A stretch of 64,000 bases of DNA from Sporosarcina ureilytica (GTDB lineage Bacteria; Bacillota; Bacilli; Bacillales_A; Planococcaceae): NCBI RefSeq assembly GCF_001753205.1, contig NZ_CP017560.1, positions 2,480,001 to 2,544,000 of the forward strand, given 5' to 3'. The position numbers and the translations under genes are program-made. Positions within the stretch are counted from its first letter, which is position 1. Every line of letters starts with the position of its first letter. Under the pieces are notes generated by a model. It searched no databases. It saw only the letters and a list, made by a program, of their open reading frames with translations, and was not told the DNA's origin. Shown one piece after another: positions 1 to 64,000 of the stretch.

Positions 1-24
1 CGCATCGAGTAGATCACTACTCAT
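1..24 (-). CDS. nusA: NusA, first 8 codons only (partial)
   Basis: The window edge cuts this gene after its first eight codons, which read MSSDLLDA. This matches the N-terminus of Bacillales transcription termination/antitermination factor NusA (B. subtilis begins MSSELLDAL). GGAG lies 8 nt upstream of the chosen ATG; a second in-frame ATG 6 nt further up is too close to it. The gene follows rimP by 21 nt, as in other Bacillales, where rimP-nusA-ylxR-ylxQ-infB form one operon. The identification rests on a very short peptide plus synteny. Confidence 0.85.
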
Positions 25-45
25 GTTCATCACTCCTATAATCCA

Positions 46-522
46 TTATGCGGAAAAGTCAATTGCTAATCGCGCAAGTGCAATTTTTTTCTGTTCAATT
101 AGTACGGTTACTTTTCTAGTCTTAATACGAATTTCTACTTCTGCACCTTCAGGACCGTATGAAAGTAAATATCCTTCAAATTCTTTCATGCCATCGATAG
201 GGGCATACGTTTTAATATAAACATACTGGCCTATTGCATTTTGAAAGTCCTCTTCTTTTTTCAACGGTCTTTCAGCACCTGGTGAAGATACTTCCAAGAA
301 ATAATTTTGACTAATCGGATCTGTGCGATCTAATTCTTCGCTTAATCGCTCACTAACGTGTGCACATTGGTCTATATCAATGTCGCCTTCTGGTGTATCT
401 ACATAAACACGTAAAAACCAGTCATTTCCTTCCTTCACGAACTCTATATCGACTAATTCCAAAGCTAAATCGTTTACAATTGGCTGAACTAGTTTTTCAA
501 CAACACTTGTAATTTGAGTCAT
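46..522 (-). CDS. rimP: Ribosome maturation factor RimP
   Basis: 158 aa. RimP binds the 30S subunit during late maturation. The sequence shows the family pattern: an N-terminal alpha/beta domain with LELVDIEFVKEG and FLRVYVDTPEGDIDIDQC, the SERLSEELDRTDPI stretch, then LEVSSPGAERPLKKEEDF and a C-terminal SH3-like barrel. The reading frame is open 18 codons further upstream, but MTQITSVVEKL is the family start and has GGGAGGG 6 nt before its ATG. It is the first gene of the nusA operon and follows the polC terminator and a 350-bp spacer. Confidence 0.93.
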   Translation of the reverse strand: MTQITSVVEKLVQPIVNDLALELVDIEFVKEGNDWFLRVYVDTPEGDIDIDQCAHVSERLSEELDRTDPISQNYFLEVSSPGAERPLKKEEDFQNAIGQYVYIKTYAPIDGMKEFEGYLLSYGPEGAEVEIRIKTRKVTVLIEQKKIALARLAIDFSA

Positions 523-870
523 TTTATCCCTCCCAGTAATCACTACAATTTTGATACGTCCAACTTTTGAATCCAACTCGTGACCTCAAATCTATTCTTC
601 CCGTTAGATGTCTTCTTGAAGCATTTTAAGCGTTTCGTCAGTGTAGCAAAATCTCCATGCATTGCATAGGTGAATTCCGTTCTTCTCATCCATTAAAGAA
701 TGAATGTCATTTTAATAAAGTGAACTACATCTTGCCAGCTTCGATAACAATTTCGATGTTATTCATAGGTTTAACCGATTCCATCATGATAAACCTATTT
801 TCCAATCCAATTCACACTTATTGTTAAGTTTTTAGTTGAATTCATCTCTTCAAAAACTGCTGAACAACAG
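523..870. other. Intergenic spacer upstream of rimP, no supported gene
   Basis: About 350 bp between the polC terminator and rimP. I see no convincing gene; minus-strand frames give only peptides below about 40 codons without family resemblance. A 9-bp perfect inverted repeat lies at 765-798. The rimP-nusA promoter should be here, but I found no strong -35/-10 pair; a weak TTGGAT/CAAAAT pair sits just upstream of rimP. Confidence 0.5.
765..798 (-). repeat. Perfect 9-bp inverted repeat upstream of rimP
   Basis: ATAGGTTTA and TAAACCTAT are separated by 16 nt. The element lies about 240 nt upstream of the rimP start and could be a leader hairpin or an operator. There is no T-run, so it is not a terminator. 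Confidence 0.5.
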
Positions 871-896
871 AAAAGAGCGGGATATCCCACTCTTTT
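871..896 (-). terminator. Intrinsic terminator of polC
   Basis: On the minus strand a stem AAAAGAGTGGG / CCCGCTCTTTT (one G.T pair, tight ATAT loop) ends in a T-run. It lies about 65 nt past the polC stop and closes the uppS-polC transcription block. Confidence 0.8.
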
Positions 897-960
897 CGCA
901 AGACTATTACAAAAGTTGTTTTAATCATAACATACGTAAAACGTTGTTGCAAACAATGCG

Positions 961-3900
961 TTAGAACAACGACAATTGATTTGCGTCAGGCATCCCTTCT
1001 AGACAGCCAAGTTCTTCCATATACTCGATGACTGTTTTTGAAACACGACCCCGTTGCTGTAAATCTTCCTTGGATAGGAACTCGCCATCTTTCCTTGCTT
1101 CGACAATCGATTGCGCTACATTCGTACCAAGTGATGGAATTGCATTAAAAGGAGGTATTAATTTATCTCCATCAATAACAAATATCGTTGCATCCGATTT
1201 GTATAAATCTGGCTTCGCAAATGAAAAACCACGTTCACACATTTCCAACGCAATTTCCAATACCGTAAGCAAGTTTTTCTCTTTCGGTGATGCATCAAGG
1301 CCTTTCGCATCAATCTCTTGGATTTTAGCTCGAATCGATGCCGAACCTTTCGTCACTGTCAATAAATCATGGTCAGCAGCTCTGACTGTAAAGTATGCTG
1401 AATAGTAAAGAATCGGATGATGGACTTTAAAATAAGCAATCCGAAGTGCCATTAACACATATGCAGCAGCATGCGCTTTCGGGAACATATATTTAATCTT
1501 TTTACATGATTCAATATACCAATTTGGTACATTTTGTGCTCTCATCGCTTCTTCAAATTCAGGCGTTAGCCCGCGTCCCCTACGAACGGACTCCATAATA
1601 CTAAAGGCAGTCGCAGGTTTCAGCCCTTGGTAGATTAAATAAACCATGATATCATCACGACAACCAATTACGTCAGAGAGCTGACAGACTTTGTTTTTAA
1701 TTAACTCTTGGGCATTTCCAAGCCAAACGTCTGTCCCGTGAGAAAGACCAGAAATTTGAACGAGTTCTGAGAATGTAGTCGGTTTCGTCTCCTCAAGCAT
1801 TTGACGAACGAAACGCGTTCCAAACTCTGGCACACCAAGCGTTCCCGATTTAGTACCAATTTGTTCTGGTGTTACGCCAAGCGATTCTGTGCCACTAAAT
1901 AATTTCATGACGCCTTCATCATCGGGCGGAATCGTAAGTGGATCAATCCCTGATAAATCTTCGAGCATTCTAATCATTGTTGGATCATCATGACCTAGAA
2001 TATCTAGTTTTAACAAGTTATTTTCTATCGAATGGAAATCGAAATGCGTTGTTTTCCATGCTGAATTTAAATCATTGGCTGGGAATTGAATGGGTGTAAA
2101 GTCAAAGATATCCTTTGTATTCGGTACAACGATTATTCCCCCCGGGTGTTGTCCAGTACTTCGTTTAACACCTGAACACCCGATTACGAGACGGTCGATT
2201 TCAGCACCGCGGAAATGGACGCCGTTATCATTCATATACCCTCTTACATAACCGTAAGCTGTACGCTCTGCAACAGTACCAATTGTTCCAGCACGGTAAA
2301 CATAGTCTTCTCCGAATAATTCCTTCGTATAATTATGCGCAATTGCTTGGTATTCACCGCTGAAGTTGAGATCAATATCAGGTACCTTATCACCTTCGAA
2401 ACCTAGGAATGTTTCGAACGGAATATCTTGTCCATCTTTCGTATACAATACATCACAATCTGGACATTTTTTATCAGGTAAGTCATATCCTGAACTTACG
2501 GAACCATCATCGAAGAACTCCGCTTTTTTACAAGTTGGACAAACATAATGCGGTGGAAGTGGATTAACTTCCGTAATTTCCATCATCGTCGCAACAAGTG
2601 AAGAACCAACGGAACCCCTCGACCCAACTAAATAACCGTCGTCGAGTGAACGTTTTACAAGCTTATGGGAAATTAAATAAATTACCGCGAATCCGTGTCC
2701 AATAATGGATTTCAGTTCCTTCTCAATCCGTTCAACGACAACTTCTGGTAACTCTTCACCATAAATTTCATGGGCCATTGAATAAGTTAATTGCTTAACT
2801 TCTTCATCCGCACCTTCAATTTCAGGCGTATACAAATCATCTTTTATCGGTTTGACATCTCCGACTCTTTCTAATATCGCATGAGGGTTGTCGATGACAA
2901 TTTCTTCTGCCACCTGTTCACCGAGGAACGAAAACTCTTTAAGCATTTCATCAGTCGTTCGGAAATGGACTTCCGGTAAGGAATGTCGGTTTAAAGGATT
3001 TGCCCCGCCCTGCGCGCGAACGAGAACTTCTCTAAACTTCGCATCAGTTTCATCGAGATAATGCACATTTCCTGTCGCACAGACTGGTATATCGACCGTT
3101 TTCCCTAGTTTAATGATTTTCCGCATTATATCTTCCATATTCCATTCATCACGGATAAGTTCTAAGTCAATTAAATGCGAATAGACAGCTTTCGGATGAA
3201 TTTCTATATAGTCATAGAACTTCGCAATTTCTTCTACCTCTTCAGGCGATTTTTGCATAAGCCCTTCAAATACTTCACCATTAGAACATCCTGAGCCAAT
3301 GAGTAACCCTTGTCGGTGATTTATAAGTAATGAACGTGGAATTCGTGGCACACGATAAAAATAATCCATATGCGAATAAGATACGAGCTTAAATAAATTT
3401 TTCATCCCAACATCGTCTGTCGCAATAATTGTACAGTGGGACGGTCTAGCACGTTTATAGGTATCGCCTTCTCCAATATGTTTATTAAAATCATCTAAAT
3501 GCGTAATCCCTTTTTCCTCTGCACCTTCTAATAACTTAATAAACAAATACCCCGTTGCTTCCGCATCGTAAATTGCACGGTGATGTTGTGTCAGTTCAAT
3601 ATTGTATTTTTTCGCTAACGTATTTAGTCTGTGATTTCCGAGTTCCGGATGTAGAAAACGTGCCAGTTCGAGCGTGTCGATTACTGGGTACGTAATGCTT
3701 GGGATTCCCGCTTTTTTATAAGCTTCGTATAAGAAGCCCATATCAAATGAAGCGTTATGCGCGACCAGAACAGCGTCCCCTATCCATTCATAATAATCTC
3801 GAACGACTTCATCGACATCCGGAGCATCTTTTACCATATCATCCGTAATCCCTGTCAAATTTGTAATAAGGGCAGAGATTGGTTCGTGCGGATTTGCAAA

Positions 3901-5286
3901 TCGTTCAAATGTATCAATGACTTCTCCGTTTTTAATCTTCACCGCGGCAAGTTCGATAATGGTGTTATAAACAGCTGAAAGTCCGGTCGTCTCTACGTCA
4001 AATACGACAAACGTATCATCTTCAAGTTTACGATGTTGTTCACCGTACGCAATTGGAACACCATCATCGACTAAATTGGCTTCCATACCGAACAATACTT
4101 TTATGCCATGCTTTTTACCGGCTGAATAGGCTTCAGGGAAAGATTGCACGTTGCCATGGTCTGTAATCGCTACAGCAGGATGCCCCCACTTCGCCGCTTG
4201 CTCCACTAATGCTGAAGCCGAAACAACTGCATCCATTTGACTCATTGATGTATGTGCATGTAATTCTATACGCTTTCGATCATTAGGGGCTAAATCTCTT
4301 CGAATCACTGGTGGGATTTCCATAATCGACTGCGCCATCATAATTAAATCTCTAACGAACGTATCATTTTGAATACCGCCACGTGCGCGAACCCATGAAC
4401 CTTTTTTCAAGGAGGACATTAACTTACCGTCTTCCTCATTACGGGAAAACATTTTCACAATAATGGAGTCCGTGTAATCTGTTATTTTAATCGTTAATAA
4501 AGAACGGCCACTCCGTAATTCTCTTACTTCTGTATCAAAAACAAATCCTTCAACTATAACGCTACGCTCTTCATCTTGAATATTTCTTATTTCCATTAGC
4601 GGTTCGTCATGTTTAATAGGTGGTCCCAATTGGAATGGACCAGTTGGAACATCGTCATTTTCTTTACGATTTTGCTCTCTCTTTTGCAAGTCTTCTAATG
4701 CTTTTCGAGCCATCTCTTCCTCTTCTGCTTGACGTTCGATTAGAAAAGCTTTTTGTGCTTCCTCAGCACTGTTCAAATCATCGGTTAGCTGAAAATCAAC
4801 GGCAAGCCTTGGAAAGCCAAACGTTTCGAAAACATCGGAAATAAGTGGTCCGTACTTTGTTTTCATCGTCTGTAATTCCATATCATTCATACAGATGAAT
4901 GTGAGTTTACCACCTGTAATCGTCGGTTTTTGACTTGTTAATCGTTCACGAATTGGCGGTGACATATCTCGTAATTCTTCTATCACATATGGCCAATAAC
5001 CAGCAATTAACAATTCATCCATTACTGGATTTTTACAAACGATGTTCAATTGAATTGTCGCAATTGCAGAAAATGCTTCTCGTATTCTCTGGGTAAAAAC
5101 TGTATAAATTTCGATTGGCAGTAATTTCTCTAATTGGATATTAAATTGCCAAACACGTGATTTACGATGAATGCTCACTCGCTCTAATAATGCATTTTCA
5201 AAATGCACAACAAATTGATCGTCTGTCATATTAATTTGTTGTAATAAGAGATGGAGCTTCATTTTATCGTCTTGTTTACCATCCAC
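961..5286 (-). CDS. polC: DNA polymerase III alpha subunit, PolC type
   Basis: 1441 aa, the usual PolC length (B. subtilis 1437). This is the main replicative polymerase of Firmicutes, with built-in 3'-5' proofreading. Visible in order: N-terminal domain with [12 protein letters not shown] fold; split PHP domain starting [15 protein letters not shown]; DEDDh exonuclease with [18 protein letters not shown] and [12 protein letters not shown]; a four-Cys zinc site (CPTC...CPDC); the catalytic palm with [12 protein letters not shown]; HhH and C-terminal NQLSLF. The start is GTG with AAGGAGGG 6 nt upstream; the next ATG, codon 9, has no ribosome site. It follows proS by 64 bp. All catalytic motifs look intact. 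Confidence 0.98.
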
Positions 5287-5318
5287 ATTAAGCCCTCCTT
5301 ATTCCTAGATGAAAAGAA

Positions 5319-5342
5319 GGAAGTGCCACCCCGCGGCCTTCC
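5319..5342 (-). terminator. Terminator-like hairpin between proS and polC
   Basis: On the minus strand GGAAGGCC and GGCACTTCC pair (8 bp, one bulge) around a GCGGGGT loop, followed by TTCTTTTC. It lies between the proS stop and the polC ribosome site and could partly terminate or attenuate read-through into polC. The T-run is interrupted, so strength is uncertain. Confidence 0.45.
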
Positions 5343-5350
5343 CTCCTGTA

Positions 5351-7057
5351 TTAATTCAAAGTAAAATATGCTTGAAGCTTTTCGGTCACTTCTTCAACCT
5401 GCCATTCGGTTATTTCACCAGTCTCTCGAAATTTCACTTCTAATATTCCGTCTTTCGCTTTCTTCCCGATTGTAATTCGTATTGGCAATCCGATTAAATC
5501 AGCATCTGCAAACTTTACACCTGCACGTTCGGGACGATCGTCGTACAGCACCTCAAAGCGATACGTTTGAAGAAGTTTATACAAATTATCTGCGAGTTCT
5601 TTTTGAATAGCGTCGTTTAAGTTGATTGGCACGAGATGAATGTCATACGGGGATAAGTTTTTAGGCCATTTTAAACCAAACTCGTCATTATACTGTTCAG
5701 CAATCACTGCCATAATGCGAGACACATTCATGCCGTAACGCCCCATAATCATTGATTTTTCGGTCCCTGCTTCATCAATAAAGGTCGCGTTCATTGGCTT
5801 GCTATATGTTGTCCCTAGCGCATCGAGCCGCCCTACTTCAAATCCTTTTGTAAACTTTATTGTGCCAATACCGTCGGGCGCTATATCACCTTCTTCAGCA
5901 TAACGCAAATCCGCATATTGATTCACAGCAAAATCTTTTTCAGGATTGACGTTGAGTAAATGATAATCATCTTCATTGGCTCCAGCTACCCCATTCACAA
6001 TTGCAGCAACTGCAAAGTCTGCAACGATTTTCACACCTACTGGCAATTGCACCGGGCCAATTGAGCCAGGCTCACAAGATAGTAACGTTTTTACTGCTTC
6101 TTCTTCGGCTAATTCGACCGATTGGGCAGCAATTGCATTTTTAAGTTTTATTTCGTTTATTTTATGATCGCCTCGACAAATGACAACGACGATTTCATCA
6201 TCTGCTTTATAAATGAGTGTTTTCATACATTTTTCTATCGAGACGTCTAAAAAATCAGCAACTTCCTGAATGGATCTTTTATTTGGCGTTTTTACTTTCT
6301 CCACTTCATGAAGTATTTCATCTGACTTTTCATAATGATTGCTAACAATTGCCTGTTCCACACTTGTCGCAAATGAACCTGTACTGCTATAGGCAATTTC
6401 CTCATCGCCATTGTTGGCTTTCGCGATGAACTGATGTACACCAAGATTATCCGGCATGCTAGCATCTGAATCAACTATATAACAATCTAGATTCAATTTC
6501 GTGAAAATATTTGAATAGGCTTCTTTCATCTGTTCATAAGTTTCATGTAAACTTTCATCAGAAATATGAAAAGAATAGGCTTCTGATTTCACAAATTCAC
6601 GATTTACTAGTAGTCCAAAACGTGGCCGGGGCTCGTCCTGAAATTTTGTTATTATTTGATACAATGTTAAAGGTAACTGTTTATAGGATTTAACTTCTTC
6701 TTTAATTAATGAAGTCATCAGCTCTGTATGTAGGGCACCTAGTATATAGGTACGATTTCGTTCATCTTGCAAATGAAATAAATCACTACCGTCTCCATCT
6801 ATTTCCATTCGTTCTTGTGACAGCTCGGATTCTTGTAAAATCGGCGTCACCATTTCTACAGCATCAATTGCATCCATTTCTTCACGAATGATCGCTTCGA
6901 TTTTCCTTAATACTTTCAATCCAAAAGGTAAATATGAATAAACTCCACTTGTATGTCGACGTAGAAACCCCGCACGCAATAAAAGTTGATGGGATGTCGT
7001 TTCCACATCAGTTGGATTCTCGCGCAATGTCGGTATAAACGCTCGTGACTGTTTCAT
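5351..7057 (-). CDS. proS: Prolyl-tRNA synthetase homologue with an altered aminoacylation site
   Basis: 568 aa, colinear with bacterial ProRS (B. subtilis 564). ProRS charges tRNA-Pro and edits Ala-tRNA-Pro. The fold is recognisable: N-terminal FIPTLRE and RAGF.RRHTSGVYSYLP, the inserted editing domain (about 225-395) with CMKTLIYKADDE (Lys279), GPVQLPVG and NGVAGANEDD, and the anticodon domain with DDRPERAGVKFADADLIGLP. The synthetase core is altered: LGALHTEL (107-113) replaces LGATHEEV, FQDE (139-142) replaces the motif 2 FRDE, LLVNREFVKSEAYSF replaces LLRGREF.MKDAYSF, and GRYGMNVSR (439-447) replaces GCYGIGVSR. I chose ATG 7057 (AGGTGG 8 nt upstream) over the GTG at 7069. It sits in the normal proS position between rseP and polC. 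It may be a degenerate or repurposed synthetase; a second ProRS elsewhere would then be needed. Confidence 0.85.
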   Translation of the reverse strand: MKQSRAFIPTLRENPTDVETTSHQLLLRAGFLRRHTSGVYSYLPFGLKVLRKIEAIIREEMDAIDAVEMVTPILQESELSQERMEIDGDGSDLFHLQDERNRTYILGALHTELMTSLIKEEVKSYKQLPLTLYQIITKFQDEPRPRFGLLVNREFVKSEAYSFHISDESLHETYEQMKEAYSNIFTKLNLDCYIVDSDASMPDNLGVHQFIAKANNGDEEIAYSSTGSFATSVEQAIVSNHYEKSDEILHEVEKVKTPNKRSIQEVADFLDVSIEKCMKTLIYKADDEIVVVICRGDHKINEIKLKNAIAAQSVELAEEEAVKTLLSCEPGSIGPVQLPVGVKIVADFAVAAIVNGVAGANEDDYHLLNVNPEKDFAVNQYADLRYAEEGDIAPDGIGTIKFTKGFEVGRLDALGTTYSKPMNATFIDEAGTEKSMIMGRYGMNVSRIMAVIAEQYNDEFGLKWPKNLSPYDIHLVPINLNDAIQKELADNLYKLLQTYRFEVLYDDRPERAGVKFADADLIGLPIRITIGKKAKDGILEVKFRETGEITEWQVEEVTEKLQAYFTLN

Positions 7058-7097
7058 ATTTCTAACCACCTAGTGTTTACATTTTATTAAAAGCAAA

Positions 7098-7130
7098 GGG
7101 CGCCAAAAAACCTTTAAGTAGATGGCGCCT
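7098..7130 (-). terminator. Possible weak terminator between rseP and proS
   Basis: On the minus strand AGGCGCC and GGCGCCC flank a 19-nt loop and are followed by TTTGCTTTT. It lies 23 nt past the rseP stop. The stem is short, so it may only reduce read-through into proS. Confidence 0.4.
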
Positions 7131-7152
7131 CATCGTAATAAATTTCAAATGT

Positions 7153-8418
7153 CTAACTACTGAAAAAGAATCGTTGAATATCATTCCATGTGACAACAAT
7201 CATTAGAATCATTAGAAGGACAATTCCAACAAAATGAACCATTCCTTCTTTTTGTTTATCAATCGGCTTACCTCTAATTGCTTCAAATAAGAAGAATAAT
7301 AACCTACCGCCATCAAGTGCAGGTAATGGGAGCAAATTCATAATCCCCAAGTTAATACTTAAAATCGCAGCCCAGTGCATTAAATTATAAATACCATATT
7401 GAGCAACTTCTTCCGTTGCTTTATAAATGCCAACGGGCCCCGACAATGCATCAATCGTAAACTTGCCGGTTACGAGCATGCCGAGCAATTCAAATATTCG
7501 TTTAAACCAAGTCCACGTTTGATCTGCACCAAAAACGACTGCTTTAAGCGCATTTTTTTCAACTGGACTTGTGTAAAGAACGCCAATTTGTCCAAACTTT
7601 TGTCCTGCCTCTTCAATCGTAGCAGGGACGACATGTAATTTGACTAAATCACCATTTCGTTCAACTAGGAATGAAAGTTGTTCCCCTGGATGTTTTTGAA
7701 TGATTTCTGCAAATTCGGTCCAAGAAGAAATCGGTGTGTCGTTTACTTCTTTTACAAAGTCACCATCTTGCATGCCCCCTGCATAGGCAGCCCCTGAACT
7801 TTGCACTTCCGTAATCACCGGTTCATTCGTAGGAACGCCTTGTAATAAACCAATTGCCAGGAATATCAAAAAGGATAAAATAAAGTTAAATAACGGCCCG
7901 GCAAATATCGTCATTGCACGGCTTGCTAGTGATTTCGATTCAAATTGTCTATCATAAGGCGCAATAATTGTTTCTTGTCCTTTTTCAATGATGACAGCAT
8001 TTCTTGCAATTGGATAACGGACAAATTCCCCGTCATCACTATATCCCTCTATAAACAACTCTTTATCAAGATCTGATTTTTCTGTTTCCATAAATAAAAT
8101 ATCAGGATTTGATACATTTTGATTTAAATAGATTTTTTCAACTTCACCTGTTTGACCAATATACAGTCCAACCCGATATCCAGGTTGTAATTCGACCGTA
8201 TCAAAATCTTGGCCTGCCATTCGGACATAACCACCAAGCGGCAACAAGCGAATCGTATAGATTGTTTCACCTTTTGTAATGCCAATTATTTTCGGACCAA
8301 ATCCGATCGCAAATTCACGCACCATAATTCCAGCTTTTTTCGCGAATAAGAAATGACCTAATTCATGAAAAAAGACGAGGGAACCGAATACAATGATAAA
8401 CGCAATTACGGTCTCCAT
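7153..8418 (-). CDS. rseP: Site-2 membrane metalloprotease RseP/RasP
   Basis: 421 aa. Intramembrane zinc protease of the S2P family; in B. subtilis RasP cleaves anti-sigma factor RsiW and other membrane substrates. The first membrane segment carries HELGH (residues 19-23), the central part holds a PDZ domain (NEPVITEVQSSGAA... GDFVKEVND), and the third segment carries NLLPLPALDGG with the metal-binding Asp. Four membrane segments are visible. The start ATG has AAGGTGG 6 nt upstream. It lies between dxr and proS, the conserved order. Confidence 0.95.
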   Translation of the reverse strand: METVIAFIIVFGSLVFFHELGHFLFAKKAGIMVREFAIGFGPKIIGITKGETIYTIRLLPLGGYVRMAGQDFDTVELQPGYRVGLYIGQTGEVEKIYLNQNVSNPDILFMETEKSDLDKELFIEGYSDDGEFVRYPIARNAVIIEKGQETIIAPYDRQFESKSLASRAMTIFAGPLFNFILSFLIFLAIGLLQGVPTNEPVITEVQSSGAAYAGGMQDGDFVKEVNDTPISSWTEFAEIIQKHPGEQLSFLVERNGDLVKLHVVPATIEEAGQKFGQIGVLYTSPVEKNALKAVVFGADQTWTWFKRIFELLGMLVTGKFTIDALSGPVGIYKATEEVAQYGIYNLMHWAAILSINLGIMNLLPLPALDGGRLLFFLFEAIRGKPIDKQKEGMVHFVGIVLLMILMIVVTWNDIQRFFFSS

Positions 8419-8485
8419 AAAAAACCACCTTCGCTGGCTAAGAACTGACTATTGAATCCTTTTCTTCGCCCGATATTAGTAATAC

Positions 8486-9634
8486 TCACTGTACCATAGC
8501 ATGGACTGTGTTTCTAGTGTTCTTATCTACTTCTAAAATTGCTTCAAGTGTTGGTTTTACAATCGTTTTATGTTCGTCCATAACACGTTCAACAATTTCA
8601 TCGATTTCTAAAAACGAAATGTGACCCTTCATAAATAAACTAACAGCAATTTCATTTGCAGCATTCATCGCTGTAGGCATTGTGCCCCCAACTTTACCTG
8701 CTTCATAGGCAAGTGCAAGTGCTTTAAAACGTTTAAAATCAATTTTTTCAAAATGTAATTGACCAATTTCTTCTAATCGAAGACGCTTTGCATTTTGCAT
8801 TGGAATCCGATGTGGATACGTTAAGGCATACTGAATTGGTACGCGCATATCCGGAGATCCTAGTTGTGCCATCACACTAGTATCTTGAAATTCAACCATA
8901 GAATGGATGATGCTTTCTCGGTGCAGCAAGACGTCAATCTGCTCGTAGGGAATATCAAATAAATGGTGAGCCTCTATCACTTCAAGCCCTTTATTCATCA
9001 TCGTCGCTGAGTCAATTGTTAATTTATTTCCCATTGACCAGTTTGGATGTGCCAATGCTTCCTCGACCGTCACATTTGATAATTCATCACGCGTTAAATT
9101 TCTAAAACTACCTCCTGATGCAGTTAATATTAACTTGGTAATTTCTTTAGGATTTTCACCATTCAATGACTGAAATAAGGCTGAATGCTCACTATCTACT
9201 GGAAGGAGTGGCACATTGAACTTTCTCGCTTCGTCCATCACAATTTCCCCTGCTGCGACGAGTGTTTCTTTATTCGCAATTGCGATTGTAATGCCTGCCC
9301 GGATTGCTTCTAACGTTGGACCTAATCCAACACTTCCAATGACCGCATTCACTAAAATATCCGCACCTGTACGGGCAGCAACTTCTTTCAACCCTTCTGC
9401 TCCGTATACAAATGTGATACTTGGAAATTCCGACTGTAAAGCTTTTGCATCTTCCTGCCTAATGACAGAAACCATACTCGGTTGAAATGTCCTTGCGATT
9501 TCTCGTACCTTATCAATATTCAGACCAGCTGAAAAAGATACGAGTTCAAATTTATTTGGATTTGATTTTAGTATATCTAATGTTTGTACACCAATAGAAC
9601 CTGTTGCACCTAATAAACTAATTTTCTTTTTCAT
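8486..9634 (-). CDS. dxr: 1-deoxy-D-xylulose 5-phosphate reductoisomerase
   Basis: 382 aa, normal length. It converts DXP to 2-C-methyl-D-erythritol 4-phosphate with NADPH, the second step of the MEP isoprenoid pathway. Visible: NADPH site LLGATGSIG at the N-terminus, [20 protein letters not shown] (metal and substrate binding), [15 protein letters not shown] and [17 protein letters not shown]. Its product feeds the undecaprenyl phosphate made by the neighbouring uppS. It follows cdsA by 16 bp, suggesting one transcript. Confidence 0.97.
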
Positions 9635-9650
9635 GATGAAATCCTTTCCT

Positions 9651-10445
9651 TTAGACTACAAAATGCAGAAAATGAAGGAGTGGCAGTACAAAAAGAAGGC
9701 TATCAAACCTATCCAGTATCCCACCATGCCCCGGCAATATGTTTCCTGAATCTTTCACATCATAATGTCGTTTTAGTGCTGATTCAACGAGGTCGCCTAA
9801 TTGACCAACAATTGATGCAATAATTGTAACAACTATTAAATAAGTATACGAGGAAGCAATCGGTACAAATGCATGGAATATACATGCAAAAATAATTGCT
9901 GAGAGAATCCCACCAACAAAGCCTTCAATTGTTTTATTCGGCGAAATCTCTGGCCAAAGTTTACGTTTCCCGATTTTTCGTCCTACAAAATACGCACCAG
10001 TATCTGTCATCCAAATCACGAGAAGCGCGTATATAATAAACTCAATTCCAGCGATTCGCGTTTCAATTAAATAATAAAAGCCGATTCCAACGTATAACGC
10101 ACCAAAAATAGAAAACGCGGCATGATCAAAAGTAAAACGATTTTTAACGATAACCGTATAAATTAATAATAAAAGGACAATGGCAAAAGTAATTTCCACT
10201 TTTGTATAACCGAGTGCATTTTCTAATTTCGCACTATTTTCTGCTGGTAATAGTAAAACAGCAAGTGCTATCCACGTCAGAATTCCAGGGATTGATAAAA
10301 GTTGTATCTTTCTCATTCTTAATAATTCAAAAAGGCCGATTGTCGCAAGAAGATAAACTGCGAGGGTGAACGGCCAACTTCCAATAAAGACTAGTGGAAC
10401 GAAAAAGGCGATTGCAACGATTGCTGTGATGATTCTTTGTTTCAT
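9651..10445 (-). CDS. cdsA: Phosphatidate cytidylyltransferase (CDP-diglyceride synthase)
   Basis: 264 aa integral membrane protein with about seven hydrophobic segments. It makes CDP-diacylglycerol from phosphatidic acid and CTP. The CDS signature is visible near the C-terminus: [14 protein letters not shown] followed by [12 protein letters not shown], with the conserved acidic and Lys residues. Its ATG overlaps the uppS stop by 4 nt (ATGA), so the two genes are translationally coupled. Confidence 0.96.
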
Positions 10446-11236
10446 TCGACTTCTTCTCCTTCCACATTGCCGAACCTTCTACTACGTGATTGAAATTCCT
10501 GTACTGAATTTAACAAACATTGTTCATCAAAATCCGGCCACAATACATCTGTAAATGAAAATTCCGCGTACGCAAGTTGCCATAACATGAAATTAGATAG
10601 CCTTACTTCTCCGCTCGTTCGAATAAGCAAGTCCGGTTCCGGTAAATGAGCCGTCATCAGATGGGAATTGACAACATCTTCATTAATATCTTCCCAATTC
10701 AATTCGCCATTTAAAGTCTTTTTGGCTAATTCTTGCATACATTGTATGATTTCCAACCGGCTCCCATAATTCATTGCGAAATTCAATATCATCCCGTCAT
10801 TATGTTTAGTCGCATCAATCGCCTTTTGAATCGCTTTTTTCGTATGCTCAGGTAATAAATTCGGATTCCCAATCATTTCCACCTTTACGTTTTCTTCGAT
10901 GAGTTCAGAAAGATATGTATTCAGAAACTCTCCAGGAAGTTTCATTAGAAAGTCTATTTCTAATTTCGGTCGCTTCCAGTTTTCTGTGGAAAAAGCGTAG
11001 AGTGTAAGGACTTTGATTCCAATATCATTCGCCATTCGCGCAATCTTGCGGACTGTCTTCATTCCTTCATGGTGCCCCGCTATCCTTGGTAAATTACGTT
11101 TCTTCGCCCATCTACCGTTTCCATCCATAATAATTGCTACATGAGCAGGGATTTGTCTGCTTTTGACATTTGCAATTTTTTCCGTTAACGAAATATCGGA
11201 TTCCATACTTTTCTTTCGCATAAGTTTATTTAGCAT
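10442..11236 (-). CDS. uppS: Undecaprenyl diphosphate synthase
   Basis: 264 aa. This cis-prenyltransferase makes the C55 lipid carrier for cell-wall synthesis. All family boxes are present: HVAIIMDGNGRWAKKR with the catalytic Asp, GHHEGMKTVRK, YAFSTENWKRP, LNFAMNYGSR (family usually NYGGR) and IRTSGEVRLSNF. GGAGG stands 7 nt before the ATG. A 300-bp spacer separates it from frr, whose transcript ends at a strong terminator, so uppS should start a new transcription unit. Confidence 0.97.
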   Translation of the reverse strand: MLNKLMRKKSMESDISLTEKIANVKSRQIPAHVAIIMDGNGRWAKKRNLPRIAGHHEGMKTVRKIARMANDIGIKVLTLYAFSTENWKRPKLEIDFLMKLPGEFLNTYLSELIEENVKVEMIGNPNLLPEHTKKAIQKAIDATKHNDGMILNFAMNYGSRLEIIQCMQELAKKTLNGELNWEDINEDVVNSHLMTAHLPEPDLLIRTSGEVRLSNFMLWQLAYAEFSFTDVLWPDFDEQCLLNSVQEFQSRSRRFGNVEGEEVE

Positions 11237-11492
11237 TTTATTTCCTCCACTCTACTACTTTCTAGAGCAATTATAATCAATTCGTCTTTCACTTAGAAAC
11301 TCGCGTCGAATTAGATCGCCTTCTGTGTATCTTATCATGCGGGTGGCTTCCGTTATGTTACATCCAGCCCCTCGGGTCACAAGCAATCCAACTGTATGGT
11401 TAAAGTCACCACATCGCTGGCTTGACTTATCGGAGCTAGACTGCGCCTCACGCTATTGTTCAACAATTAGAGTTCTATTATACCATAAAAAA
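11237..11492. other. Spacer between frr terminator and uppS, with a repeat
   Basis: The 300-bp gap holds the frr terminator (11493-11518), a degenerate hairpin repeat (11362-11442) and probably the uppS promoter. A TATAAT is present on the minus strand about 45 nt before uppS, but no good -35 accompanies it. No gene is seen. Confidence 0.5.
11362..11442. repeat. Degenerate long-hairpin intergenic repeat (family A)
   Basis: Contains CCCCTCGGGTCACAAG followed, about 40 nt on, by CTTGACTTATCGGAGCTAG, the two imperfect arms of a long hairpin. The left arm and the next 17 nt match the copy at 47468-47500 (CTCGGGTCATAAG, CAACT.T.TGG). I recall similar elements scattered in Bacillus-type genomes, but cannot search here. 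Confidence 0.6.
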
Positions 11493-11518
11493 AAGACGTC
11501 CTGAAATAAGGACGTCTT
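11493..11518 (-). terminator. Strong intrinsic terminator of frr
   Basis: On the minus strand AAGACGTCC and GGACGTCTT form a perfect 9-bp stem with an 8-nt loop, followed by a run of eight T. It lies 21 nt past the frr stop and ends the pyrH-frr transcript. Confidence 0.95.
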
Positions 11519-11539
11519 GGAATACAAAAAGTTCTTTTA

Positions 11540-12097
11540 TCAAATCTCCATGATTTCTTTTTCTTTTTCTTTAGCGATATCATCGATTTGTTTGATATAG
11601 GAATCTGTTAACTTTTGAATTTCATCCCCATTACGGTGAAGGTCATCTTCTGTTATTTCAGAGTTCTTTTCAAGTTTTTTGAATTCCTCATTTGCGTCTC
11701 GGCGGATATTACGTATGACTACTTTCGAGTCTTCCGCTTCCTTTTTGACAGTTTTTACAATGTCTTTTCTACGCTCTTCTGTTAATGCAGGTATTGCGAG
11801 GCGAATCATCGATCCATCATTTGACGGTGTAATTCCGATATCCGATTTTAAGATCGCTTTTTCGATTTCTCCAATGATTGTTTTATCATATGGTTGAATG
11901 GCAAGAAGTCTTGCTTCTGGCACTGAAATTCCTGCCATTTGGTTAATCGGTGTAGGTACTCCGTAATAATCAACCGTGATTCTATCGAGTAGTGAAGCAT
12001 TTGCGCGTCCTGCTCTAATTGAAGCAAGTTCTCTTGTAAATGCGTTAATCGCATTGTCCATTTTTTGTTTTGCTGTTTCCATTACTCCGTTCGGCAT
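11540..12097 (-). CDS. frr: Ribosome recycling factor
   Basis: 185 aa, normal length. RRF splits post-termination ribosomes together with EF-G. Visible: [68 protein letters not shown] and the helical tail ending EKEIMEI. AGGAGG is 8 nt before the ATG, and the ATG shares one base with the pyrH stop (TAATG), so translation is coupled. Confidence 0.98.
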
Positions 12098-12816
12098 TAC
12101 ATATTCCTCCTAACGACCGTCCCGATTGGTTCTCCGAGTACGGCTTTCTTAATATTTCCACTCTCCATTATCGAGAATACAACAAGTGGTATATCATTGT
12201 CCATGCACAGAGTTGAAGCTGTTGAATCCATCACTTCAAGTCCTTGACTAATGACTTGTAGATAAGATAACTCATTATACTTCACCGCTGTCGCATCTAC
12301 CATTGGGTCGGCAGAATACACACCATCGACATTATTTTTAGCCATTAAGATCACATCAGCTTCAATTTCTGCTGCTCTTAATGCCGCTGTTGTATCAGTT
12401 GAAAAATAAGGATTTCCTGTGCCCGCAGCAAAGATAACGACTCGCTTTTTCTCAAGATGACGTATCGCTTTTCGTCGTATGTAAGGTTCTGCAACTTGTC
12501 GCATTTCAATTGACGTAGAAACTCGACTTTCAACTCCAAGTTTCTCGAGTGAATCTTGAAGGGCTAGTGAGTTCATAACAGTTGCGAGCATTCCCATATA
12601 GTCCGCAGTTGCACGGTCCATCCCCATTTCACTGCCTACTTTACCTCTCCAAATATTTCCACCGCCAACAACAACGGCCACTTCAACGCCTAAGTCAGCG
12701 ACTTCTTTTACTTGTTCAGCAACATTTTTAATAATTTCAGGGGATAATCCAAAGCCTTGTTCTCCAGCAAGTGCTTCACCACTTAGTTTCAAAACAATTC
12801 GTTTATATTTCGGCAT
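12097..12816 (-). CDS. pyrH: Uridylate kinase
   Basis: 239 aa. Phosphorylates UMP to UDP, feeding pyrimidine nucleotide pools. The amino-acid-kinase fold is clear: [61 protein letters not shown] and [25 protein letters not shown] lies 10 nt before the ATG. A strong terminator sits just upstream, between tsf and pyrH, so pyrH-frr expression depends on read-through or on a promoter I could not fix. Confidence 0.98.
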
Positions 12817-12850
12817 GCTCTTTTGGCCCTCCAGTTATTCAGATTTCTCG

Positions 12851-12880
12851 AAAAAGAGGGAACACTACTTGCGTGTTCCC
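12851..12880 (-). terminator. Intrinsic terminator of tsf
   Basis: On the minus strand GGGAACAC and GTGTTCCC form a perfect 8-bp stem with a 7-nt loop, followed by TCTTTTTC. It closes the rpsB-tsf transcript upstream of pyrH. Confidence 0.93.
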
Positions 12881-12947
12881 AATTTATTTCTTATTTACAT
12901 TGCGCTGATTTATATCACAGTCAAGCAATATTTTCAGCACTTGTTAA

Positions 12948-13835
12948 TTAATTACCTTTTACTTGGCTTAGTACTTCGTCCGCAAAGTTTTCTTCGCGTT
13001 TTTCGATTCCTTCACCAACTGCATAGCGAACGAAATCTTTTAAAGTGCCGCCTGTTGATTTAACGAATGCAGCAACTTTTTGGTCTGAGTCTTTTACGAA
13101 TGGTTGATCAAGTACACAAATGTCTTCGAAGAATTTACCGATACGGCCTTCAACCATTTTCGCAACGATATTTTCTGGCTTACCTTCGTTTAACGCTTGT
13201 TCAGTAAGTACTTTTTTCTCGCGTTCAACTTCATCAGCTGGAACTTCGTCACGAGAAACATACTTCGGATTCATTGCAGCGATGTGCATTGCAACGTCTT
13301 TTGCTGCTTCTTCATCTGTAGAACCTTCTAAAGTAACTAGTACGCCAATTGTTCCACCCATGTGAAGGTATGGACCAAATGCGTCAGCATCAGTTTTCGT
13401 ACGGATTTCAAAACGACGTAGCGTGATTTTTTCACCAATTTTTGCAATTGCGTTTGAGATATGCTCAGAAACAGTGTGGCCGTTTTCTAGTTTTGAATCG
13501 TGAGCTTCATCAATTGAAGCTGGCTTTGTTTTTAGTAGGTGTTCTGCAAGCTCTTTAACAAGCGTTTGGAAACCTTCGTTCTTTGCAACAAAGTCTGTTT
13601 CTGCGTTCACTTCAATAATAACTGCTTCGTTGCCATCAACGTGAATATATGCAGAGCCTTCAGCTGCGATACGATCTGCCTTTTTATCAGCGCTTGATAG
13701 TCCTTTTTTACGTAAGAAATCAACAGCTGCGTCCATGTCACCATTTACTTCTGTTAGTGCTTTTTTACAATCCATCATACCAGCGCCTGTTTTTTCGCGT
13801 AGCTCTTTTACCATTTGTGCTGTAACTTTTGTCAT
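12948..13835 (-). CDS. tsf: Translation elongation factor Ts
   Basis: 295 aa. Nucleotide exchange factor for EF-Tu. The N-terminus reads [24 protein letters not shown], the canonical EF-Ts start, followed by the [10 protein letters not shown] core motif and the [11 protein letters not shown] region. The frame is open five codons further up, but GGAGG stands 8 nt before this ATG. It follows rpsB by 89 bp with an attenuator-like hairpin between. Confidence 0.98.
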
Positions 13836-13870
13836 TTTCCATTCCTCCATATATGTGTCGTCAATTCCTA

Positions 13871-13904
13871 AAAAAGACGATAAGGGATGACCGCTTATCG
13901 TCTT
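13871..13904 (-). terminator. Attenuator-like terminator between rpsB and tsf
   Basis: On the minus strand AAGACGATAAG and the complementary arm form an 11-bp stem with a 9-nt loop, followed by T6. Its position inside the rpsB-tsf operon suggests partial termination that would lower tsf relative to rpsB. Confidence 0.75.
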
Positions 13905-13924
13905 GTGAAAGAATTACTCTCGTA

Positions 13925-14662
13925 TTACTCAGCTGTTACTGTTTCTTCTTCTGCAACTTCTTCAGCAGGAGCGTTTTCTTCACCTTGTCTAGATTCGATT
14001 AAAGCATCCGCCATTTTGCTCGTTAATAAACGTACCGCACGAATTGCATCATCATTCGCAGGAATGACGTAGTCGATTTCGTCTGGGTCACAGTTTGTAT
14101 CAACGATTCCTACAATCGGGATGTTCAATTTAATTGCCTCTGCAACAGCGATACGCTCTTTGCGTGGGTCAACAACGTACATTACGTCTGGAAGTGATTT
14201 CATATCACGGATTCCACCAAGGAATTTTTCCAGTCTTTCATGTTCTTTATTTAATTGAACTACTTCTTTCTTCGGAAGTACTTCAAATGTACCGTCTTCT
14301 TCCATTTTTTCGATTTTCTTCATACGTGCTACACTTTTTTGAATTGTAGCAAAGTTTGTGAGTGTTCCACCTAACCAACGTTGGTTGATGTAGTACATGC
14401 CTGCACGTTCTGCTTCTTCTTTAATCGCATCTTGTGCTTGTTTTTTCGTACCTACGAAAAGTACTTTTCCACCATCTTCACCAACTTGACGCATGAAATC
14501 ATATGCTTGTTCAAGCATTTTCACCGTTTTTTGAAGATCGATAATATAAATTCCGTTACGCTCTACAAAAATGAATTTTTTCATTTTTGGGTTCCAGCGA
14601 CGTGTTTGGTGTCCGAAATGAACACCTGCTTCAAGTAATTGTTTCATTGAAACTACTGCCAT
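13925..14662 (-). CDS. rpsB: 30S ribosomal protein S2
   Basis: 245 aa. Visible S2 signatures: [60 protein letters not shown] and [22 protein letters not shown], with the acidic C-terminal tail found in Bacillales S2. GGAGG lies 8 nt before the ATG. Its own promoter and a structured leader of about 100 nt lie upstream, so it is transcribed separately from the fla/che operon. Confidence 0.99.
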
Positions 14663-14764
14663 TTTAATTCCTCCAATTTTGGTTATATTCCTCCGCGCAA
14701 ATCATCCAACGGAACGACCTTTCGGCACCGTTTCCGTAGTCAGTGCACGTGTGTAGTAATACCA
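14663..14764 (-). promoter_or_regulatory. Structured rpsB leader, candidate S2 autoregulatory RNA
   Basis: The minus-strand transcript from the promoter at 14771-14799 would carry about 100 nt before rpsB. It contains a stem built from ACGGAA and TTCCGT enclosing a second stem capped by a GAAA tetraloop. Ribosomal protein leaders often bind their own product; that function here is inference. Confidence 0.5.
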
Positions 14765-14770
14765 TTTGCT

Positions 14771-14799
14771 AATATAGCATAATGAACTTAGCTTTGCAA
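14771..14799 (-). promoter_or_regulatory. Sigma-A promoter of rpsB-tsf
   Basis: Minus strand TTGCAA, 17-bp spacer, TATATT. It lies directly past the swrB stop and about 110 nt before rpsB, so rpsB-tsf is decoupled from flagellar expression. Confidence 0.8.
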
Positions 14800-14804
14800 C
14801 AATT

Positions 14805-15308
14805 TTATTTGAACTTCAAAATAAGTTCTATCTCCGTTTGTCCTTTTTCTAACACCTTTGCAATCTCCGCAACCGACTTCCCGTCCTCATACAGCTGTAT
14901 GGCTCGTGTCCGATCATCTATTTCTATATCTTCCTGTAAGACATTTTGCTTCACTGCTTCGTAAGACTGACGTGCATGATGGCGAATCGTATTCTTTGGC
15001 ATTGTAATTGTGACTGGCGGTGGATTTCCTTCTTTCCGCGTCTCTAAATTCTTCTCAGACAGTTTTAACGATGCATCAGCAGTTCGTTTTTCGCCTTTTG
15101 TTTTTGCAGTTATTTTTTCGACTAACTTATCATTCTCATCTTTTATTTCAGCTAAATAAACAGCGATTGCGTCGTCCATTTCTTTCATTAATCTGTTTTG
15201 TTTCTTCTCAAGGTCATCAAACTTAGATAACTTCATATAGAATAACGCCAAAAAGTAAAAGCTTATCATTTGTGTAATAAATAAAAACACTAAAAAAATC
15301 GTTGTCAT
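14805..15308 (-). CDS. swrB: Swarming/flagellar assembly protein SwrB
   Basis: 167 aa, exactly the length I recall for B. subtilis SwrB (YlxL). SwrB promotes activation of flagellar type III export and is needed for swarming. One N-terminal membrane segment (FLVFLFITQMISFYFLALFY) is followed by a charged coiled-coil with the conserved EIKDENDKL, a linker, and a C-terminal helix-turn-helix-like end (AIQLYEDGKSVAEIAKVL). It is the last gene of the fla/che operon, before rpsB, as in B. subtilis. Sequence similarity is modest, and the call leans on position plus architecture. Confidence 0.85.
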   Translation of the reverse strand: MTTIFLVFLFITQMISFYFLALFYMKLSKFDDLEKKQNRLMKEMDDAIAVYLAEIKDENDKLVEKITAKTKGEKRTADASLKLSEKNLETRKEGNPPPVTITMPKNTIRHHARQSYEAVKQNVLQEDIEIDDRTRAIQLYEDGKSVAEIAKVLEKGQTEIELILKFK

Positions 15309-15313
15309 TTTCG

Positions 15314-15613
15314 TTACCCGCTAAAGTCAACAAAGGATCCTTTATACGGATGCTTTGCTTTCTTTTTGCTTTCCTTTCGACTCTGTTCCCTGTCATACAC
15401 TTGCTCTTCTTGTCGTTTCTTTTTATCAGGATCTGTCTTTCCGGAATGCTCCGCTTCCATTACAGTCTCTTTATTCTTCTCTGCTTGCTTCTCCGTTTGA
15501 ATATTTGCTTGATCTTGCATTAATTGCGCACGCTGTTGTTTTTGTTCGGCGACTTTCCCAGCGTCAAAGGTTTTAGGGATAGCGATTTGCAATTCGATAC
15601 CTTTTAAACTCAT
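15314..15613 (-). CDS. Conserved small protein of unknown function between sigD and swrB
   Basis: 99 aa, very hydrophilic. The N-terminus MSLKGIELQIAIPKTFDAGK is hydrophobic and ordered-looking; the middle is Gln/Lys/Glu rich; the end is basic with HPYKGSFVDFSG. No membrane segment or known motif is seen. The ATG overlaps the sigD stop by 4 nt and has GGAGGGG 4 nt upstream; swrB begins 5 nt after its stop. I do not recognise a characterised homologue, though similar small genes occur beside sigD in other Bacillales. Coupling to sigD suggests a motility-related role. Confidence 0.75.
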   Translation of the reverse strand: MSLKGIELQIAIPKTFDAGKVAEQKQQRAQLMQDQANIQTEKQAEKNKETVMEAEHSGKTDPDKKKRQEEQVYDREQSRKESKKKAKHPYKGSFVDFSG

Positions 15614-16392
15614 AAAACCCCTCCGTTAATTACTTCTGGAGCTAATAGTTTTCTTAGCTTAAATAATGCGCGGGAGTGAATTTGAGAAATACGGGAAGTA
15701 GATAAACTGAGCACTTCTCCTATTTCAGTTAACGTGAATTCTTCTTTATAGAATAAACTTAATACAAGTTGTTCATTTTCGTTTAACTCTTGAATTTTGG
15801 TCGTTAAATCGCCGAGCAATTCATTCATTAGTAAATCTTGTTCTGGTGTTTTTTCCCGTTCATCTTTAATCACGAATGTTTGTGGGTCGTCACTATCATC
15901 GTCTTGTATTTTTTCATCGAGTGATAGCACATTTGAAAAATATTGTTCATGCATCGTTTGATACACGTCATCTACTGTCACATTTAAATGCGTCGCCAGT
16001 TCTTCGGGTGTTACATGTCGCATTAATTTCTGTTCAAGTTTTTCGATTTCTTGTTGAAGTTTTTTTGTCCGTTCTCTGGAAGCGCGTGATAACCAATCTT
16101 CTTTTCGTAAACCATCGATTATCGTGCCGCGTATGCGAAACGAAGCATAAGTGTCGAACTTTAAATCCCTGCCTGGATCAAATTTCGTTAATGCGTCAAA
16201 TAAACCTTGTAACCCAAGACTCATTATATCATCCCTAGAAATATTGTTGGGAAGTCCGGCACTAATCCTGTGCACGTGATACGAAACGAGGGGGGTATAT
16301 TTTTCGACAAGTAAGTTCCCCGCGTCTGGGTCACGGCTTAGCATCCATCGTTCCCAATATTCAGCTTCCTTTACCTGATCCCGTTTTGACAT
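15610..16392 (-). CDS. sigD: Flagellar/motility sigma factor SigD (sigma-28)
   Basis: 260 aa. Directs RNA polymerase to late flagellar, chemotaxis and autolysin genes. Region 2 is clear (VSYHVHRIS, IMSLGLQGLFDALTKFDP, KFDTYASFRIRGTIIDGLRKEDW), then region 3 (HVTPEELATHLNV) and region 4 (LNENEQLVLSLFYKEEFTLTEIG, SRISQIHSRAL). I chose MSKRDQVKEAEYW, with GAGGG 5 nt upstream, over an open frame 31 codons longer that lacks a family match. An almost 200-bp spacer separates it from cheD. Confidence 0.97.
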   Translation of the reverse strand: MSKRDQVKEAEYWERWMLSRDPDAGNLLVEKYTPLVSYHVHRISAGLPNNISRDDIMSLGLQGLFDALTKFDPGRDLKFDTYASFRIRGTIIDGLRKEDWLSRASRERTKKLQQEIEKLEQKLMRHVTPEELATHLNVTVDDVYQTMHEQYFSNVLSLDEKIQDDDSDDPQTFVIKDEREKTPEQDLLMNELLGDLTTKIQELNENEQLVLSLFYKEEFTLTEIGEVLSLSTSRISQIHSRALFKLRKLLAPEVINGGVL

Positions 16393-16526
16393 CGAATCCC
16401 TCACTTTCCTTCTAGCTCCTGCGTAAATGCAGTTAACCCAATCAATATTGCACAAAATGTGGATTTTTAATGAATCGAATGTCATACATATATTTATTTA
16501 GACGAGCATCTACACTTTAATTCATT

Positions 16527-16548
16527 CAGTTCCGGTGCGCGGGAACTG
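16527..16548. repeat. Small hairpin in the cheD-sigD spacer
   Basis: CAGTTCC and GGAACTG flank an 8-nt loop. The neighbouring CTAGTCGAGCGCC weakly resembles the left end of the family A repeat at 55370. The spacer 16393-16585 may hold a sigD promoter, but I found no clear one. Confidence 0.4.
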
Positions 16549-16585
16549 CTTGTCAGGTCTAGTCGAGCGCCTGCACTTATGTAAG

Positions 16586-17080
16586 TTATATTTCTTTTGG
16601 TTCCGCGTTGACGGTACGGACCGAGAGCATGGAAGTTATTGGATTGAATTCAATCGTGCGTCCTCGAGAGCCACCTGTATCTTCAGCAATAATAGGTATA
16701 GAAAGTCGTCTAAGTTGTTGTTTTACAGCCTCAACATTTCTTGGCCCAATTCGCAATGTATCTTTAGATCCAAATTGAAACATTTGGGCACCACCTGCAA
16801 TTTTAGCCTTTAAAGACATCGGTCTTACCCCTTCACCTTTCAACCGTTCCATTAACGTATAGATTCCAGTGTCGGCATATTTCGCATGATTGATTCGTGC
16901 TGAGCGATCGAGACTTGAATCAGGTAACATAATATGTACCATGCCTGCAATTTTCTTAATATCATCATACAACACAATGCCTACACAAGAACCGAGACCA
17001 GCAGTACGAATCGTAGCGTTACCTTTTACGATATTCAGATCTGAAATGCCTACACGAACAACTTCAGTTTTCGTAATCAT
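16586..17080 (-). CDS. cheD: Chemoreceptor glutamine deamidase CheD
   Basis: 164 aa. Deamidates Gln in chemoreceptors and, with CheC, tunes adaptation. The catalytic Cys is in LGSCVGIVLYD and the His in HIMLPDSS; the GGAQMF and IGPRNV motifs are also present. It directly follows cheC with no spacer. Confidence 0.97.
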   Translation of the reverse strand: MITKTEVVRVGISDLNIVKGNATIRTAGLGSCVGIVLYDDIKKIAGMVHIMLPDSSLDRSARINHAKYADTGIYTLMERLKGEGVRPMSLKAKIAGGAQMFQFGSKDTLRIGPRNVEAVKQQLRRLSIPIIAEDTGGSRGRTIEFNPITSMLSVRTVNAEPKEI

Positions 17081-17713
17081 CTATAGGACACCTAACGACT
17101 TAAAAATCGTTACATATGAGTTCGGATCTGGCAATAAAAAGAAATTCCCTTTAATACTGTCAGAATGCCCCATGCCTTCTTCTCGTATTTCTGTATCAAT
17201 CACAATCACTTCGTCACTGTACTGAGATATCTCAATAAGTCCAAAACTAATGATGGCACCAACCATATCCACGGTTAAGGATGGGACTGTCGGATGAATC
17301 CTCAAGCCAGTAAAATCCGACAGTGCTGACAAATAAGAACCCGACAATATATTGCCAAGCTCTTGCATAGAAGAAATCCCCACGTCCGATACATTCATCG
17401 TATGAAAATCAAATGACTCATCACCAGTCAATAATTTTATAAAATGATTTGCACTGTCAATGGACAGCATAAAAAACATACTTCCCGAAACATCTCCCTG
17501 AATACGAAGAAAAATACTAACAATTGTTTCGTCAGCTCCGCCGGCTAAGTCAAACATTTCGTCAAACGTGACCAATTTGACACTTGGAACATACATGTCA
17601 ACTTTTCGATTAAGTAACTGTGAAAGCGAGGTAGCCGCATGCGCAGAACCGATGTTTCCAATCTCTTTCAAGACATCTAAGTGTAAGTCCGTAATTTTAA
17701 ATTCAATACTCAT
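17081..17713 (-). CDS. cheC: CheY-P phosphatase CheC
   Basis: 210 aa. Dephosphorylates CheY-P and binds CheD. Both catalytic E-x-x-N helices are present: KEIGNIGSAHAATSLS near residue 20 and QELGNILSGSYLSALS near residue 115. The ATG overlaps the cheW stop by 4 nt (ATGA). Confidence 0.97.
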   Translation of the reverse strand: MSIEFKITDLHLDVLKEIGNIGSAHAATSLSQLLNRKVDMYVPSVKLVTFDEMFDLAGGADETIVSIFLRIQGDVSGSMFFMLSIDSANHFIKLLTGDESFDFHTMNVSDVGISSMQELGNILSGSYLSALSDFTGLRIHPTVPSLTVDMVGAIISFGLIEISQYSDEVIVIDTEIREEGMGHSDSIKGNFFLLPDPNSYVTIFKSLGVL

Positions 17714-18168
17714 TTAACTTCAGCCTTTATCGGTTCTAATACTTTTGACAGTTCTAGCAGTACAAATAAACGCTCCTCTACTTTTGCAACACCTGAAATA
17801 AACTCCGAAGCTACTGAACCTACGACTTGCGGTTGAGGTTCAATCGCTTTAAGCGGCAAATCTATTACATCATTCGCCCCGTCTACAATGAGCCCTACAT
17901 CGTAGTTTTCTAGTGTAACGATAATAATTCTTGTTCTATCATCCATTTCTTTAGGTTCTAACAGAAAGCGTTCACGTAAATCTATAATCGGTGTGACGAC
18001 CCCTCTTAAATTGATAACGCCTTTCACATAAGAAGGAGTTTTTGGCACCCGTGTAATGGACATCACTCGCTCAATTCCTTGAACGACATCAATCTCAATT
18101 GCATATTCTTTATCCATCAGTTCGAATATAATGACTTTAGTTATCTCTTGCTGGGCAATTTCAGTCAC
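17710..18168 (-). CDS. cheW: Chemotaxis coupling protein CheW
   Basis: 152 aa. Scaffold linking receptors to CheA. The CheW fold is seen in IIFELMDKEYAIEIDVVQGIERV, VPKTPSYVKGVINLRG, PIIDLRERF and DGANDVIDLP. The start is GTG, preceded by AAGGAAGTG. It lies between cheA and cheC in the conserved order. Confidence 0.97.
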   Translation of the reverse strand: MTEIAQQEITKVIIFELMDKEYAIEIDVVQGIERVMSITRVPKTPSYVKGVINLRGVVTPIIDLRERFLLEPKEMDDRTRIIIVTLENYDVGLIVDGANDVIDLPLKAIEPQPQVVGSVASEFISGVAKVEERLFVLLELSKVLEPIKAEVK

Positions 18169-18184
18169 ATTCAGTCACTTCCTT

Positions 18185-20221
18185 CTATTTAATTAATGCA
18201 TTACAGTCAACGATTAATGCAACTTTACCATCACCTAAAATTGTGGCACCAGAAATCGCAAATACATTCGTCAAATAATTGCCTAAACCCTTCAACACAA
18301 TTTCTTGTTGGCCTATAAATGAATCTACTTTTAGCGCAGCAAGCTTGTCTCCTTTTCGGATAATGACAACAGATTGATAATCTTCATCCGCTGCTTGCTC
18401 TTCTGTTAATTCAAAAACCTCTTTTAGATCTAGGAGTGGAATAATGTTTCCTCTAAAATCAATCACTCGCTGCGAATGTGCATTCATCACATCAGACTGA
18501 TGAATAATCGCTGTTTCAATAATTGATGATAAAGGAATTGCATATACCTCGCTATCTAACTCTACAAGCATGACTGAAATAATAGATAATGTAAGTGGCA
18601 ATTGGACTTGGAATAAAGAACCTTGCCCTTCTGTCGACTCTATCGTAATATGTCCACCCAAGGATTCGATTGTATTTCGCACAACGTCTAATCCGACGCC
18701 ACGACCAGATACATCTGATACTGTTTCAGCTGTCGAAAAACCGGATGCCAAAATCAGTTCCGCTACTTGCTTGTCCGATAGTGTTTCGGCATCTTCTTCC
18801 GTGACAATGCCATTTGCTACCGCTTTCGCAAGTACTCGCTCACGGTTTACACCCGCCCCATCGTCCTCTAGTTCAATAAACACGTTATTGCCTGAATGAT
18901 AAGCGCTTAACTTAACAGTTCCTTCTTCAGGTTTTCCATTTGCGACTCGTTCCTCAGGTGTCTCTACACCATGGTCTAAAGCATTTCGGATAAGATGAAC
19001 AAGTGGATCGCCAATTTCATCGATAACTGTCCGGTCAAGTTCCGTTTCCGCCCCAACGATTTGTAGTTTCACTTTCTTATTTAACTCTCTTGCAAGTTGC
19101 CTTACCATTGTTGGAAAGCGGTTAAATACGGTTTCAACAGGAATCATACGCATATTCAAAATAATGTTTTGTAAGTCTCCCGAAACTCTCGTAATTCGTT
19201 CAACGGTTTCTGTTAACTCGGGATGATGAAGTTCAGTTGAAATAGATTGTAATCGACCACGATCAATGACGAGCTCTTCAAACAAGTTCATCAGTACATC
19301 TAATCTTTCGATGTTGACCCGTATCGTTCTATTCGCCGCTGGTGTTTGTGCTGGTCGCTCTTTTTTATCTTTCTTTGTGACATCTGAGGATTGCTTGGTT
19401 TCTTTAGCGGTTCTCGCGATTTTTTCCTCTTGATGACGCTTTCCATCCTCTAAAGATTGCTTTGAAATTGCCGTGATGTGCACGCTATCTACTTCAGATA
19501 CTTTCATAATTTTAGACTGAATACCTTCAGCCTCTTCATTTGTAATCATGACCACTGTAAATTCTTGGTCAAAAGCTTCTTCTTCTAATTTTTCAACGGA
19601 TGGGACTGACTTAATAATATCTCCGTTGTTTTCAAGGATTTCAAACACCATAAAAACTCTTGCAGCTTTTAATAAACAATCCTCCCGGAGTGTTACTTTT
19701 ACTTCAAACACCTGATAACCTTGGTCAAATGATTGTGTAATCACTGTCGTTTCAAATTCATCATATTGAAGAGTTGTAGCTTCACTGTTTTCTTCTATAA
19801 CGGTCGCTGCAACTTCTGACTGACTACTTTTTATAGTTCGTTCACCTGACTCAATTCTAGTTAATTGTTCCACAAGGTCGGTGACATCTTTTTCACCAGT
19901 ACCACCTGCTTCAATATCTTGAACCATTTCTCCTAAATAACCGACAGCTTCAAAAACGTAATCCAACATTTCTGCAGTTACTTGTAATTTAGCATTCCGA
20001 ATCGCATCCAACACGTTTTCCATCACGTGGGTTAAATCCGCGATATCGGTATAGCCCATCGTTGCGGACATCCCTTTCAATGTATGAGCTGCACGGAAAA
20101 CTTCATTCACAATCGTTAAATCATCTGGATTACTTTCAAGTTTAAGTAGATATTGATTACAAGATTGAAGATGTTCTCTACTTTCATCTAAAAACATTTC
20201 TAAGTATTGATTTGTATCCAT
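18185..20221 (-). CDS. cheA: Chemotaxis sensor histidine kinase CheA
   Basis: 678 aa (B. subtilis 672). Visible domains: P1 Hpt with FRAAHTLKGMSATMGY (phospho-acceptor His about 47), P2 region about 150-270, P3 dimer helices (LMNLFEELVIDRGRL), P4 kinase with DPLVHLIRNALDHGVE (N box), EDDGAGVNRE and DVSGRGVGLDVVRN (G boxes), and a C-terminal CheW-like P5 domain (LVELDSEVYAIPLSSI). It phosphorylates CheY and CheB. GAGGGGG lies 9 nt before the ATG. Confidence 0.98.
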   Translation of the reverse strand: MDTNQYLEMFLDESREHLQSCNQYLLKLESNPDDLTIVNEVFRAAHTLKGMSATMGYTDIADLTHVMENVLDAIRNAKLQVTAEMLDYVFEAVGYLGEMVQDIEAGGTGEKDVTDLVEQLTRIESGERTIKSSQSEVAATVIEENSEATTLQYDEFETTVITQSFDQGYQVFEVKVTLREDCLLKAARVFMVFEILENNGDIIKSVPSVEKLEEEAFDQEFTVVMITNEEAEGIQSKIMKVSEVDSVHITAISKQSLEDGKRHQEEKIARTAKETKQSSDVTKKDKKERPAQTPAANRTIRVNIERLDVLMNLFEELVIDRGRLQSISTELHHPELTETVERITRVSGDLQNIILNMRMIPVETVFNRFPTMVRQLARELNKKVKLQIVGAETELDRTVIDEIGDPLVHLIRNALDHGVETPEERVANGKPEEGTVKLSAYHSGNNVFIELEDDGAGVNRERVLAKAVANGIVTEEDAETLSDKQVAELILASGFSTAETVSDVSGRGVGLDVVRNTIESLGGHITIESTEGQGSLFQVQLPLTLSIISVMLVELDSEVYAIPLSSIIETAIIHQSDVMNAHSQRVIDFRGNIIPLLDLKEVFELTEEQAADEDYQSVVIIRKGDKLAALKVDSFIGQQEIVLKGLGNYLTNVFAISGATILGDGKVALIVDCNALIK

Positions 20222-20233
20222 CTTCTCGCCCCC

Positions 20234-21385
20234 TCATGATTGAATAATCTCGCTAATTGTTATACCGATATTTTCTAGTTTGGCGACTTCATCCGCAAGA
20301 TCATTCTCGACAATCGCCCGCGGCATGCCATAGACAACACTTGTCTCTATTGATTCTGCGATGGTGATCGTTTCACAACATTCTTTTAAACGCTTTACAC
20401 CTTCCAAACCATCATTTCCCATGCCTGTCATAATGACAGCCAAACATTTTAAACTACGATTCTTTGCTACTGATTCAAATAATACATCTACAGATGGGCG
20501 ATGACCTAAGCGCGGCGGCTCTATGTCGTCTATTTGCGCAACAAACGACATCCCTAACTTTCGAACAGTAAAATGCTGACCGCCTGGCGCAAGATAAGCC
20601 GTTCCATTTTCTAGTAAGTCGCCATTTTCTGCTTCCTTTACCGTGATTTCACATAAATTATTAAGACGATCTGCTAATGATTTTGTGAAACCTGGGGGCA
20701 TATGTTGAACGATTAAAATCGGTGCATCTATCTCTTTCGGCAACTGTGTCAACACTTTTTGTAATGCGCGAGGTCCCCCTGTTGATGTACCCACTACAAC
20801 AATTTTTTTGCCTCTCGATGTAAATCTTGGTACCTGATTGCTTTGTACGTTCGTTGGTTGAACTTGATTGACTACATTGGACGTTACGGGTGTTTTTTGG
20901 ATAAATTGAATCTCATTCCTCGTCTTTGACTCTTCACTATTCGTTGGAATGCGATTTATCTTAGACATTGGCACATTTGCCGCTGCTACTACTTTTTCGA
21001 TAATTTCATCTTTCACATCACCAAGATTTAACGAAATAGCGCCTCCTGGTTTAGCAATAAAATCCACTGCCCCATATTCCATTGCAAGCATTGTATTTTC
21101 TGCACCTTTTTTTGTCGTACTCGATAGCATGACGACTGGAGTTGGATGCTTTTTCATAATTACCCTTAACGCTTCAAGCCCGTCCATTATTGGCATTTCT
21201 ATATCTAAAGTGATGACATCAGGTTTTAAAATTGCGATTTTATCAAGTGCATCTTTTCCATTTCTTGCTACACCTACAACATCAATTTTAGGATGACTAT
21301 TTAGAATATCCGTAATGAGCTTTCGCATAAAAGCGGAATCATCAACAACAAGTGCCTTCTTGTTAAATATAGTCAGTTCAATCAC
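20234..21385 (-). CDS. cheB: Chemoreceptor methylesterase/deamidase CheB
   Basis: 383 aa. N-terminal receiver (ALVVDDSAFMRKLI, TLDIEMPIMDG with the phospho-Asp, LSSTTKKG, FIAKPGG), a variable linker about 140-190, then the methylesterase domain with catalytic Ser (GTSTGGPRAL), His (VQHMPPGF) and Asp (MTGMGNDG). It removes receptor methyl groups upon phosphorylation by CheA. The start looks like GTG overlapping flhG by 8 nt, with GAGAGG rather close, so the exact start is uncertain. Confidence 0.96.
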   Translation of the reverse strand: MIELTIFNKKALVVDDSAFMRKLITDILNSHPKIDVVGVARNGKDALDKIAILKPDVITLDIEMPIMDGLEALRVIMKKHPTPVVMLSSTTKKGAENTMLAMEYGAVDFIAKPGGAISLNLGDVKDEIIEKVVAAANVPMSKINRIPTNSEESKTRNEIQFIQKTPVTSNVVNQVQPTNVQSNQVPRFTSRGKKIVVVGTSTGGPRALQKVLTQLPKEIDAPILIVQHMPPGFTKSLADRLNNLCEITVKEAENGDLLENGTAYLAPGGQHFTVRKLGMSFVAQIDDIEPPRLGHRPSVDVLFESVAKNRSLKCLAVIMTGMGNDGLEGVKRLKECCETITIAESIETSVVYGMPRAIVENDLADEVAKLENIGITISEIIQS

Positions 21386-22244
21386 GACCTCTCGCGAATA
21401 TATTTTTCAGCGTTCCAATAAACCCTAATTTTTTCTTATCATCTTGTTTATGATCGAAATTCGTGAAAACTTCTGTCATTGTTACTAATCTCTTAGAAAT
21501 TGGTGCATTCGGATTGGTAAGAAAGTAAGGTTTTTGCGCAATCACTGATTTTTGAACGACCGTATCTTCTGGCAGAAAACCTAAAATGGTTGTTTCTTTT
21601 TGTAAAAACTTCTTCATTGCAAATTGTAATCTTAACACCGCATCATTTCCTCCATTGGCTTTAGAGACTCGATTACCAACCAAATAAAATGATTTATCGG
21701 GATCTTTCATGAAAATAAATTTCATCATAGAGTAGGCATCCGTAATTGAAGTAGGTTCATTCGTTGAAATAACGATAATCTCATCAATTGCAATCAGAAG
21801 TTCAATCGCACGCTTCGTTGCACCTGCTCCCATATCAAATATGACAAAATCATACGTTCTTTGTAAGTATTCAAAAGCGTTTGTAAGACGCTCGAATGTA
21901 TCATCTGACCATTCCATAATTGTTTCTAATCCGGAACCTCCAGCGATAAAATCTAACCCTTCTTCTGTCTCATTTATGATTAAGTCTATTCCTTCTGATC
22001 CTACCAAGTAATCCATTAAACTATGTTTAGGCGACTTGCCGAGCAAGATATGAATGTTCCCCATTCCGATATCCATGTCCACGATAATGACTTTCTTTCC
22101 TTGCGCTAGCAAGGCATGCGCAAAATTAGTGGAAAAGTTTGATTTTCCGACGCCACCTTTTCCACTCACTACAGCAATAGATCTCGCCAACTCTCCAACG
22201 GATTCTAACATTTTTAGACGTAAACTTTCAGCTTGATCACGCAT
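21378..22244 (-). CDS. flhG: Flagellar number regulator FlhG (MinD-like ATPase)
   Basis: 288 aa. Acts with FlhF to set flagellar number and position. The deviant Walker A is VVSGKGGVGKSNFS, followed by VDMDIGMGNIH (MinD-type) and FDMGAGATKRA. The C-terminus is basic. It overlaps the flhF stop by 8 nt and the cheB start by 8 nt, so the three genes are translationally coupled. Confidence 0.96.
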   Translation of the reverse strand: MRDQAESLRLKMLESVGELARSIAVVSGKGGVGKSNFSTNFAHALLAQGKKVIIVDMDIGMGNIHILLGKSPKHSLMDYLVGSEGIDLIINETEEGLDFIAGGSGLETIMEWSDDTFERLTNAFEYLQRTYDFVIFDMGAGATKRAIELLIAIDEIIVISTNEPTSITDAYSMMKFIFMKDPDKSFYLVGNRVSKANGGNDAVLRLQFAMKKFLQKETTILGFLPEDTVVQKSVIAQKPYFLTNPNAPISKRLVTMTEVFTNFDHKQDDKKKLGFIGTLKNIFARGRD

Positions 22245-23346
22245 TGGTTAGGTCCCCCAATAACAGCTGAATCACATTCTCTGGTGTTGCCTCTTCTAAA
22301 TCTTCCGGCACTTCTTGTCCATTCGTAAAATAAGCAGTTCCATATCCATATTTTAGCATTAAATTAAAGAGTGTCCCCATCGAATTTGTTTCGTCCATTT
22401 TCGTGAAAATAAATTTTTCAATTGGGAGTGCTTTAAATTGCTCTATAATCATTTCCATATCTTCTTCTTTGGAGGTCATGGACAGCACTAAAAATGTTTC
22501 CATATCCAATGAAAAATCAACAATATGCTGCAAATCTTCAACGAACTCCGCTTCTTTGTAATTACGTCCGGCCGTATCAATGAATACAAGATCTAAATAA
22601 GAGAATTTCTCTACCGCTTTCTTGAAATCCGCTTGATTATAAACGACTTCAACAGGCGCCTGAAGTAAATTCGCATAGGTACGCAACTGTTCAATTGCAG
22701 CGATTCGATATGTATCAGTCGTAATAAATCCGATTTTCTTTTTCTTTTCAAGAAGAGCACGCGCAGCAATCTTGGCAATCGTTGTCGTTTTCCCAACGCC
22801 AGTCGGACCTAGTACATGAATATACTTCTTCTGAAATGTAATGCCGCCAAATGGTAAACCTTCAACTTTTTCAGTTAATATTTGTTGTACATGCCGGCAC
22901 TGTTCTTCAATTGTTAAATCTTGTTTCTCGTCTTTCATCTGATTGAAAATGGTCGTGCCAAGCTCACCTACTAGTTGTTCGGATATACCTTGCCTTTTCA
23001 AATGATGGAGAAGCTGATGCATTTCGTCAGGATACTGAGATAGTTCTGTTGACAACTGCATATTTTTCAACATTTTTTTCATCTCTGACATTTCTTGCTT
23101 TAATTGTTTAGTCGTGTCATCCAATTGGTTCGATTGTTGGATAGTCGGTTCGATTTTTGGCTCATAAGATTTTTTTGGCGCATCATATCCCGCAACTACT
23201 TCAACCGTTTTTTTCTTAAACAGCCCAAATATTCCTTTTGATTGGACGACATTGGAACTTAAAATAATGGCGTCATCCCCGAAATCAGCACGAACTTTTT
23301 TCATCGCGTTGACCATTGTATCGGCAGTATATTTCTTCATATTCAT
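22237..23346 (-). CDS. flhF: Flagellar placement SRP-type GTPase FlhF
   Basis: 369 aa. Third SRP GTPase of flagellated bacteria. The basic B domain (about 1-140) is followed by NG-domain motifs: [18 protein letters not shown] (P-loop), DTYRIAAIEQLRTYA, DTAGRNYKE and FTKMDETNSMGTL. The ATG overlaps the flhA stop by 4 nt; GGTGG lies 10 nt upstream. Its homologues Ffh and FtsY are encoded 40 kb away in the same window. Confidence 0.97.
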   Translation of the reverse strand: MNMKKYTADTMVNAMKKVRADFGDDAIILSSNVVQSKGIFGLFKKKTVEVVAGYDAPKKSYEPKIEPTIQQSNQLDDTTKQLKQEMSEMKKMLKNMQLSTELSQYPDEMHQLLHHLKRQGISEQLVGELGTTIFNQMKDEKQDLTIEEQCRHVQQILTEKVEGLPFGGITFQKKYIHVLGPTGVGKTTTIAKIAARALLEKKKKIGFITTDTYRIAAIEQLRTYANLLQAPVEVVYNQADFKKAVEKFSYLDLVFIDTAGRNYKEAEFVEDLQHIVDFSLDMETFLVLSMTSKEEDMEMIIEQFKALPIEKFIFTKMDETNSMGTLFNLMLKYGYGTAYFTNGQEVPEDLEEATPENVIQLLLGDLTNA

Positions 23347-25376
23347 GCTATATTCACCACCCCTACACTTTGTACTTCTACAGAAGCTTCAAGTTCATTA
23401 TATGAGAGTACTGGGATTTGAGGAAAATATCGTTCTGTAATTTGTCTAACATACATACGTATTGCCGGCGATGACAATATAACCGGTGATTGATTCATCA
23501 AGGCCACTCTCTCAACTTCTTGTGAAATTGATTCCAATATTTGTTGAGAAATCGTTGGGTCTAACGATAAATAATTCCCTTGTTCGGTTTGTTGAATACT
23601 ATCTGCAATTGTTTTCTCAATTTTCCCTGAAACCGTCAGCACTTTTAAAGCACCACTTTCACCTGCATATTGAGTTGTAATTTGTCTTGCTAACGCTTGT
23701 CTTGCATATTCCGTTAATACATCAACATCTGATGTATATTTTGAGTAGTCTGCAAGTGCTTCAAATATGATCGGTAAATTTCGAATTGATACTTGTTCAC
23801 TTAATAACTTTGCCAAGACTTTTTGAATTTCTCCAATAGATAAAGGGGTTGGCGTTAATTCTTCTACTAAAATTGGATACGTTTCTTGAACGTGATCGAT
23901 GAGTTGTTTTGTTTCCTGTCTGCCTAGTAAATCAGCCGCATGTGCTCGAATGACTTCAGTTAAATGAGTCGAAACAACACTCGGTGGATCAACGACCGTA
24001 TATCCTTGAATTTCCGCATCTTCTTTTACAACTTCTGTAATCCATTTAGCTGGTAGGCCGAACGACGGTTCAATCGTTTCAATGCCTTCAATTGAATCTT
24101 CCCCACCCGGACTCATCGCCAAGTAATGATCTAATAAAAGTTCTCCTTTTGCCAATTCATTTCCTTTTATTTTAATTCGATATTCATTCGGTTGTAATTG
24201 GATATTGTCTCGTATTCGTACGACTGGGATGACAAGCCCTAGTTCGATTGCAAGTTGTCTCCGTATCATAACCACACGATCGAGTAAATCTCCTCCTTGT
24301 GTTGCATCGACAAGTGGAATTAATCCATACCCAAATTCAAATTCTATCGGATCAATATTTAATAGATTAACAATATTTTCAGGACTTTTTAGTTCGCCTG
24401 TCTGTTCTTCTTCTTCAATTTCAAGAAGTTCTTCGGGGTCTTCTTCTACCCGACGTGACATCATATATGCACCCGTTGCAAGTGCAATCGCTATTGGTAA
24501 AGGTAACATAATATGAATCGGTGTAAATACGCCGAGTAAAAACAATGTGGCTGCAGCGACATAAAGAAGTTTAGGTTGTCCTAAAAGCTGATTCGTAATA
24601 TCGGCACCCAAGTTTCCTTCAGATGCTGCACGCGTCACGACGATACCAGTTGCTGTCGAAATCAGAAGTGCTGGGATTTGAGTCACTATCCCATCACCTA
24701 CTGTCAATCGTGTAAAGACCGCAGCCGCTTCTGCAAACGGAAGACCCATTTGCACGATACCAACAACCATTCCAACAAGTAAGTTAATAATGACGATAAT
24801 AATGCCGGCGATGGCGTCTCCTTTTACAAATTTTGTCGCTCCATCCATCGCACCATAAAAGTCCGCTTCATTGCTTACTTTTTCACGTCGCATTCGAGCG
24901 TCCATTTCAGAAATCATCCCGGCATTCAAATCCGCGTCAATACTCATTTGCTTACCTGGCATCGCATCTAATGTAAAACGAGCAGCAACTTCAGATACTC
25001 GTTCAGCTCCCTTCGTAATAACTAGGAATTGAATGATGACAAGGATCGCAAAAATAACAAGTCCGACGACAATATTTCCACCTGTTACGAATGAACCAAA
25101 CGTATCGACTACGCCACCAGCATCTGCTTCACTCAAAATCGCTCGCGTTGTTGAGATATTAAGCCCTAATCTAAAAACAGTCATTAAGAGCAATAACGTC
25201 GGAAATATTGAAAACTGTAAGGCCTCTTGCATGTTCATAGATGTTAATAAAGTCATTAAAGCGATTGTAATATTGATGATGATAAGAAAACTTAAAAGCC
25301 AAGGGGGTAACGGGATGACAAGCATGGCAACAATCATAATGACTGCTGCTAGAATCCCTATATCTCTATATTGCAT
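23343..25376 (-). CDS. flhA: Flagellar export gate protein FlhA
   Basis: 677 aa (B. subtilis 677). Eight membrane segments in the first 320 residues, then a large cytoplasmic domain that binds chaperone-substrate complexes. The conserved SMNMQEALQFSIFPTLLL, VFRLGLNISTTRAIL, KQMSIDADLNAGMI and KGDAIAGIIIV are all visible, as is GEYI-like EYRIKIKGNELAKGELL in the soluble part. GAGGCGATGGC precedes the ATG. Confidence 0.98.
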   Translation of the reverse strand: MQYRDIGILAAVIMIVAMLVIPLPPWLLSFLIIINITIALMTLLTSMNMQEALQFSIFPTLLLLMTVFRLGLNISTTRAILSEADAGGVVDTFGSFVTGGNIVVGLVIFAILVIIQFLVITKGAERVSEVAARFTLDAMPGKQMSIDADLNAGMISEMDARMRREKVSNEADFYGAMDGATKFVKGDAIAGIIIVIINLLVGMVVGIVQMGLPFAEAAAVFTRLTVGDGIVTQIPALLISTATGIVVTRAASEGNLGADITNQLLGQPKLLYVAAATLFLLGVFTPIHIMLPLPIAIALATGAYMMSRRVEEDPEELLEIEEEEQTGELKSPENIVNLLNIDPIEFEFGYGLIPLVDATQGGDLLDRVVMIRRQLAIELGLVIPVVRIRDNIQLQPNEYRIKIKGNELAKGELLLDHYLAMSPGGEDSIEGIETIEPSFGLPAKWITEVVKEDAEIQGYTVVDPPSVVSTHLTEVIRAHAADLLGRQETKQLIDHVQETYPILVEELTPTPLSIGEIQKVLAKLLSEQVSIRNLPIIFEALADYSKYTSDVDVLTEYARQALARQITTQYAGESGALKVLTVSGKIEKTIADSIQQTEQGNYLSLDPTISQQILESISQEVERVALMNQSPVILSSPAIRMYVRQITERYFPQIPVLSYNELEASVEVQSVGVVNIA

Positions 25377-25397
25377 GCCATCGCCTCTTTCTTCTAC

Positions 25398-26477
25398 TTA
25401 AATTTTGCGTTGTATTCGATATACATAAGCAAGCACTTCGGCAATTGCTTTAAAAAACTCTTCTGGAACTGGTTCGTTTATATCTACTTGGTCATATAAC
25501 GACCTTGCTAGGGGTCGATTTTCAACCATTACAATCTCATGTTCATTCGCAATCATTTTAATCTTTTGTGCAATGAAATCTACACCTTTAGCAACGATAA
25601 TGGGTGCATCCATCTCTCCATCATCATATTTAATGGCAATCGCATAATGGGTCGGGTTTGTGATGACAACATCCGCGGTTGGAACTTCTTGCATCATTCG
25701 ACGCATCGCCATTTCACGTTGCCTTTGCTTAATACGAGACTTAATTAATGGATCGCCTTCGGTATTTTTATGTTCATCCTTAATATCTTGTTTAGACATT
25801 CTAAGGTTTTTTTCGTAGTCATATTTTTGATAAAAAAAGTCCAGAATAGAAATAAATAATAAAGTAAATGAAGCTGTGATTCCCATCATCGCAGTCAATT
25901 GACCTATAGTGGATAATGTATCCCAAGCACTTTTAAATGCTAAGGAAAGAACTTTATCAATATTCATCCAAATAATGAGAAATGTGACAGTCCCGATAAA
26001 TGAAATTTTCAATATCGATTTCATTAATTCAACAATTGCTCGAATTGAAAAAATGCGTTTCAATCCTTTAATTGGGTCGATTTTTTTCAAGTCAAACTTT
26101 AAAGGTTCTGTAGTAAATAGCCAACCAAATTGAAATAAATTGCCCGCTATCCCTGCTATGACAGCAATGATCATAACAGGTAATAAGATAAATGCTGTCT
26201 GTATAAGTACTTCACTATAAATAAGCAGTGCAACTTCAGCATCTAAGTCTTTTAATGAAAAATAATGAGTGAATGCTTGCTGAAAAAAACTAAAAAAACG
26301 TTCTCGCATAAAACCCGATGCCAAGAGAAGAAATGAAAAAACGGACAACAGGACAATTGCACTCGTCACATCTTGACTTTTTAAAACTTGGCCTTTCTCC
26401 CGGGAATCTTGGCGTTTCTTTTCTGTCGCTTTTTCAGTTTTTTCCCCGGCGAAAAACTGCAAATCAAGTCGCAACAT
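25398..26477 (-). CDS. flhB: Flagellar export switch protein FlhB
   Basis: 359 aa. Controls the switch from hook to filament export. Starts LRLDLQFFAGEKTEKAT.KKR, has four membrane segments, and carries the autocleavage motif NPTHYAIAIKYD at about residue 270, followed by the EFF.AIAEVLAYVYRI end. I chose ATG 26477 (GGAGG 11 nt upstream); the TTG at 26480 is equally possible. The tail resembles the separate YlqH protein at 53179. Confidence 0.97.
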   Translation of the reverse strand: MLRLDLQFFAGEKTEKATEKKRQDSREKGQVLKSQDVTSAIVLLSVFSFLLLASGFMRERFFSFFQQAFTHYFSLKDLDAEVALLIYSEVLIQTAFILLPVMIIAVIAGIAGNLFQFGWLFTTEPLKFDLKKIDPIKGLKRIFSIRAIVELMKSILKISFIGTVTFLIIWMNIDKVLSLAFKSAWDTLSTIGQLTAMMGITASFTLLFISILDFFYQKYDYEKNLRMSKQDIKDEHKNTEGDPLIKSRIKQRQREMAMRRMMQEVPTADVVITNPTHYAIAIKYDDGEMDAPIIVAKGVDFIAQKIKMIANEHEIVMVENRPLARSLYDQVDINEPVPEEFFKAIAEVLAYVYRIQRKI

Positions 26478-26481
26478 CAAA

Positions 26482-27258
26482 TTATCCGCCTCCTAATAGA
26501 TACATCAGGTCTCTCATACTGACAATCATAAACTGGAATAACTTCTGCATGACGCCAACCATGACGACCATCATAATTGACAAAACTAGAAAACTCACGC
26601 CAATCTTAATCGGAAATCCAACAACAAAAATGTTCAATTGCGGAACAGTTCTTGCTGTAATCCCAAGTGCAAGGTCAACTAGAAATAATGTCGCAACGAT
26701 AGGGATGGACATCTGAAATGCGATGGCAAATACGGCGGCAAACGTAGTTAGTACAAATTTAGCTACTGAGCCAGAACCAAATGCAGGCCAACCACCTTCT
26801 ATCGGTAAAAACTGATAACTATAGAAAATACCATCTAATAAGAGATGATGACCATTTAACGCAAGCAATAATAACATCGCAAGCGAATTAAAAAACTGAC
26901 CTAATAAAGGAGATTGCGCTCCTGTTTGTGGGTCAATAATATTCGCAACTGCAAATCCCATTTGGAAGTCGATAAATCCGCCTGCAATTTGAATCGCTGC
27001 CATAATGATATAAGCAATCATTCCAATTGCTAAACCGATAACTGCCTCTTTCATAACGAGTAAAATATAATGGCCATCAATTGGAATTTCCGGTATCTCT
27101 ATCGTATACACCATCATCCAAGCTAATAGCGCACCAAAAATAATACGTTGGGTCGTTGGGATTGCTCGATAAGAAAACAACGGAACCGTGACGAAAAAAG
27201 CAGTGACTCTCGTCAATATTAATAAATAGCTAGGCAATGTAGGGATAAGTTCTTCCAT
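26482..27258 (-). CDS. fliR: Flagellar export gate protein FliR
   Basis: 258 aa, about six membrane segments. Part of the FliP-FliQ-FliR export gate helix. Typical stretches: LPSYLLILTRVTAFFVTVPLF at the start, GFIDFQMGFAVANIIDPQTGAQ in the middle and ITARTVPQLNIFVVGFPIKI near the end. It sits 4 bp from fliQ and 4 bp from flhB. Confidence 0.97.
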   Translation of the reverse strand: MEELIPTLPSYLLILTRVTAFFVTVPLFSYRAIPTTQRIIFGALLAWMMVYTIEIPEIPIDGHYILLVMKEAVIGLAIGMIAYIIMAAIQIAGGFIDFQMGFAVANIIDPQTGAQSPLLGQFFNSLAMLLLLALNGHHLLLDGIFYSYQFLPIEGGWPAFGSGSVAKFVLTTFAAVFAIAFQMSIPIVATLFLVDLALGITARTVPQLNIFVVGFPIKIGVSFLVLSIMMVVMVGVMQKLFQFMIVSMRDLMYLLGGG

Positions 27259-27262
27259 ACGC

Positions 27263-27532
27263 TCACCCGATAAACCGAACTAGATTTTCAAATATATCTG
27301 TTGCAAAAGTCGTAACGGTTCCAAGCATCCATGAACCGAAAAAAATGATTCCTACAAGAACAGCAATAATTTTCGGGACGAATGCCAAGGTTTGTTCTTG
27401 AATTTGTGTGGTTGCTTGAAAAATACTCACGGCCAATCCTGTTGCAAGCGCAACGAGTAAGAGAGGTCCTGAAGTCAATAATATGACTGAAATTGACCGT
27501 TCAGCTATCGCTATAATCATTTCACTTGTCAA
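27263..27532 (-). CDS. fliQ: Flagellar export gate protein FliQ
   Basis: 89 aa, two membrane helices. Visible SVILLTSGPLLLVALATGLAVSIFQATTQIQEQTLAFVPKI in overlapping pieces typical of FliQ. Small subunit of the export gate, encoded between fliP and fliR in conserved order. Confidence 0.97.
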   Translation of the reverse strand: MTSEMIIAIAERSISVILLTSGPLLLVALATGLAVSIFQATTQIQEQTLAFVPKIIAVLVGIIFFGSWMLGTVTTFATDIFENLVRFIG

Positions 27533-27543
27533 AAGAACCCCTC

Positions 27544-28212
27544 CTAACTAAAACTTTGCAACAATGATTTTATAATAAGATGCCAACCGTCAACTAAGAC
27601 AAACAATAAAATTTTAAAAGGTAACGATATCATAACCGGCGGGAGCATCATCATTCCCATTGACATGAGCACACTTGCCACAATCATGTCGATCACGAGA
27701 AACGGAATGAAAATCATGAAACCCATTTGAAATGCTGTTTTAATTTCACTTAATGCAAATGCTGGAACGAGCATCGTAAGCGGTATATCCTCTACAGATT
27801 CGGGGCGTTCCGCCTGATTATACTTAATAAAAAGTTCCAAATCCTTTTGCCTAGTATGCTTACTCATAAATTCCTTCAGTGGAATACTCGCGTTTTCATA
27901 AGCTTCCTCTAAGGTGATTTCTTCTGCAAACAACGGCGTCAATGCCGTATTATTTACTTCTTGAAATGTCGGCGCCATAATAAAAAACGTTAAAAACAAA
28001 GCTAATCCAACGAGCACTTGGTTCGGAGGCATTTGTTGTGTCGCGAGTGCCGTCCGGACAAATGATAAGACGATGATAATCCTAGCGAAAGAAGTCATTA
28101 AAATTAAAATGGCCGGTGCCAAAGACAAAACAGTTAAAAGGAGCATAAGTTTGACCGAAGTAGCGACGTTAGCCGCATCGCTATCCGCGAAAAATTGTAC
28201 AAAATTATACAT
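27544..28212 (-). CDS. fliP: Flagellar export gate protein FliP
   Basis: 222 aa, four membrane segments with a periplasmic loop. Family motifs LTSFARIIIVLSF-like (MTSFARIIIVLSFVRTAL), PPNQVLVGLALFLTFF, FLVIDMIVASVLMSMGMMMLPP and FKILLFVLVDGW are present. It overlaps the fliO stop by 8 nt and has GGAGCG before the ATG. A typical signal peptide is not evident, as in Bacillus FliP. Confidence 0.97.
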   Translation of the reverse strand: MYNFVQFFADSDAANVATSVKLMLLLTVLSLAPAILILMTSFARIIIVLSFVRTALATQQMPPNQVLVGLALFLTFFIMAPTFQEVNNTALTPLFAEEITLEEAYENASIPLKEFMSKHTRQKDLELFIKYNQAERPESVEDIPLTMLVPAFALSEIKTAFQMGFMIFIPFLVIDMIVASVLMSMGMMMLPPVMISLPFKILLFVLVDGWHLIIKSLLQSFS

Positions 28213-28918
28213 CTTGGTCGCGCTCCTTTTCTGTTAAACGATTAAGTTGTCTTTTTCTTTCTGTTTTTATTTCTGTTAAACGATTGTTAAGCACTTGACT
28301 AAAATCTGTATGTTGCTCTTCCATGTTGTTCGGATTTTGTTTTTTAAACGACGAAAACTTACTTAATAGTTGCTCAAGAGGGCCTTTGGAAGACATCACG
28401 TCGTTTTCCTCATAATACTCAAGAAGAGAAGCAATTTCTTTTTCATCTGTAATCTCTTTTAATAAACGAATATCTTCCCCGACCCCAACTAAATAATAAG
28501 TATCTCCGACAACAATTAATTGAATAGATTTTTGTTGACCAAGTGATAAACCGCCTAAATTTTTCATTAGCCGGTTTTTATCGTACAAGCGATTTTTACG
28601 ATTAATAAATTTTAATAACCCATACAATAAACCGACAACAAAAACTAACGCAAATAGTGTTTTTATGTAATCCCAAGCAGTTACACCGACCTTTAGCGCT
28701 TGTTTTTCATCTATTTCATTATTTGACTTGTCTTGAATCGGCGGTTTAGCTTCTGTTTTATCTGCCCCTTCTTCATCGGAACAATTCTCTTTATTCTCCA
28801 TGCAGTAAAAAACATTGTCCTCTGCATAACTTACAGAAGGAATCAGCACGAATGATAAGAGAATAATAGACATGGTGACTAACATAGATTTACGTTTTAA
28901 TACTTGTTGTATATCCAT
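28205..28918 (-). CDS. fliO: Flagellar export assembly protein FliO (FliZ)
   Basis: 237 aa. Helps assemble the FliP ring. An N-terminal signal-like segment (LVTMSIILLSFVLIPSVSYA) is followed by an acidic extracellular stretch, a membrane helix (LFALVFVVGLLYGLLKF) and the FliO core (LGGLSLGQQKSIQLIVVGDTYYLVGVG in overlapping parts). The C-terminus is charged. B. subtilis calls this gene fliZ, which is unrelated to the enteric FliZ regulator. Confidence 0.93.
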   Translation of the reverse strand: MDIQQVLKRKSMLVTMSIILLSFVLIPSVSYAEDNVFYCMENKENCSDEEGADKTEAKPPIQDKSNNEIDEKQALKVGVTAWDYIKTLFALVFVVGLLYGLLKFINRKNRLYDKNRLMKNLGGLSLGQQKSIQLIVVGDTYYLVGVGEDIRLLKEITDEKEIASLLEYYEENDVMSSKGPLEQLLSKFSSFKKQNPNNMEEQHTDFSQVLNNRLTEIKTERKRQLNRLTEKERDQDV

Positions 28919-28919
28919 G

Positions 28920-29282
28920 TTAGCTGAGTGCTTTTTCGATTGATTCGATAACTCGATCTGCTTGGAATGGTTTCACGATAAAATCTTTTGCTCCTGCAGA
29001 GATTGCATCAATAACCATTGCTTGTTGCCCCATTGCTGAGCACATAATCACTGTCGCTGAAGGGTCTTTTTCCTTAATTTCCTTTAATGCTTGAATTCCA
29101 TCCATTTCAGGCATTGTAATATCCATCGTTACAAGATCAGGTTTTAACTCCATATACTTTTCAATCGCTTGTAATCCATCAGTCGCTTCGCCAACGACCT
29201 CAAAACCATTTTTAACTAATATATCCTTAATCATCATTCGCATAAATGCAGCATCATCTACAATTAAAATTCTTTTCCCCAT
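28920..29282 (-). CDS. cheY: Chemotaxis response regulator CheY
   Basis: 120 aa single receiver domain. Acidic pocket and phospho-Asp in ILIVDDAAFMR and VTMDITMPEMDG; Ser/Thr switch in IMCSAMGQQ; Lys in FIVKPF. CheY-P binds the FliM/FliY switch, and its phosphatases CheC and FliY are encoded in the same operon. GGAGGG lies 9 nt before the ATG. Confidence 0.98.
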   Translation of the reverse strand: MGKRILIVDDAAFMRMMIKDILVKNGFEVVGEATDGLQAIEKYMELKPDLVTMDITMPEMDGIQALKEIKEKDPSATVIMCSAMGQQAMVIDAISAGAKDFIVKPFQADRVIESIEKALS

Positions 29283-29302
29283 TTACTATCCCTCCAAAAT
29301 AA

Positions 29303-30457
29303 TTATCTTAAATTATTAATTCGTTCCTTTGGACTTAATACATCCGTTATACGTACACCAAATTTTTCGTCGATTACGACCACTTCACCATTAGCAATGA
29401 GTCGGTTGTTGACAAGTATGTCAACAGGTTCTCCTACTAATTTATCTAATTCAATAATTGAACCACTAGATAATTCAAGTATTTCTTGCACTGTACGTTT
29501 TGTCCTACCTAACTCAACGGTTACTTGTAACGGAATATCCAGTAAAATATCTAAGTTTTGTGATTCTGTATTACTTAACGTTCCCTGTTCAAAACTTGAA
29601 AATTGTGCTTTTTCAACTGCAACTTGTGGTTTTTGATGTGTGACCGGTTCTTCTTTTCTTGGCGCTACTTCCGGTTGTACTGCCTGTTTCGGCTCTTCCA
29701 TGAAGGCTGGTGTTTCTTCAAAAGGATTTGCTGCAACGACGGTTGTAGCGGCTGCTACTTCTTCGACTCCGTTATCATTTAGTAGCGTACCAACCATTTC
29801 TTTCCCAAATTCATAAGGAATTACTTGCATAATCTCTGAATCAATCAAATCGCCTACTTTTAAAGTAAATGCGACTTTTATAAGCAGTTCAGCGGCAGGT
29901 ATGTTATCCACGCCCGTTTTTTCTTGAACATCCATTAAATCGATGGTTGGTGGAGATATATCCACCTTTACATTAAATACTGAAGACATTGAAGTAGCAG
30001 CCGACCCCATCATTTGATTCATGGCTTCTTGAACAGCACTTAAGTGAATATCTCCTAATTCCGGATTCGGTGCTGAACCGTCCCCGCCAAGCATCAAGTC
30101 TGCTATGATTGAAGCATCGGATTGTTTAATGACAAATAAATTCATGCCTCTTAAGCCTTGTGTATATTCAACTTTAATCGCCACATAAGGTAGAGCAAAT
30201 TCTTCTTCTAGCATAGAGTGTTTTATAATAGAAATTGTTGGTGTCGTAATTTCAACTTTTTGTCCAAGCAGTGAAGATAATGCAGTTGCGGAACTACCAA
30301 AAGAAATATTAGCGATTTCACCAATCGTATCTCTTTCCAATTCACTTAAATCAGCCTCAATAACAGTAGAATCGTCATTTGACATTGTAAAGTCATCAAG
30401 GTCTTTCCCACTTAATAACGCTTCGATTTCCTCTTGGGATAATATATCATCACTCAT
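29303..30457 (-). CDS. fliY: Flagellar motor switch phosphatase FliY (FliN-type)
   Basis: 384 aa. C-ring component that also dephosphorylates CheY-P. N-terminal FliM-like CheY-binding peptide LSQEEIEALLSG; CheC-like core with EIANISFGSSATALSSLL (family usually EIGN, here EIAN) and QEAMNQMMGSAATSMSS; Pro/Glu-rich linker about 235-290; C-terminal SpoA domain (LGRTKRTVQEILELSSGSII). Several ATG codons cluster at the start; ATG 30457 has GGAGGGG 9 nt upstream and overlaps fliM by 8 nt. Confidence 0.97.
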   Translation of the reverse strand: MSDDILSQEEIEALLSGKDLDDFTMSNDDSTVIEADLSELERDTIGEIANISFGSSATALSSLLGQKVEITTPTISIIKHSMLEEEFALPYVAIKVEYTQGLRGMNLFVIKQSDASIIADLMLGGDGSAPNPELGDIHLSAVQEAMNQMMGSAATSMSSVFNVKVDISPPTIDLMDVQEKTGVDNIPAAELLIKVAFTLKVGDLIDSEIMQVIPYEFGKEMVGTLLNDNGVEEVAAATTVVAANPFEETPAFMEEPKQAVQPEVAPRKEEPVTHQKPQVAVEKAQFSSFEQGTLSNTESQNLDILLDIPLQVTVELGRTKRTVQEILELSSGSIIELDKLVGEPVDILVNNRLIANGEVVVIDEKFGVRITDVLSPKERINNLR

Positions 30458-31448
30458 CATCTTCATCCCCTCCTGTCAATACATCAATTACCTGTACCGC
30501 CATCCAACTTTTCATATGACCAGGTTGCGCGGTAAATTTAGGTAAATCTCCAATTTTCACGACGAGCGGCTCGTCAATTTTTTGTTTAAGAGAGATGACA
30601 TCACCTTTTTCCAAATGAAGAAATTCTTCGATACTCATTTGTCCTTTCCCTAACTCGGCGATGATTGGAAGTTGTGCTTTTTTCATACTTCCTCTAAGTG
30701 CATCACGCTGCTCGGGTGTAGGCTCCTTTTTATTAGTTTGCATCCAGTACTGGACAGATAAGTTTGGCACAACCGGTTCTAGTACGACATGTGGAATACA
30801 AATATTAATCATGCCACTCGATTCACCAATTACAATATTAAATGAAATAACAGCCACTGTTTCATGTGGTGAAATCATCTGTAAAAACTGCGGATTGACT
30901 TCCATTTCAGCTAAATGCGGGTCAATGTCGATTAGTCCGGACCAAGCTTCTCTTAAATTATCAAATGAACGTTCAAATAAGTTCATCATAATTTTTGTTT
31001 CTATTTCTGTTAGAGTATCTACTTTACTAGGACTTTCACCAACACCACCCATAAGCCTATCTAACATGGAGTATGCAATGTTAGGATTCACTTCCATCAA
31101 AATATTACCTTCCAACGGGGACACTTCGAATATATTAATTAACGTCATATTTGGAATGGATCTTACAAATTTTTCGAATGGAATTTGGTCAACAGAAGCC
31201 ACTTCAATTTGCACATAAGTTCGAAACTGTGCAGCAAAATAAGTCGCAAGTAAACGCGCAAAATTTTCATGAATGCGTGTCAGACTACGAATTTGGTCTT
31301 TCGAAAAGCGAAGGGTATGCTTAAAATCATACACTTTTACTGATTGTGTTTCTTCTTCCCTCTTCATTTCTTCCGCAGATATTTCTCCAGTTGAAAAAGC
31401 GGATAATAAAGCATCAATCTCACTTTGCGATAATATGTCCCCTGTCAT
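30450..31448 (-). CDS. fliM: Flagellar motor switch protein FliM
   Basis: 332 aa. C-ring protein that receives CheY-P. N-terminal CheY-binding LSQSEIDALLSA, middle CheC-like domain with VYDFKHTLRFSKDQIRSL, MLDRLMGG, ETVAVISFNIVIGESSGMINIC split across the fold, and C-terminal SpoA domain (LEKGDVISLKQKIDEPL). ATG 31448 has GAGGTGG upstream; the GTG three codons earlier overlaps that site. Confidence 0.97.
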   Translation of the reverse strand: MTGDILSQSEIDALLSAFSTGEISAEEMKREEETQSVKVYDFKHTLRFSKDQIRSLTRIHENFARLLATYFAAQFRTYVQIEVASVDQIPFEKFVRSIPNMTLINIFEVSPLEGNILMEVNPNIAYSMLDRLMGGVGESPSKVDTLTEIETKIMMNLFERSFDNLREAWSGLIDIDPHLAEMEVNPQFLQMISPHETVAVISFNIVIGESSGMINICIPHVVLEPVVPNLSVQYWMQTNKKEPTPEQRDALRGSMKKAQLPIIAELGKGQMSIEEFLHLEKGDVISLKQKIDEPLVVKIGDLPKFTAQPGHMKSWMAVQVIDVLTGGDEDDE

Positions 31449-31470
31449 TTGAACCACCTCCTCATGTATT

Positions 31471-31911
31471 TTATTGAATGATATTAGAGACGATATAAAC
31501 GCGCTCTATTTCACCGGATTGAATGAGCGGATTTAGTAATGATTGAATGGTTGATTCAAAAGCTTGCTTACCGGTTTTCCCTTCAAGTTCTTCTCGTGTA
31601 ATTTCTGAAAGTTCATGAATAACTATATTTTTCACTTGAAATTCTCGTTTTTCTAATTCCTCAGCGGCTTGCTTGCTATTCGTTTGAATTTTCAATGAAA
31701 TGCGGATAAATTGTCTTCCTGCTAAATTTGTTGTGATCTCTGGTATATCTACAGATGACTCGATAATCTCATCAATGGTCGTTCCAGTTCCAGTATCCTT
31801 ATCAGAATCTCCATTCTTATTTAACTGCCACGCAAGAGCTAGTATGATGACAGCGACTAATGTGATTGTGACAAGAATAATAAGTGTAATTGTGAGGAAT
31901 TTATTCTTCAA
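31471..31911 (-). CDS. fliL: Flagellar basal body protein FliL
   Basis: 146 aa. Stator-associated membrane protein. Short cytoplasmic N-terminus, one membrane helix (FLTITLIILVTITLVAVIIL), then a periplasmic domain with EITTNLAG.QFIRISLKIQ. I prefer the TTG at 31911 (KNKFLTITL start), since a G6 run sits 9 nt upstream and family members start just before the helix. The ATG at 31932 lacks a ribosome site and would overlap flbD by 32 nt. Confidence 0.93.
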   Translation of the reverse strand: MKNKFLTITLIILVTITLVAVIILALAWQLNKNGDSDKDTGTGTTIDEIIESSVDIPEITTNLAGRQFIRISLKIQTNSKQAAEELEKREFQVKNIVIHELSEITREELEGKTGKQAFESTIQSLLNPLIQSGEIERVYIVSNIIQ

Positions 31912-32125
31912 TTTCTTCTTCCCCCCTGACATACGGATTCGATAGTAATTGAACCGTTTGATAAAACTCCATAATTCTCTGTTGGATATCTTCCATAGAG
32001 TCTTTTACTATGTATTTGTTGCCTGTTGTTAATGTGATTGTCGTATCATGAAACGACTCAATTTTTTCTATGTAAAGCGCATTGAGTGTAAATGTCGTTC
32101 CGTTTAATCGTGTAACTTTAATCAT
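31901..32125 (-). CDS. flbD: Flagellar protein FlbD (SwrD/YlzI family)
   Basis: 74 aa. B. subtilis SwrD of this family raises motor torque for swarming. MIKVTRLNGTTFTLNALYIE and the TTLTTGNKYIV-type core are characteristic (ITLTTGNKYIVKDS here); the tail is acidic. It overlaps fliL by 11 nt. Its ribosome site is odd: no Shine-Dalgarno lies directly before the ATG. AAAGGAGGG is 31 nt upstream with a GC-only hairpin in between, and 310 bp of repeats separate the gene from flgE. Confidence 0.93.
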   Translation of the reverse strand: MIKVTRLNGTTFTLNALYIEKIESFHDTTITLTTGNKYIVKDSMEDIQQRIMEFYQTVQLLSNPYVRGEEEIEE

Positions 32126-32132
32126 ATATTAG

Positions 32133-32165
32133 GGGCCGGGCATAGAGCCGGCCCGACCCTCCTTT
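32133..32165 (-). promoter_or_regulatory. Distant Shine-Dalgarno plus GC hairpin before flbD
   Basis: AAAGGAGGG (32157-32165) lies 31 nt upstream of the flbD ATG (32123-32125). Between them GGGCCGG and CCGGCCC form a 7-bp GC stem (32133-32154). With the hairpin folded the effective spacing falls to 9 nt. An ATG in the loop starts a four-codon frame (MPGP) whose TAA ends 3 nt before the flbD ATG, so reinitiation is an alternative. Confidence 0.6.
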
Positions 32166-32181
32166 GTTTGGTACTTCCTGA

Positions 32182-32236
32182 TACCAGGCACTGATATCCA
32201 TTTGCGGCCTCCCGCAAATTGTGGCAGTGCCTGGTA
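32182..32236. repeat. Nested perfect stem-loop
   Basis: TACCAGGCACTG and CAGTGCCTGGTA form a perfect 12-bp outer stem. Inside, ATTTGCGG and CCGCAAAT form a perfect 8-bp stem with a CCTC loop. It is one unit of the mosaic upstream of flbD. Confidence 0.85.
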
Positions 32237-32435
32237 CCCAGCTAGCAAAGCATAGATTGCGATTTGCCGTATTTGCGTTTTTTTTGCAGAAATTAAGGCA
32301 TCCGATGAACACTCCTGCTCATAACGCTTCGCTTTTATTCGCAAAAGCCGTTCTTCGTGACGGCTTTCGCTAATCCCACAGGAGTCGCCGCTCTCCACTC
32401 CAATCAACGGAGATACCTTTATATAAATCTACCTG

Positions 32436-33347
32436 TTAACGTTTTAAGTTTACTAGTTCCTGCAGAATTTCATCAGACGTCGTAATAATTCTTGTATTCG
32501 CCTGGAAACCACGTTGTGCAACAATCATTTCTGTGAATTCTTCAGCAAGGTCAACATTGGACATTTCTAGGAAGCCGGATTCGATTGTACCGAAACCTTG
32601 GCCAGTTGCAAAACCATTCACGGCTTCTCCAGAGTTCGCTGACGCGCGGAATAAGTTTCCACCAATCTTTTCAAGGCCAGCTGGGTTAGCAAATTTTGTA
32701 ACTTCGATTTTACCGGCAACATGAAGAACCGCATCTGCATCTGTATCAAATGTCATATTTCCACTTCCATCAATACCAGTAACTGGATAATCCACATAAT
32801 AAACCGTACCGTCTTGACCAATTGACATAGAAGACGCGGTGGTAGGAATTTTAATTTCACCGTACTGGGTAGGGTCATATGGTTGTGCTAGACCAACCAA
32901 TTCCATAGTATTATTCGTTGTATTGAGACTGACATTCAACCCTTGCACAAGTCTACCGTCGCCATCAACTAAATGGCCATCTCTATCCATATAGAAATTT
33001 CCAGCGCGTGTATAGACTGCTTCACTTCCATCTGTTACTTTGAAAAAACCATCTCCAGTAATCGCAAGGTCTAACGTATTACCTGTAAACTGAGTAGACC
33101 CTTGCCCATGCAGCGTATCAATCGCTGCAATTTGTGACCCAAGTCCAACTTGTCTAGGGTTTACTCCACCACGGTTATCCGTTGGTGCTGATGCGCCGGC
33201 CAATGTCTGTGAGACCAAATCTTTAAAAACAGTTCGTCCTTTTTTAAATCCATACGTGTTAACGTTTGAGATATTATTCCCGATAACATCCAATTTTGTT
33301 TGGAAGTTACGGAGTCCTGTAATTCCCGAGTACATTGATCTTAACAT
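32436..33347 (-). CDS. flgE: Flagellar hook protein FlgE
   Basis: 303 aa (B. subtilis hook protein 264). Visible rod/hook N-terminal motif MLRSMYSGITGLRNFQTKLD and VIGNNISNVNTYGFKKGR, the GDGFFKV motif, and the C-terminal EFTEMIVAQRGFQANTRII with heptad repeats. The central domain is about 40 residues longer than I recall for B. subtilis. The gene is often annotated flgG in older genomes; its position after flgD supports the hook protein. Confidence 0.95.
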   Translation of the reverse strand: MLRSMYSGITGLRNFQTKLDVIGNNISNVNTYGFKKGRTVFKDLVSQTLAGASAPTDNRGGVNPRQVGLGSQIAAIDTLHGQGSTQFTGNTLDLAITGDGFFKVTDGSEAVYTRAGNFYMDRDGHLVDGDGRLVQGLNVSLNTTNNTMELVGLAQPYDPTQYGEIKIPTTASSMSIGQDGTVYYVDYPVTGIDGSGNMTFDTDADAVLHVAGKIEVTKFANPAGLEKIGGNLFRASANSGEAVNGFATGQGFGTIESGFLEMSNVDLAEEFTEMIVAQRGFQANTRIITTSDEILQELVNLKR

Positions 33348-33375
33348 TAGTAAATTTCCCCTCTCAATTTTGAGT

Positions 33376-33401
33376 GTACCGCTTCAATCGGTCGGCGGTA
33401 C
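33376..33401. repeat. Small hairpin upstream of flgE
   Basis: GTACCGC and GCGGTAC flank a 12-nt loop in the 82-bp spacer between the TIGR02530-type gene and flgE. No T-run follows on the minus strand, so it is not a clear terminator. Confidence 0.5.
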
Positions 33402-33429
33402 GATGGCATCCTGTTAAGGTCCTGCCGAT

Positions 33430-33813
33430 TTAGCTAAGTACAATTGTGCCGTCAATATTCGTAAATAATTGGTCTTTCGCCTCTGAACGATCCATTGCAG
33501 TGATGACCGTTGCGTTTTTCGCACTTACGATAAGTGCTGCTTGATCCAGTAATACTAGGGATTCCTTAACTCCCTTTGCTTTGGCTTCATTCACTTTCGT
33601 CGAAACACGTTCCCATTCTGTTTCAGAAATTGTAATATTTCTTTCTTCCAACCGTTCACTCGCGTGTTTACTAACTTTTAAGCTAGCTGTAGATGTAGTA
33701 GCTTTTATTAAAAGTTCACTAAACGATTGTTTTTGTGGGTCTTCGATTCTTTTAGGTGTTTGACTATGTATGATCGGTTGTGAAGGAATACGGTGTAAGT
33801 TAATGTTATTCAT
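33430..33813 (-). CDS. Flagellar operon protein, TIGR02530 type
   Basis: 127 aa. Matches my recollection of the TIGR02530 flagellar operon family: LKVSKHASERLEERNITISETEWERV in overlapping parts, VKESLVLLDQAALIVSAKN and the ending TNIDGTIVLS. Function is unknown; it lies between flgD and flgE, so a hook-related role is likely. It is hydrophilic with no membrane segment. Confidence 0.88.
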   Translation of the reverse strand: MNNINLHRIPSQPIIHSQTPKRIEDPQKQSFSELLIKATTSTASLKVSKHASERLEERNITISETEWERVSTKVNEAKAKGVKESLVLLDQAALIVSAKNATVITAMDRSEAKDQLFTNIDGTIVLS

Positions 33814-33830
33814 TCCACCACTCCATCCTC

Positions 33831-34502
33831 TTATTGACTTATGGATATAAGTTGATTGTCTGTAATTCGGCTGTCGTCGCCTAAAATATATTCGAGTTTG
33901 CCGTCTTTATTAGCAACTGATACGACAACACCAGATTTTTCAACGTCATCGGCTTGATAACTTACTTTTTTACCGATAAGCATACTTGCTTCAACAAGAT
34001 TGTTCCCACTCGATGCACCAGCAAGGACTTCAGAAATATTGCCAGGTGTCAACTCTTTCCCATCACTCATCGTAAAGACAACTGAACCATTGACAAATTT
34101 CACAGAAGTGATTCTGCCATTTCCTTCATTGACAACCGGTTTTCCGTCTTCTCCAATGATTGGATTACCGCTTTTATCATGTTCAATTTCATGCCACTTT
34201 ACATTTTTTCCGACAAAGCTATTGTATTGAATTAATTGTGATTGGTTTTGTGTTTCGGCAAATTTCTCGAATGCCTTCGTTAAGTTCATCGTCTGTTCTA
34301 ACGCTGAAAACTGTGCCATTTGTGCCATAAACTCTTTATCTTGCATCGGATTTGTCGGGTCCTGGTTTTGCAATTGAGCGATTAAGATTTTTAAAAAATC
34401 ATCTTTTCCTAACGTGCCATCGCCTGTTTTCCGTTCATCACGCTTTTTATTAATTAAATACATCTCGTTTGTTATCGGGGACTGCCCGCTCATATTCACC
34501 AT
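33831..34502 (-). CDS. flgD: Hook assembly scaffold FlgD
   Basis: 223 aa. Hook cap protein. The N-terminal motif LGKDDFLKILIAQLQNQDP and NPMQDKEFMAQMAQFSALEQ is diagnostic. The C-terminal part has two paired repeats (FVGKNV..., LIGKKVSYQADD). GGAGG lies 8 nt before the ATG. It follows fliK by 3 bp. Confidence 0.97.
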   Translation of the reverse strand: MVNMSGQSPITNEMYLINKKRDERKTGDGTLGKDDFLKILIAQLQNQDPTNPMQDKEFMAQMAQFSALEQTMNLTKAFEKFAETQNQSQLIQYNSFVGKNVKWHEIEHDKSGNPIIGEDGKPVVNEGNGRITSVKFVNGSVVFTMSDGKELTPGNISEVLAGASSGNNLVEASMLIGKKVSYQADDVEKSGVVVSVANKDGKLEYILGDDSRITDNQLISISQ

Positions 34503-34505
34503 TAT

Positions 34506-35741
34506 TTACACCTCCAATTGAATCATATATTCTTCAAAGGTCATATGACCTTCGTCACTTTGATCGCTTTTTTGCTCATTTGAATTTTCTTGCTCCTGTT
34601 TAAACTGCTGCCCAAATGACTGCTCCCGTTCATGTTGTGGAGTCTCATTTAGCATTTGAGAAATTTCAATACGCTCTACTTGAATATTTTGCTGGAAGAA
34701 AGTATTTCTTAATTGATGTAAATGGTTTTCAAGCATTTCTTTCCCAAGTGCGCTAGACGCTAAAATACGCGCGGTAAGAACTCCATTTGTTTGCAATAGT
34801 TCAATTCTTAGCTGTCCTAAATGCTCAGGATATAACCTGACGGAAATTCGATTTGTCCCACCTGTTTGACCAAGATTTGAACGCTTAAGCACATTTTGCA
34901 GTTCACGCAGTAATTCTTCTGCACGACTGTTTTGTTGCGTTCCATTAACAACATCTCCGCCATCCAATCGTGTTGCTGTTAAAATCGAATGCGTAACTGA
35001 TTGTCCTGTTAATTCACTTGCCTGTACTTTAATCTGATTAGTAACATTCGTTTCCATAAATGGCAGTGTGCTCGTTCGTGTCGGTTGAGCTTTTTCAGTG
35101 CTAACATTTAAGGCTTCTCCTAAAATTTTCAGCATCCCTTGTAACGAATAAAGTTGCTGTTCTTGCCTTAATGTTAAATCTAATTTCGGTCCTTCGATTG
35201 CTACCATTTTTAGGACAGCGACTAAGGTAATGGCTTCATCTTGTGACAGATGAGCTCGTCCGCCAATTCCCTGTTCAAAACTTGCCAGTATTTCTGGACC
35301 TAATGCCTCTAGCTGTTCTAACAATTCTCTAAGGGATACCGCATTCATTAATCCCCCAATTCCAAAAGTTGGAATTTCATCCGCTTTATCCGACTGGTTC
35401 AAATTAGGAATTATTTCTGCTAACCATCCTAGCAACTTGTCATCATGAAAGATCAAATGATCATCCATTAGTTCTGGCAATTCTTTATGTGCTTGACCAA
35501 TTTCTTCAAGCAATCCGATTAATTCTTCAACGCTTGTTACTTGTAGAAGTTCGACAAGGTCTTCATTAGAGAATTTCGGTTCGTTTAATGTCGGAACTGC
35601 TATTGAACTATTTGCAGTTAAAGATGCAAGAACTAAACCAAATTCCCCAGTATTCGCATCACTTCCAACCTTTGAAGTTGCCTCCATTGACGGCATTTTA
35701 TCCAACCGCATTTGTGTCGGTATAATTAATCCGTTAATCAA
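34506..35741 (-). CDS. fliK: Flagellar hook-length control protein FliK
   Basis: 411 aa. Molecular ruler that triggers the FlhB switch. The N-terminal 290 residues are low in recognisable motifs, as usual. The C-terminal domain shows ISVRLYPEHLGQLRIELLQ and VLTARILASSALGKEMLENHL, followed by a Gln/Glu-rich tail. The start codon is TTG with AGGGGGTG 5 nt upstream. Confidence 0.95.
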   Translation of the reverse strand: MINGLIIPTQMRLDKMPSMEATSKVGSDANTGEFGLVLASLTANSSIAVPTLNEPKFSNEDLVELLQVTSVEELIGLLEEIGQAHKELPELMDDHLIFHDDKLLGWLAEIIPNLNQSDKADEIPTFGIGGLMNAVSLRELLEQLEALGPEILASFEQGIGGRAHLSQDEAITLVAVLKMVAIEGPKLDLTLRQEQQLYSLQGMLKILGEALNVSTEKAQPTRTSTLPFMETNVTNQIKVQASELTGQSVTHSILTATRLDGGDVVNGTQQNSRAEELLRELQNVLKRSNLGQTGGTNRISVRLYPEHLGQLRIELLQTNGVLTARILASSALGKEMLENHLHQLRNTFFQQNIQVERIEISQMLNETPQHEREQSFGQQFKQEQENSNEQKSDQSDEGHMTFEEYMIQLEV

Positions 35742-35770
35742 TTTTTCACCCCCTTACAATAATCCCCTAA

Positions 35771-36376
35771 TTAATTTGTCATCATTGATGTATATTTTGC
35801 AGCATCTTCTGGGGACATCTTCTCTAATATTGCCGCAAGTCTGTCTGGTTTTAAATTTGAAAGTATTTGAAGTGCTTCTGCATCACTCATTTTAGTTATG
35901 ACTGGCGCGGCAGATTTGGCGGACATTTTTTCAAATGTTGTCACCATTTCGCTTGCTTTTTGTTTGGTCGAGTCGTTTGCACGCTTTAGTTCCGCAATTT
36001 CCTCCAACAATCTTTCTTGTTCTAGTATTAAAGCTTCATTTTCACTTGTTGAAGCTTCTAGCCGTTGCTGTAATTGATGGACCTCTGCTTCTTTCTCATG
36101 AATTTCTGCTTGCAATGTAACGACGCGGTCCTCTAAAATAGTGCCATTTTGAGCTGTTTTATCTTCTTTTTCTTTATTCGCAAAAGGAAGTTCTGCAGTC
36201 ATTTCTTTCACGGCTTCAAACACATTTACGTTATTAAACTTTGCGAGTACAAGCGCGACAGCAGTTGTGAGCATTAGTGTAATGAGAATGATCATCATGA
36301 CGTTTCGAAGCGTATTTGATGACTTTTCTTTATGACTCGACGAACTTTTTTTTGCCAACTTTTTATTTTTCACCAT
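35771..36376 (-). CDS. ylxF: YlxF/MotE-like flagellar coiled-coil membrane protein
   Basis: 201 aa. Basic N-terminus, one membrane helix (VMMIILITLMLTTAVALVLA), a long coiled coil (about 80-150, rich in Glu and Leu) and a C-terminal MgtE-N-like helical part (MSDAEALQILSNLKPDRLAAILEKM). The same layout is seen in YlxF of B. subtilis, encoded between fliJ and fliK. Role probably in motor or stator assembly; not proven. Confidence 0.9.
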   Translation of the reverse strand: MVKNKKLAKKSSSSHKEKSSNTLRNVMMIILITLMLTTAVALVLAKFNNVNVFEAVKEMTAELPFANKEKEDKTAQNGTILEDRVVTLQAEIHEKEAEVHQLQQRLEASTSENEALILEQERLLEEIAELKRANDSTKQKASEMVTTFEKMSAKSAAPVITKMSDAEALQILSNLKPDRLAAILEKMSPEDAAKYTSMMTN

Positions 36377-36380
36377 TTAA

Positions 36381-36830
36381 TCACCCGTTTTCTTTTCCAC
36401 GAAAAGTCAGCGCAGACAACTCATCAAGCCTTTGCGCTTCACGATACTCCATGTCACGCTGATATTCTTCCCAATCTTTCTCTTTCATCTTTTCAAACTT
36501 TCGAACTTCCATCGTTCTTTCTAATAACTTCTGTTCATACAATTGCATCTTAGAACGCGCTCTAATAACTTGTTGCTGCACTCTTTCAATTTTCTTTTCA
36601 AGACTATCAATAAAACGCATGTAATGGTGGATAGCGTTAATGGAAGATCCTTCTTCCATCTGTTTTTGTTGATTCATTATCGTCGTTTCTTTTTGCTTCA
36701 ATAACTCATAAAGTTCAGTACCAATCTCTTCAAAAGATTCCACAGCGGCTTGATAATCTATCTCCGTTTCGCTTTTTTCTAGTTCGCGATATGTAAGGAC
36801 ATTTTCAAAACGATAATGATAAGTTCTCAT
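36381..36830 (-). CDS. fliJ: Flagellar export protein FliJ
   Basis: 149 aa, almost entirely coiled coil, as expected for FliJ, which binds FliI and FlhA in the export ATPase. It begins YHYRFENVLTYRELEKSE and ends FRGKENG. Its ATG shares one base with the fliI stop (TAATG), and no strong ribosome site is visible, suggesting coupled translation. Confidence 0.95.
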   Translation of the reverse strand: MRTYHYRFENVLTYRELEKSETEIDYQAAVESFEEIGTELYELLKQKETTIMNQQKQMEEGSSINAIHHYMRFIDSLEKKIERVQQQVIRARSKMQLYEQKLLERTMEVRKFEKMKEKDWEEYQRDMEYREAQRLDELSALTFRGKENG

Positions 36831-38158
36831 TACATACCAGCCCCTACGCCAAGTTCAACTAGCTCGTTTATTGTGTCTTCAATTGAAATATTATCGGTAA
36901 AACTTTGTTTCAAGAAATTTGTAATAAGCGGTTCATAATCTATTGCCATATCTACTTCTGGGGATGTGCCGCGTTTATATGCCCCAATATTAATCAGATC
37001 TTCAGATTTATTGTAGGTATAGTATAAATCTCTTAATTTCTCGGCGGCTTTTAAGTGTTCTGGACTTGTAATATGATTCATCAAACGGCTTACACTACCC
37101 AAAACATTGATTGCTGGATATTGACCTTTATTTGCTAACGCTCGATCCAACACAATATGACCATCTAGAATCCCACGTACCGTATCTGCAATAGGTTCAT
37201 TCATATCGTCACCATCGACAAGTACTGTATAAAATGCGGTTATCGCTCCGTGTTCATTCGTACCTGTTCTTTCTAATAGCTTCGGCAAAATAGAAAAAAC
37301 TGACGGGGTATAACCTCGAGTCGCTGGCGGTTCACCGACAGCTAAACCAATTTCTCGTTGTGCCATCGCAACTCTCGTAACGGAGTCCATCATTAACATG
37401 ACATTTAACCCTTTATCGCGAAAATACTCTGCAATTGCAGTAGCCGTGAACGCACCTTTTATTCGCATTAAGGCCGGTTGATCGGATGTTGCAGCGACAA
37501 CAATCGAGCGTTTTAATCCTTCTGGCCCAAGGTCCCTCTCAACGAATTCGCGCACTTCGCGTCCACGCTCACCGATAAGCGCGATAATATTAATATCAGC
37601 TTTTGTATTACGCGCAATCATCCCGAGTAACGTACTTTTACCAACTCCTGAACCGGCAAATATACCGACCCTTTGTCCATTCCCAACTGTCAACATTCCA
37701 TCAATCGCCTTGACACCGACTTCTAGCTTGTCATCGATAGGCGGTCGACTAAGCGCGTTGGGTGGTTCACAATCTGTCCGAACCGTCGACAATCCTCTTG
37801 GCAATTGGCTACCGTCCATTGGATTCCCCATGGAGTCAAGCACTTTGCCAAGTAAATTCATACCGACTTTTATTTCTAGTGGTTTACCAATTCCCTCAAC
37901 AAGGCAACCACTTGCAATATCTTGAATATCTGTATAAGGCATAAGAATAACGATTTCTTCACGAAAACCGACTACTTCCGCCATAATCGTAGTCTCACCT
38001 TTTAGCCCATTGTTCAAGTGAATACGGCACACATCACCGATAGAACTTTCAGGACCTTGGGATTCAATCATCAGACCGACGACGCGGACGACTCGACCGA
38101 ATTTCTTATACGTATTTATGGTTGGGATAAATTCCGTCAATTCTTCCGCTTTCCTCAT
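36830..38158 (-). CDS. fliI: Flagellum-specific ATPase FliI
   Basis: 442 aa. Export ATPase related to F1-beta. Walker A FAGSGVGKSTLLG, ERGREVREF, Walker B region VMLMMDSVTRVAMAQREIGLA (in overlapping parts), GEPPATRGYTPSVF and NIGAYKRGTSPEVD are present. I chose ATG 38158 with GAGG 7 nt upstream; a TTG at 38164 is also in frame. It begins 2 nt after the fliH stop. Confidence 0.98.
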   Translation of the reverse strand: MRKAEELTEFIPTINTYKKFGRVVRVVGLMIESQGPESSIGDVCRIHLNNGLKGETTIMAEVVGFREEIVILMPYTDIQDIASGCLVEGIGKPLEIKVGMNLLGKVLDSMGNPMDGSQLPRGLSTVRTDCEPPNALSRPPIDDKLEVGVKAIDGMLTVGNGQRVGIFAGSGVGKSTLLGMIARNTKADINIIALIGERGREVREFVERDLGPEGLKRSIVVAATSDQPALMRIKGAFTATAIAEYFRDKGLNVMLMMDSVTRVAMAQREIGLAVGEPPATRGYTPSVFSILPKLLERTGTNEHGAITAFYTVLVDGDDMNEPIADTVRGILDGHIVLDRALANKGQYPAINVLGSVSRLMNHITSPEHLKAAEKLRDLYYTYNKSEDLINIGAYKRGTSPEVDMAIDYEPLITNFLKQSFTDNISIEDTINELVELGVGAGM

Positions 38159-38160
38159 CG

Positions 38161-38928
38161 TCAATCCTCGCTTTCTAATATTTCAATCAAATTCTCTCTT
38201 AGTTCATTTAATTGTTCATCGATGCTGACAACGATTCTTCCGTGATTCGTTTCGACATAACATTCAGTTGCTTCAAAATCTTCGTTCGCAAAAATAAGAA
38301 ATGGCGTATCCGGCGGAAATATAGCTGCCAGCTCTGAACGATTGGCTGACACTAAACCGTAATCGTCCACAGATACATAAAGTTTTACTTCTTTCATTTC
38401 TCGTACTTCAATTAAGGCTTTTTTAACAACCGATAAAAACTTGTTTTCATCTTCTTCCAGTGCTTCGTTTAGGATTCGTTCTGCAGCTCTCAACGCTAAC
38501 TCCAAAATGACTCTTTCTTGGCTTGCTTGGTACTCTTCTGCACTTTCTTTTGATTTTTGGGTTATTTTATTTGCCTGTTCAATTGCCGCTTTCATATCCG
38601 CTAAAGCTTTATCGCGCCCTTCTGTGAAGCCAATTTGAAACCCTTCATCATACGCCCGCTGTTCTAATTGCGCTCTTTCCTCTTTCCAAGCCGATTGCAT
38701 CGCTTCAATATCTTGAGCAGCAGTCTGTCTCATGTTTTGAATGCTTTTTCTTTCTTCTTCCATCGACTTTTGTGCATTTTCTAATTGCCGTTCTCGCTCT
38801 AATAAAACTAAATCCATTGCATTAGATTCATCAACGATTTCTTCTACTACCCTATTAAAATTCCGGATGGAAATTTGACGGGTCGGTACTTTAGCGCTAG
38901 CTTGAAAGGATTTAAACACATTAGACAA
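38161..38928 (-). CDS. fliH: Flagellar assembly protein FliH
   Basis: 255 aa. Regulator of FliI. Long charged helix with Gln-rich coiled coil in the first half, then the FliH core (YDEGFQIGFTEGRDKALADM; ILELALRAAERILNEAL) and an end like V-ATPase subunit E. The most likely start is TTG 38928 (LSNVFKSF), 9 nt after the GGAGGGG inside the fliG end; a GTG at 38946 overlaps that site. It overlaps fliG by 8 nt. Confidence 0.93.
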   Translation of the reverse strand: MSNVFKSFQASAKVPTRQISIRNFNRVVEEIVDESNAMDLVLLERERQLENAQKSMEEERKSIQNMRQTAAQDIEAMQSAWKEERAQLEQRAYDEGFQIGFTEGRDKALADMKAAIEQANKITQKSKESAEEYQASQERVILELALRAAERILNEALEEDENKFLSVVKKALIEVREMKEVKLYVSVDDYGLVSANRSELAAIFPPDTPFLIFANEDFEATECYVETNHGRIVVSIDEQLNELRENLIEILESED

Positions 38929-39934
38929 TGATGTCGTCCCCTCCACCGCGTGCGATTATAATCTCACCTGAATCTTCGAGCCTGCGTATAATGCTAACAA
39001 TTCTAGTTTGCGCTTCCTCTACATCTCGAAGTCGTACCGGTCCCATAATTTCAATTTCTTCTTTAAATGATTCAGCCATACGAGCGGACATATTGCTAAA
39101 TAAAACTTTTTGAACATCTTCACTTGATACTTTAAGGGATAGAATTAGATCTTCGTTTTCACACTCCCGAATAATTCTTTGAATAGATTGGTTGTCAAGT
39201 GTGACAATATCCTCGAATACAAACATACGCTTCTTGATTTCTTCCGCTAAGTCTGGGTCTTGGATTCCCAACGCATCTAAAATTGTTTTTTCCGTAGCAC
39301 GGTCTACACCATTCAGAACTTCTACAACAGCATCCACTCCGCCTGTTTCTGAATAATCGTGCGTGACTGTTGAAGAAAGTTTCCGTTCCAAAATCGCTTC
39401 AATTTCGCCAATGACTTCTGGGGATGTTGAATCTATCGTCGCGATCCTTCTAGCAATATCTGCCTGCATTTCTTGCGGTAAAGAGGACAAAATAACCCCC
39501 GCTTGTTCTGCTTTCAAATAAGACAGGATAAGCGCAATGGTCTGTGGATGTTCGTTTTGAATGAAATTAAGCAATTGACTAGGATCCGCATTCCTGGCGA
39601 AGTGGAAAGGTCGCACATGTAAAGATGATGTCAATCGATTAATAATCGCCTGCGCATGATTTTTTCCAAGTGCCTTTTCGAGTACAGTTTTCGCATACCC
39701 GATTCCACCTTGCGAAATATAATCTTGAGCGATGGCAATATTATGAAACTCTTCAATAATCTTTTCCTTCACAGAGGATTCAACTTTTTTCACGCTAGAA
39801 ATTTCCAATGTTAAGCGCTCAACTTCTTCTTCATTTAAGTTTTTATAAACAGAAGCCGCTACTTCTGGCCCGAGAGAAATAAGGAGTAGAGCAGCTTTTT
39901 GTTTTCCTGTCAATTCTTTTTCTTTTCTTACCAA
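38921..39934 (-). CDS. fliG: Flagellar motor switch protein FliG
   Basis: 337 aa (B. subtilis 338). Torque-generating rotor protein. Starts LTGKQKAALLLISLGPEVAASV, contains EEFHNIAIAQDYISQGG, EHPQTIALILSYL and the C-terminal torque helix with KKRMFVFEDIVTLDN and MGPVRLRDVEEAQ. The start is TTG 39934 (AGGGGAGG 7 nt upstream), which restores family length; the open frame extends 11 codons upstream into fliF. Confidence 0.97.
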   Translation of the reverse strand: MVRKEKELTGKQKAALLLISLGPEVAASVYKNLNEEEVERLTLEISSVKKVESSVKEKIIEEFHNIAIAQDYISQGGIGYAKTVLEKALGKNHAQAIINRLTSSLHVRPFHFARNADPSQLLNFIQNEHPQTIALILSYLKAEQAGVILSSLPQEMQADIARRIATIDSTSPEVIGEIEAILERKLSSTVTHDYSETGGVDAVVEVLNGVDRATEKTILDALGIQDPDLAEEIKKRMFVFEDIVTLDNQSIQRIIRECENEDLILSLKVSSEDVQKVLFSNMSARMAESFKEEIEIMGPVRLRDVEEAQTRIVSIIRRLEDSGEIIIARGGGDDIIV

Positions 39935-39948
39935 TGCTTTTCCTCCCC

Positions 39949-41541
39949 TTAATCTTCCGCTATCCAAGTACGTAATAACTTGGCGAATTCCTCTGGTTTT
40001 TCTTTAGCCATTTTTTCTAGCTGTTTACGGCGTAACGTTCCTTCTGTTTCTTGTTCCTCGTTAATATCTTCAACGTGTAACACTTTTTCTTGTCCTTCTA
40101 TGACCTCTTCAACTTCTGCCTCTTCTGCGGCACGACGATTACGTACAAACAAGATGACTAACACAATTATAATTAATAGCAACGCGCCGCCTACTATATA
40201 AATCCATAGCGGAACTTTAACGCTTGGTGCATCGAACGCCGTTACTTTACCGTTGAACGGTTGAACCGATACAACGATTCTTTCATTTATCTCATTGTTT
40301 GTTAGTTCTCCCGCTGCTTCTTTGTCGATAGAAGTACGAATGATTGTCGCTAAAATCTGCTCAATATCATCTTGTAAACCAACTGGCATAGATGCCATAT
40401 CTTCAGCGACTGGCGGCTCAACCATCACTTGAATACCGATATCTCGAATTTTATATGGACTTTCAACGATTTCTTTTCGAATCCTGTTCACTTCATGATT
40501 AACCGTTTCCTCAATTCGCTCATAATCTCCATTTGAACCAGCGAATTCACCAATGCTCGTATTATTGTCAGTCGGGTCATCCATAGGAGGTTCTCCTCCT
40601 ACAACTGGCGTATTCCCTGTAAATGACTCAGTGATTCTTTGAACACTTAGTGCAATGCCCTCCATGCTCTCTTCATCTACTGGCGTAACTAATGATTCTT
40701 CTCTATTTTCAAGTTTGAAATCAATATCCGTCGTGACTGAAACTATGACTTTGTCTTGTCCCATCATTGTTCCAAGCATCATTTGAACCTGTCGTTGCAA
40801 ATCTCTTTCAATCGACTTTTTAACTGCGATTTGATCGGCAATACTTGTTCCGAATTGTTCTTTTTCCGTTTTTAAATCGAAATACTCAAAGTATTGGTTT
40901 GTAATTTCAATATCTTCTTTAGAAAGATTAGGAATGCTTTTAGAAACTAAATTATAAAGTGCGTTAATTTGTGATTCGTTAAATTGATGTCCGGGATTTG
41001 TATTCAATATAATCGCCGCACTTGCGCGTTGGTTATGATCATTTAGAAAAACATTTTCACTAGGCAACGTCAGCATTACTTTTGCATCTTTAACACCTTC
41101 AATACCTTTCATTAGATTCGCGAGCTCGGTTTGCATAGATGCAAGCTTAATCACATTGAACTCATTATCCGTCATACCAAATCCTGCATTGTTTGAGAAA
41201 AAAGAGTAGTCAATCGTTCCCGTGCTTGGATATCCTTCAGCAGCAAGTGTAACTAATAAATCGTCCACCCGTTCTTTTGGCACTAAAATCGACGTTCCAC
41301 CAGGAGCAATTTGACTTTGAACACCAAGCATATCTAACTGTTCTTTAATGCGGCCAATTTCTGCTATCGATACATCTGTATAAAGCGGGACATACTCTGT
41401 TCTAGAGAGGAAAAAGGTTATTGTAGCCGCGATGATAATGACCGCTATTAGCGAGGCGCCATATGTAGTTTTTTGTTTTTTAGAGCGACTTGACCAAAAT
41501 GCCTGTATATCATTTTTGGTTTTCGCAAATCTTTCATTCAT
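39949..41541 (-). CDS. fliF: Flagellar MS-ring protein FliF
   Basis: 530 aa. Two membrane helices (about 27-47 and 425-445) flank the ring-building motifs (YVPLYTDVSIAEIGRIKEQL; GFGMTDNEFNVIKLASMQ), and the FliG-binding tail ends with PEEFAKLLRTWIAED. ATG 41541 has GGGGGA 5 nt upstream. A 190-bp spacer with a possible internal promoter separates it from fliE. Confidence 0.98.
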   Translation of the reverse strand: MNERFAKTKNDIQAFWSSRSKKQKTTYGASLIAVIIIAATITFFLSRTEYVPLYTDVSIAEIGRIKEQLDMLGVQSQIAPGGTSILVPKERVDDLLVTLAAEGYPSTGTIDYSFFSNNAGFGMTDNEFNVIKLASMQTELANLMKGIEGVKDAKVMLTLPSENVFLNDHNQRASAAIILNTNPGHQFNESQINALYNLVSKSIPNLSKEDIEITNQYFEYFDLKTEKEQFGTSIADQIAVKKSIERDLQRQVQMMLGTMMGQDKVIVSVTTDIDFKLENREESLVTPVDEESMEGIALSVQRITESFTGNTPVVGGEPPMDDPTDNNTSIGEFAGSNGDYERIEETVNHEVNRIRKEIVESPYKIRDIGIQVMVEPPVAEDMASMPVGLQDDIEQILATIIRTSIDKEAAGELTNNEINERIVVSVQPFNGKVTAFDAPSVKVPLWIYIVGGALLLIIIVLVILFVRNRRAAEEAEVEEVIEGQEKVLHVEDINEEQETEGTLRRKQLEKMAKEKPEEFAKLLRTWIAED

Positions 41542-41604
41542 CGTAATCCCCCGGTCCACATACATCTTTCATTTAAAACTTCTTGACAAGTCTAACTTTA
41601 CATA

Positions 41605-41634
41605 AGCATATGAAATGTTAAGGACGATTGACAA
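41605..41634 (-). promoter_or_regulatory. Possible internal promoter upstream of fliF
   Basis: Minus strand TTGTCA, 18-bp spacer, TATGCT, about 65 nt before fliF. It is a plausible sigma-A promoter inside the fla/che operon, in the unusually long fliE-fliF gap. Confidence 0.4.
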
Positions 41635-41730
41635 CTTGTTACATCTCGTCATAATCTAACTTCGTTATGGTTACTTACAGAGCTCATATACTTATGTTTT
41701 TAAAAAAGACAAAGAAATATTCCACTTGGA

Positions 41731-42039
41731 TTAGACTGGCATCCGGATGATTTCTTGATAGGCTTCTACTACTTTATTTCTTACTTCCATCGTTGCGTTT
41801 AATGAAATCGAAGCTTTTTGTGCAGCTATCATCACTTCATGAAGATTAACATTCTCACCATGTACTAATTTTTTCGTTAATAAATCAGACTCAATTTGTT
41901 GAACATTCGTATTGTTGATTGCCTCTTTTAAGAAACTACCAAAGCTTTGCTGCGCTTCATAAGAGGTAAGTTTCGAATTATTTTGAACACCTTGCAAAGA
42001 TGCAGTAGGCGCTTTCATTAAAACGGATTGTATATTCAC
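41731..42039 (-). CDS. fliE: Flagellar hook-basal body protein FliE
   Basis: 102 aa. Joins MS ring and rod. Typical SFGSFLKEAINNTN, NLHEVMIAAQKASISL and VRNKVVEAYQEIIRM. The start is GTG with GGGAG 8 nt upstream. It follows flgC by 22 bp. Confidence 0.96.
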   Translation of the reverse strand: MNIQSVLMKAPTASLQGVQNNSKLTSYEAQQSFGSFLKEAINNTNVQQIESDLLTKKLVHGENVNLHEVMIAAQKASISLNATMEVRNKVVEAYQEIIRMPV

Positions 42040-42061
42040 ACAGACAACTCCCTAATATTTA

Positions 42062-42523
42062 CTACTTACCGATTTCTAATGCTTTCATAAGCATTGATTT
42101 ATTGGCATTAAATACTGTGACGTTTGCTTCATAAGAACGTGTAGCCGACATTAAATTCACCATTTCCCGTAGTGGGTCAACATTTGGCATTTGTACATAT
42201 CCTTGTGCATTCGCATCTGGATGCGATGGGTCATAAACAGATTTAAACGGCGTCTCTGTATCTTCTGATATTCTTGAAATTTGAACACCGTTCCCAACGT
42301 CACCTGAACGAGTTTTGCCAATCGCCATTTGGAGCATCGAAGAAAATTGAGTTCCCTTTGGTTGGAGGGTAACTGTTTTTCTACGATATGGTTGCCATTC
42401 ACCATTCACCATCCGACCTCGTGTTGTATCCACGTTTGCCAAATTCGATGATATAACATCCATTCGTAAGCGTTGTGCAGTTAAAGCCGAAGCCGTCGTA
42501 TTTAGGCTATGAAATATCCCCAA
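42062..42523 (-). CDS. flgC: Flagellar basal-body rod protein FlgC
   Basis: 153 aa. Proximal rod subunit. N-terminal TASALTAQRLRMDVISSNLANVDTT (overlapping parts) and C-terminal NLMSATRSYEANVTVFNANKSM are the family signatures. The start is TTG with AAAGGAGG 9 nt upstream. It begins 2 nt after the flgB stop. Confidence 0.97.
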   Translation of the reverse strand: MGIFHSLNTTASALTAQRLRMDVISSNLANVDTTRGRMVNGEWQPYRRKTVTLQPKGTQFSSMLQMAIGKTRSGDVGNGVQISRISEDTETPFKSVYDPSHPDANAQGYVQMPNVDPLREMVNLMSATRSYEANVTVFNANKSMLMKALEIGK

Positions 42524-42525
42524 CG

Positions 42526-42918
42526 TTAGCGTCCTCCTTTAATCACATTTTGTAACGTGTTGAACTTTCCATTCAGTCGGTCTACTAATGCATTATAATA
42601 AATTTGGTTTTCGGCCAGATTAGCTTGCTCTTTGTCCATATCGACACCATTACCATCATGTCTATAACGAAAATTCGAATAGTCAAATACACCAGGTTGA
42701 ACATTTCTTTCTGGAAAGTCCATATGTTTATGTTCTGTTTTATATGCCCTGAGCTCATTCATTTGCGCATCTACTAAAAACTCCTTAAATTTAACACGCT
42801 TCGCTTTATAGTTCGGCGTATCAACATTCGCAATGTTTTGCGCAATAACCTTCCCTTTAGTCGCAGAGTAATTAAGCCCCCGCTCCAGCGAAGATATCGT
42901 CTGTCCAAATAGCTTCAT
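42526..42918 (-). CDS. flgB: Flagellar basal-body rod protein FlgB
   Basis: 130 aa. First gene of the fla/che operon. Contains ALNYSATKGKVIAQNIANVDTPNYKAK-type motif (LNYSATKGKVIAQNIANV here) and GNGVDMDKEQANLAENQI. GGAGGG lies 5 nt before the ATG. The operon promoter is about 75 nt upstream. Confidence 0.97.
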   Translation of the reverse strand: MKLFGQTISSLERGLNYSATKGKVIAQNIANVDTPNYKAKRVKFKEFLVDAQMNELRAYKTEHKHMDFPERNVQPGVFDYSNFRYRHDGNGVDMDKEQANLAENQIYYNALVDRLNGKFNTLQNVIKGGR

Positions 42919-42987
42919 ATCGTCCCTCCTGTTCTTCCATTGTTTTGACTGGAATTCCCATGACTTATGCCTTACTAAGATAAGTCT

Positions 42988-43017
42988 ATTATAGCGTATT
43001 TTGTCGATACTTGCCAG
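42988..43017 (-). promoter_or_regulatory. Sigma-A promoter of the fla/che operon
   Basis: Minus strand CTGGCA, 18-bp spacer, TATAAT, about 70 nt upstream of flgB. The perfect -10 and position match the main fla/che promoter of B. subtilis. A TTTGTCGATA motif lies within its spacer. Confidence 0.7.
43000..43009. promoter_or_regulatory. TTTGTCGATA motif, copy 1
   Basis: Lies between the -35 and -10 of the fla/che promoter. An identical decamer is at 43124-43133. Candidate operator for an unknown regulator. Confidence 0.4.
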
Positions 43018-43123
43018 ATGAATAGATTACAATTAACTAGTGCTAAATTGCCTTTTTGCCACTATTTATTAAATATTTTCACCATTCATGTATACTTCTA
43101 CCTATTTCACCAAAACATTAGCA

Positions 43124-43133
43124 TTTGTCGATA
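43124..43133. promoter_or_regulatory. TTTGTCGATA motif, copy 2
   Basis: Second copy, 124 bp upstream of the first in the direction of transcription. A related TTTTTCGACA lies near 43235. Confidence 0.4.
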
Positions 43134-43253
43134 TTTACAAATAAGTCCCCCCAAGTAAGATATTCCAAATAAGTCAATAAATATTTTGATTTTATTCTTT
43201 AAAACACAACATGCCAATCCCCCTAAAAATACATTTTTCGACATTGCTCTTAA

Positions 43254-43289
43254 ATAAAAAAACACTTCTCCGCGTATGGAGAAGTGCCT
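43254..43289 (-). terminator. Intrinsic terminator of codY
   Basis: On the minus strand GCACTTCTCC and GGAGAAGTG pair around a 6-nt loop, followed by seven T. It separates the xerC-hslVU-codY unit from fla/che. Confidence 0.95.
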
Positions 43290-43303
43290 TAATTTACATT
43301 TAA

Positions 43304-44077
43304 TTATTTTTGTTTTTCAAGCTCAGCAAGGAATTTATTATTTAACACTTTAATGTACGTACCTTTCATTCCTAATGAACGAGATTCAATAACGCCAGCA
43401 CTCTCTAGTTTACGGAGTGCGTTTACGATGACTGAACGTGTGATTCCTACTCGATCAGCAATTTTGGATGCAACGAGTAATCCTTCTTCGCCATCAAGTT
43501 CTTTAAAGATATGCTCAATTGCTTCATGCTCACTGTAAGATAATGAGTTAATTGCCATTTGAACCACTGCTTTACTACGTGCTTCAAGTTCAATTTCCTC
43601 AGACTTTTCACGTAATATTTCCATCCCGACAACTGTCGCACCGTATTCAGCAAGAATTAAATCATCATCATTAAACTGCTCCGTCATTCTTGCTAGTAGA
43701 AGTGTGCCTAAGCGCTCACCGCCGCCCATAATTGGAACAATTGTCGTTAGTCCATCTTTAAACAGTTCTTTGTTTTCCACTGGGAAAGCAGTGTATGTGC
43801 TTTCGATATCTAAGTTAGAAGATGTTTCTCTAACTTCAAAAAGCTTTTGCGTATATTCTGCTGGGAATTGACGATTTTCAAACATTTCCTTCATTCGATC
43901 GTTTTCAATTTGTTGATGAATTTCAAATCCAAGTAGTTTACCTCTTCTGCTTACGATAAACACGTTTGATTCAATAACTGAACCTAGTTTTTCAGCCATT
44001 TCCTTGAAGTTGACCGCTTCTCCACCTGATTCTTGTAGCATAGCGTTAATTTTACGCGTTTTTATTAATAATGACAT
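43304..44077 (-). CDS. codY: GTP- and branched-chain amino acid-sensing repressor CodY
   Basis: 257 aa. Global nutrient regulator of Firmicutes. The N-terminal GAF domain starts [15 protein letters not shown]; the C-terminal winged helix has [36 protein letters not shown] in overlapping parts, the CodY DNA-binding motif. GGAGG lies 10 nt before the ATG. It follows hslU by 85 bp, and a TAGAATATTCTA palindrome lies in that gap. Confidence 0.99.
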
Positions 44078-44113
44078 ATGTTTTCTTCCTCCTCAATTTT
44101 GCATACATTGTTA

Positions 44114-44125
44114 TAGAATATTCTA
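44114..44125. promoter_or_regulatory. 12-bp perfect palindrome upstream of codY
   Basis: TAGAATATTCTA lies about 40 nt before the codY ATG and overlaps possible promoter elements (TATAAC). It does not fit the CodY box. Possible operator. Confidence 0.4.
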
Positions 44126-44162
44126 AAGGTTTTCAATCATTAAATAAAACAATAAGGTCGAT

Positions 44163-45563
44163 TTACAGTATAAATTGTGACAAATCTTTGTTTTGTGCAA
44201 TATCCTGTAGTTTTTCATCGACATAAGCTGGGGTGATTTTAATTGTTGTAGGTCCTATATCAGCTGCTTCATAGGAAAGCTCTTCCAACAACTTCTCCAT
44301 AATCGTATGAAGACGACGTGCACCAATGTTCTCTGTATTATCATTCACTTCAAATGCAATCTTCGCTATTTTAGTTATAGCCTCTTCTGTAAAATCTAAA
44401 ACAACATTTTCAGTTTTTAACAATTTTTCATATTGTCGAATGAGAGAAAAGTCTGGTTCTTTCAAAATACGCTCGAAATCATCCTTCGATAATTTATCTA
44501 ATTCCACTCGAATTGGAAATCTTCCTTGCAACTCAGGAATAATATCTGAAGGCTTCGCAATATGAAATGCACCCGCAGCAATAAAAAGAATAAAATCCGT
44601 CTTCACGGCCCCATATTTCGTTGTGACTGTCGAGCCTTCAACAATCGGTAATATATCTCTTTGAACACCTTCACGCGATACATCAGCCGAAGCACCGCTT
44701 CCTTCGCTTCGTGCAATTTTATCCATTTCATCAAGAAATATAATCCCAGATTGCTCAGTTAATTCAATTGCCCGTCTCGCAATTTCATCATGGTCGATTA
44801 ACTTATCTGCCTCTTCAGCTTCTAGTACGAGACGTGCATCCTTTACTTTCATTTTGCGCTTCGTTTTCTTTTTTGGCATTAAAGACGACAGAGCATCCTG
44901 CATATTCGCACCCATTTGCTCCATGCCAGAACCTTGGAAGGCATCATAAAGTGAGGGTTGTTGCTCTGTTAATTCAACTGTTACTTCTTGTTCTTCTAAC
45001 TCTCCCGCCGCTAAACTTCTAGCAACGTCAGAACGCTTCCGTCTAACTTCTGCTTCTTTCACAGGGTCAGTTTCATCAACTTCTTGCTTTTGACCAAAAA
45101 GCATTTCAAATGGGTTTTGCCCACTACTTTGCTTTTTCATTTCAGGAACGAGCAGTTTCACTAATTTTTCATTCGCAAGTTTCGTTGCTTGCTCACGAAC
45201 TTCTTCACGTTTTTCCGCTCGAACGATACGAACGCCCACTTCCGTTAAGTCTCTAACCATGGATTCAACGTCACGGCCAACATAACCGACTTCAGTAAAC
45301 TTCGTCGCTTCTACTTTTAAAAACGGTGCGTTGACTAGCTTGGCGATTCTTCTTGCAATTTCTGTCTTCCCCACACCAGTCGGTCCAATCATCAGAATGT
45401 TCTTCGGAATAATTTCATTTTTTTCTTCGTCAGACAACAAACTTCTTCTATATCGATTTCGAATTGCTACCGCAACAGCACGCTTCGCATTTTCTTGGCC
45501 AATAATATAACGATCCAAATGCGCCGTAAGTTCCTTAGGGGTTAATTCATTTCGATTCGCCAT
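44163..45563 (-). CDS. hslU: ATP-dependent protease ATPase subunit HslU (ClpY)
   Basis: 466 aa. AAA+ unfoldase of the HslUV protease. [30 protein letters not shown] (overlapping parts) opens the protein; Walker A is [14 protein letters not shown]; Walker B is [11 protein letters not shown]; the I domain spans about 110-240; the C-terminus ends DLSQFIL, the tail that docks in HslV. Its ATG overlaps the hslV stop by one base (TAATG). Confidence 0.98.
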
Positions 45564-46102
45564 TATAGTACCTCCACAATAATCTGATCATTCGTATAGA
45601 CACATATTTCTGCAGCAGTTTGTAGAGCTGCTTTCGCGATTTCTTCAGCCGTTAATGACTGACCGCTATACTTCTTAAGTGCACGGCCTGCAGCAAGCGC
45701 ATAATGACCGCCTGATCCGATTGCAAGAATACCATCGTCAGGTCCGATTACTTCTCCCGTCCCAGATACTAAAAGCAATTCGTCTTTGTCCATAACGAGT
45801 AACATCGCCTCTAGCTTACGCAGCACTCTGTCACCACGCCATTGCTTCGCAAGTTCAACAGCAGCTCTTTGTAGATTACCGTTGTACTCCGTTAATTTAC
45901 CTTCGAATAAATCAAATAAAGTAAATGCATCCGCAACAGAACCAGCAAAACCAGCTAGAACCTTTCCACCAAATATTCTGCGGACTTTCTTTGCGGTATG
46001 TTTCATCACGACCGCATTGCCTACAGTTACTTGGCCGTCTCCAGACATGGCACATTCACCGTTATGGCGCACTGCAAATATCGTAGTTGCATGGAATTCC
46101 AT
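45563..46102 (-). CDS. hslV: ATP-dependent protease subunit HslV (ClpQ)
   Basis: 179 aa. Proteolytic chamber of Hsl[28 protein letters not shown] opens it (overlapping parts), and [20 protein letters not shown] and [15 protein letters not shown] follow. In B. subtilis ClpQ the mature N-terminus is reported as Ser2 (MSSFHATT); here Ser2 is replaced by Glu, so a Thr of ATTIFAV would have to be the nucleophile, as in proteobacterial HslV. GGAGG lies 7 nt before the ATG. Confidence 0.97.
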
Positions 46103-46113
46103 TTTTTAGCCTC

Positions 46114-47013
46114 CTATGCTCTCGGGTGAGTATTCATATATGTTTTTCTTAAATGGTCTTTCGTTATATGTGTATACACTTGCGTCGAAGAGAGATGAGA
46201 ATGTCCTAAAAGTTCTTGCACCGACCTCATATCAGCACCATTCGCAAGAAGATGTGTTGCGAATGTGTGACGTAACATATGTGGATAGATTTTCGAATGC
46301 AGTGACGCACGTTCCATTATCGAGGTTAAGATATGTCGAACCCCTCGATCAGTTAAAGGCTTGCCACGTAAGTTCACAAATAAGCTATCGTGTTCTTGTT
46401 GCTTCATAAGCCGAGAACGACTCTGTTCTTGATAGGTGAAGAGTGCCTCTTCTGCAAAACTACCAAATGGGATATAGCGTTCTTTTCTTCCTTTTCCCAT
46501 TACCTTTACAATGCCTAACTCGTTATCAACGTCACTAGTTTTTAGCGATGTGAGTTCACTCACACGCATGCCTGTCGCATAAAGCAGTTCCAATATCGCA
46601 TAATCGCGTAATGATTTCGCGTCCGTTCCTTCACACGCCGCAAATAACATCTCCATTTCCTGCTCATAAAAAAATGCAGGTAATTTTTCTTGTTTTTTAG
46701 GGTGATGGAGTGATGCGAACGCGTGATCATTCACACCATAACGGGCGTTAGCAAACTTAAAAAATGACCGAACCGAGGAAATCTTTCTCGAGATTGATGT
46801 TCTAGCTAAACCGTTGTTATATAAGGTCGTTGCATAAAGTCGTGCTTCTGTATACGTAACATTGTTTAAATCACGAATCCCTTCTACCGTGAGAAAAGCA
46901 AGAAATTCATCGATGTCAGTTGCATATTCAGTAGCGGTGTTTGATGAATAATTACGTTCAAGCTGTATGTACATCATATATTCTTCACGAACTACTGAAG
47001 GTTTGACTACCAC
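46114..47013 (-). CDS. xerC: Tyrosine recombinase XerC (CodV)
   Basis: 299 aa. Resolves chromosome dimers at dif with XerD. N-terminal SAM-like domain (QLERNYSSNTATEYATDIDEF), catalytic Arg in ATGMRVSEL, Lys in GKGRKER, HMLRHTFATHLL, LGHSHLSSTQVYTH and the nucleophile Tyr in this last motif. The start chosen is GTG 47013, 8 nt after AAGGAG; the frame opens three codons earlier with a GTG inside that site. Confidence 0.96.
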   Translation of the reverse strand: MVVKPSVVREEYMMYIQLERNYSSNTATEYATDIDEFLAFLTVEGIRDLNNVTYTEARLYATTLYNNGLARTSISRKISSVRSFFKFANARYGVNDHAFASLHHPKKQEKLPAFFYEQEMEMLFAACEGTDAKSLRDYAILELLYATGMRVSELTSLKTSDVDNELGIVKVMGKGRKERYIPFGSFAEEALFTYQEQSRSRLMKQQEHDSLFVNLRGKPLTDRGVRHILTSIMERASLHSKIYPHMLRHTFATHLLANGADMRSVQELLGHSHLSSTQVYTHITKDHLRKTYMNTHPRA

Positions 47014-47042
47014 GTCATTCACTCCTTGTGAAAACCTTAATG

Positions 47043-47051
47043 ATTATAACA
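47043..47051 (-). promoter_or_regulatory. Extended -10 promoter of xerC-hslVU-codY
   Basis: Minus strand TTTTGTTATAAT carries TGnTATAAT, an extended -10, about 30 nt before xerC. The -35 (TGCAAA, 17-bp spacing) is poor, which fits extended -10 promoters. Confidence 0.6.
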
Positions 47052-47387
47052 AAATAGTATTACATTTGCATAGTACAAAGCTTTATACCCTATTCCAAAC
47101 TTTACATTCATGTATTTTTCTAGAAATCTCTTCCAAGAAGATGCAGACTTGTTTTTATATTCGGAAGTCGCCACAGTTCACTATACAATAAATGTTTAAT
47201 AAACATCAACTATAAACAATTTGAATTTAGATTTTTTTATTTTGTGTACATCCTTCTTTTAAATAAGAGGAATCATTGATAATTACTAGCGTCAATTTCA
47301 TTTACAGAAATAATCAGGTTAAAACTGAAACGAGGTTGATTTCCACTAAGGTGCTGACCGTTCGTGACGGATCAATACCTATCTAGG

Positions 47388-47516
47388 CTAAACGGCGCCC
47401 TGAGCTTTTGTTATCATCCAGCTCTGGACGCCAGTCTTTTGTTATCATCCAGCTCTGGACGCCAGTCTCTCGGGTCATAAGAAATTCAACTATGTGGCCA
47501 AAAACGCGGGCCTACA
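47388..47516. repeat. Family A repeat junction with left arm
   Basis: CTAAACGGCGCC...CTTTTG matches the right end of the complete copy at 55460. It runs straight into GCCAGTCTCTCGGGTCATAAG, the left arm of a second copy, so two elements appear joined head to tail. The left arm also matches 11366-11400. Confidence 0.65.
47405..47466. repeat. Perfect 31-bp tandem duplication
   Basis: The 31-bp unit from 47405 (CTTTTGTTATCATCCAGCTC...) is repeated exactly at 47436-47466. It lies at the boundary of two family A elements. Confidence 0.95.
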
Positions 47517-47635
47517 GGATGTAGGTCATGCAGTCGTTGCGAATCGAACAGCACCAGGGTTCGATTTGCCGTATTTCTGCGAACTTTACAGAAATTATGG
47601 CACTTATTTAGAAGTCGCGCACTTAGACTGCCTTC
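47517..47635. repeat. Family B repeat, copy 1
   Basis: Contains AATCGAAC/GTTCGATT (8-bp inverted repeat), GATTTGCCGTATTTCTGC and an imperfect TTTCTG...CAGAAA palindrome, then CTGCCTTCC. About 115 bp align with copy 2 at 59837-59955 with scattered differences. Confidence 0.8.
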
Positions 47636-47694
47636 CCTTTCAACTTATACTTGTCAAGACTAAAAGGTTCCTCTTTTTCATTTAATTCCCCGCA

Positions 47695-47719
47695 CAAAAA
47701 AGAGGAGCCGTAGCCCCCC
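47695..47719 (-). terminator. Intrinsic terminator of topA
   Basis: On the minus strand GGGGGGC and GCTCCTC pair (two G.T) around a TACG loop and are followed by six T. It lies 17 nt past the topA stop. Confidence 0.8.
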
Positions 47720-47735
47720 ATCTTGATAGCCAAAC

Positions 47736-49808
47736 TTACTGTATATCTTCTTTATATTCACATTCCGTACATTGTATGCGAACGCCTTTTTTCGATTTCT
47801 TTTCAACGAGTGTGCTGTCACATTTTGGACAAGGTCTTGCAACTGGTTTATCCCAGGAGACGTATTCACATTCTGGATACTGGTCACAACCGTAAAAAGT
47901 ACGTCGAGTTTTACTTTTCCGTTCAACAACTTGTCCTTCTTTACATGTCGGACAAGTGACACCAATTGGCTTCATAATTGCTTTCGTGTTGCGACAGTCC
48001 GGGAAGCCTGAACAAGCCATAAACTTTCCATAACGGCCAAGTTTATAAACCATTGGTTCGCCGCACTTCTCACAATCTTCTCCAGCTGGTTCGTCTTTAA
48101 TTTCGATTTTCTCCATCTCAGCATCTGCAAATTCAACATGCTTTTCAAAATCTTTATAGAAATCATCGATAACCTTAATCCATTTTTTCTTACCTTCTTC
48201 AATATCATCAAGTTCTTTTTCCATTTGCGCGGTAAACTCTACATCGATAATATCCGGGAAAAATTCATTGACTGCATTGTGTACAATCGTCCCTAATTCT
48301 GTCGGGATGAATCTCCTTGCATCAAGTGTAACATACCCTCTACGTTGAATCGTGTCAAGCGTAGGCGCAAAAGTGGAGGGACGACCTATCCCTAACTCTT
48401 CAAGCGTACGTACAAGTCTTGCTTCAGTATATCTCGGTGGCGGCTGCGTAAAGTGTTGTTTCGGATCTATCTCATCAAACTTGAGATGTTCCCCCTTTTC
48501 AAGTGGAGGTAGAATGCGATCTTTTTCTTCCTTGTTATCATCATCGCCTTCTACATAAACTTTCATAAATCCATCAAACTTCACTTGTGACCCTGTTGCT
48601 CTGAATTTCACATCGCCATTCACCAAGTCTACTCTCATAGTGTCTAACACTGCTGGTGCCATCTGACTTGCGACTAATCGTTCCCATATCAATTTATATA
48701 ATCGATACTGATCACGTGATAGAAACGCCTTCATTGCCGCAGGAGGACGCATTACAGACGTTGGACGAATTGCTTCGTGTGCATCTTGTGTATTCGTATT
48801 CTTTTTCGCTGTTTTATTTGGACCCGCTGATAAATACTCCTTGCCATACATCTTTTCGATGAAAGCAATGGACTCTTCTTTTGCACTATCTGCAATTCTA
48901 GTAGAATCGGTTCTCATATACGTAATGAGTCCTACAGTTTCTTTGTCAATCGTTATTCCTTCGTATAACTGTTGGGCAATCATCATCGTTTTGCGAGCTC
49001 GGAAGTTTAATTTACGTGCCGCTTCTTGTTGAAGTGACGACGTCGTAAACGGCAACGCAGGATTTCTTTTTCGTTCCCTCTTAACTACATCGTGAACTTC
49101 AAAGCTATCGCCTTGTAGCTGGCCAAGCACAGCGTCTACTTCTTCTTTGTTCGCTAAGCCTAACTTCTTTTTCATATTGCCATAATAAGCTGCTTCAAAT
49201 TTGGAACGCCCTTTTTTAAACTGCGCACCTATGCTCCAATATTCTTCTGGTTCAAAAGCGTTAATCTCGTTTTCACGATCAATAATGAGTCGCAACGCTA
49301 CGGATTGAACGCGTCCAGCCGAAAGTCCCTTCTTTACTTTCTTCCATAGTATCGGGCTGATATTATACCCAACTAGACGATCAAGGATTCTACGTGCTTG
49401 CTGTGAATCAACAAGATCCATATCTATCGGTCGTGGATTTTTAAAAGATTCTTTAATCGCTTCTTTTGTAATTTCATTAAAGACAACACGGCAATTCGAT
49501 TCAATATCGACGCCTAGTTGAAAAGCTAAATGCCAAGCAATTGCTTCCCCTTCTCTGTCGGGGTCAGCTGCTAGATAAATTTTCTTTACTTTCTTTGCAT
49601 CTTTCCTTAATTCTTGAAGTATCGGGCCTTTCCCTCGGATTGTTATATATTTCGGTTCATACTCATTTTCAGTGTCGACGCCCATTTGACTTTTGGGGAG
49701 GTCTCTTAAATGTCCTAATGATGCCCTAACTATATACTTCTTCCCTAAATAGCGTTCAATTGTTTTCGCTTTTGCAGGGGACTCTACTATTACTAAATAA
49801 TCTGCCAT
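47736..49808 (-). CDS. topA: DNA topoisomerase I
   Basis: 690 aa. Relaxes negative supercoils. TOPRIM domain ([33 protein letters not shown]), [15 protein letters not shown], the active-site Tyr in [12 protein letters not shown], then three C-terminal zinc ribbons ([18 protein letters not shown]..., CPTCKEG...CDQYPEC, CPKCD...CTEC). ATG 49808 has GGAGG 8 nt upstream; the frame is open 20 codons further without family match. Confidence 0.98.
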
Positions 49809-49870
49809 AAATTTTGCCTCCTTCAATAGAGGTTTCATTGTTCTTCCTAAAAACAATACCTGTTGCAAAA

Positions 49871-49897
49871 TGTATAACAGATTTTCATAAAAAGCAA
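49871..49897 (-). promoter_or_regulatory. Possible topA promoter
   Basis: Minus strand TTGCTT, 15-bp spacer, TATACA, about 65 nt before topA. The spacing is short, so this is a weak call. The 243-bp dprA-topA spacer also has a 10-bp inverted repeat (49898-49954). Confidence 0.35.
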
Positions 49898-49954
49898 ATT
49901 TTCTAGTGAAATTAATTGAAAATACTCATTCTGAAGTAATATCTACTAGAAAAT
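49898..49954. repeat. 10-bp perfect inverted repeat between dprA and topA
   Basis: ATTTTCTAGT and ACTAGAAAAT are separated by 37 nt. On the minus strand it is followed by TTTGCTTTTT, so it could be a weak terminator of dprA or an operator at the topA promoter. Confidence 0.45.
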
Positions 49955-50051
49955 ACGGATTTTGTTTTGAGCGGCAAATTGAGTAATGTCACCTATCAAT
50001 ACACTCACTTTTCGTTGATTTCCTACAATATGCATAAATGAAATGACTACC

Positions 50052-50930
50052 CTACCTTAACGTTTCAATAACTTGATATCCGTTAGATAACGGCTCAGCA
50101 CCTTCGCTTATCAAATTATTTGGCCCTTCCGATAATCGTGAGGTAATAGGACCAGGAACAGCAAATACATCTTTCCCATGCTCCAAAGCATGCTCAACCG
50201 TACTCATTGTTCCGCTTTTCTTCGCAGCCTCTGTGACGATAATCGCATTTGATAATCCGCTAATGATTCGATTTCTCATTGGAAAAGTCCATCTCTCTGG
50301 CCTGACATAAGGTGGATATTCTGTAACTAATAAATGATTTTTTCCTATTTCATCTTTTAACGTACTATTTTCTCTTGGATATATATGAAATAGACCATGA
50401 CCAAGCACAGCAATTGTCTTGCCACCGTATTTTATGGCGGACTGGTGCGCAAATGTGTCTGCTCCACTAGCCAATCCAGAAACGATAATCACATTATTTT
50501 TTACTAAAGGAGGGACAATAAAAGTTAAAGATTTTTCCGAATAAAACGTCGCTTTTCTTGAACCTATAATCGAAACTTTCATTTTTTCAGCCAATAACTG
50601 GGTGTTACCTTGTACGTATAACACGGCTGGCGGATCAATCATCGTTAATAAACTTTTAGGAAATAAGGGATTTGTGAAAGGGATGGGGATAATGCCATAA
50701 GAATCATATAATTCTTCAAAAGGGAGTGTGGAGTTTACAGCTACACTCCCTTTTATTTTACTAGCTTTCTTCGGTGTTATATTTAGAATAAACGCTAGTT
50801 TTTCAGTTGGAAATGTACTAAATTGAATAAGCTCTGGATCTACTTCATATAACTTCGTAAATCGATTGGCGGGGACAGGGAAAACGTAATGAAGGACCAA
50901 TAATCTTTTTTCTACTTCCGTTAAATTCAT
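50052..50930 (-). CDS. dprA: DNA processing protein DprA (Smf)
   Basis: 292 aa. Loads RecA on incoming single-stranded DNA in transformation. Rossmann core: VSIIGSRKAT, IVSGLASGADTFAH, FPMRNRIISGLSNAIIVTEA, SGTMSTVEHAL, VFAVPGP and GPNNLISEGA. ATG 50930 has GGAGG 7 nt upstream; the ATG at 50936 is too close. The usual slot between sucD and topA is kept. Confidence 0.96.
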   Translation of the reverse strand: MNLTEVEKRLLVLHYVFPVPANRFTKLYEVDPELIQFSTFPTEKLAFILNITPKKASKIKGSVAVNSTLPFEELYDSYGIIPIPFTNPLFPKSLLTMIDPPAVLYVQGNTQLLAEKMKVSIIGSRKATFYSEKSLTFIVPPLVKNNVIIVSGLASGADTFAHQSAIKYGGKTIAVLGHGLFHIYPRENSTLKDEIGKNHLLVTEYPPYVRPERWTFPMRNRIISGLSNAIIVTEAAKKSGTMSTVEHALEHGKDVFAVPGPITSRLSEGPNNLISEGAEPLSNGYQVIETLR

Positions 50931-50948
50931 TGACATTCCTCCTTACAA

Positions 50949-50982
50949 GAAAAAAGCACAGTGTATTATCTGAATACACTGT
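50949..50982 (-). terminator. Intrinsic terminator of sucCD
   Basis: On the minus strand ACAGTGTATT and AATACACTGT form a 10-bp stem with a 5-nt loop, followed by GCTTTTTTC. It lies just past the sucD stop and before dprA. Confidence 0.92.
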
Positions 50983-50992
50983 ACTTTCTATC

Positions 50993-51895
50993 TTAATGGG
51001 TTTTACACTGTTCGTAAAGACCTTTTTCTTTAATAACTTTAATGAGTGTTTCGCCGATAACAGATGGTGTATCTGCAGTTTCAACGCCCGCAGCATTAAG
51101 TGCTTTAATTTTATCCGCAGCAGTTCCTTTACCGCCAGAAATAATCGCACCCGCGTGCCCCATACGCTTTCCTTCAGGAGCTGTTTGTCCGCCGATAAAG
51201 CCAACAACTGGCTTCGTCATATTTTCCTTAATCCACTCTGCAGCCTCTTCTTCAGCTGTTCCACCGATTTCACCAATCATCACAACTGCATATGTTTCTG
51301 GATCTTCGTTAAACTCTTTTAGTACATCGATAAAGTTCGTCCCGTTAACTGGGTCTCCACCGATGCCAACCGCTGTCGTTTGACCGATACCAGCTTGTGA
51401 AAGCTGGTGAACCGCTTCATAAGTAAGCGTTCCAGAACGCGATACAACACCTACGTGGCCTTTTGTATGAATGTACCCTGGCATAATCCCAATTTTACAC
51501 TCATCCGCCGTAATTACACCTGGGCAGTTCGGTCCAACAAGACGTGTTTTCTTACCTTCCATATAACGTTTTACTTTAACCATATCTAAAATTGGAATAT
51601 GCTCTGTAATACAAATCGCCATGTCTAATTCTGCATCTACTGCTTCCATAATTGCATCTGCTGCAAACGGAGCTGGAACATAGATAACTGAGACGTTAGC
51701 GCCTGTTTCTTTTACCGCTTCTTCAACTGTATTAAAAACAGGTACACCTTCAGCAGTTTCCCCACCACGGCCTGGCGTCACACCTGCGACGATTTTCGTA
51801 CCGTATTCAAGCATTTCTTTTGTATGAAAAAGTGCTGTAGCACCTGTAATTCCTTGTACGAGAACTTTTGTATCTTTATTAATATAAATACTCAT
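50993..51895 (-). CDS. sucD: Succinyl-CoA synthetase alpha subunit
   Basis: 300 aa. TCA-cycle enzyme making succinate with ATP/GTP formation. CoA-binding [15 protein letters not shown], phospho-His loop in [12 protein letters not shown], and [12 protein letters not shown] are present. It follows sucC by 18 bp. Confidence 0.98.
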
Positions 51896-51913
51896 TGTTT
51901 GTCCCTGCCTTTC

Positions 51914-53074
51914 TTAGCCTACGAGTTCAACAATCTTTTGTGCACCGTCTGCCATTGAATCAGCAGCGATGATGTTAAGTCCTGATTCGTTCAGTAATAC
52001 TTTTCCTTTGTCAACATTCGTACCTTCTAAACGTACGACTAATGGGACTTGAAGACCGACTTCTTTCGCAGCTGTAATGACACCTTCCGCGATAACGTCA
52101 CACTTCATAATTCCACCGAAAATATTGACAAAAATCCCTTTTACCGCTTCATCTGAAAGGATGATTTTGAACGCTTCTGTAACCTTCTCAGCCGTCGCAC
52201 CGCCACCAACATCTAGGAAGTTGGCAGGTGATCCGCCGTAATAATTGATTGTATCCATCGTTGCCATCGCAAGACCGGCGCCATTTACCATACACCCAAT
52301 ATTTCCGTCAAGGGCAATATAGCTTAGGTCATATTTCGATGCTTCGATTTCTTTTGGGTCTTCTTCGTCAAAGTCACGAAGTTCTACGATATCTTTATGA
52401 CGATATAATGCGCTTTCATCAAAGTTAAACTTTGCATCAAGTGCTAAAATGTCGTCTTCTGCCGTTACAACTAGCGGGTTAATTTCCACAGTTGAAGCGT
52501 CTTTATCGATAAAGACGTTGTAAAGACCCGACATGAATTTCACTGCTTTGTTAACAAGATGCTTTGGAATGTTCATATTGAATGCCATACGACGTGCTTG
52601 GAATCCAGTTAATCCAACGACCGGATCGATGATTTCTTTGAAAATCTTTTCAGGCGTTTCTTCTGCAACCGCTTCAATGTCTACGCCGCCTTCTTCAGAT
52701 CCCATCAGTACGACTCGGTCAGTTGCACTGTCTAATACAAGGCCTATGTAATATTCTTTTTCAATGTTAGAGCCTTCTTCAATTAGTAAGCGCTTTACTT
52801 CCTTACCTTCAGGACCCGTCTGTTCAGTTACGAGAATTTTACCAAGTAATTCTTTTGCATACGCACGTACTTCGTCAAGATTTTTTGCTATCTTAACCCC
52901 ACCGGCTTTGCCTCGGCCACCCGCGTGGATTTGTGCTTTTACAACGAATACGTCAGTCGCTAGTTGTTTCGCTGCTTTAACTGCTTCTTCAGGTGAAAAC
53001 GCGACAATTCCGTTTGAAACAGCTACACCGTAATTACGTAAAAGCTGTTTACCTTGATATTCATGGATATTCAT
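51914..53074 (-). CDS. sucC: Succinyl-CoA synthetase beta subunit
   Basis: 386 aa. ATP-grasp subunit: [57 protein letters not shown] and [18 protein letters not shown] with [14 protein letters not shown] 53074 has GGAGG 7 nt upstream; the frame is open six codons further up. A good promoter lies 50-80 nt upstream. Confidence 0.98.
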
Positions 53075-53122
53075 CTTACATCCTCCAATCAAACTTGTAA
53101 CTCTTAATCTACTACCCTATCT

Positions 53123-53151
53123 ATTGTAGTAAACATGTCATATAAAGTCCA
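53123..53151 (-). promoter_or_regulatory. Sigma-A promoter of sucCD
   Basis: Minus strand TGGACT, 17-bp spacer, TACAAT, about 50 nt before sucC. No catabolite (cre) site was recognised around it. Confidence 0.65.
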
Positions 53152-53178
53152 CATATGACTACGAAATCACGAATTTTG

Positions 53179-53475
53179 TCATAATTCTTTTACGTTTTCC
53201 GACTCATGTGCTTTATCAATATGATAGATATAAGCAAACACTTCAGATACCGCTTGGTAAAGTTCCTCAGGTATAGATTCCTCAATATTTAATTGCCCGA
53301 GTAATTCAACTAAACTTGCATCTTCTTGTATTGGTACATCATGTTCTTTCGCTTTAGCCAAGATGTTTTCTGCGATTTTCCCCTTCCCTTTTGCAACAAC
53401 TTTTGGGGCATTCGGTTCACTCGGATCATAAGACAATGCGACCGCTTCTTTTCGCTCAAATTTATTATTTATCAT
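53179..53475 (-). CDS. ylqH: FlhB C-terminal-like protein YlqH
   Basis: 98 aa. Resembles only the cleaved cytoplasmic part of FlhB: AVALSYDPSEPNAPKVVAKGKG aligns with FlhB just after NPTH, and SIPEELYQAVSEVFAYIYHID with the FlhB end. The NPTH cleavage motif and membrane part are missing. The ATG overlaps the ylqG stop by 4 nt. Known family (YlqH of B. subtilis); function unproven. Confidence 0.92.
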   Translation of the reverse strand: MINNKFERKEAVALSYDPSEPNAPKVVAKGKGKIAENILAKAKEHDVPIQEDASLVELLGQLNIEESIPEELYQAVSEVFAYIYHIDKAHESENVKEL

Positions 53476-55313
53476 ATTCGAAAATCGACCCTTCCCTCAT
53501 CATATGTGGTGACGTTTTTCAATGATTTACTGCTTTTTTTATCAGCTGTAATTTTTTTAAAGAAGACACCAGAAAGTTGATAACCAACTGACTCTAAACC
53601 GTCCTTTAACTTTTCTTGCAATGGTTGTCCAATTTCCGGTAATGTCGAGTCTTCGTTATATACTGTAACCGTAACAATTCGATTTTGAACTTGCATATCC
53701 ACTACAGTTTCTTGTAATGAATGAAGGTTTAAATAGAATAGAACTCTTGCAAAATCCGCGTCAATTTTTTTATCGTCCTTCATTCTTCCACTCCATTGCA
53801 ACGTTGCATCAATTCTTTTACCGAAAAATTCGAGTGGAAGTTGCATGACAAGTTGGTGATTAACGCCTTGTTCAACCGATGTTAATGGTGTCCCATTCAT
53901 TCTAACGACTAGTTGTTCCGCCATTTCACGGACTGCATTTGTTAGGTTAGGGTCGTTCATTATGGTAAGTAGCTGAGGTTTTAATGATTGTAAGAGCCGC
54001 TCGGATTGTACTTCTTTTCCGAGTAATAACGCTTCGTAATTAAAACCTAACGAACGAAAAATAGTTTGAACTGTATCTTTCATCACTTTCCCATCTATCG
54101 CATTTGAGACTGATGTTTCAGCTAACTGAACTAGCTTTTGAATCCCTACATTGTTGGATCGTTCCGCATTTTGTAATAAAGAATCCACTATTCCAGTATC
54201 GACCGCTCGTTCCTCATTACCAAAAAGGCCCAGTATATGTTGACTGGTATTGTTTGCTGATTGAATCGGGTTCGCCGATAAATTTTCACCAATCATTTGT
54301 AGTAAAGCGTTGGCAATTCTCTGCATACCCTTGTTCAAACCATTTGAATGATCAACTTGATTGATTACAGCCGCTAACTTCCCTTTTTGTTCAGTTGAAA
54401 AAAATGGCTGTTCTGAAATAAACTTGACCAAGTTTTCCAACTGCGTTGACAAAGAACCAGCTTGTATCATTACATCTTGCCCCGCCGCCCCTGCGATTAG
54501 CGTAACGAGCGTTCGCGGTAAGTTCGGAAGTGACGTTTGACTAGGAAGAATAGTAGATTCCTTTAAAAGCTGAAGAACTGAAAAACGTAGTTCTGCTTGC
54601 TGTTCGTTATCTGCTAAAATCTGCAATGATTGACCGAGTAATGCGTGACTCGTTGCATGGACTAAAGGCTTTTCTATATGATTTAGCACTTGAATAATCG
54701 ATGCTCTAGTGTGCGGTGCAACAGAAGAATCCTTCAACAGTGTTGCTCTAAACGTGTCTATCACCGAATGTAACCCTTCTTTAGACGCTATCCCTAATAT
54801 AGATTGGAATAAGGATTCGGTTAGAGGTAATTTCAATTCAACCATTTTTCGAATGGATAAAAGGGCTCCTTGTTGATTTGTTGATGGCGTCATTTGTAAT
54901 AAGTGAACTGCTTGCAATAAATTTTCTCGTGTAATCGGTATTTTATTTTCCAAAACAAATGATAGGAGCGTCGCCATCTCAGGAGTTCTAGGTAACTGCA
55001 TGGCTTGCATTAAGTTTTGTAGTTGCCGTCCAGGATTGGCCTCGGAATCTGTAGGACCTGAAATGATCTTTAATTGCACTTCCGGATTAATCGATGCCAC
55101 TTGAAAATAATAAGAATCTCCTGCCCGCATCGGTACTTCCAGCTTCGCAATCATTTTTTGCTCTCCAATTCGAACTTCGGCTAATTGACCAGGAAACAAC
55201 TGCTCAATGCGGCCATGGATCATTTGTCCTTCATTTAGGACAAGCGGTTTATTGACGTTGTTTTGCGCCGTAACTTGTGCGCTAATCGAGTTCATTGATG
55301 GAATGGACAACAT
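53472..55313 (-). CDS. ylqG: FliK-like protein YlqG
   Basis: 613 aa (B. subtilis YlqG about 500). A large, helical, Gln/Leu-rich protein. The C-terminal domain resembles the FliK export-switch domain (LVMQLPLEFFGKRIDATLQWSG; ADFARVLFYLNLHSLQETVVDMQVQ in parts). It is encoded directly before the FlhB-like ylqH and outside the fla/che operon. ATG 55313 is close to GGAGG; the following TTG at 55310 has better spacing. Confidence 0.85.
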   Translation of the reverse strand: MLSIPSMNSISAQVTAQNNVNKPLVLNEGQMIHGRIEQLFPGQLAEVRIGEQKMIAKLEVPMRAGDSYYFQVASINPEVQLKIISGPTDSEANPGRQLQNLMQAMQLPRTPEMATLLSFVLENKIPITRENLLQAVHLLQMTPSTNQQGALLSIRKMVELKLPLTESLFQSILGIASKEGLHSVIDTFRATLLKDSSVAPHTRASIIQVLNHIEKPLVHATSHALLGQSLQILADNEQQAELRFSVLQLLKESTILPSQTSLPNLPRTLVTLIAGAAGQDVMIQAGSLSTQLENLVKFISEQPFFSTEQKGKLAAVINQVDHSNGLNKGMQRIANALLQMIGENLSANPIQSANNTSQHILGLFGNEERAVDTGIVDSLLQNAERSNNVGIQKLVQLAETSVSNAIDGKVMKDTVQTIFRSLGFNYEALLLGKEVQSERLLQSLKPQLLTIMNDPNLTNAVREMAEQLVVRMNGTPLTSVEQGVNHQLVMQLPLEFFGKRIDATLQWSGRMKDDKKIDADFARVLFYLNLHSLQETVVDMQVQNRIVTVTVYNEDSTLPEIGQPLQEKLKDGLESVGYQLSGVFFKKITADKKSSKSLKNVTTYDEGRVDFRI

Positions 55314-55342
55314 CCCCCCTCCTTTCTAAATAAAGCACTTCC

Positions 55343-55487
55343 AAACGGCACTTTTTACTTTTGATACATCTAGTTGCAAGCGCCAGTCCCTCGGTTCACA
55401 AGCCATTTTGCTGTGGCGGCTGGAGGTCGCCTCCTCGCAAACCGTCTGTTGCTTGCCGGGGCTAAACGGCGCTTTACACTTTTGATA
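55343..55487. repeat. Family A repeat, complete hairpin copy with direct repeats
   Basis: Two 24-nt direct repeats (55343-55366 and 55464-55487; 21 of 24 identical, AAACGGC.CTTT..ACTTTTGATA) bracket a long imperfect hairpin with arms AGCGCCAGTCCCTCGG and CCGGGGCTAAACGGCGCT. The right repeat contains the rnhB stop codon. Confidence 0.8.
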
Positions 55488-56241
55488 ATGACTTTACTGG
55501 TTCGAAGCTTTTTCGGTGGTGAATACATGGACCGTGTTTTTTTAATGCCTCAACATGTTCCGCAGTACCGTACCCTGCATTTTTTGCAAATTGATACACA
55601 GGAAACTCAGTATGTATGTCGTCCATATAAGTATCTCTAGTCGTTTTCGCCAGGATAGACGCTGCTGCAACGGCTAGACTTTGCGCGTCTGCCTTGATGA
55701 CGGATTCAGTCCGGTAATGACCATTTAATTGCATGGCATCTACAATGACAAAGTCCGGTGAAACGGATAAAGTTTCAACGGCTTTTTCCATCGATAATTT
55801 AGTCGCTGAGTAGATATTCAACTCGTCAATCACAGTCGCAGGTTGAATATGAATTGAATATGCAATGGCGATTTCCTTAATCGTTTCAGCAAGCTGTTCT
55901 CGCTTTGCTTTTGAAATTGCTTTTGAGTCATCAAGACCTATTAAAGCCTTGCTATCTTCAGGCAATATCACCGCTGCTGTGACGACAGGACCCGCTAAAG
56001 GGCCTCTCCCGGCTTCATCAACTCCTGCGACATACGCTTGTTGAAACGGCTTATACGAGGCATCAAAGGCTTTCTTCCGCTCAAACGCTGCTAATACTTG
56101 TTGTCGTTTCTTGTAATTACTATACCAACGATTCAAGGCCTTCTTCACACCCACTCTTCCGTCATTCTCAAGCTCTTTCAACCATGTTGTCGGCTCCTCT
56201 ATAGTTTTTAATTCCGCTTCTATTTCCTTCACTGTTTGCAT
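55474..56241 (-). CDS. rnhB: Ribonuclease HII
   Basis: 255 aa. Removes ribonucleotides from DNA and RNA primers. Catalytic residues in AGVDEAGRGPLAGPVV, LDDSKAISKAKRE, VDAMQLNG and KADAQSLAVAAASILAKTTRD. An N-terminal extension of about 70 residues is typical for Firmicutes. ATG 56241 has AAAGGTGA upstream. The last codons (SLSKV) lie inside a family A repeat end, so the C-terminus may have been rewritten by the repeat. Confidence 0.96.
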   Translation of the reverse strand: MQTVKEIEAELKTIEEPTTWLKELENDGRVGVKKALNRWYSNYKKRQQVLAAFERKKAFDASYKPFQQAYVAGVDEAGRGPLAGPVVTAAVILPEDSKALIGLDDSKAISKAKREQLAETIKEIAIAYSIHIQPATVIDELNIYSATKLSMEKAVETLSVSPDFVIVDAMQLNGHYRTESVIKADAQSLAVAAASILAKTTRDTYMDDIHTEFPVYQFAKNAGYGTAEHVEALKKHGPCIHHRKSFEPVKSLSKV

Positions 56242-56340
56242 GTAATCACCTTTACTATCTTTCTTATATTTTCTATCGGTCAATCGTGCTCTTTTTTAAT
56301 GATAAGAAAGGGCATAATCATTCATAAATTATTGGAACAG

Positions 56341-56373
56341 AAAAAAGAGTAGCAAGATGCCACTCTTTTTATT
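56341..56373 (-). terminator. Intrinsic terminator of rbgA
   Basis: On the minus strand AAAAGAGTGGC and GCTACTCTTTT pair (one G.T) with a 5-nt loop, then six T. It lies 55 nt past the rbgA stop and before rnhB. Confidence 0.85.
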
Positions 56374-56427
56374 TACTTCGGAAAACCTTAAATTTAATGC
56401 CGTAAGCAATCCGATTTTTCTACATTA

Positions 56428-57294
56428 CTATTCATGCAATTCTTCCGTAAGATCAAATGTTAATTTCCCTAGTTGTTCATTGCGAATATCTTGGACAATT
56501 AGTTCAGATACTTTATCATAATCAATCTCTCCGCCAGTCGTTAAGACATTCCGAAGCTGACCAATATGATCAAACACAGCTAAAATTTCATCAGGGCTCT
56601 CCCCAATTTCCGTGAGTCCATATTTTTCATTGAGTCGCTCTGGGTAATGTTCTTCTAAAAAACGAAGTCCAAATAATGCTAAGTCATCCATATTTAATAA
56701 TGTATCTTTTATCGCACCTGTTAACGCAAGTTTATAACCCGCAACTTGGTCTTCAAATTTTGGCCAAAGAATACCTGGCGTATCTAGAAGTTCCAATTCT
56801 TTGCCATACTTTATCCATTGCTGCGCTCGTGTTACACCAGGCGTATTCCCTGTTTTGGCGATATTTCTTTTTGCTAACCGATTAATTAATGTTGACTTTC
56901 CAACGTTTGGAATTCCAACAATCATTGCACGAATTGCCCCTGGTCGAATTCCTCTGCTTTGCATACGTTCAATTTTAGGTGCAAGGATTTCTTTGGCAGT
57001 TTTTGTAACCTTTTGCAAACCTTGCCCTTGGAATGAATTAATTGCAACCGCATCCATCCCTTGCTCTTTAAAATACTGAATCCATTTAGTTGTTTCGGCA
57101 TTGTCTGCAAGGTCTGCTTTATTCAAAATAAGCAGCCTTGGCTTTTGATGAATCACTTCATCAATCATTGGATTTCTCGAAGATAAAGGGAGTCTTGCAT
57201 CGATTAACTCAAATACAATATCAACAAGTTTCAATTTTTCAGTTACTTCTCGGCGTGCTTTTGCCATATGACCTGGAAACCACTGTATGGTCAT
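56428..57294 (-). CDS. rbgA: 50S ribosome assembly GTPase RbgA
   Basis: 288 aa. Circularly permuted GTPase needed for late 50S assembly. Permuted order is visible: G4 ILNKADL, then G1 [15 protein letters not shown], then G3 [10 protein letters not shown]; it starts [22 protein letters not shown] lies 9 nt before the ATG. It follows lepB by 17 bp. Confidence 0.98.
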
Positions 57295-57311
57295 AATGTC
57301 TTTCTCTCCTT

Positions 57312-57869
57312 TCAGTCAACGAATCCGAAGTCTTTCATTGGCCAAAAGACGAATTTTGTCTTTCCAATAATTTCATCGATTGGGACCACTCCTATATGAC
57401 GTGAGTCTTTACTTTTTCTTCGGTTGTCTCCTAATACAAATACATGTCCTTCTGGAACAATATTTGATGAGATTTTATCTTCAAGCATAAAATCTTCAGT
57501 GAGCGGCAACTCCTCCGCCTCTGCTTTGTACTTATCCAGATAAGGTTCTTCTATCGCTTTCCCGTTAACATATAGCACATCATCGCGATATTCTATCTCA
57601 TCCCCCGGAAGGCCAATAATCCGTTTAATATAATCTTTTTGTTCAGGTGCATGAAATACGATAATATCGAATCGATCGGGCTTCCCGATTGTATACCCAA
57701 TTTTATTGACAATCATTTTATCTCCATCCGCTAAAGTCGGCATCATAGATACGCCGTCTACTACAATTGGCGTAAATAGAAATATCCGAATAATTGCCGC
57801 TAAGCCGAATGCAATTAATAGTGCTTTTATCCATTCCCATGTTTCATTTTTCGTCTTTTTTTCGTCCAT
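57312..57869 (-). CDS. lepB: Type I signal peptidase
   Basis: 185 aa. Cleaves secretory signal peptides. One N-terminal membrane helix ([20 protein letters not shown]), catalytic Ser in [10 protein letters not shown], catalytic Lys in [12 protein letters not shown], and box [15 protein letters not shown] 57869 has GGGAGG 7 nt upstream; the frame is open 19 codons further. B. subtilis has sipS elsewhere; here the gene sits between rplS and rbgA. Confidence 0.96.
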
Positions 57870-57970
57870 ATCAAAGCCTCCCGTGTTTACAATTTCTACT
57901 ATACATTTTATTCTTACTAGAGGCAAAAAGAAAGGAGGCCAATTGCTGGGCCTCCTGAGTCTGCTTGTTA

Positions 57971-58315
57971 TTAGCGAATTTCTTTGATACGTGCAGCTCT
58001 TCCACGTAGACTGCGTAGGTAGTACAATTTTGCACGGCGTACTTTACCGCGACGAACAACGTCAATTTTTTCAATTTTTGGCGTATGTACAGGGAATGTA
58101 CGCTCAACGCCTACACCGTTAGAAATTTTACGAACTGTGAATGTTTCACTAATTCCTCCACCACGGCGTTTAATAACAACACCTTCGTAAAGCTGGATAC
58201 GCTCACGCGTTCCTTCTACGATTCTTACGTGCAAACGAACAGTGTCTCCCGCACGGAATTTTGGTAAATCAGTACGAAGCTGATCTTTTGTAACTTCTGC
58301 AATAATGTTTTGCAT
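57971..58315 (-). CDS. rplS: 50S ribosomal protein L19
   Basis: 114 aa. [56 protein letters not shown] and [14 protein letters not shown] are canonical L19. ATG 58315 has GGAGAG 6 nt upstream. A structured leader precedes it. Confidence 0.99.
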
Positions 58316-58343
58316 TGTATTCTCTCCTTCTCCACAGATGCTC

Positions 58344-58436
58344 TTGCACACTTACATCGCAGCGGAACATCAGTCAATATGTACTTCACATACGAAGTAC
58401 ATAGTAGATACTAACATGAATCGCTGCGTTGTGCAA
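58344..58436 (-). ncRNA. L19 leader RNA
   Basis: On the minus strand TTGCACAACGCAGCG pairs with CGCTGCG...TGTGCAA to form a long basal stem enclosing a hairpin ATGTACTTC/GAAGTACAT (9 bp). The position directly before rplS and the layout fit the L19 ribosomal leader of Bacillales. Autoregulation by L19 is the expected role. Confidence 0.75.
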
Positions 58437-58498
58437 TAGAATCTAATTATTTTTTACGTATTCGAATCGATTTAATCCTTTAGTATTCTAGCCTATAA

Positions 58499-59254
58499 TC
58501 AGAGCTCAGCATCTTTACTTTTTTTATTCTCTAATTTAACTAAAAGCTTTTTTTGATGCTCGGTTAACGGGGCACCTTTTAATAAGTCTTTTCTTCTTTC
58601 AAAGGTTCGAAGTAAAGCTTGTTCTTCGCGCCATTGTTCTATTTTAGCATGGTTTCCGGAAAGTAAGACTTCTGGAACTTCTAGACCGTTAAAATTCGCA
58701 GGGCGGGTATATTGAGGATGTTCTAATAAACCAGTTGAAAAAGAATCAAGTACAGAGGATTCTGTATTGCCGAGTACATTCGGTAAAAGCCTGACAACAC
58801 TATCAACAATAGCCATCGCTGCAATTTCTCCACCTGTTAGAACGAAGTCTCCAAGGGAAATTTCATCCGTTACAAGCTCTTCCCGAATTCGCTCGTCATA
58901 CCCTTCATAATGTCCACAAATCAAGATTAAATGTTCTTCTTTCGCCAGTTCCTCAGCTTTTCTTTGAGAAAAACGTTCTCCTTGTGGGCATAATAAAATA
59001 ACGCGTGGCTTGGTCGTTTCATCCTCTGTAACAGCTTCTACAGCCGCAAATAACGGTTCAGGTTTCAATACCATTCCTGCCCCGCCGCCGTACGGATAGT
59101 CGTCCACTTTACGATGTTTGTTCTCTGAGTAATCCCTGAAATCTGTAACACCAAACTCGACCGCTTCTTTTTCTTGCGCTTTTTTCATGATTGAAGAATG
59201 TAAAACGCCTTCAAACATTTCTGGAAATAAACTTAGAATATCTATTTTCATCAT
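58499..59254 (-). CDS. trmD: tRNA (guanine-N1)-methyltransferase TrmD
   Basis: 251 aa. Makes m1G37 in tRNA, preventing frameshifts. Knotted SPOUT core: [57 protein letters not shown] and PQYTRP. The ATG overlaps the rimM stop by 4 nt. Confidence 0.98.
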
Positions 59255-59766
59255 GATAACAATCCTTCAAGTGGATCAATCACAATTTTTTTATTGTCGA
59301 TATCTACCTCTTTGACAACATCCTCAATGTATGGGATATAGTGTGTCTTTCCAGTTTCCGGCTTAACACTCCACACATCATTGGCCCCCGTAGAAATGAT
59401 CTCTGTAACTTTCCCAATTTCTGTACCTTCAAGATCAAATACGATGCAACCGATGATTTCATGATAATAAAACTCATGTTCATCTAACTCCCCAAGATGC
59501 TCTTCTGACACTTTTAAAATACCATCTCGATACTTTTCAACATCATTGATATTTGAATGGTTTTCAAACGTTAGTAAGTCGAAATTTTTATGTTTTCGAT
59601 GGGTTGCTACAATTAAGTGGATAGGTTCTTTACTTTTAGGTAAGAAAAGTCCTAATTCACTTCCAATTGCATATCGTTGTTCAGGAAAATCTGTACGGGA
59701 CATCACACGGACCTCACCGCGAACACCATGCGTGTTGACAATCTTTCCTACGTTATACCAGTTCAT
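59251..59766 (-). CDS. rimM: 16S rRNA processing protein RimM
   Basis: 171 aa. Assists 30S head maturation. [19 protein letters not shown] opens the protein; the PRC-barrel has [13 protein letters not shown] and [13 protein letters not shown]. Upstream lies a repeat island rather than ylqD, so its promoter must lie within 59767-60140. Confidence 0.96.
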
Positions 59767-60140
59767 TATTTACACCGTCCTTATCTCTACTACGCCCCAG
59801 CGTAATTGCGTCAGGATTTTGAATTGAGGCCAACACGATGTTGGTCATACAACTGTTGCCAATCGAACGGCGCAGGATTCGATTTGCCGTATTTCTGCAA
59901 ACTTTGCAGAAATTAGGGCACATACGAGGACGCGGTGTTCTTAAGTTGCCTTCCTTAACTCCTTTCAAAATCCCTGACACCCACCGGAGGCTTAACTTGA
60001 ATCAGAAATTCATTTGTACCGAAAGCGAAGCAACCGGTACAAGGAATATGAACTCCCTCTAATATTAATTTTTAGCATTGCCCCTGCGCATTTATAGATG
60101 TTGGGGACATTGCTGAATCAAGTTACACTGATAAATAAAT
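59767..60140. repeat. Repeat island between khpA and rimM
   Basis: About 375 bp in the slot where B. subtilis has ylqD. It contains family B copy 2 (59837-59955), a TTGTACCG/CGGTACAA hairpin (60014-60042) and an imperfect GCATTGCCCC...GGGGACATTGC palindrome (about 60075-60113). No gene is seen; a 75-codon minus-strand frame crossing it reads repeat-derived sequence. Confidence 0.75.
59837..59955. repeat. Family B repeat, copy 2
   Basis: Aligns with 47517-47635. Carries AATCGAA/TTCGATT and a perfect 10-bp palindrome TTTCTGCAAA-C-TTTGCAGAAA (59892-59912), then TTGCCTTCC. Confidence 0.85.
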
Positions 60141-60173
60141 TTTAAAAAGGAAGGAACCTTAAGCTCCTTCCTT
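60141..60173 (-). terminator. Intrinsic terminator of rpsP-khpA
   Basis: On the minus strand AAGGAAGGA and TCCTTCCTT pair perfectly around a 9-nt loop and end in TTTTT. It lies 8 nt past the khpA stop. Confidence 0.92.
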
Positions 60174-60180
60174 TTCAATA

Positions 60181-60414
60181 TCAATCTATAATATCGACAA
60201 ATACTCTTTTGCCGTGGTGACTGCCTGCTGCTGAATAAACTATCGTGCGGATTGCTTTTGCAACGCGTCCTTGCTTTCCGATTACTTTACCCATATCTTC
60301 GGCATTAACAGAAAGTTTATACGTAACTCGGCTTTCCCGTTCATCCATCGATACCTGAACGTCGTCAGGATAATCGACTAATGGTTTAACAATCGTTTCA
60401 ATCAGCTGCTTCAT
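60181..60414 (-). CDS. khpA: RNA-binding KH-domain protein KhpA
   Basis: 77 aa (YlqC in B. subtilis). Small RNA-binding protein that partners KhpB in many Gram-positives. Single KH domain with the GKVIGKQGRVAKAIRTIV helix-GxxG-helix. GGAGGGG lies 6 nt before the ATG. It follows rpsP. Confidence 0.95.
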   Translation of the reverse strand: MKQLIETIVKPLVDYPDDVQVSMDERESRVTYKLSVNAEDMGKVIGKQGRVAKAIRTIVYSAAGSHHGKRVFVDIID

Positions 60415-60424
60415 GTCTACCCCT

Positions 60425-60565
60425 CCTGATTACCCCGCATTAACGGGCAGTAAGACCTCACTTAAAGTAAAGCTTTTACAGTCGGACATCCACTTGCACC
60501 AAGTGCTCGTAAATGCCCGATTGGTTCAACTAGCAATAACCGGGATAAGGCTCACGCTTATTGCA
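60425..60565. repeat. Palindrome-rich repeat between rpsP and khpA
   Basis: The 159-bp spacer holds CCCGCATTAACGGGCAGTAAGACC and, further on, GCCCGATTGG plus GCAATAACCGGGATAAGG...CTTATTGC, forming imperfect inverted repeats. I recall similar elements in Bacillales intergenic regions, unverified here. Confidence 0.55.
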
Positions 60566-60573
60566 GTTTCACT

Positions 60574-60846
60574 TTATTTACCATGTTTTGCATTATGGAA
60601 TTTTTCCATGATGCCTTGGTCAGAAAACAGGTTGCGCACTGTGTCAGATGGTTGTGCACCGTTCTGTAGCCACTTAAGCGCTAGCTCTTCATCGATTTTT
60701 AACTCTACCGGGCTTGTAAGTGGATTGTACGTTCCAACAGTCTCGATTTGACGACCATCACGTGGTGAACGTGAATCTGCTACTACAATACGATAGAAAG
60801 GAGTTTTTTTAGCTCCCATACGTTTTAAACGAATTTTAACTGCCAT
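60574..60846 (-). CDS. rpsP: 30S ribosomal protein S16
   Basis: 90 aa. [31 protein letters not shown] is the S16 signature (read in overlapping parts), followed by GTYNPL and the C-terminal [20 protein letters not shown] lies upstream of the ATG. It has its own promoter. Confidence 0.99.
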
Positions 60847-60884
60847 TATTTATTGCACCTCCGAATAGTTTCACACAAGAACTT

Positions 60885-60913
60885 ATATTAACAAGCTTTT
60901 TTGTGTTTGTAAA
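60885..60913 (-). promoter_or_regulatory. Sigma-A promoter of rpsP
   Basis: Minus strand TTTACA, 17-bp spacer, TAATAT, about 40 nt before rpsP and just past the ffh stop. Confidence 0.8.
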
Positions 60914-60958
60914 GTGTTTTCTCTTAACACCTTAAAATTATTTTCAAATCCCTGTTTC

Positions 60959-62314
60959 TCACCTAAAAAAAGAGTCGAGACCAGGCATTTTCATACGTTT
61001 ATTTCCTTTTTGTTGCATATTTGTCATCTGTTTAACCATTTTCTTCATATCGTTAAACTGCTTTAACAAACGGTTTACTTCTTGAATAGATGTACCCGAT
61101 CCTTTTGCAATACGTCTACGTCTGTTTGCATTAATAATTTCGGGTGTTGTACGCTCCGCAGGCGTCATCGATTGGATAACTGCCTCAACGCGTCCCATCT
61201 GCTTCTCATCTACTTGAGCATTTTCCAAGCCTTTAATTTTATTTGCGCCTGGCATCATTTTCAATAGCTCATCAAGAGGACCCATTTTTTTCACTTGTTG
61301 TAATTGGTCTAAGAAATCATCAAGTGTAAAGGATTGGGTACGGAATTTTTCTTCCATTTCCTTCGCTTTTTCTTCATCCACATTCGCTTGGGCTTTTTCA
61401 ATAAGTGACATAACGTCACCCATCCCAAGGATTCTTGAGGCCATTCTTTCTGGATGGAATGGTTCGAGGGCATCCATGTGCTCGCCAACCCCGACAAATT
61501 TAATCGGTTTTTCTGTTACAGAACGGATTGAAAGCGCAGCTCCACCTCTTGTATCACCGTCAAGTTTTGTCAACACAACACCAGTAATTCCAACTGTCTC
61601 ATTGAAATTTTGTGCTACGTTGACAGCATCTTGCCCGGTCATTGCATCGACAACAAGAAAGACCTCATCTGGAGTTGACAGTTCTTGGATATCCTTAAGT
61701 TCCTGCATTAATGTTTCGTCAACATGCAATCGACCTGCTGTATCCACAATGACAACATCATGATGTTCTTTTTCTGCTTCTTCCAACGCTTGCTTTACAA
61801 TGTCCACAGGCGAAATATCCGTTCCAAGTGAGAACACTGGTATCGTTAATTGCTTCCCAAGTGTTTCTAATTGTTGAATTGCGGCTGGTCGATAAACGTC
61901 TGCTGCAACAAGGAGTGGTCTTTTATTATGACGTTTACGTAATAACGCAGCAAGCTTTCCGGTAGTTGTCGTCTTACCGGCACCTTGTAAACCAACCATC
62001 ATAATAACGGTTGGTGCTTTTCTAGCGAATTGAATCGGTTCTTGTTCGCCACCCATTAAATTCGTCAATTCATCTTGAACAATTTTCACAACTTGCTGTC
62101 CAGGCGTTAAGCTCTTCAGTACATCTTGCCCGACAGCCTTTTCACTAACTTTTTTTACGAATTCACGAACGACTTTTAAGTTAACGTCCGCTTCAATGAG
62201 CGCAAAGCGAACTTCACGCATCATCTCTTTGACGTCTGCTTCGTTTACTTTCCCTTTGCCCCTAATTTTTTGGAGCGTTCCTTGCAGCCTCTCAGCTAAT
62301 CCTTCAAATGCCAT
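60959..62314 (-). CDS. ffh: Signal recognition particle protein Ffh
   Basis: 451 aa. Binds signal peptides and 4.5S/scRNA. NG domain with GLQGAGKTTTTGKLA (G1), DVYRPAAIQQL, DTAGRLHVDE, TKLDGDTRGGAAL; Met-rich M domain at the C-terminus (MKKMVKQMTNMQQKGNKRM). GGAGG lies 7 nt before the ATG. Its receptor FtsY is encoded upstream. Confidence 0.99.
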   Translation of the reverse strand: MAFEGLAERLQGTLQKIRGKGKVNEADVKEMMREVRFALIEADVNLKVVREFVKKVSEKAVGQDVLKSLTPGQQVVKIVQDELTNLMGGEQEPIQFARKAPTVIMMVGLQGAGKTTTTGKLAALLRKRHNKRPLLVAADVYRPAAIQQLETLGKQLTIPVFSLGTDISPVDIVKQALEEAEKEHHDVVIVDTAGRLHVDETLMQELKDIQELSTPDEVFLVVDAMTGQDAVNVAQNFNETVGITGVVLTKLDGDTRGGAALSIRSVTEKPIKFVGVGEHMDALEPFHPERMASRILGMGDVMSLIEKAQANVDEEKAKEMEEKFRTQSFTLDDFLDQLQQVKKMGPLDELLKMMPGANKIKGLENAQVDEKQMGRVEAVIQSMTPAERTTPEIINANRRRRIAKGSGTSIQEVNRLLKQFNDMKKMVKQMTNMQQKGNKRMKMPGLDSFFR

Positions 62315-62325
62315 GGCGACGCCTC

Positions 62326-62661
62326 CTACTCATGATCTTTTAATGCGTACAATAAACGCTTTATCTCTTCTGATTGAGCCGATTCATCTACTAACATTTT
62401 CTCCATCTTTTCAATGATTGCTAATCGTCTTTGAAATTTGGAAAACAAATTTAATTTTTGTTCATAGTCTTCTAACATGGCTTCCGTCCGTCGAACATTA
62501 TCATACACAGCTTGCCTAGATACATCGTGCTCTTCAGCAATTTCTCCTAGCGACAAGTCTTCCAGATAATATAATTTCATATACGTTCTTTGTTTATCCG
62601 TCAAAAGTGATTGATAAAAATCAAAAAGGAAGTTAACACGTGTCGTTTTTACGAGCGACAT
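62326..62661 (-). CDS. ylxM: SRP-associated helix-turn-helix protein YlxM
   Basis: 111 aa. Sigma-70 region 4-like [39 protein letters not shown] (in parts). In other Firmicutes it associates with the SRP. ATG 62661 has GAGGTG upstream. It lies between ftsY and ffh, the conserved order. Confidence 0.95.
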
Positions 62662-62727
62662 TTTTGTCACCTCAACTTTTTATTCCAACGTAAGCATAGT
62701 ATGAACTTTTCATGCTGTCAAGCTATT

Positions 62728-63729
62728 TTACTTGTCTTCTTTCTCGTCCTCTTGTTCGAGTCCTTCAGCAAATAATCCATAAACATATTTCTCTGGATCA
62801 AACGGTTGTAAATCATCTACGCCTTCTCCAAGACCGACAAACTTCACTGGAATGTTCAACTTATTTTTGATCGCTAAGACAATTCCACCCTTTGCTGTAC
62901 CATCTAGCTTTGTTAATACAATCCCTGATACATTTGTTGCCTCTTGGAACGTTTGTGCTTGGACAAGTGCATTTTGGCCAGTCGTTGCATCTAGTGCTAG
63001 CAACACTTCATGGGGAGCCCCTGGTACCTCACGATCGATGACACGATGAACTTTTTCCAGCTCATTCATCAAGTTCACCTTATTTTGAAGTCGTCCTGCC
63101 GTATCACAAATTAAAATATCAACGTTTCGATTTTTGGCTGCACGGATTGCATCGTACATCACCGCGGCTGGGTCAGAACCTTCAGATTGGCGAATGACTT
63201 CTACTCCTGTTCGTTCACCCCATACGACTAATTGATCAATTGCCCCCGCACGGAACGTATCCCCCGCTGCTAACATGACAGATTTACCTTCCGCTTTAAA
63301 TCGTGAAGCTAGTTTTCCAATCGTCGTTGTTTTCCCAACACCATTCACACCGACCATTAAGATGACGGACAGCCCTTCCTTTTGTAAATTGAGCCCTCCA
63401 TCATTTTCCTTACCGGCATTGTAAATCTCTACTAGTTTTTGAGAAATAACAGATTGAATGCCTTCCGTATTTTTGATGTTTTTCCTTTGTACTTCAAGTT
63501 TTAATTCATCGATTAGCTCCATAACTGTTTCAAAGCCAACGTCCGCTTGTAATAGCAAGTCTTCGAGTTCTTCGAAAAACTCCTCATCTACTTCCCTAAA
63601 CCGAGCGACAAGATCATTTATTTTAGATGTAAACTGGTCACGAGTTTTCGTCAGTCCATCTTTAAATTTTTCTGTCACCGCTTCGTTCGTTCCAGTAATC
63701 TTCTCTTTTAACCTTCTAAAAAATGACAT
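62728..63729 (-). CDS. ftsY: SRP receptor FtsY
   Basis: 333 aa. Short acidic N-terminus, then NG domain: GVNGVGKTTTIGKLA (G1), AAGDTFRAGAIDQL, CDTAGRLQNKVNLM, TKLDGTAKGG and FVGLGEGVDDLQPFDPE. Targets ribosome-nascent chains with Ffh to the membrane. It follows smc by 23 bp. Confidence 0.98.
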   Translation of the reverse strand: MSFFRRLKEKITGTNEAVTEKFKDGLTKTRDQFTSKINDLVARFREVDEEFFEELEDLLLQADVGFETVMELIDELKLEVQRKNIKNTEGIQSVISQKLVEIYNAGKENDGGLNLQKEGLSVILMVGVNGVGKTTTIGKLASRFKAEGKSVMLAAGDTFRAGAIDQLVVWGERTGVEVIRQSEGSDPAAVMYDAIRAAKNRNVDILICDTAGRLQNKVNLMNELEKVHRVIDREVPGAPHEVLLALDATTGQNALVQAQTFQEATNVSGIVLTKLDGTAKGGIVLAIKNKLNIPVKFVGLGEGVDDLQPFDPEKYVYGLFAEGLEQEDEKEDK

Positions 63730-63752
63730 TTTCCCTAACCCCTCTCTACTGA

Positions 63753-64000
63753 TTACATCATCGCTTCTTCGGGTACTTCCGATAATTTAACGGAAATCAG
63801 TTTAGAAACGCCCGATTCTTGCATTGTAATTCCATATAAAACATCCGCGCCTTCCATTGTACCTTTCCTGTGCGTAATCACAATAAACTGTGTCTTATCC
63901 GAGAATTTTCTTAAGTAGTTGCTATATCGAATGACATTCGCTTCATCTAGTGCAGCTTCGACCTCATCTAAAATACAAAACGGAACAGGACGCACTTCAA
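63753..64000 (-). CDS. smc: Chromosome segregation ATPase Smc, C-terminal end (partial)
   Basis: The last 80 or so residues of Smc; the window edge cuts the rest. [20 protein letters not shown] is the Walker B/D-loop region of Smc, and [19 protein letters not shown] the H-loop. Followed by ftsY as in B. subtilis. Confidence 0.96.

Follow-up and report, generated by a model that had tools for sequence, protein, structure and literature searches.

A prolyl-tRNA synthetase with a degenerate charging site, probably retained for editing beside an archaeal-type ProRS in a Caryophanaceae (Planococcaceae) genome

What does a prolyl-tRNA synthetase (ProRS) do once its charging site has degenerated and the remainder of the protein is intact? 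This question is raised by a bacterial-type (family II) proS gene in the window, by which we mean the whole stretch of 64,000 nucleotides that was analysed. The gene, recognized as an open reading frame and by its model scores, lies on the minus strand (5351..7057; 568 amino acids plus stop), with an ATG at 7057 (start MKQS...) and the stop at 5351-5353; an in-frame GTG upstream, at 7069, would yield 572 amino acids. Its neighbors on the same strand, used here as synteny markers, are presumably rseP upstream (7153..8418) and polC downstream (961..5286), judging by position and sequence. The encoded protein carries three Pfam domains (PF00587, PF04073 and PF03129) and exceeds the NCBIfam cut-offs of proline--tRNA ligase models, scoring 650.8 bits against NF006625 (cut-off 558) and 593.8 bits against TIGR00409 (cut-off 306.7), where 101 normal-scoring copies from the same family reach 744-809 bits. 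A first-pass annotation had described it as a colinear ProRS that keeps its editing and anticodon domains, has lost the aminoacylation signature, and may act in editing or tRNA binding without charging tRNA-Pro. Colinearity is borne out by a gap-free phmmer alignment of residues 1-561 to the Enterococcus faecalis ProRS 2J3L, which carries T109, E111 and R140 and provides the numbering for the substitutions T109L, E111T and R140Q.

We compared the window ProS with 80 bacterial ProRSs from several phyla, fetched by two peptide patterns; the best identity to the window protein among the matches listed was 57%, and no member of the window's own clade was included. Changes affect 25 of the 91 catalytic columns that are at least 95% conserved in these references, as opposed to 2 of 23 conserved columns in the INS editing region and 0 of 16 in the anticodon-binding domain (ABD), a distribution that excludes chance; the references themselves deviate at no more than 10 catalytic columns each, with a median of 0. 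Conservation at residues 134-141 is overstated in this set because one of the fetch patterns spans them, accepting R or Q at 140. The N-terminal catalytic part (residues 1-224; 6386..7057, minus strand), a degenerate class II core with motifs 1 and 2, holds 21 of the 25 changed columns. Within it, the TxE region (residues 106-113; 6719..6742, minus) reads LGALHTEL, with T109L and E111T at positions where T109 and E111 are found in all 80 references, and motif 2 with its loop (residues 136-159; 6581..6652, minus) carries Q136I, R140Q, R151V, M157K, K158S and D159E. None of the 80 references has the window's residues at 109, 111 or 140, and T109, E111 and R140 are invariant in all 44 normal family copies read, which were fetched with a whole-length model. 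We take T109 and E111 of TxE to be the proline-binding site, and R140 of motif 2 to bind ATP. The C-terminal catalytic part (residues 405-464; 5666..5845, minus) adds I406F, F412D, K413A, C440R and G444N. All residues quoted in the first-pass annotation (LGALHTEL, FQDE, LVNREFVKSE, VHQF, EVGRLDALGTTYS, GMNVSR, CMKTLIYKAD and DDRPERAGVKFADADLIGLP) are present as given, with LGALHTEL to be renumbered from 107-113 to 106-113. Its statement that the aminoacylation signature is gone holds for T109L, E111T and R140Q but not for Arg447 of motif 3, E142 and E154, all of which are still there. From these substitutions, prolylation has very likely been lost in the window ProS.

The preservation of the other two domains is equally apparent. 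The INS editing domain with its linker (residues 225-404; 5846..6385, minus; PF04073, 90.8 bits) contains the editing residues K279 (codon 6221..6223, minus), D347, GAN and H366 as well as GPV, and its two changed columns, 231 and 232, lie at the linker; the ABD (residues 465-568; 5354..5665, minus; PF03129) is intact. An AlphaFold2 model built on a 33-sequence alignment (including 32 of the 80 reference loci) has a mean pLDDT of 87.1, and its best PDB matches are bacterial ProRSs (2J3L, TM 0.81; 8W8J, TM 0.88), so that the ProRS fold is predicted to be retained, although such a model cannot show loss of activity. Stretches of at least three residues with pLDDT below 50 are residues 147-151, in the motif 2 loop, and 199-204, a loop beside the altered THEF region. 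Sequencing or assembly error was considered and rejected as the source of the substitutions: exactly L/T/Q at 109, 111 and 140 also occurs in the relative L093 (87% identity), a similar L/K/Q in L303, and synonymous changes predominate.

A genuine ProRS had been expected elsewhere in the genome (3.44 Mb, one contig, completeness 99.99), and a genome-wide search located one: an archaeal-type (family I) protein of 479 amino acids with a full-length TIGR00408 match of 588.9 bits (cut-off 437), which by family membership probably charges tRNA-Pro. A T-box leader lies directly upstream of this gene (L009 2995-3208, minus strand, G000:C1; 108.7 bits, gathering score 93), with a specifier that by eye appears to be CCU (proline), the same as in two aligned homologs. 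T-boxes reach the gathering score at 12 of the 20 archaeal-type proS loci searched; a T-box search of the window found none. Two tRNA-Pro genes, both with a TGG anticodon, were recovered by a pattern that demands C1 and the middle and last bases of the anticodon, so that other tRNA-Pro genes could escape it; the gene whose complete sequence was read carries C1, G72 and A73. PF04073 matches two proteins in the genome, the window INS and a 168-amino-acid YbaK (177.6 bits, TIGR00011), which leaves the archaeal-type ProRS without a recognized editing domain. Other genomes of the family encode a second kind of stand-alone INS-superfamily protein (L128, L133 and L141; 156-202 amino acids, GGVCPFG motif) that falls below the cut-off for YbaK and has other NCBIfam matches, to ProRS and to a second YbaK model, that are also below cut-off; proteins of this type may or may not be a compensating ProXp-ala. 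As a separate observation, the window contains two minus-strand matches to Bacillaceae-1 RNA (47511-47642, 48.7 bits; 59830-59960, 38.5 bits; gathering score 35), each about 131 bases long against a model of 67 positions.

Across 151 genomes of the family, the family II score is bimodal, with 101 copies at 744-809 bits ("normal" by score, 44 of them read), 25 at 479-656 and two at 214 and 224; 22 genomes have no family II copy, and one incomplete genome (G050) has neither type. Family I exceeds its cut-off in 94 of the 151. It accompanies all 27 low-scoring or truncated copies (25 and 2), is present in all 22 gene-less genomes, and occurs beside 45 of the 101 normal-scoring copies, in counts that ignore kinship. 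In the window's genus, g1, family I is present in each of the 17 genomes sampled, and their family II copies are low-scoring in 10, truncated in 2 and normal-scoring in 5. Among three sampled g6 genomes, the two lacking family I have a normal proS and the one with family I has a degenerate copy. Genus g10 contributes 14 low-scoring copies and two genomes without one, while g4 (16 genomes) and g2 (4 genomes) have no family II copy, and the four sampled g2 genomes give no PF04073 match at all. The family I model search covered these 151 genomes and the 329 of a class-wide scan, with the genomes of the 29 g1 sequences added below lying outside it.

Gene order identifies the degenerate gene as the resident one. 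The arrangement rseP-proS-polC is kept in all 40 fetched loci with a copy and in the window, and in every one of the 12 genomes examined among the 22 that lack the gene, rseP is followed by polC with a gap of at most about 0.5 kb. The constant position between rseP and polC led us to reject a horizontal replacement or a duplication of proS. Group g18 of the family includes Metasolibacillus, recognized by a 100% identical proS and classified in Caryophanaceae; for the host of the window, placement is supported to the level of that family, Caryophanaceae (Planococcaceae).

The degenerate state appears to have arisen repeatedly, in agreement with a comparable loss in several lineages of relatives. 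We called a copy degenerate when it had at least 11 catalytic deviations, a threshold set after the distribution had been seen. Trees of 71 family sequences, and of 69 sequences with the catalytic columns removed, each need four changes between normal and degenerate. For g1, 46 proS sequences were read from 68 genomes (17 in the first set and 29 new), and the tree enlarged with those 29 (98 rows; 36 degenerate, 62 normal) needs at least five changes; all these counts are minima on one best tree, in which several degenerate rows have long branches. The five degenerate lineages are the window clade (window, L093 and L303), a 12-member g1b clade, a 6-member clade, g10, and one g6 member. The window clade is nested in a seven-row group with four normal copies, among them L105 (support 99/97). 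Genomes of the 6-member clade contain frames of 492-526 amino acids with a weak match to the C-terminal part of ProRS, as family I gives. One copy counted as normal, L291 (G453), has 8 catalytic deviations with T109, E111 and R140 intact and is sister to a normal copy; it may represent an early stage of degeneration. At the other extreme, L102 and L103 belong with eight further g1 genomes to a clade of 538-amino-acid proS frames (547 in one) whose N-terminal catalytic half is far more eroded; in these two, the members read, the INS and anticodon domains are weaker as well. This clade is possibly a later stage or has a different role, and the two very divergent sequences were excluded from the 69-row tree, the rate fit, the 98-row tree and the set of 36.

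Substitutions in the catalytic domain are mostly lineage-specific (LxT or LxK with Q140; DxA with K140; AxE), but T109S recurs in three lineages, and T109 alone among the conserved columns is lost by half or more of the members in every one of the five. In a first set of 27 copies, T109 is replaced by Ser in 22, E111 is retained in 20 and R140 in 23, the combination S-E-R or T-E-R at 109/111/140 is found in 19, and Arg447 and E154 are retained in all 27. Copies of other clades with S-E-R or T-E-R may therefore be weakened rather than inactive in charging and could still activate an amino acid, and the strong case for lost charging is that of the window clade. These patterns bear on the idea that the window ProS is itself a synthetase of altered substrate or reduced activity that retains the ability to activate proline or a different amino acid. 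The recurrent serine, the frequent retention of E111 and R140, the presence of Arg447, E142 and E154 in the window ProS, and the constraint on the catalytic domain in close g1b pairs (dN/dS 0.007-0.041 in five pairs, low like that of normal pairs), which suggests that the g1b core still does something, would all fit such an enzyme. However, the window clade lacks R140 of motif 2 as well as T109 and E111 of TxE, and apart from T109S the changes differ by lineage, unlike convergence on one new pocket; we regard this as the least probable of the explanations considered.

Outside the catalytic domain, the 36 degenerate copies have changed little. Deviations affect 972 of 3276 catalytic cells (29.7%), 53 of 828 INS cells (6.4%) and 21 of 576 ABD cells (3.6%), compared with 0.6%, 0.4% and 0.1% in the 62 normal copies; the catalytic contrast is partly built in, since the degenerate label itself uses the catalytic count. 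The ABD has no deviation in 24 of the 36, and D347, G359, N361 and R508 are present in all 36, K279 in 34. INS failures do occur, in some g10 copies: H366 is lost in four of the 36 and K279 in two. With the anticodon domain the best-conserved part and YbaK encoded in the same genome, the protein might be a platform that binds tRNA-Pro and does not edit, either presenting it to YbaK for clearance of Cys-tRNA-Pro or sensing uncharged tRNA-Pro. Passages in PMC3973320 and PMC11295145 describe YbaK as gaining its specificity through a ternary complex with ProRS, which would suit the first of these roles. A platform would have no need of the INS catalytic residues, yet D347, G359 and N361 persist in the whole set and K279 in all but two copies, and we consider a pure binding role unlikely.

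Does selection still act on the gene? Between the window and L093 (Nei-Gojobori; dS 0.50), dN/dS is 0.150 for the catalytic domain, 0.141 for INS, 0.057 for the anticodon domain and 0.129 overall, values that place the window proS under purifying selection rather than neutrality. Normal pairs give 0.011-0.061 for the catalytic domain, where computable, and 0.023-0.168 for INS, so that the INS constraint in the window pair is no stronger than in normal pairs. The comparison of editing and catalytic rates that the first-pass annotation had put forward came out in its favor by branch length, the ratio being inverted in the window clade; within the window pair the two dN/dS values are nearly equal, and the anticodon domain alone is clearly lower. 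On a fixed topology of 69 sequences (8 of them g1b members, and distinct from the 98-row set), the catalytic/INS ratio is 0.37 over 89 normal branches and rises to 1.45 on the stem and 1.21 in the crown of the window clade, with 1.17 in the g10 crown, 0.62 in g6 and 0.70 in the g1b crown. The catalytic/ABD ratio is 0.44 on normal branches and 3.08 on the stem and 2.04 in the crown of the window clade. High ratios also occur among normal branches (2.64 on one deep branch; a maximum of 1.22 among 52 with INS length above 0.05), and the catalytic/INS ratio alone is therefore insufficient to define the degenerate class. The gene as a whole evolves quickly relative to its neighbors: identity between the window and L093 is 87% for proS, 97% for rseP and 96% for part of polC, and between the window and the normal L105 it is 64%, 82% and 80%, respectively. 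Of nine normal pairs, all are more similar in proS than in the polC part, and seven are more similar in proS than in rseP; where a degenerate copy is set against a normal one, in L080-L116 and L081-L112, proS does not lag behind polC.

This fast evolution is what would be expected if proS, redundant beside the archaeal-type ProRS, were in slow decay toward loss, with the catalytic domain eroding first and the remainder functionless. Such decay would also account for the clean absence of the gene in sister genera, for the eroded 538-amino-acid clade within the window's own genus, and for a frame with stops in G447, from another family. It sits poorly with the low dN/dS (0.129 overall; 0.057 for the anticodon domain) between two species in both of which the site is already dead. 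It also sits poorly with the order of domain rates: INS outpaces the catalytic domain in normal copies but lags behind it on the branches of the window clade and g10, an inversion that g6 and the g1b crown do not share. All 25 low-scoring copies are open frames without stops, and no g1b copy among the 12 has more than one ABD deviation. The window proS, with an open frame and its low dN/dS, does not have the features of a pseudogene. We judge decay unlikely, if slightly less so than the platform role.

The explanation that we favor, with a probability of roughly 0.6, is that the window ProS is a catalytically dead ProRS retained as a trans-editing factor for Ala-tRNA-Pro, in analogy to archaeal ThrRS-ed. 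In this scenario, the bacterial-type proS native to a Caryophanaceae (Planococcaceae) host would have been decommissioned in place as a synthetase, and the charging of tRNA-Pro would now fall to the archaeal-type ProRS, which has no recognized editing domain. Freed from that task, the resident protein would have lost proline and ATP binding through changes at T109, E111, R140 and some 20 further conserved positions of the catalytic domain, and selection would have kept it at full length as a trans-editing factor. The anticodon-binding domain would hold tRNA-Pro by the GG of the anticodon, the class II core, now dead, would act as a scaffold, and INS, with Lys279, would hydrolyze the Ala-tRNA-Pro made by the archaeal-type ProRS. 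According to PMC3973320 and PMC11295145, INS selects tRNA-Pro solely via the anticodon-binding domain, and K279A is described in the former as a post-transfer-editing-defective mutant of E. coli ProRS. This dependence explains why INS and ABD would be kept together, and it implies that a ProRS without its charging pocket but with its ABD could still edit. Work cited in PMC4787780 indicates that a full ProRS is able to compete with EF-Tu for binding of misacylated tRNA, which it hydrolyzes. A dead core with intact INS and ABD, next to a partner that lacks INS, is the anatomy that we would expect of a trans-editor.

The steps leading to this reading differ in strength. The sequences themselves show that the aminoacylation signature is gone, that the genome encodes another ProRS, that purifying selection acts on the gene, that decay differs by domain, that the degenerate state arose more than once on the best tree, and that the gene still lies at its ancestral locus. 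These findings support the earlier view of a protein that does not charge and has an editing or tRNA-binding role. The loss of prolylation, hydrolysis of Ala-tRNA-Pro, and an editing benefit that would explain retention are what we infer from them. Against an editor, editing seems dispensable in the family, as the gene is missing from g4, from g2 and from two genomes of g10, and family I alone is insufficient for the loss of charging, given 45 normal-scoring copies beside it.

The window ProS can be placed among known systems. It shares with bacterial ProRSs that contain INS (ProS type II, E. faecalis 2J3L) its gene, locus, length, domain order and predicted fold as well as the intact INS and anticodon domains, and differs from them in its missing TxE and motif 2 Arg and its 25 changed catalytic columns. 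Archaeal ThrRS-ed, which NCBIfam names a Ser-tRNA(Thr) hydrolase (NF011500), works beside a separate charging ThrRS, with an amino acid and an editing domain other than those of ProRS. It is likewise synthetase-derived, with an editing and an anticodon-binding domain (as outlined in PMC11295145), whereas the window ProS retains the whole class II core as a degenerate domain. The YbaK model TIGR00011 gives the window ProS 28.1 bits, below its cut-off of 153.25, and the protein has other domains besides. It resembles ProXp-ala in its INS superfamily and in the proposed reaction, that of a stand-alone Ala-tRNA-Pro deacylase, but ProXp-ala is a free-standing single domain that reads the acceptor stem, whereas the window ProS has 568 amino acids and three Pfam domains and is expected to read the anticodon via its ABD (from the account in PMC3973320). 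Another parallel is the Anabaena ThrRS pair T1/T2, in which full-length apo-T1, with its synthetic site off, edits the errors of T2 in trans (described in part of PMC4787780); T1 is switched reversibly by zinc, whereas the loss in the window ProS is fixed in the gene and its partner is a distant ProRS type.

To view the wider class, we scanned 329 Bacilli genomes, which pointed to additional low scorers, and examined 28 of them (29 frames), picked mainly for low best E-values. The notion that the trait is widespread in Bacilli was rejected: T109 and E111 are intact in the frames examined, apart from the exceptions listed here, and low or split scores have other causes. In G428, from another family, proS (L167; 394 bits) has Ala at T109, Arg at E112 and degraded INS motifs and lies beside an archaeal-type ProRS; it is perhaps a further independent case. 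G315 contains a proS remnant, and in G185 the frame ends at a contig edge. L149 (G447) is a normal-looking bacterial proS with stops in frame, of which the longest open piece was read, in a genome with an archaeal-type ProRS. The opposite fate is seen outside the family in L172 (G342), L173 (G429) and L176 (G413), which keep T109, E111 and R140 and have lost the INS motifs; the first two occur beside an archaeal-type ProRS and the third beside a second bacterial-type copy.

Extending the proposal to the family, we suggest the name ProRS-ed for full-length ProRSs that lost charging at least five times beside an INS-less archaeal-type ProRS and are now dedicated, anticodon-guided Ala-tRNA-Pro hydrolases, a generalization to which we give even odds. 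Among known trans-editing factors, ThrRS-ed, AlaX, YbaK and the ProXp families descend from synthetase domains or are akin to them (PMC11295145), and a review of aaRS duplication that is limited to genes with a retained catalytic domain has ProRSx in its ProRS row (PMC9437257). In the literature within our scope, which excludes preprints and most subscription papers, we found no catalytically dead or full-length ProRS fixed as an editor. Where annotation relies on family scores, these proteins are classed as prolyl-tRNA synthetases, which calls for caution. If the proposal is true, there would be a repeatable route from an essential synthetase to a pure proofreader, and its stages would coexist in one family: both enzymes normal, the charging site lost in various ways, the protein eroded, and the gene absent. 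These genomes would then offer natural cases in which trans-editing may have replaced cis-editing, and natural tests of INS and the anticodon domain without a charging site.
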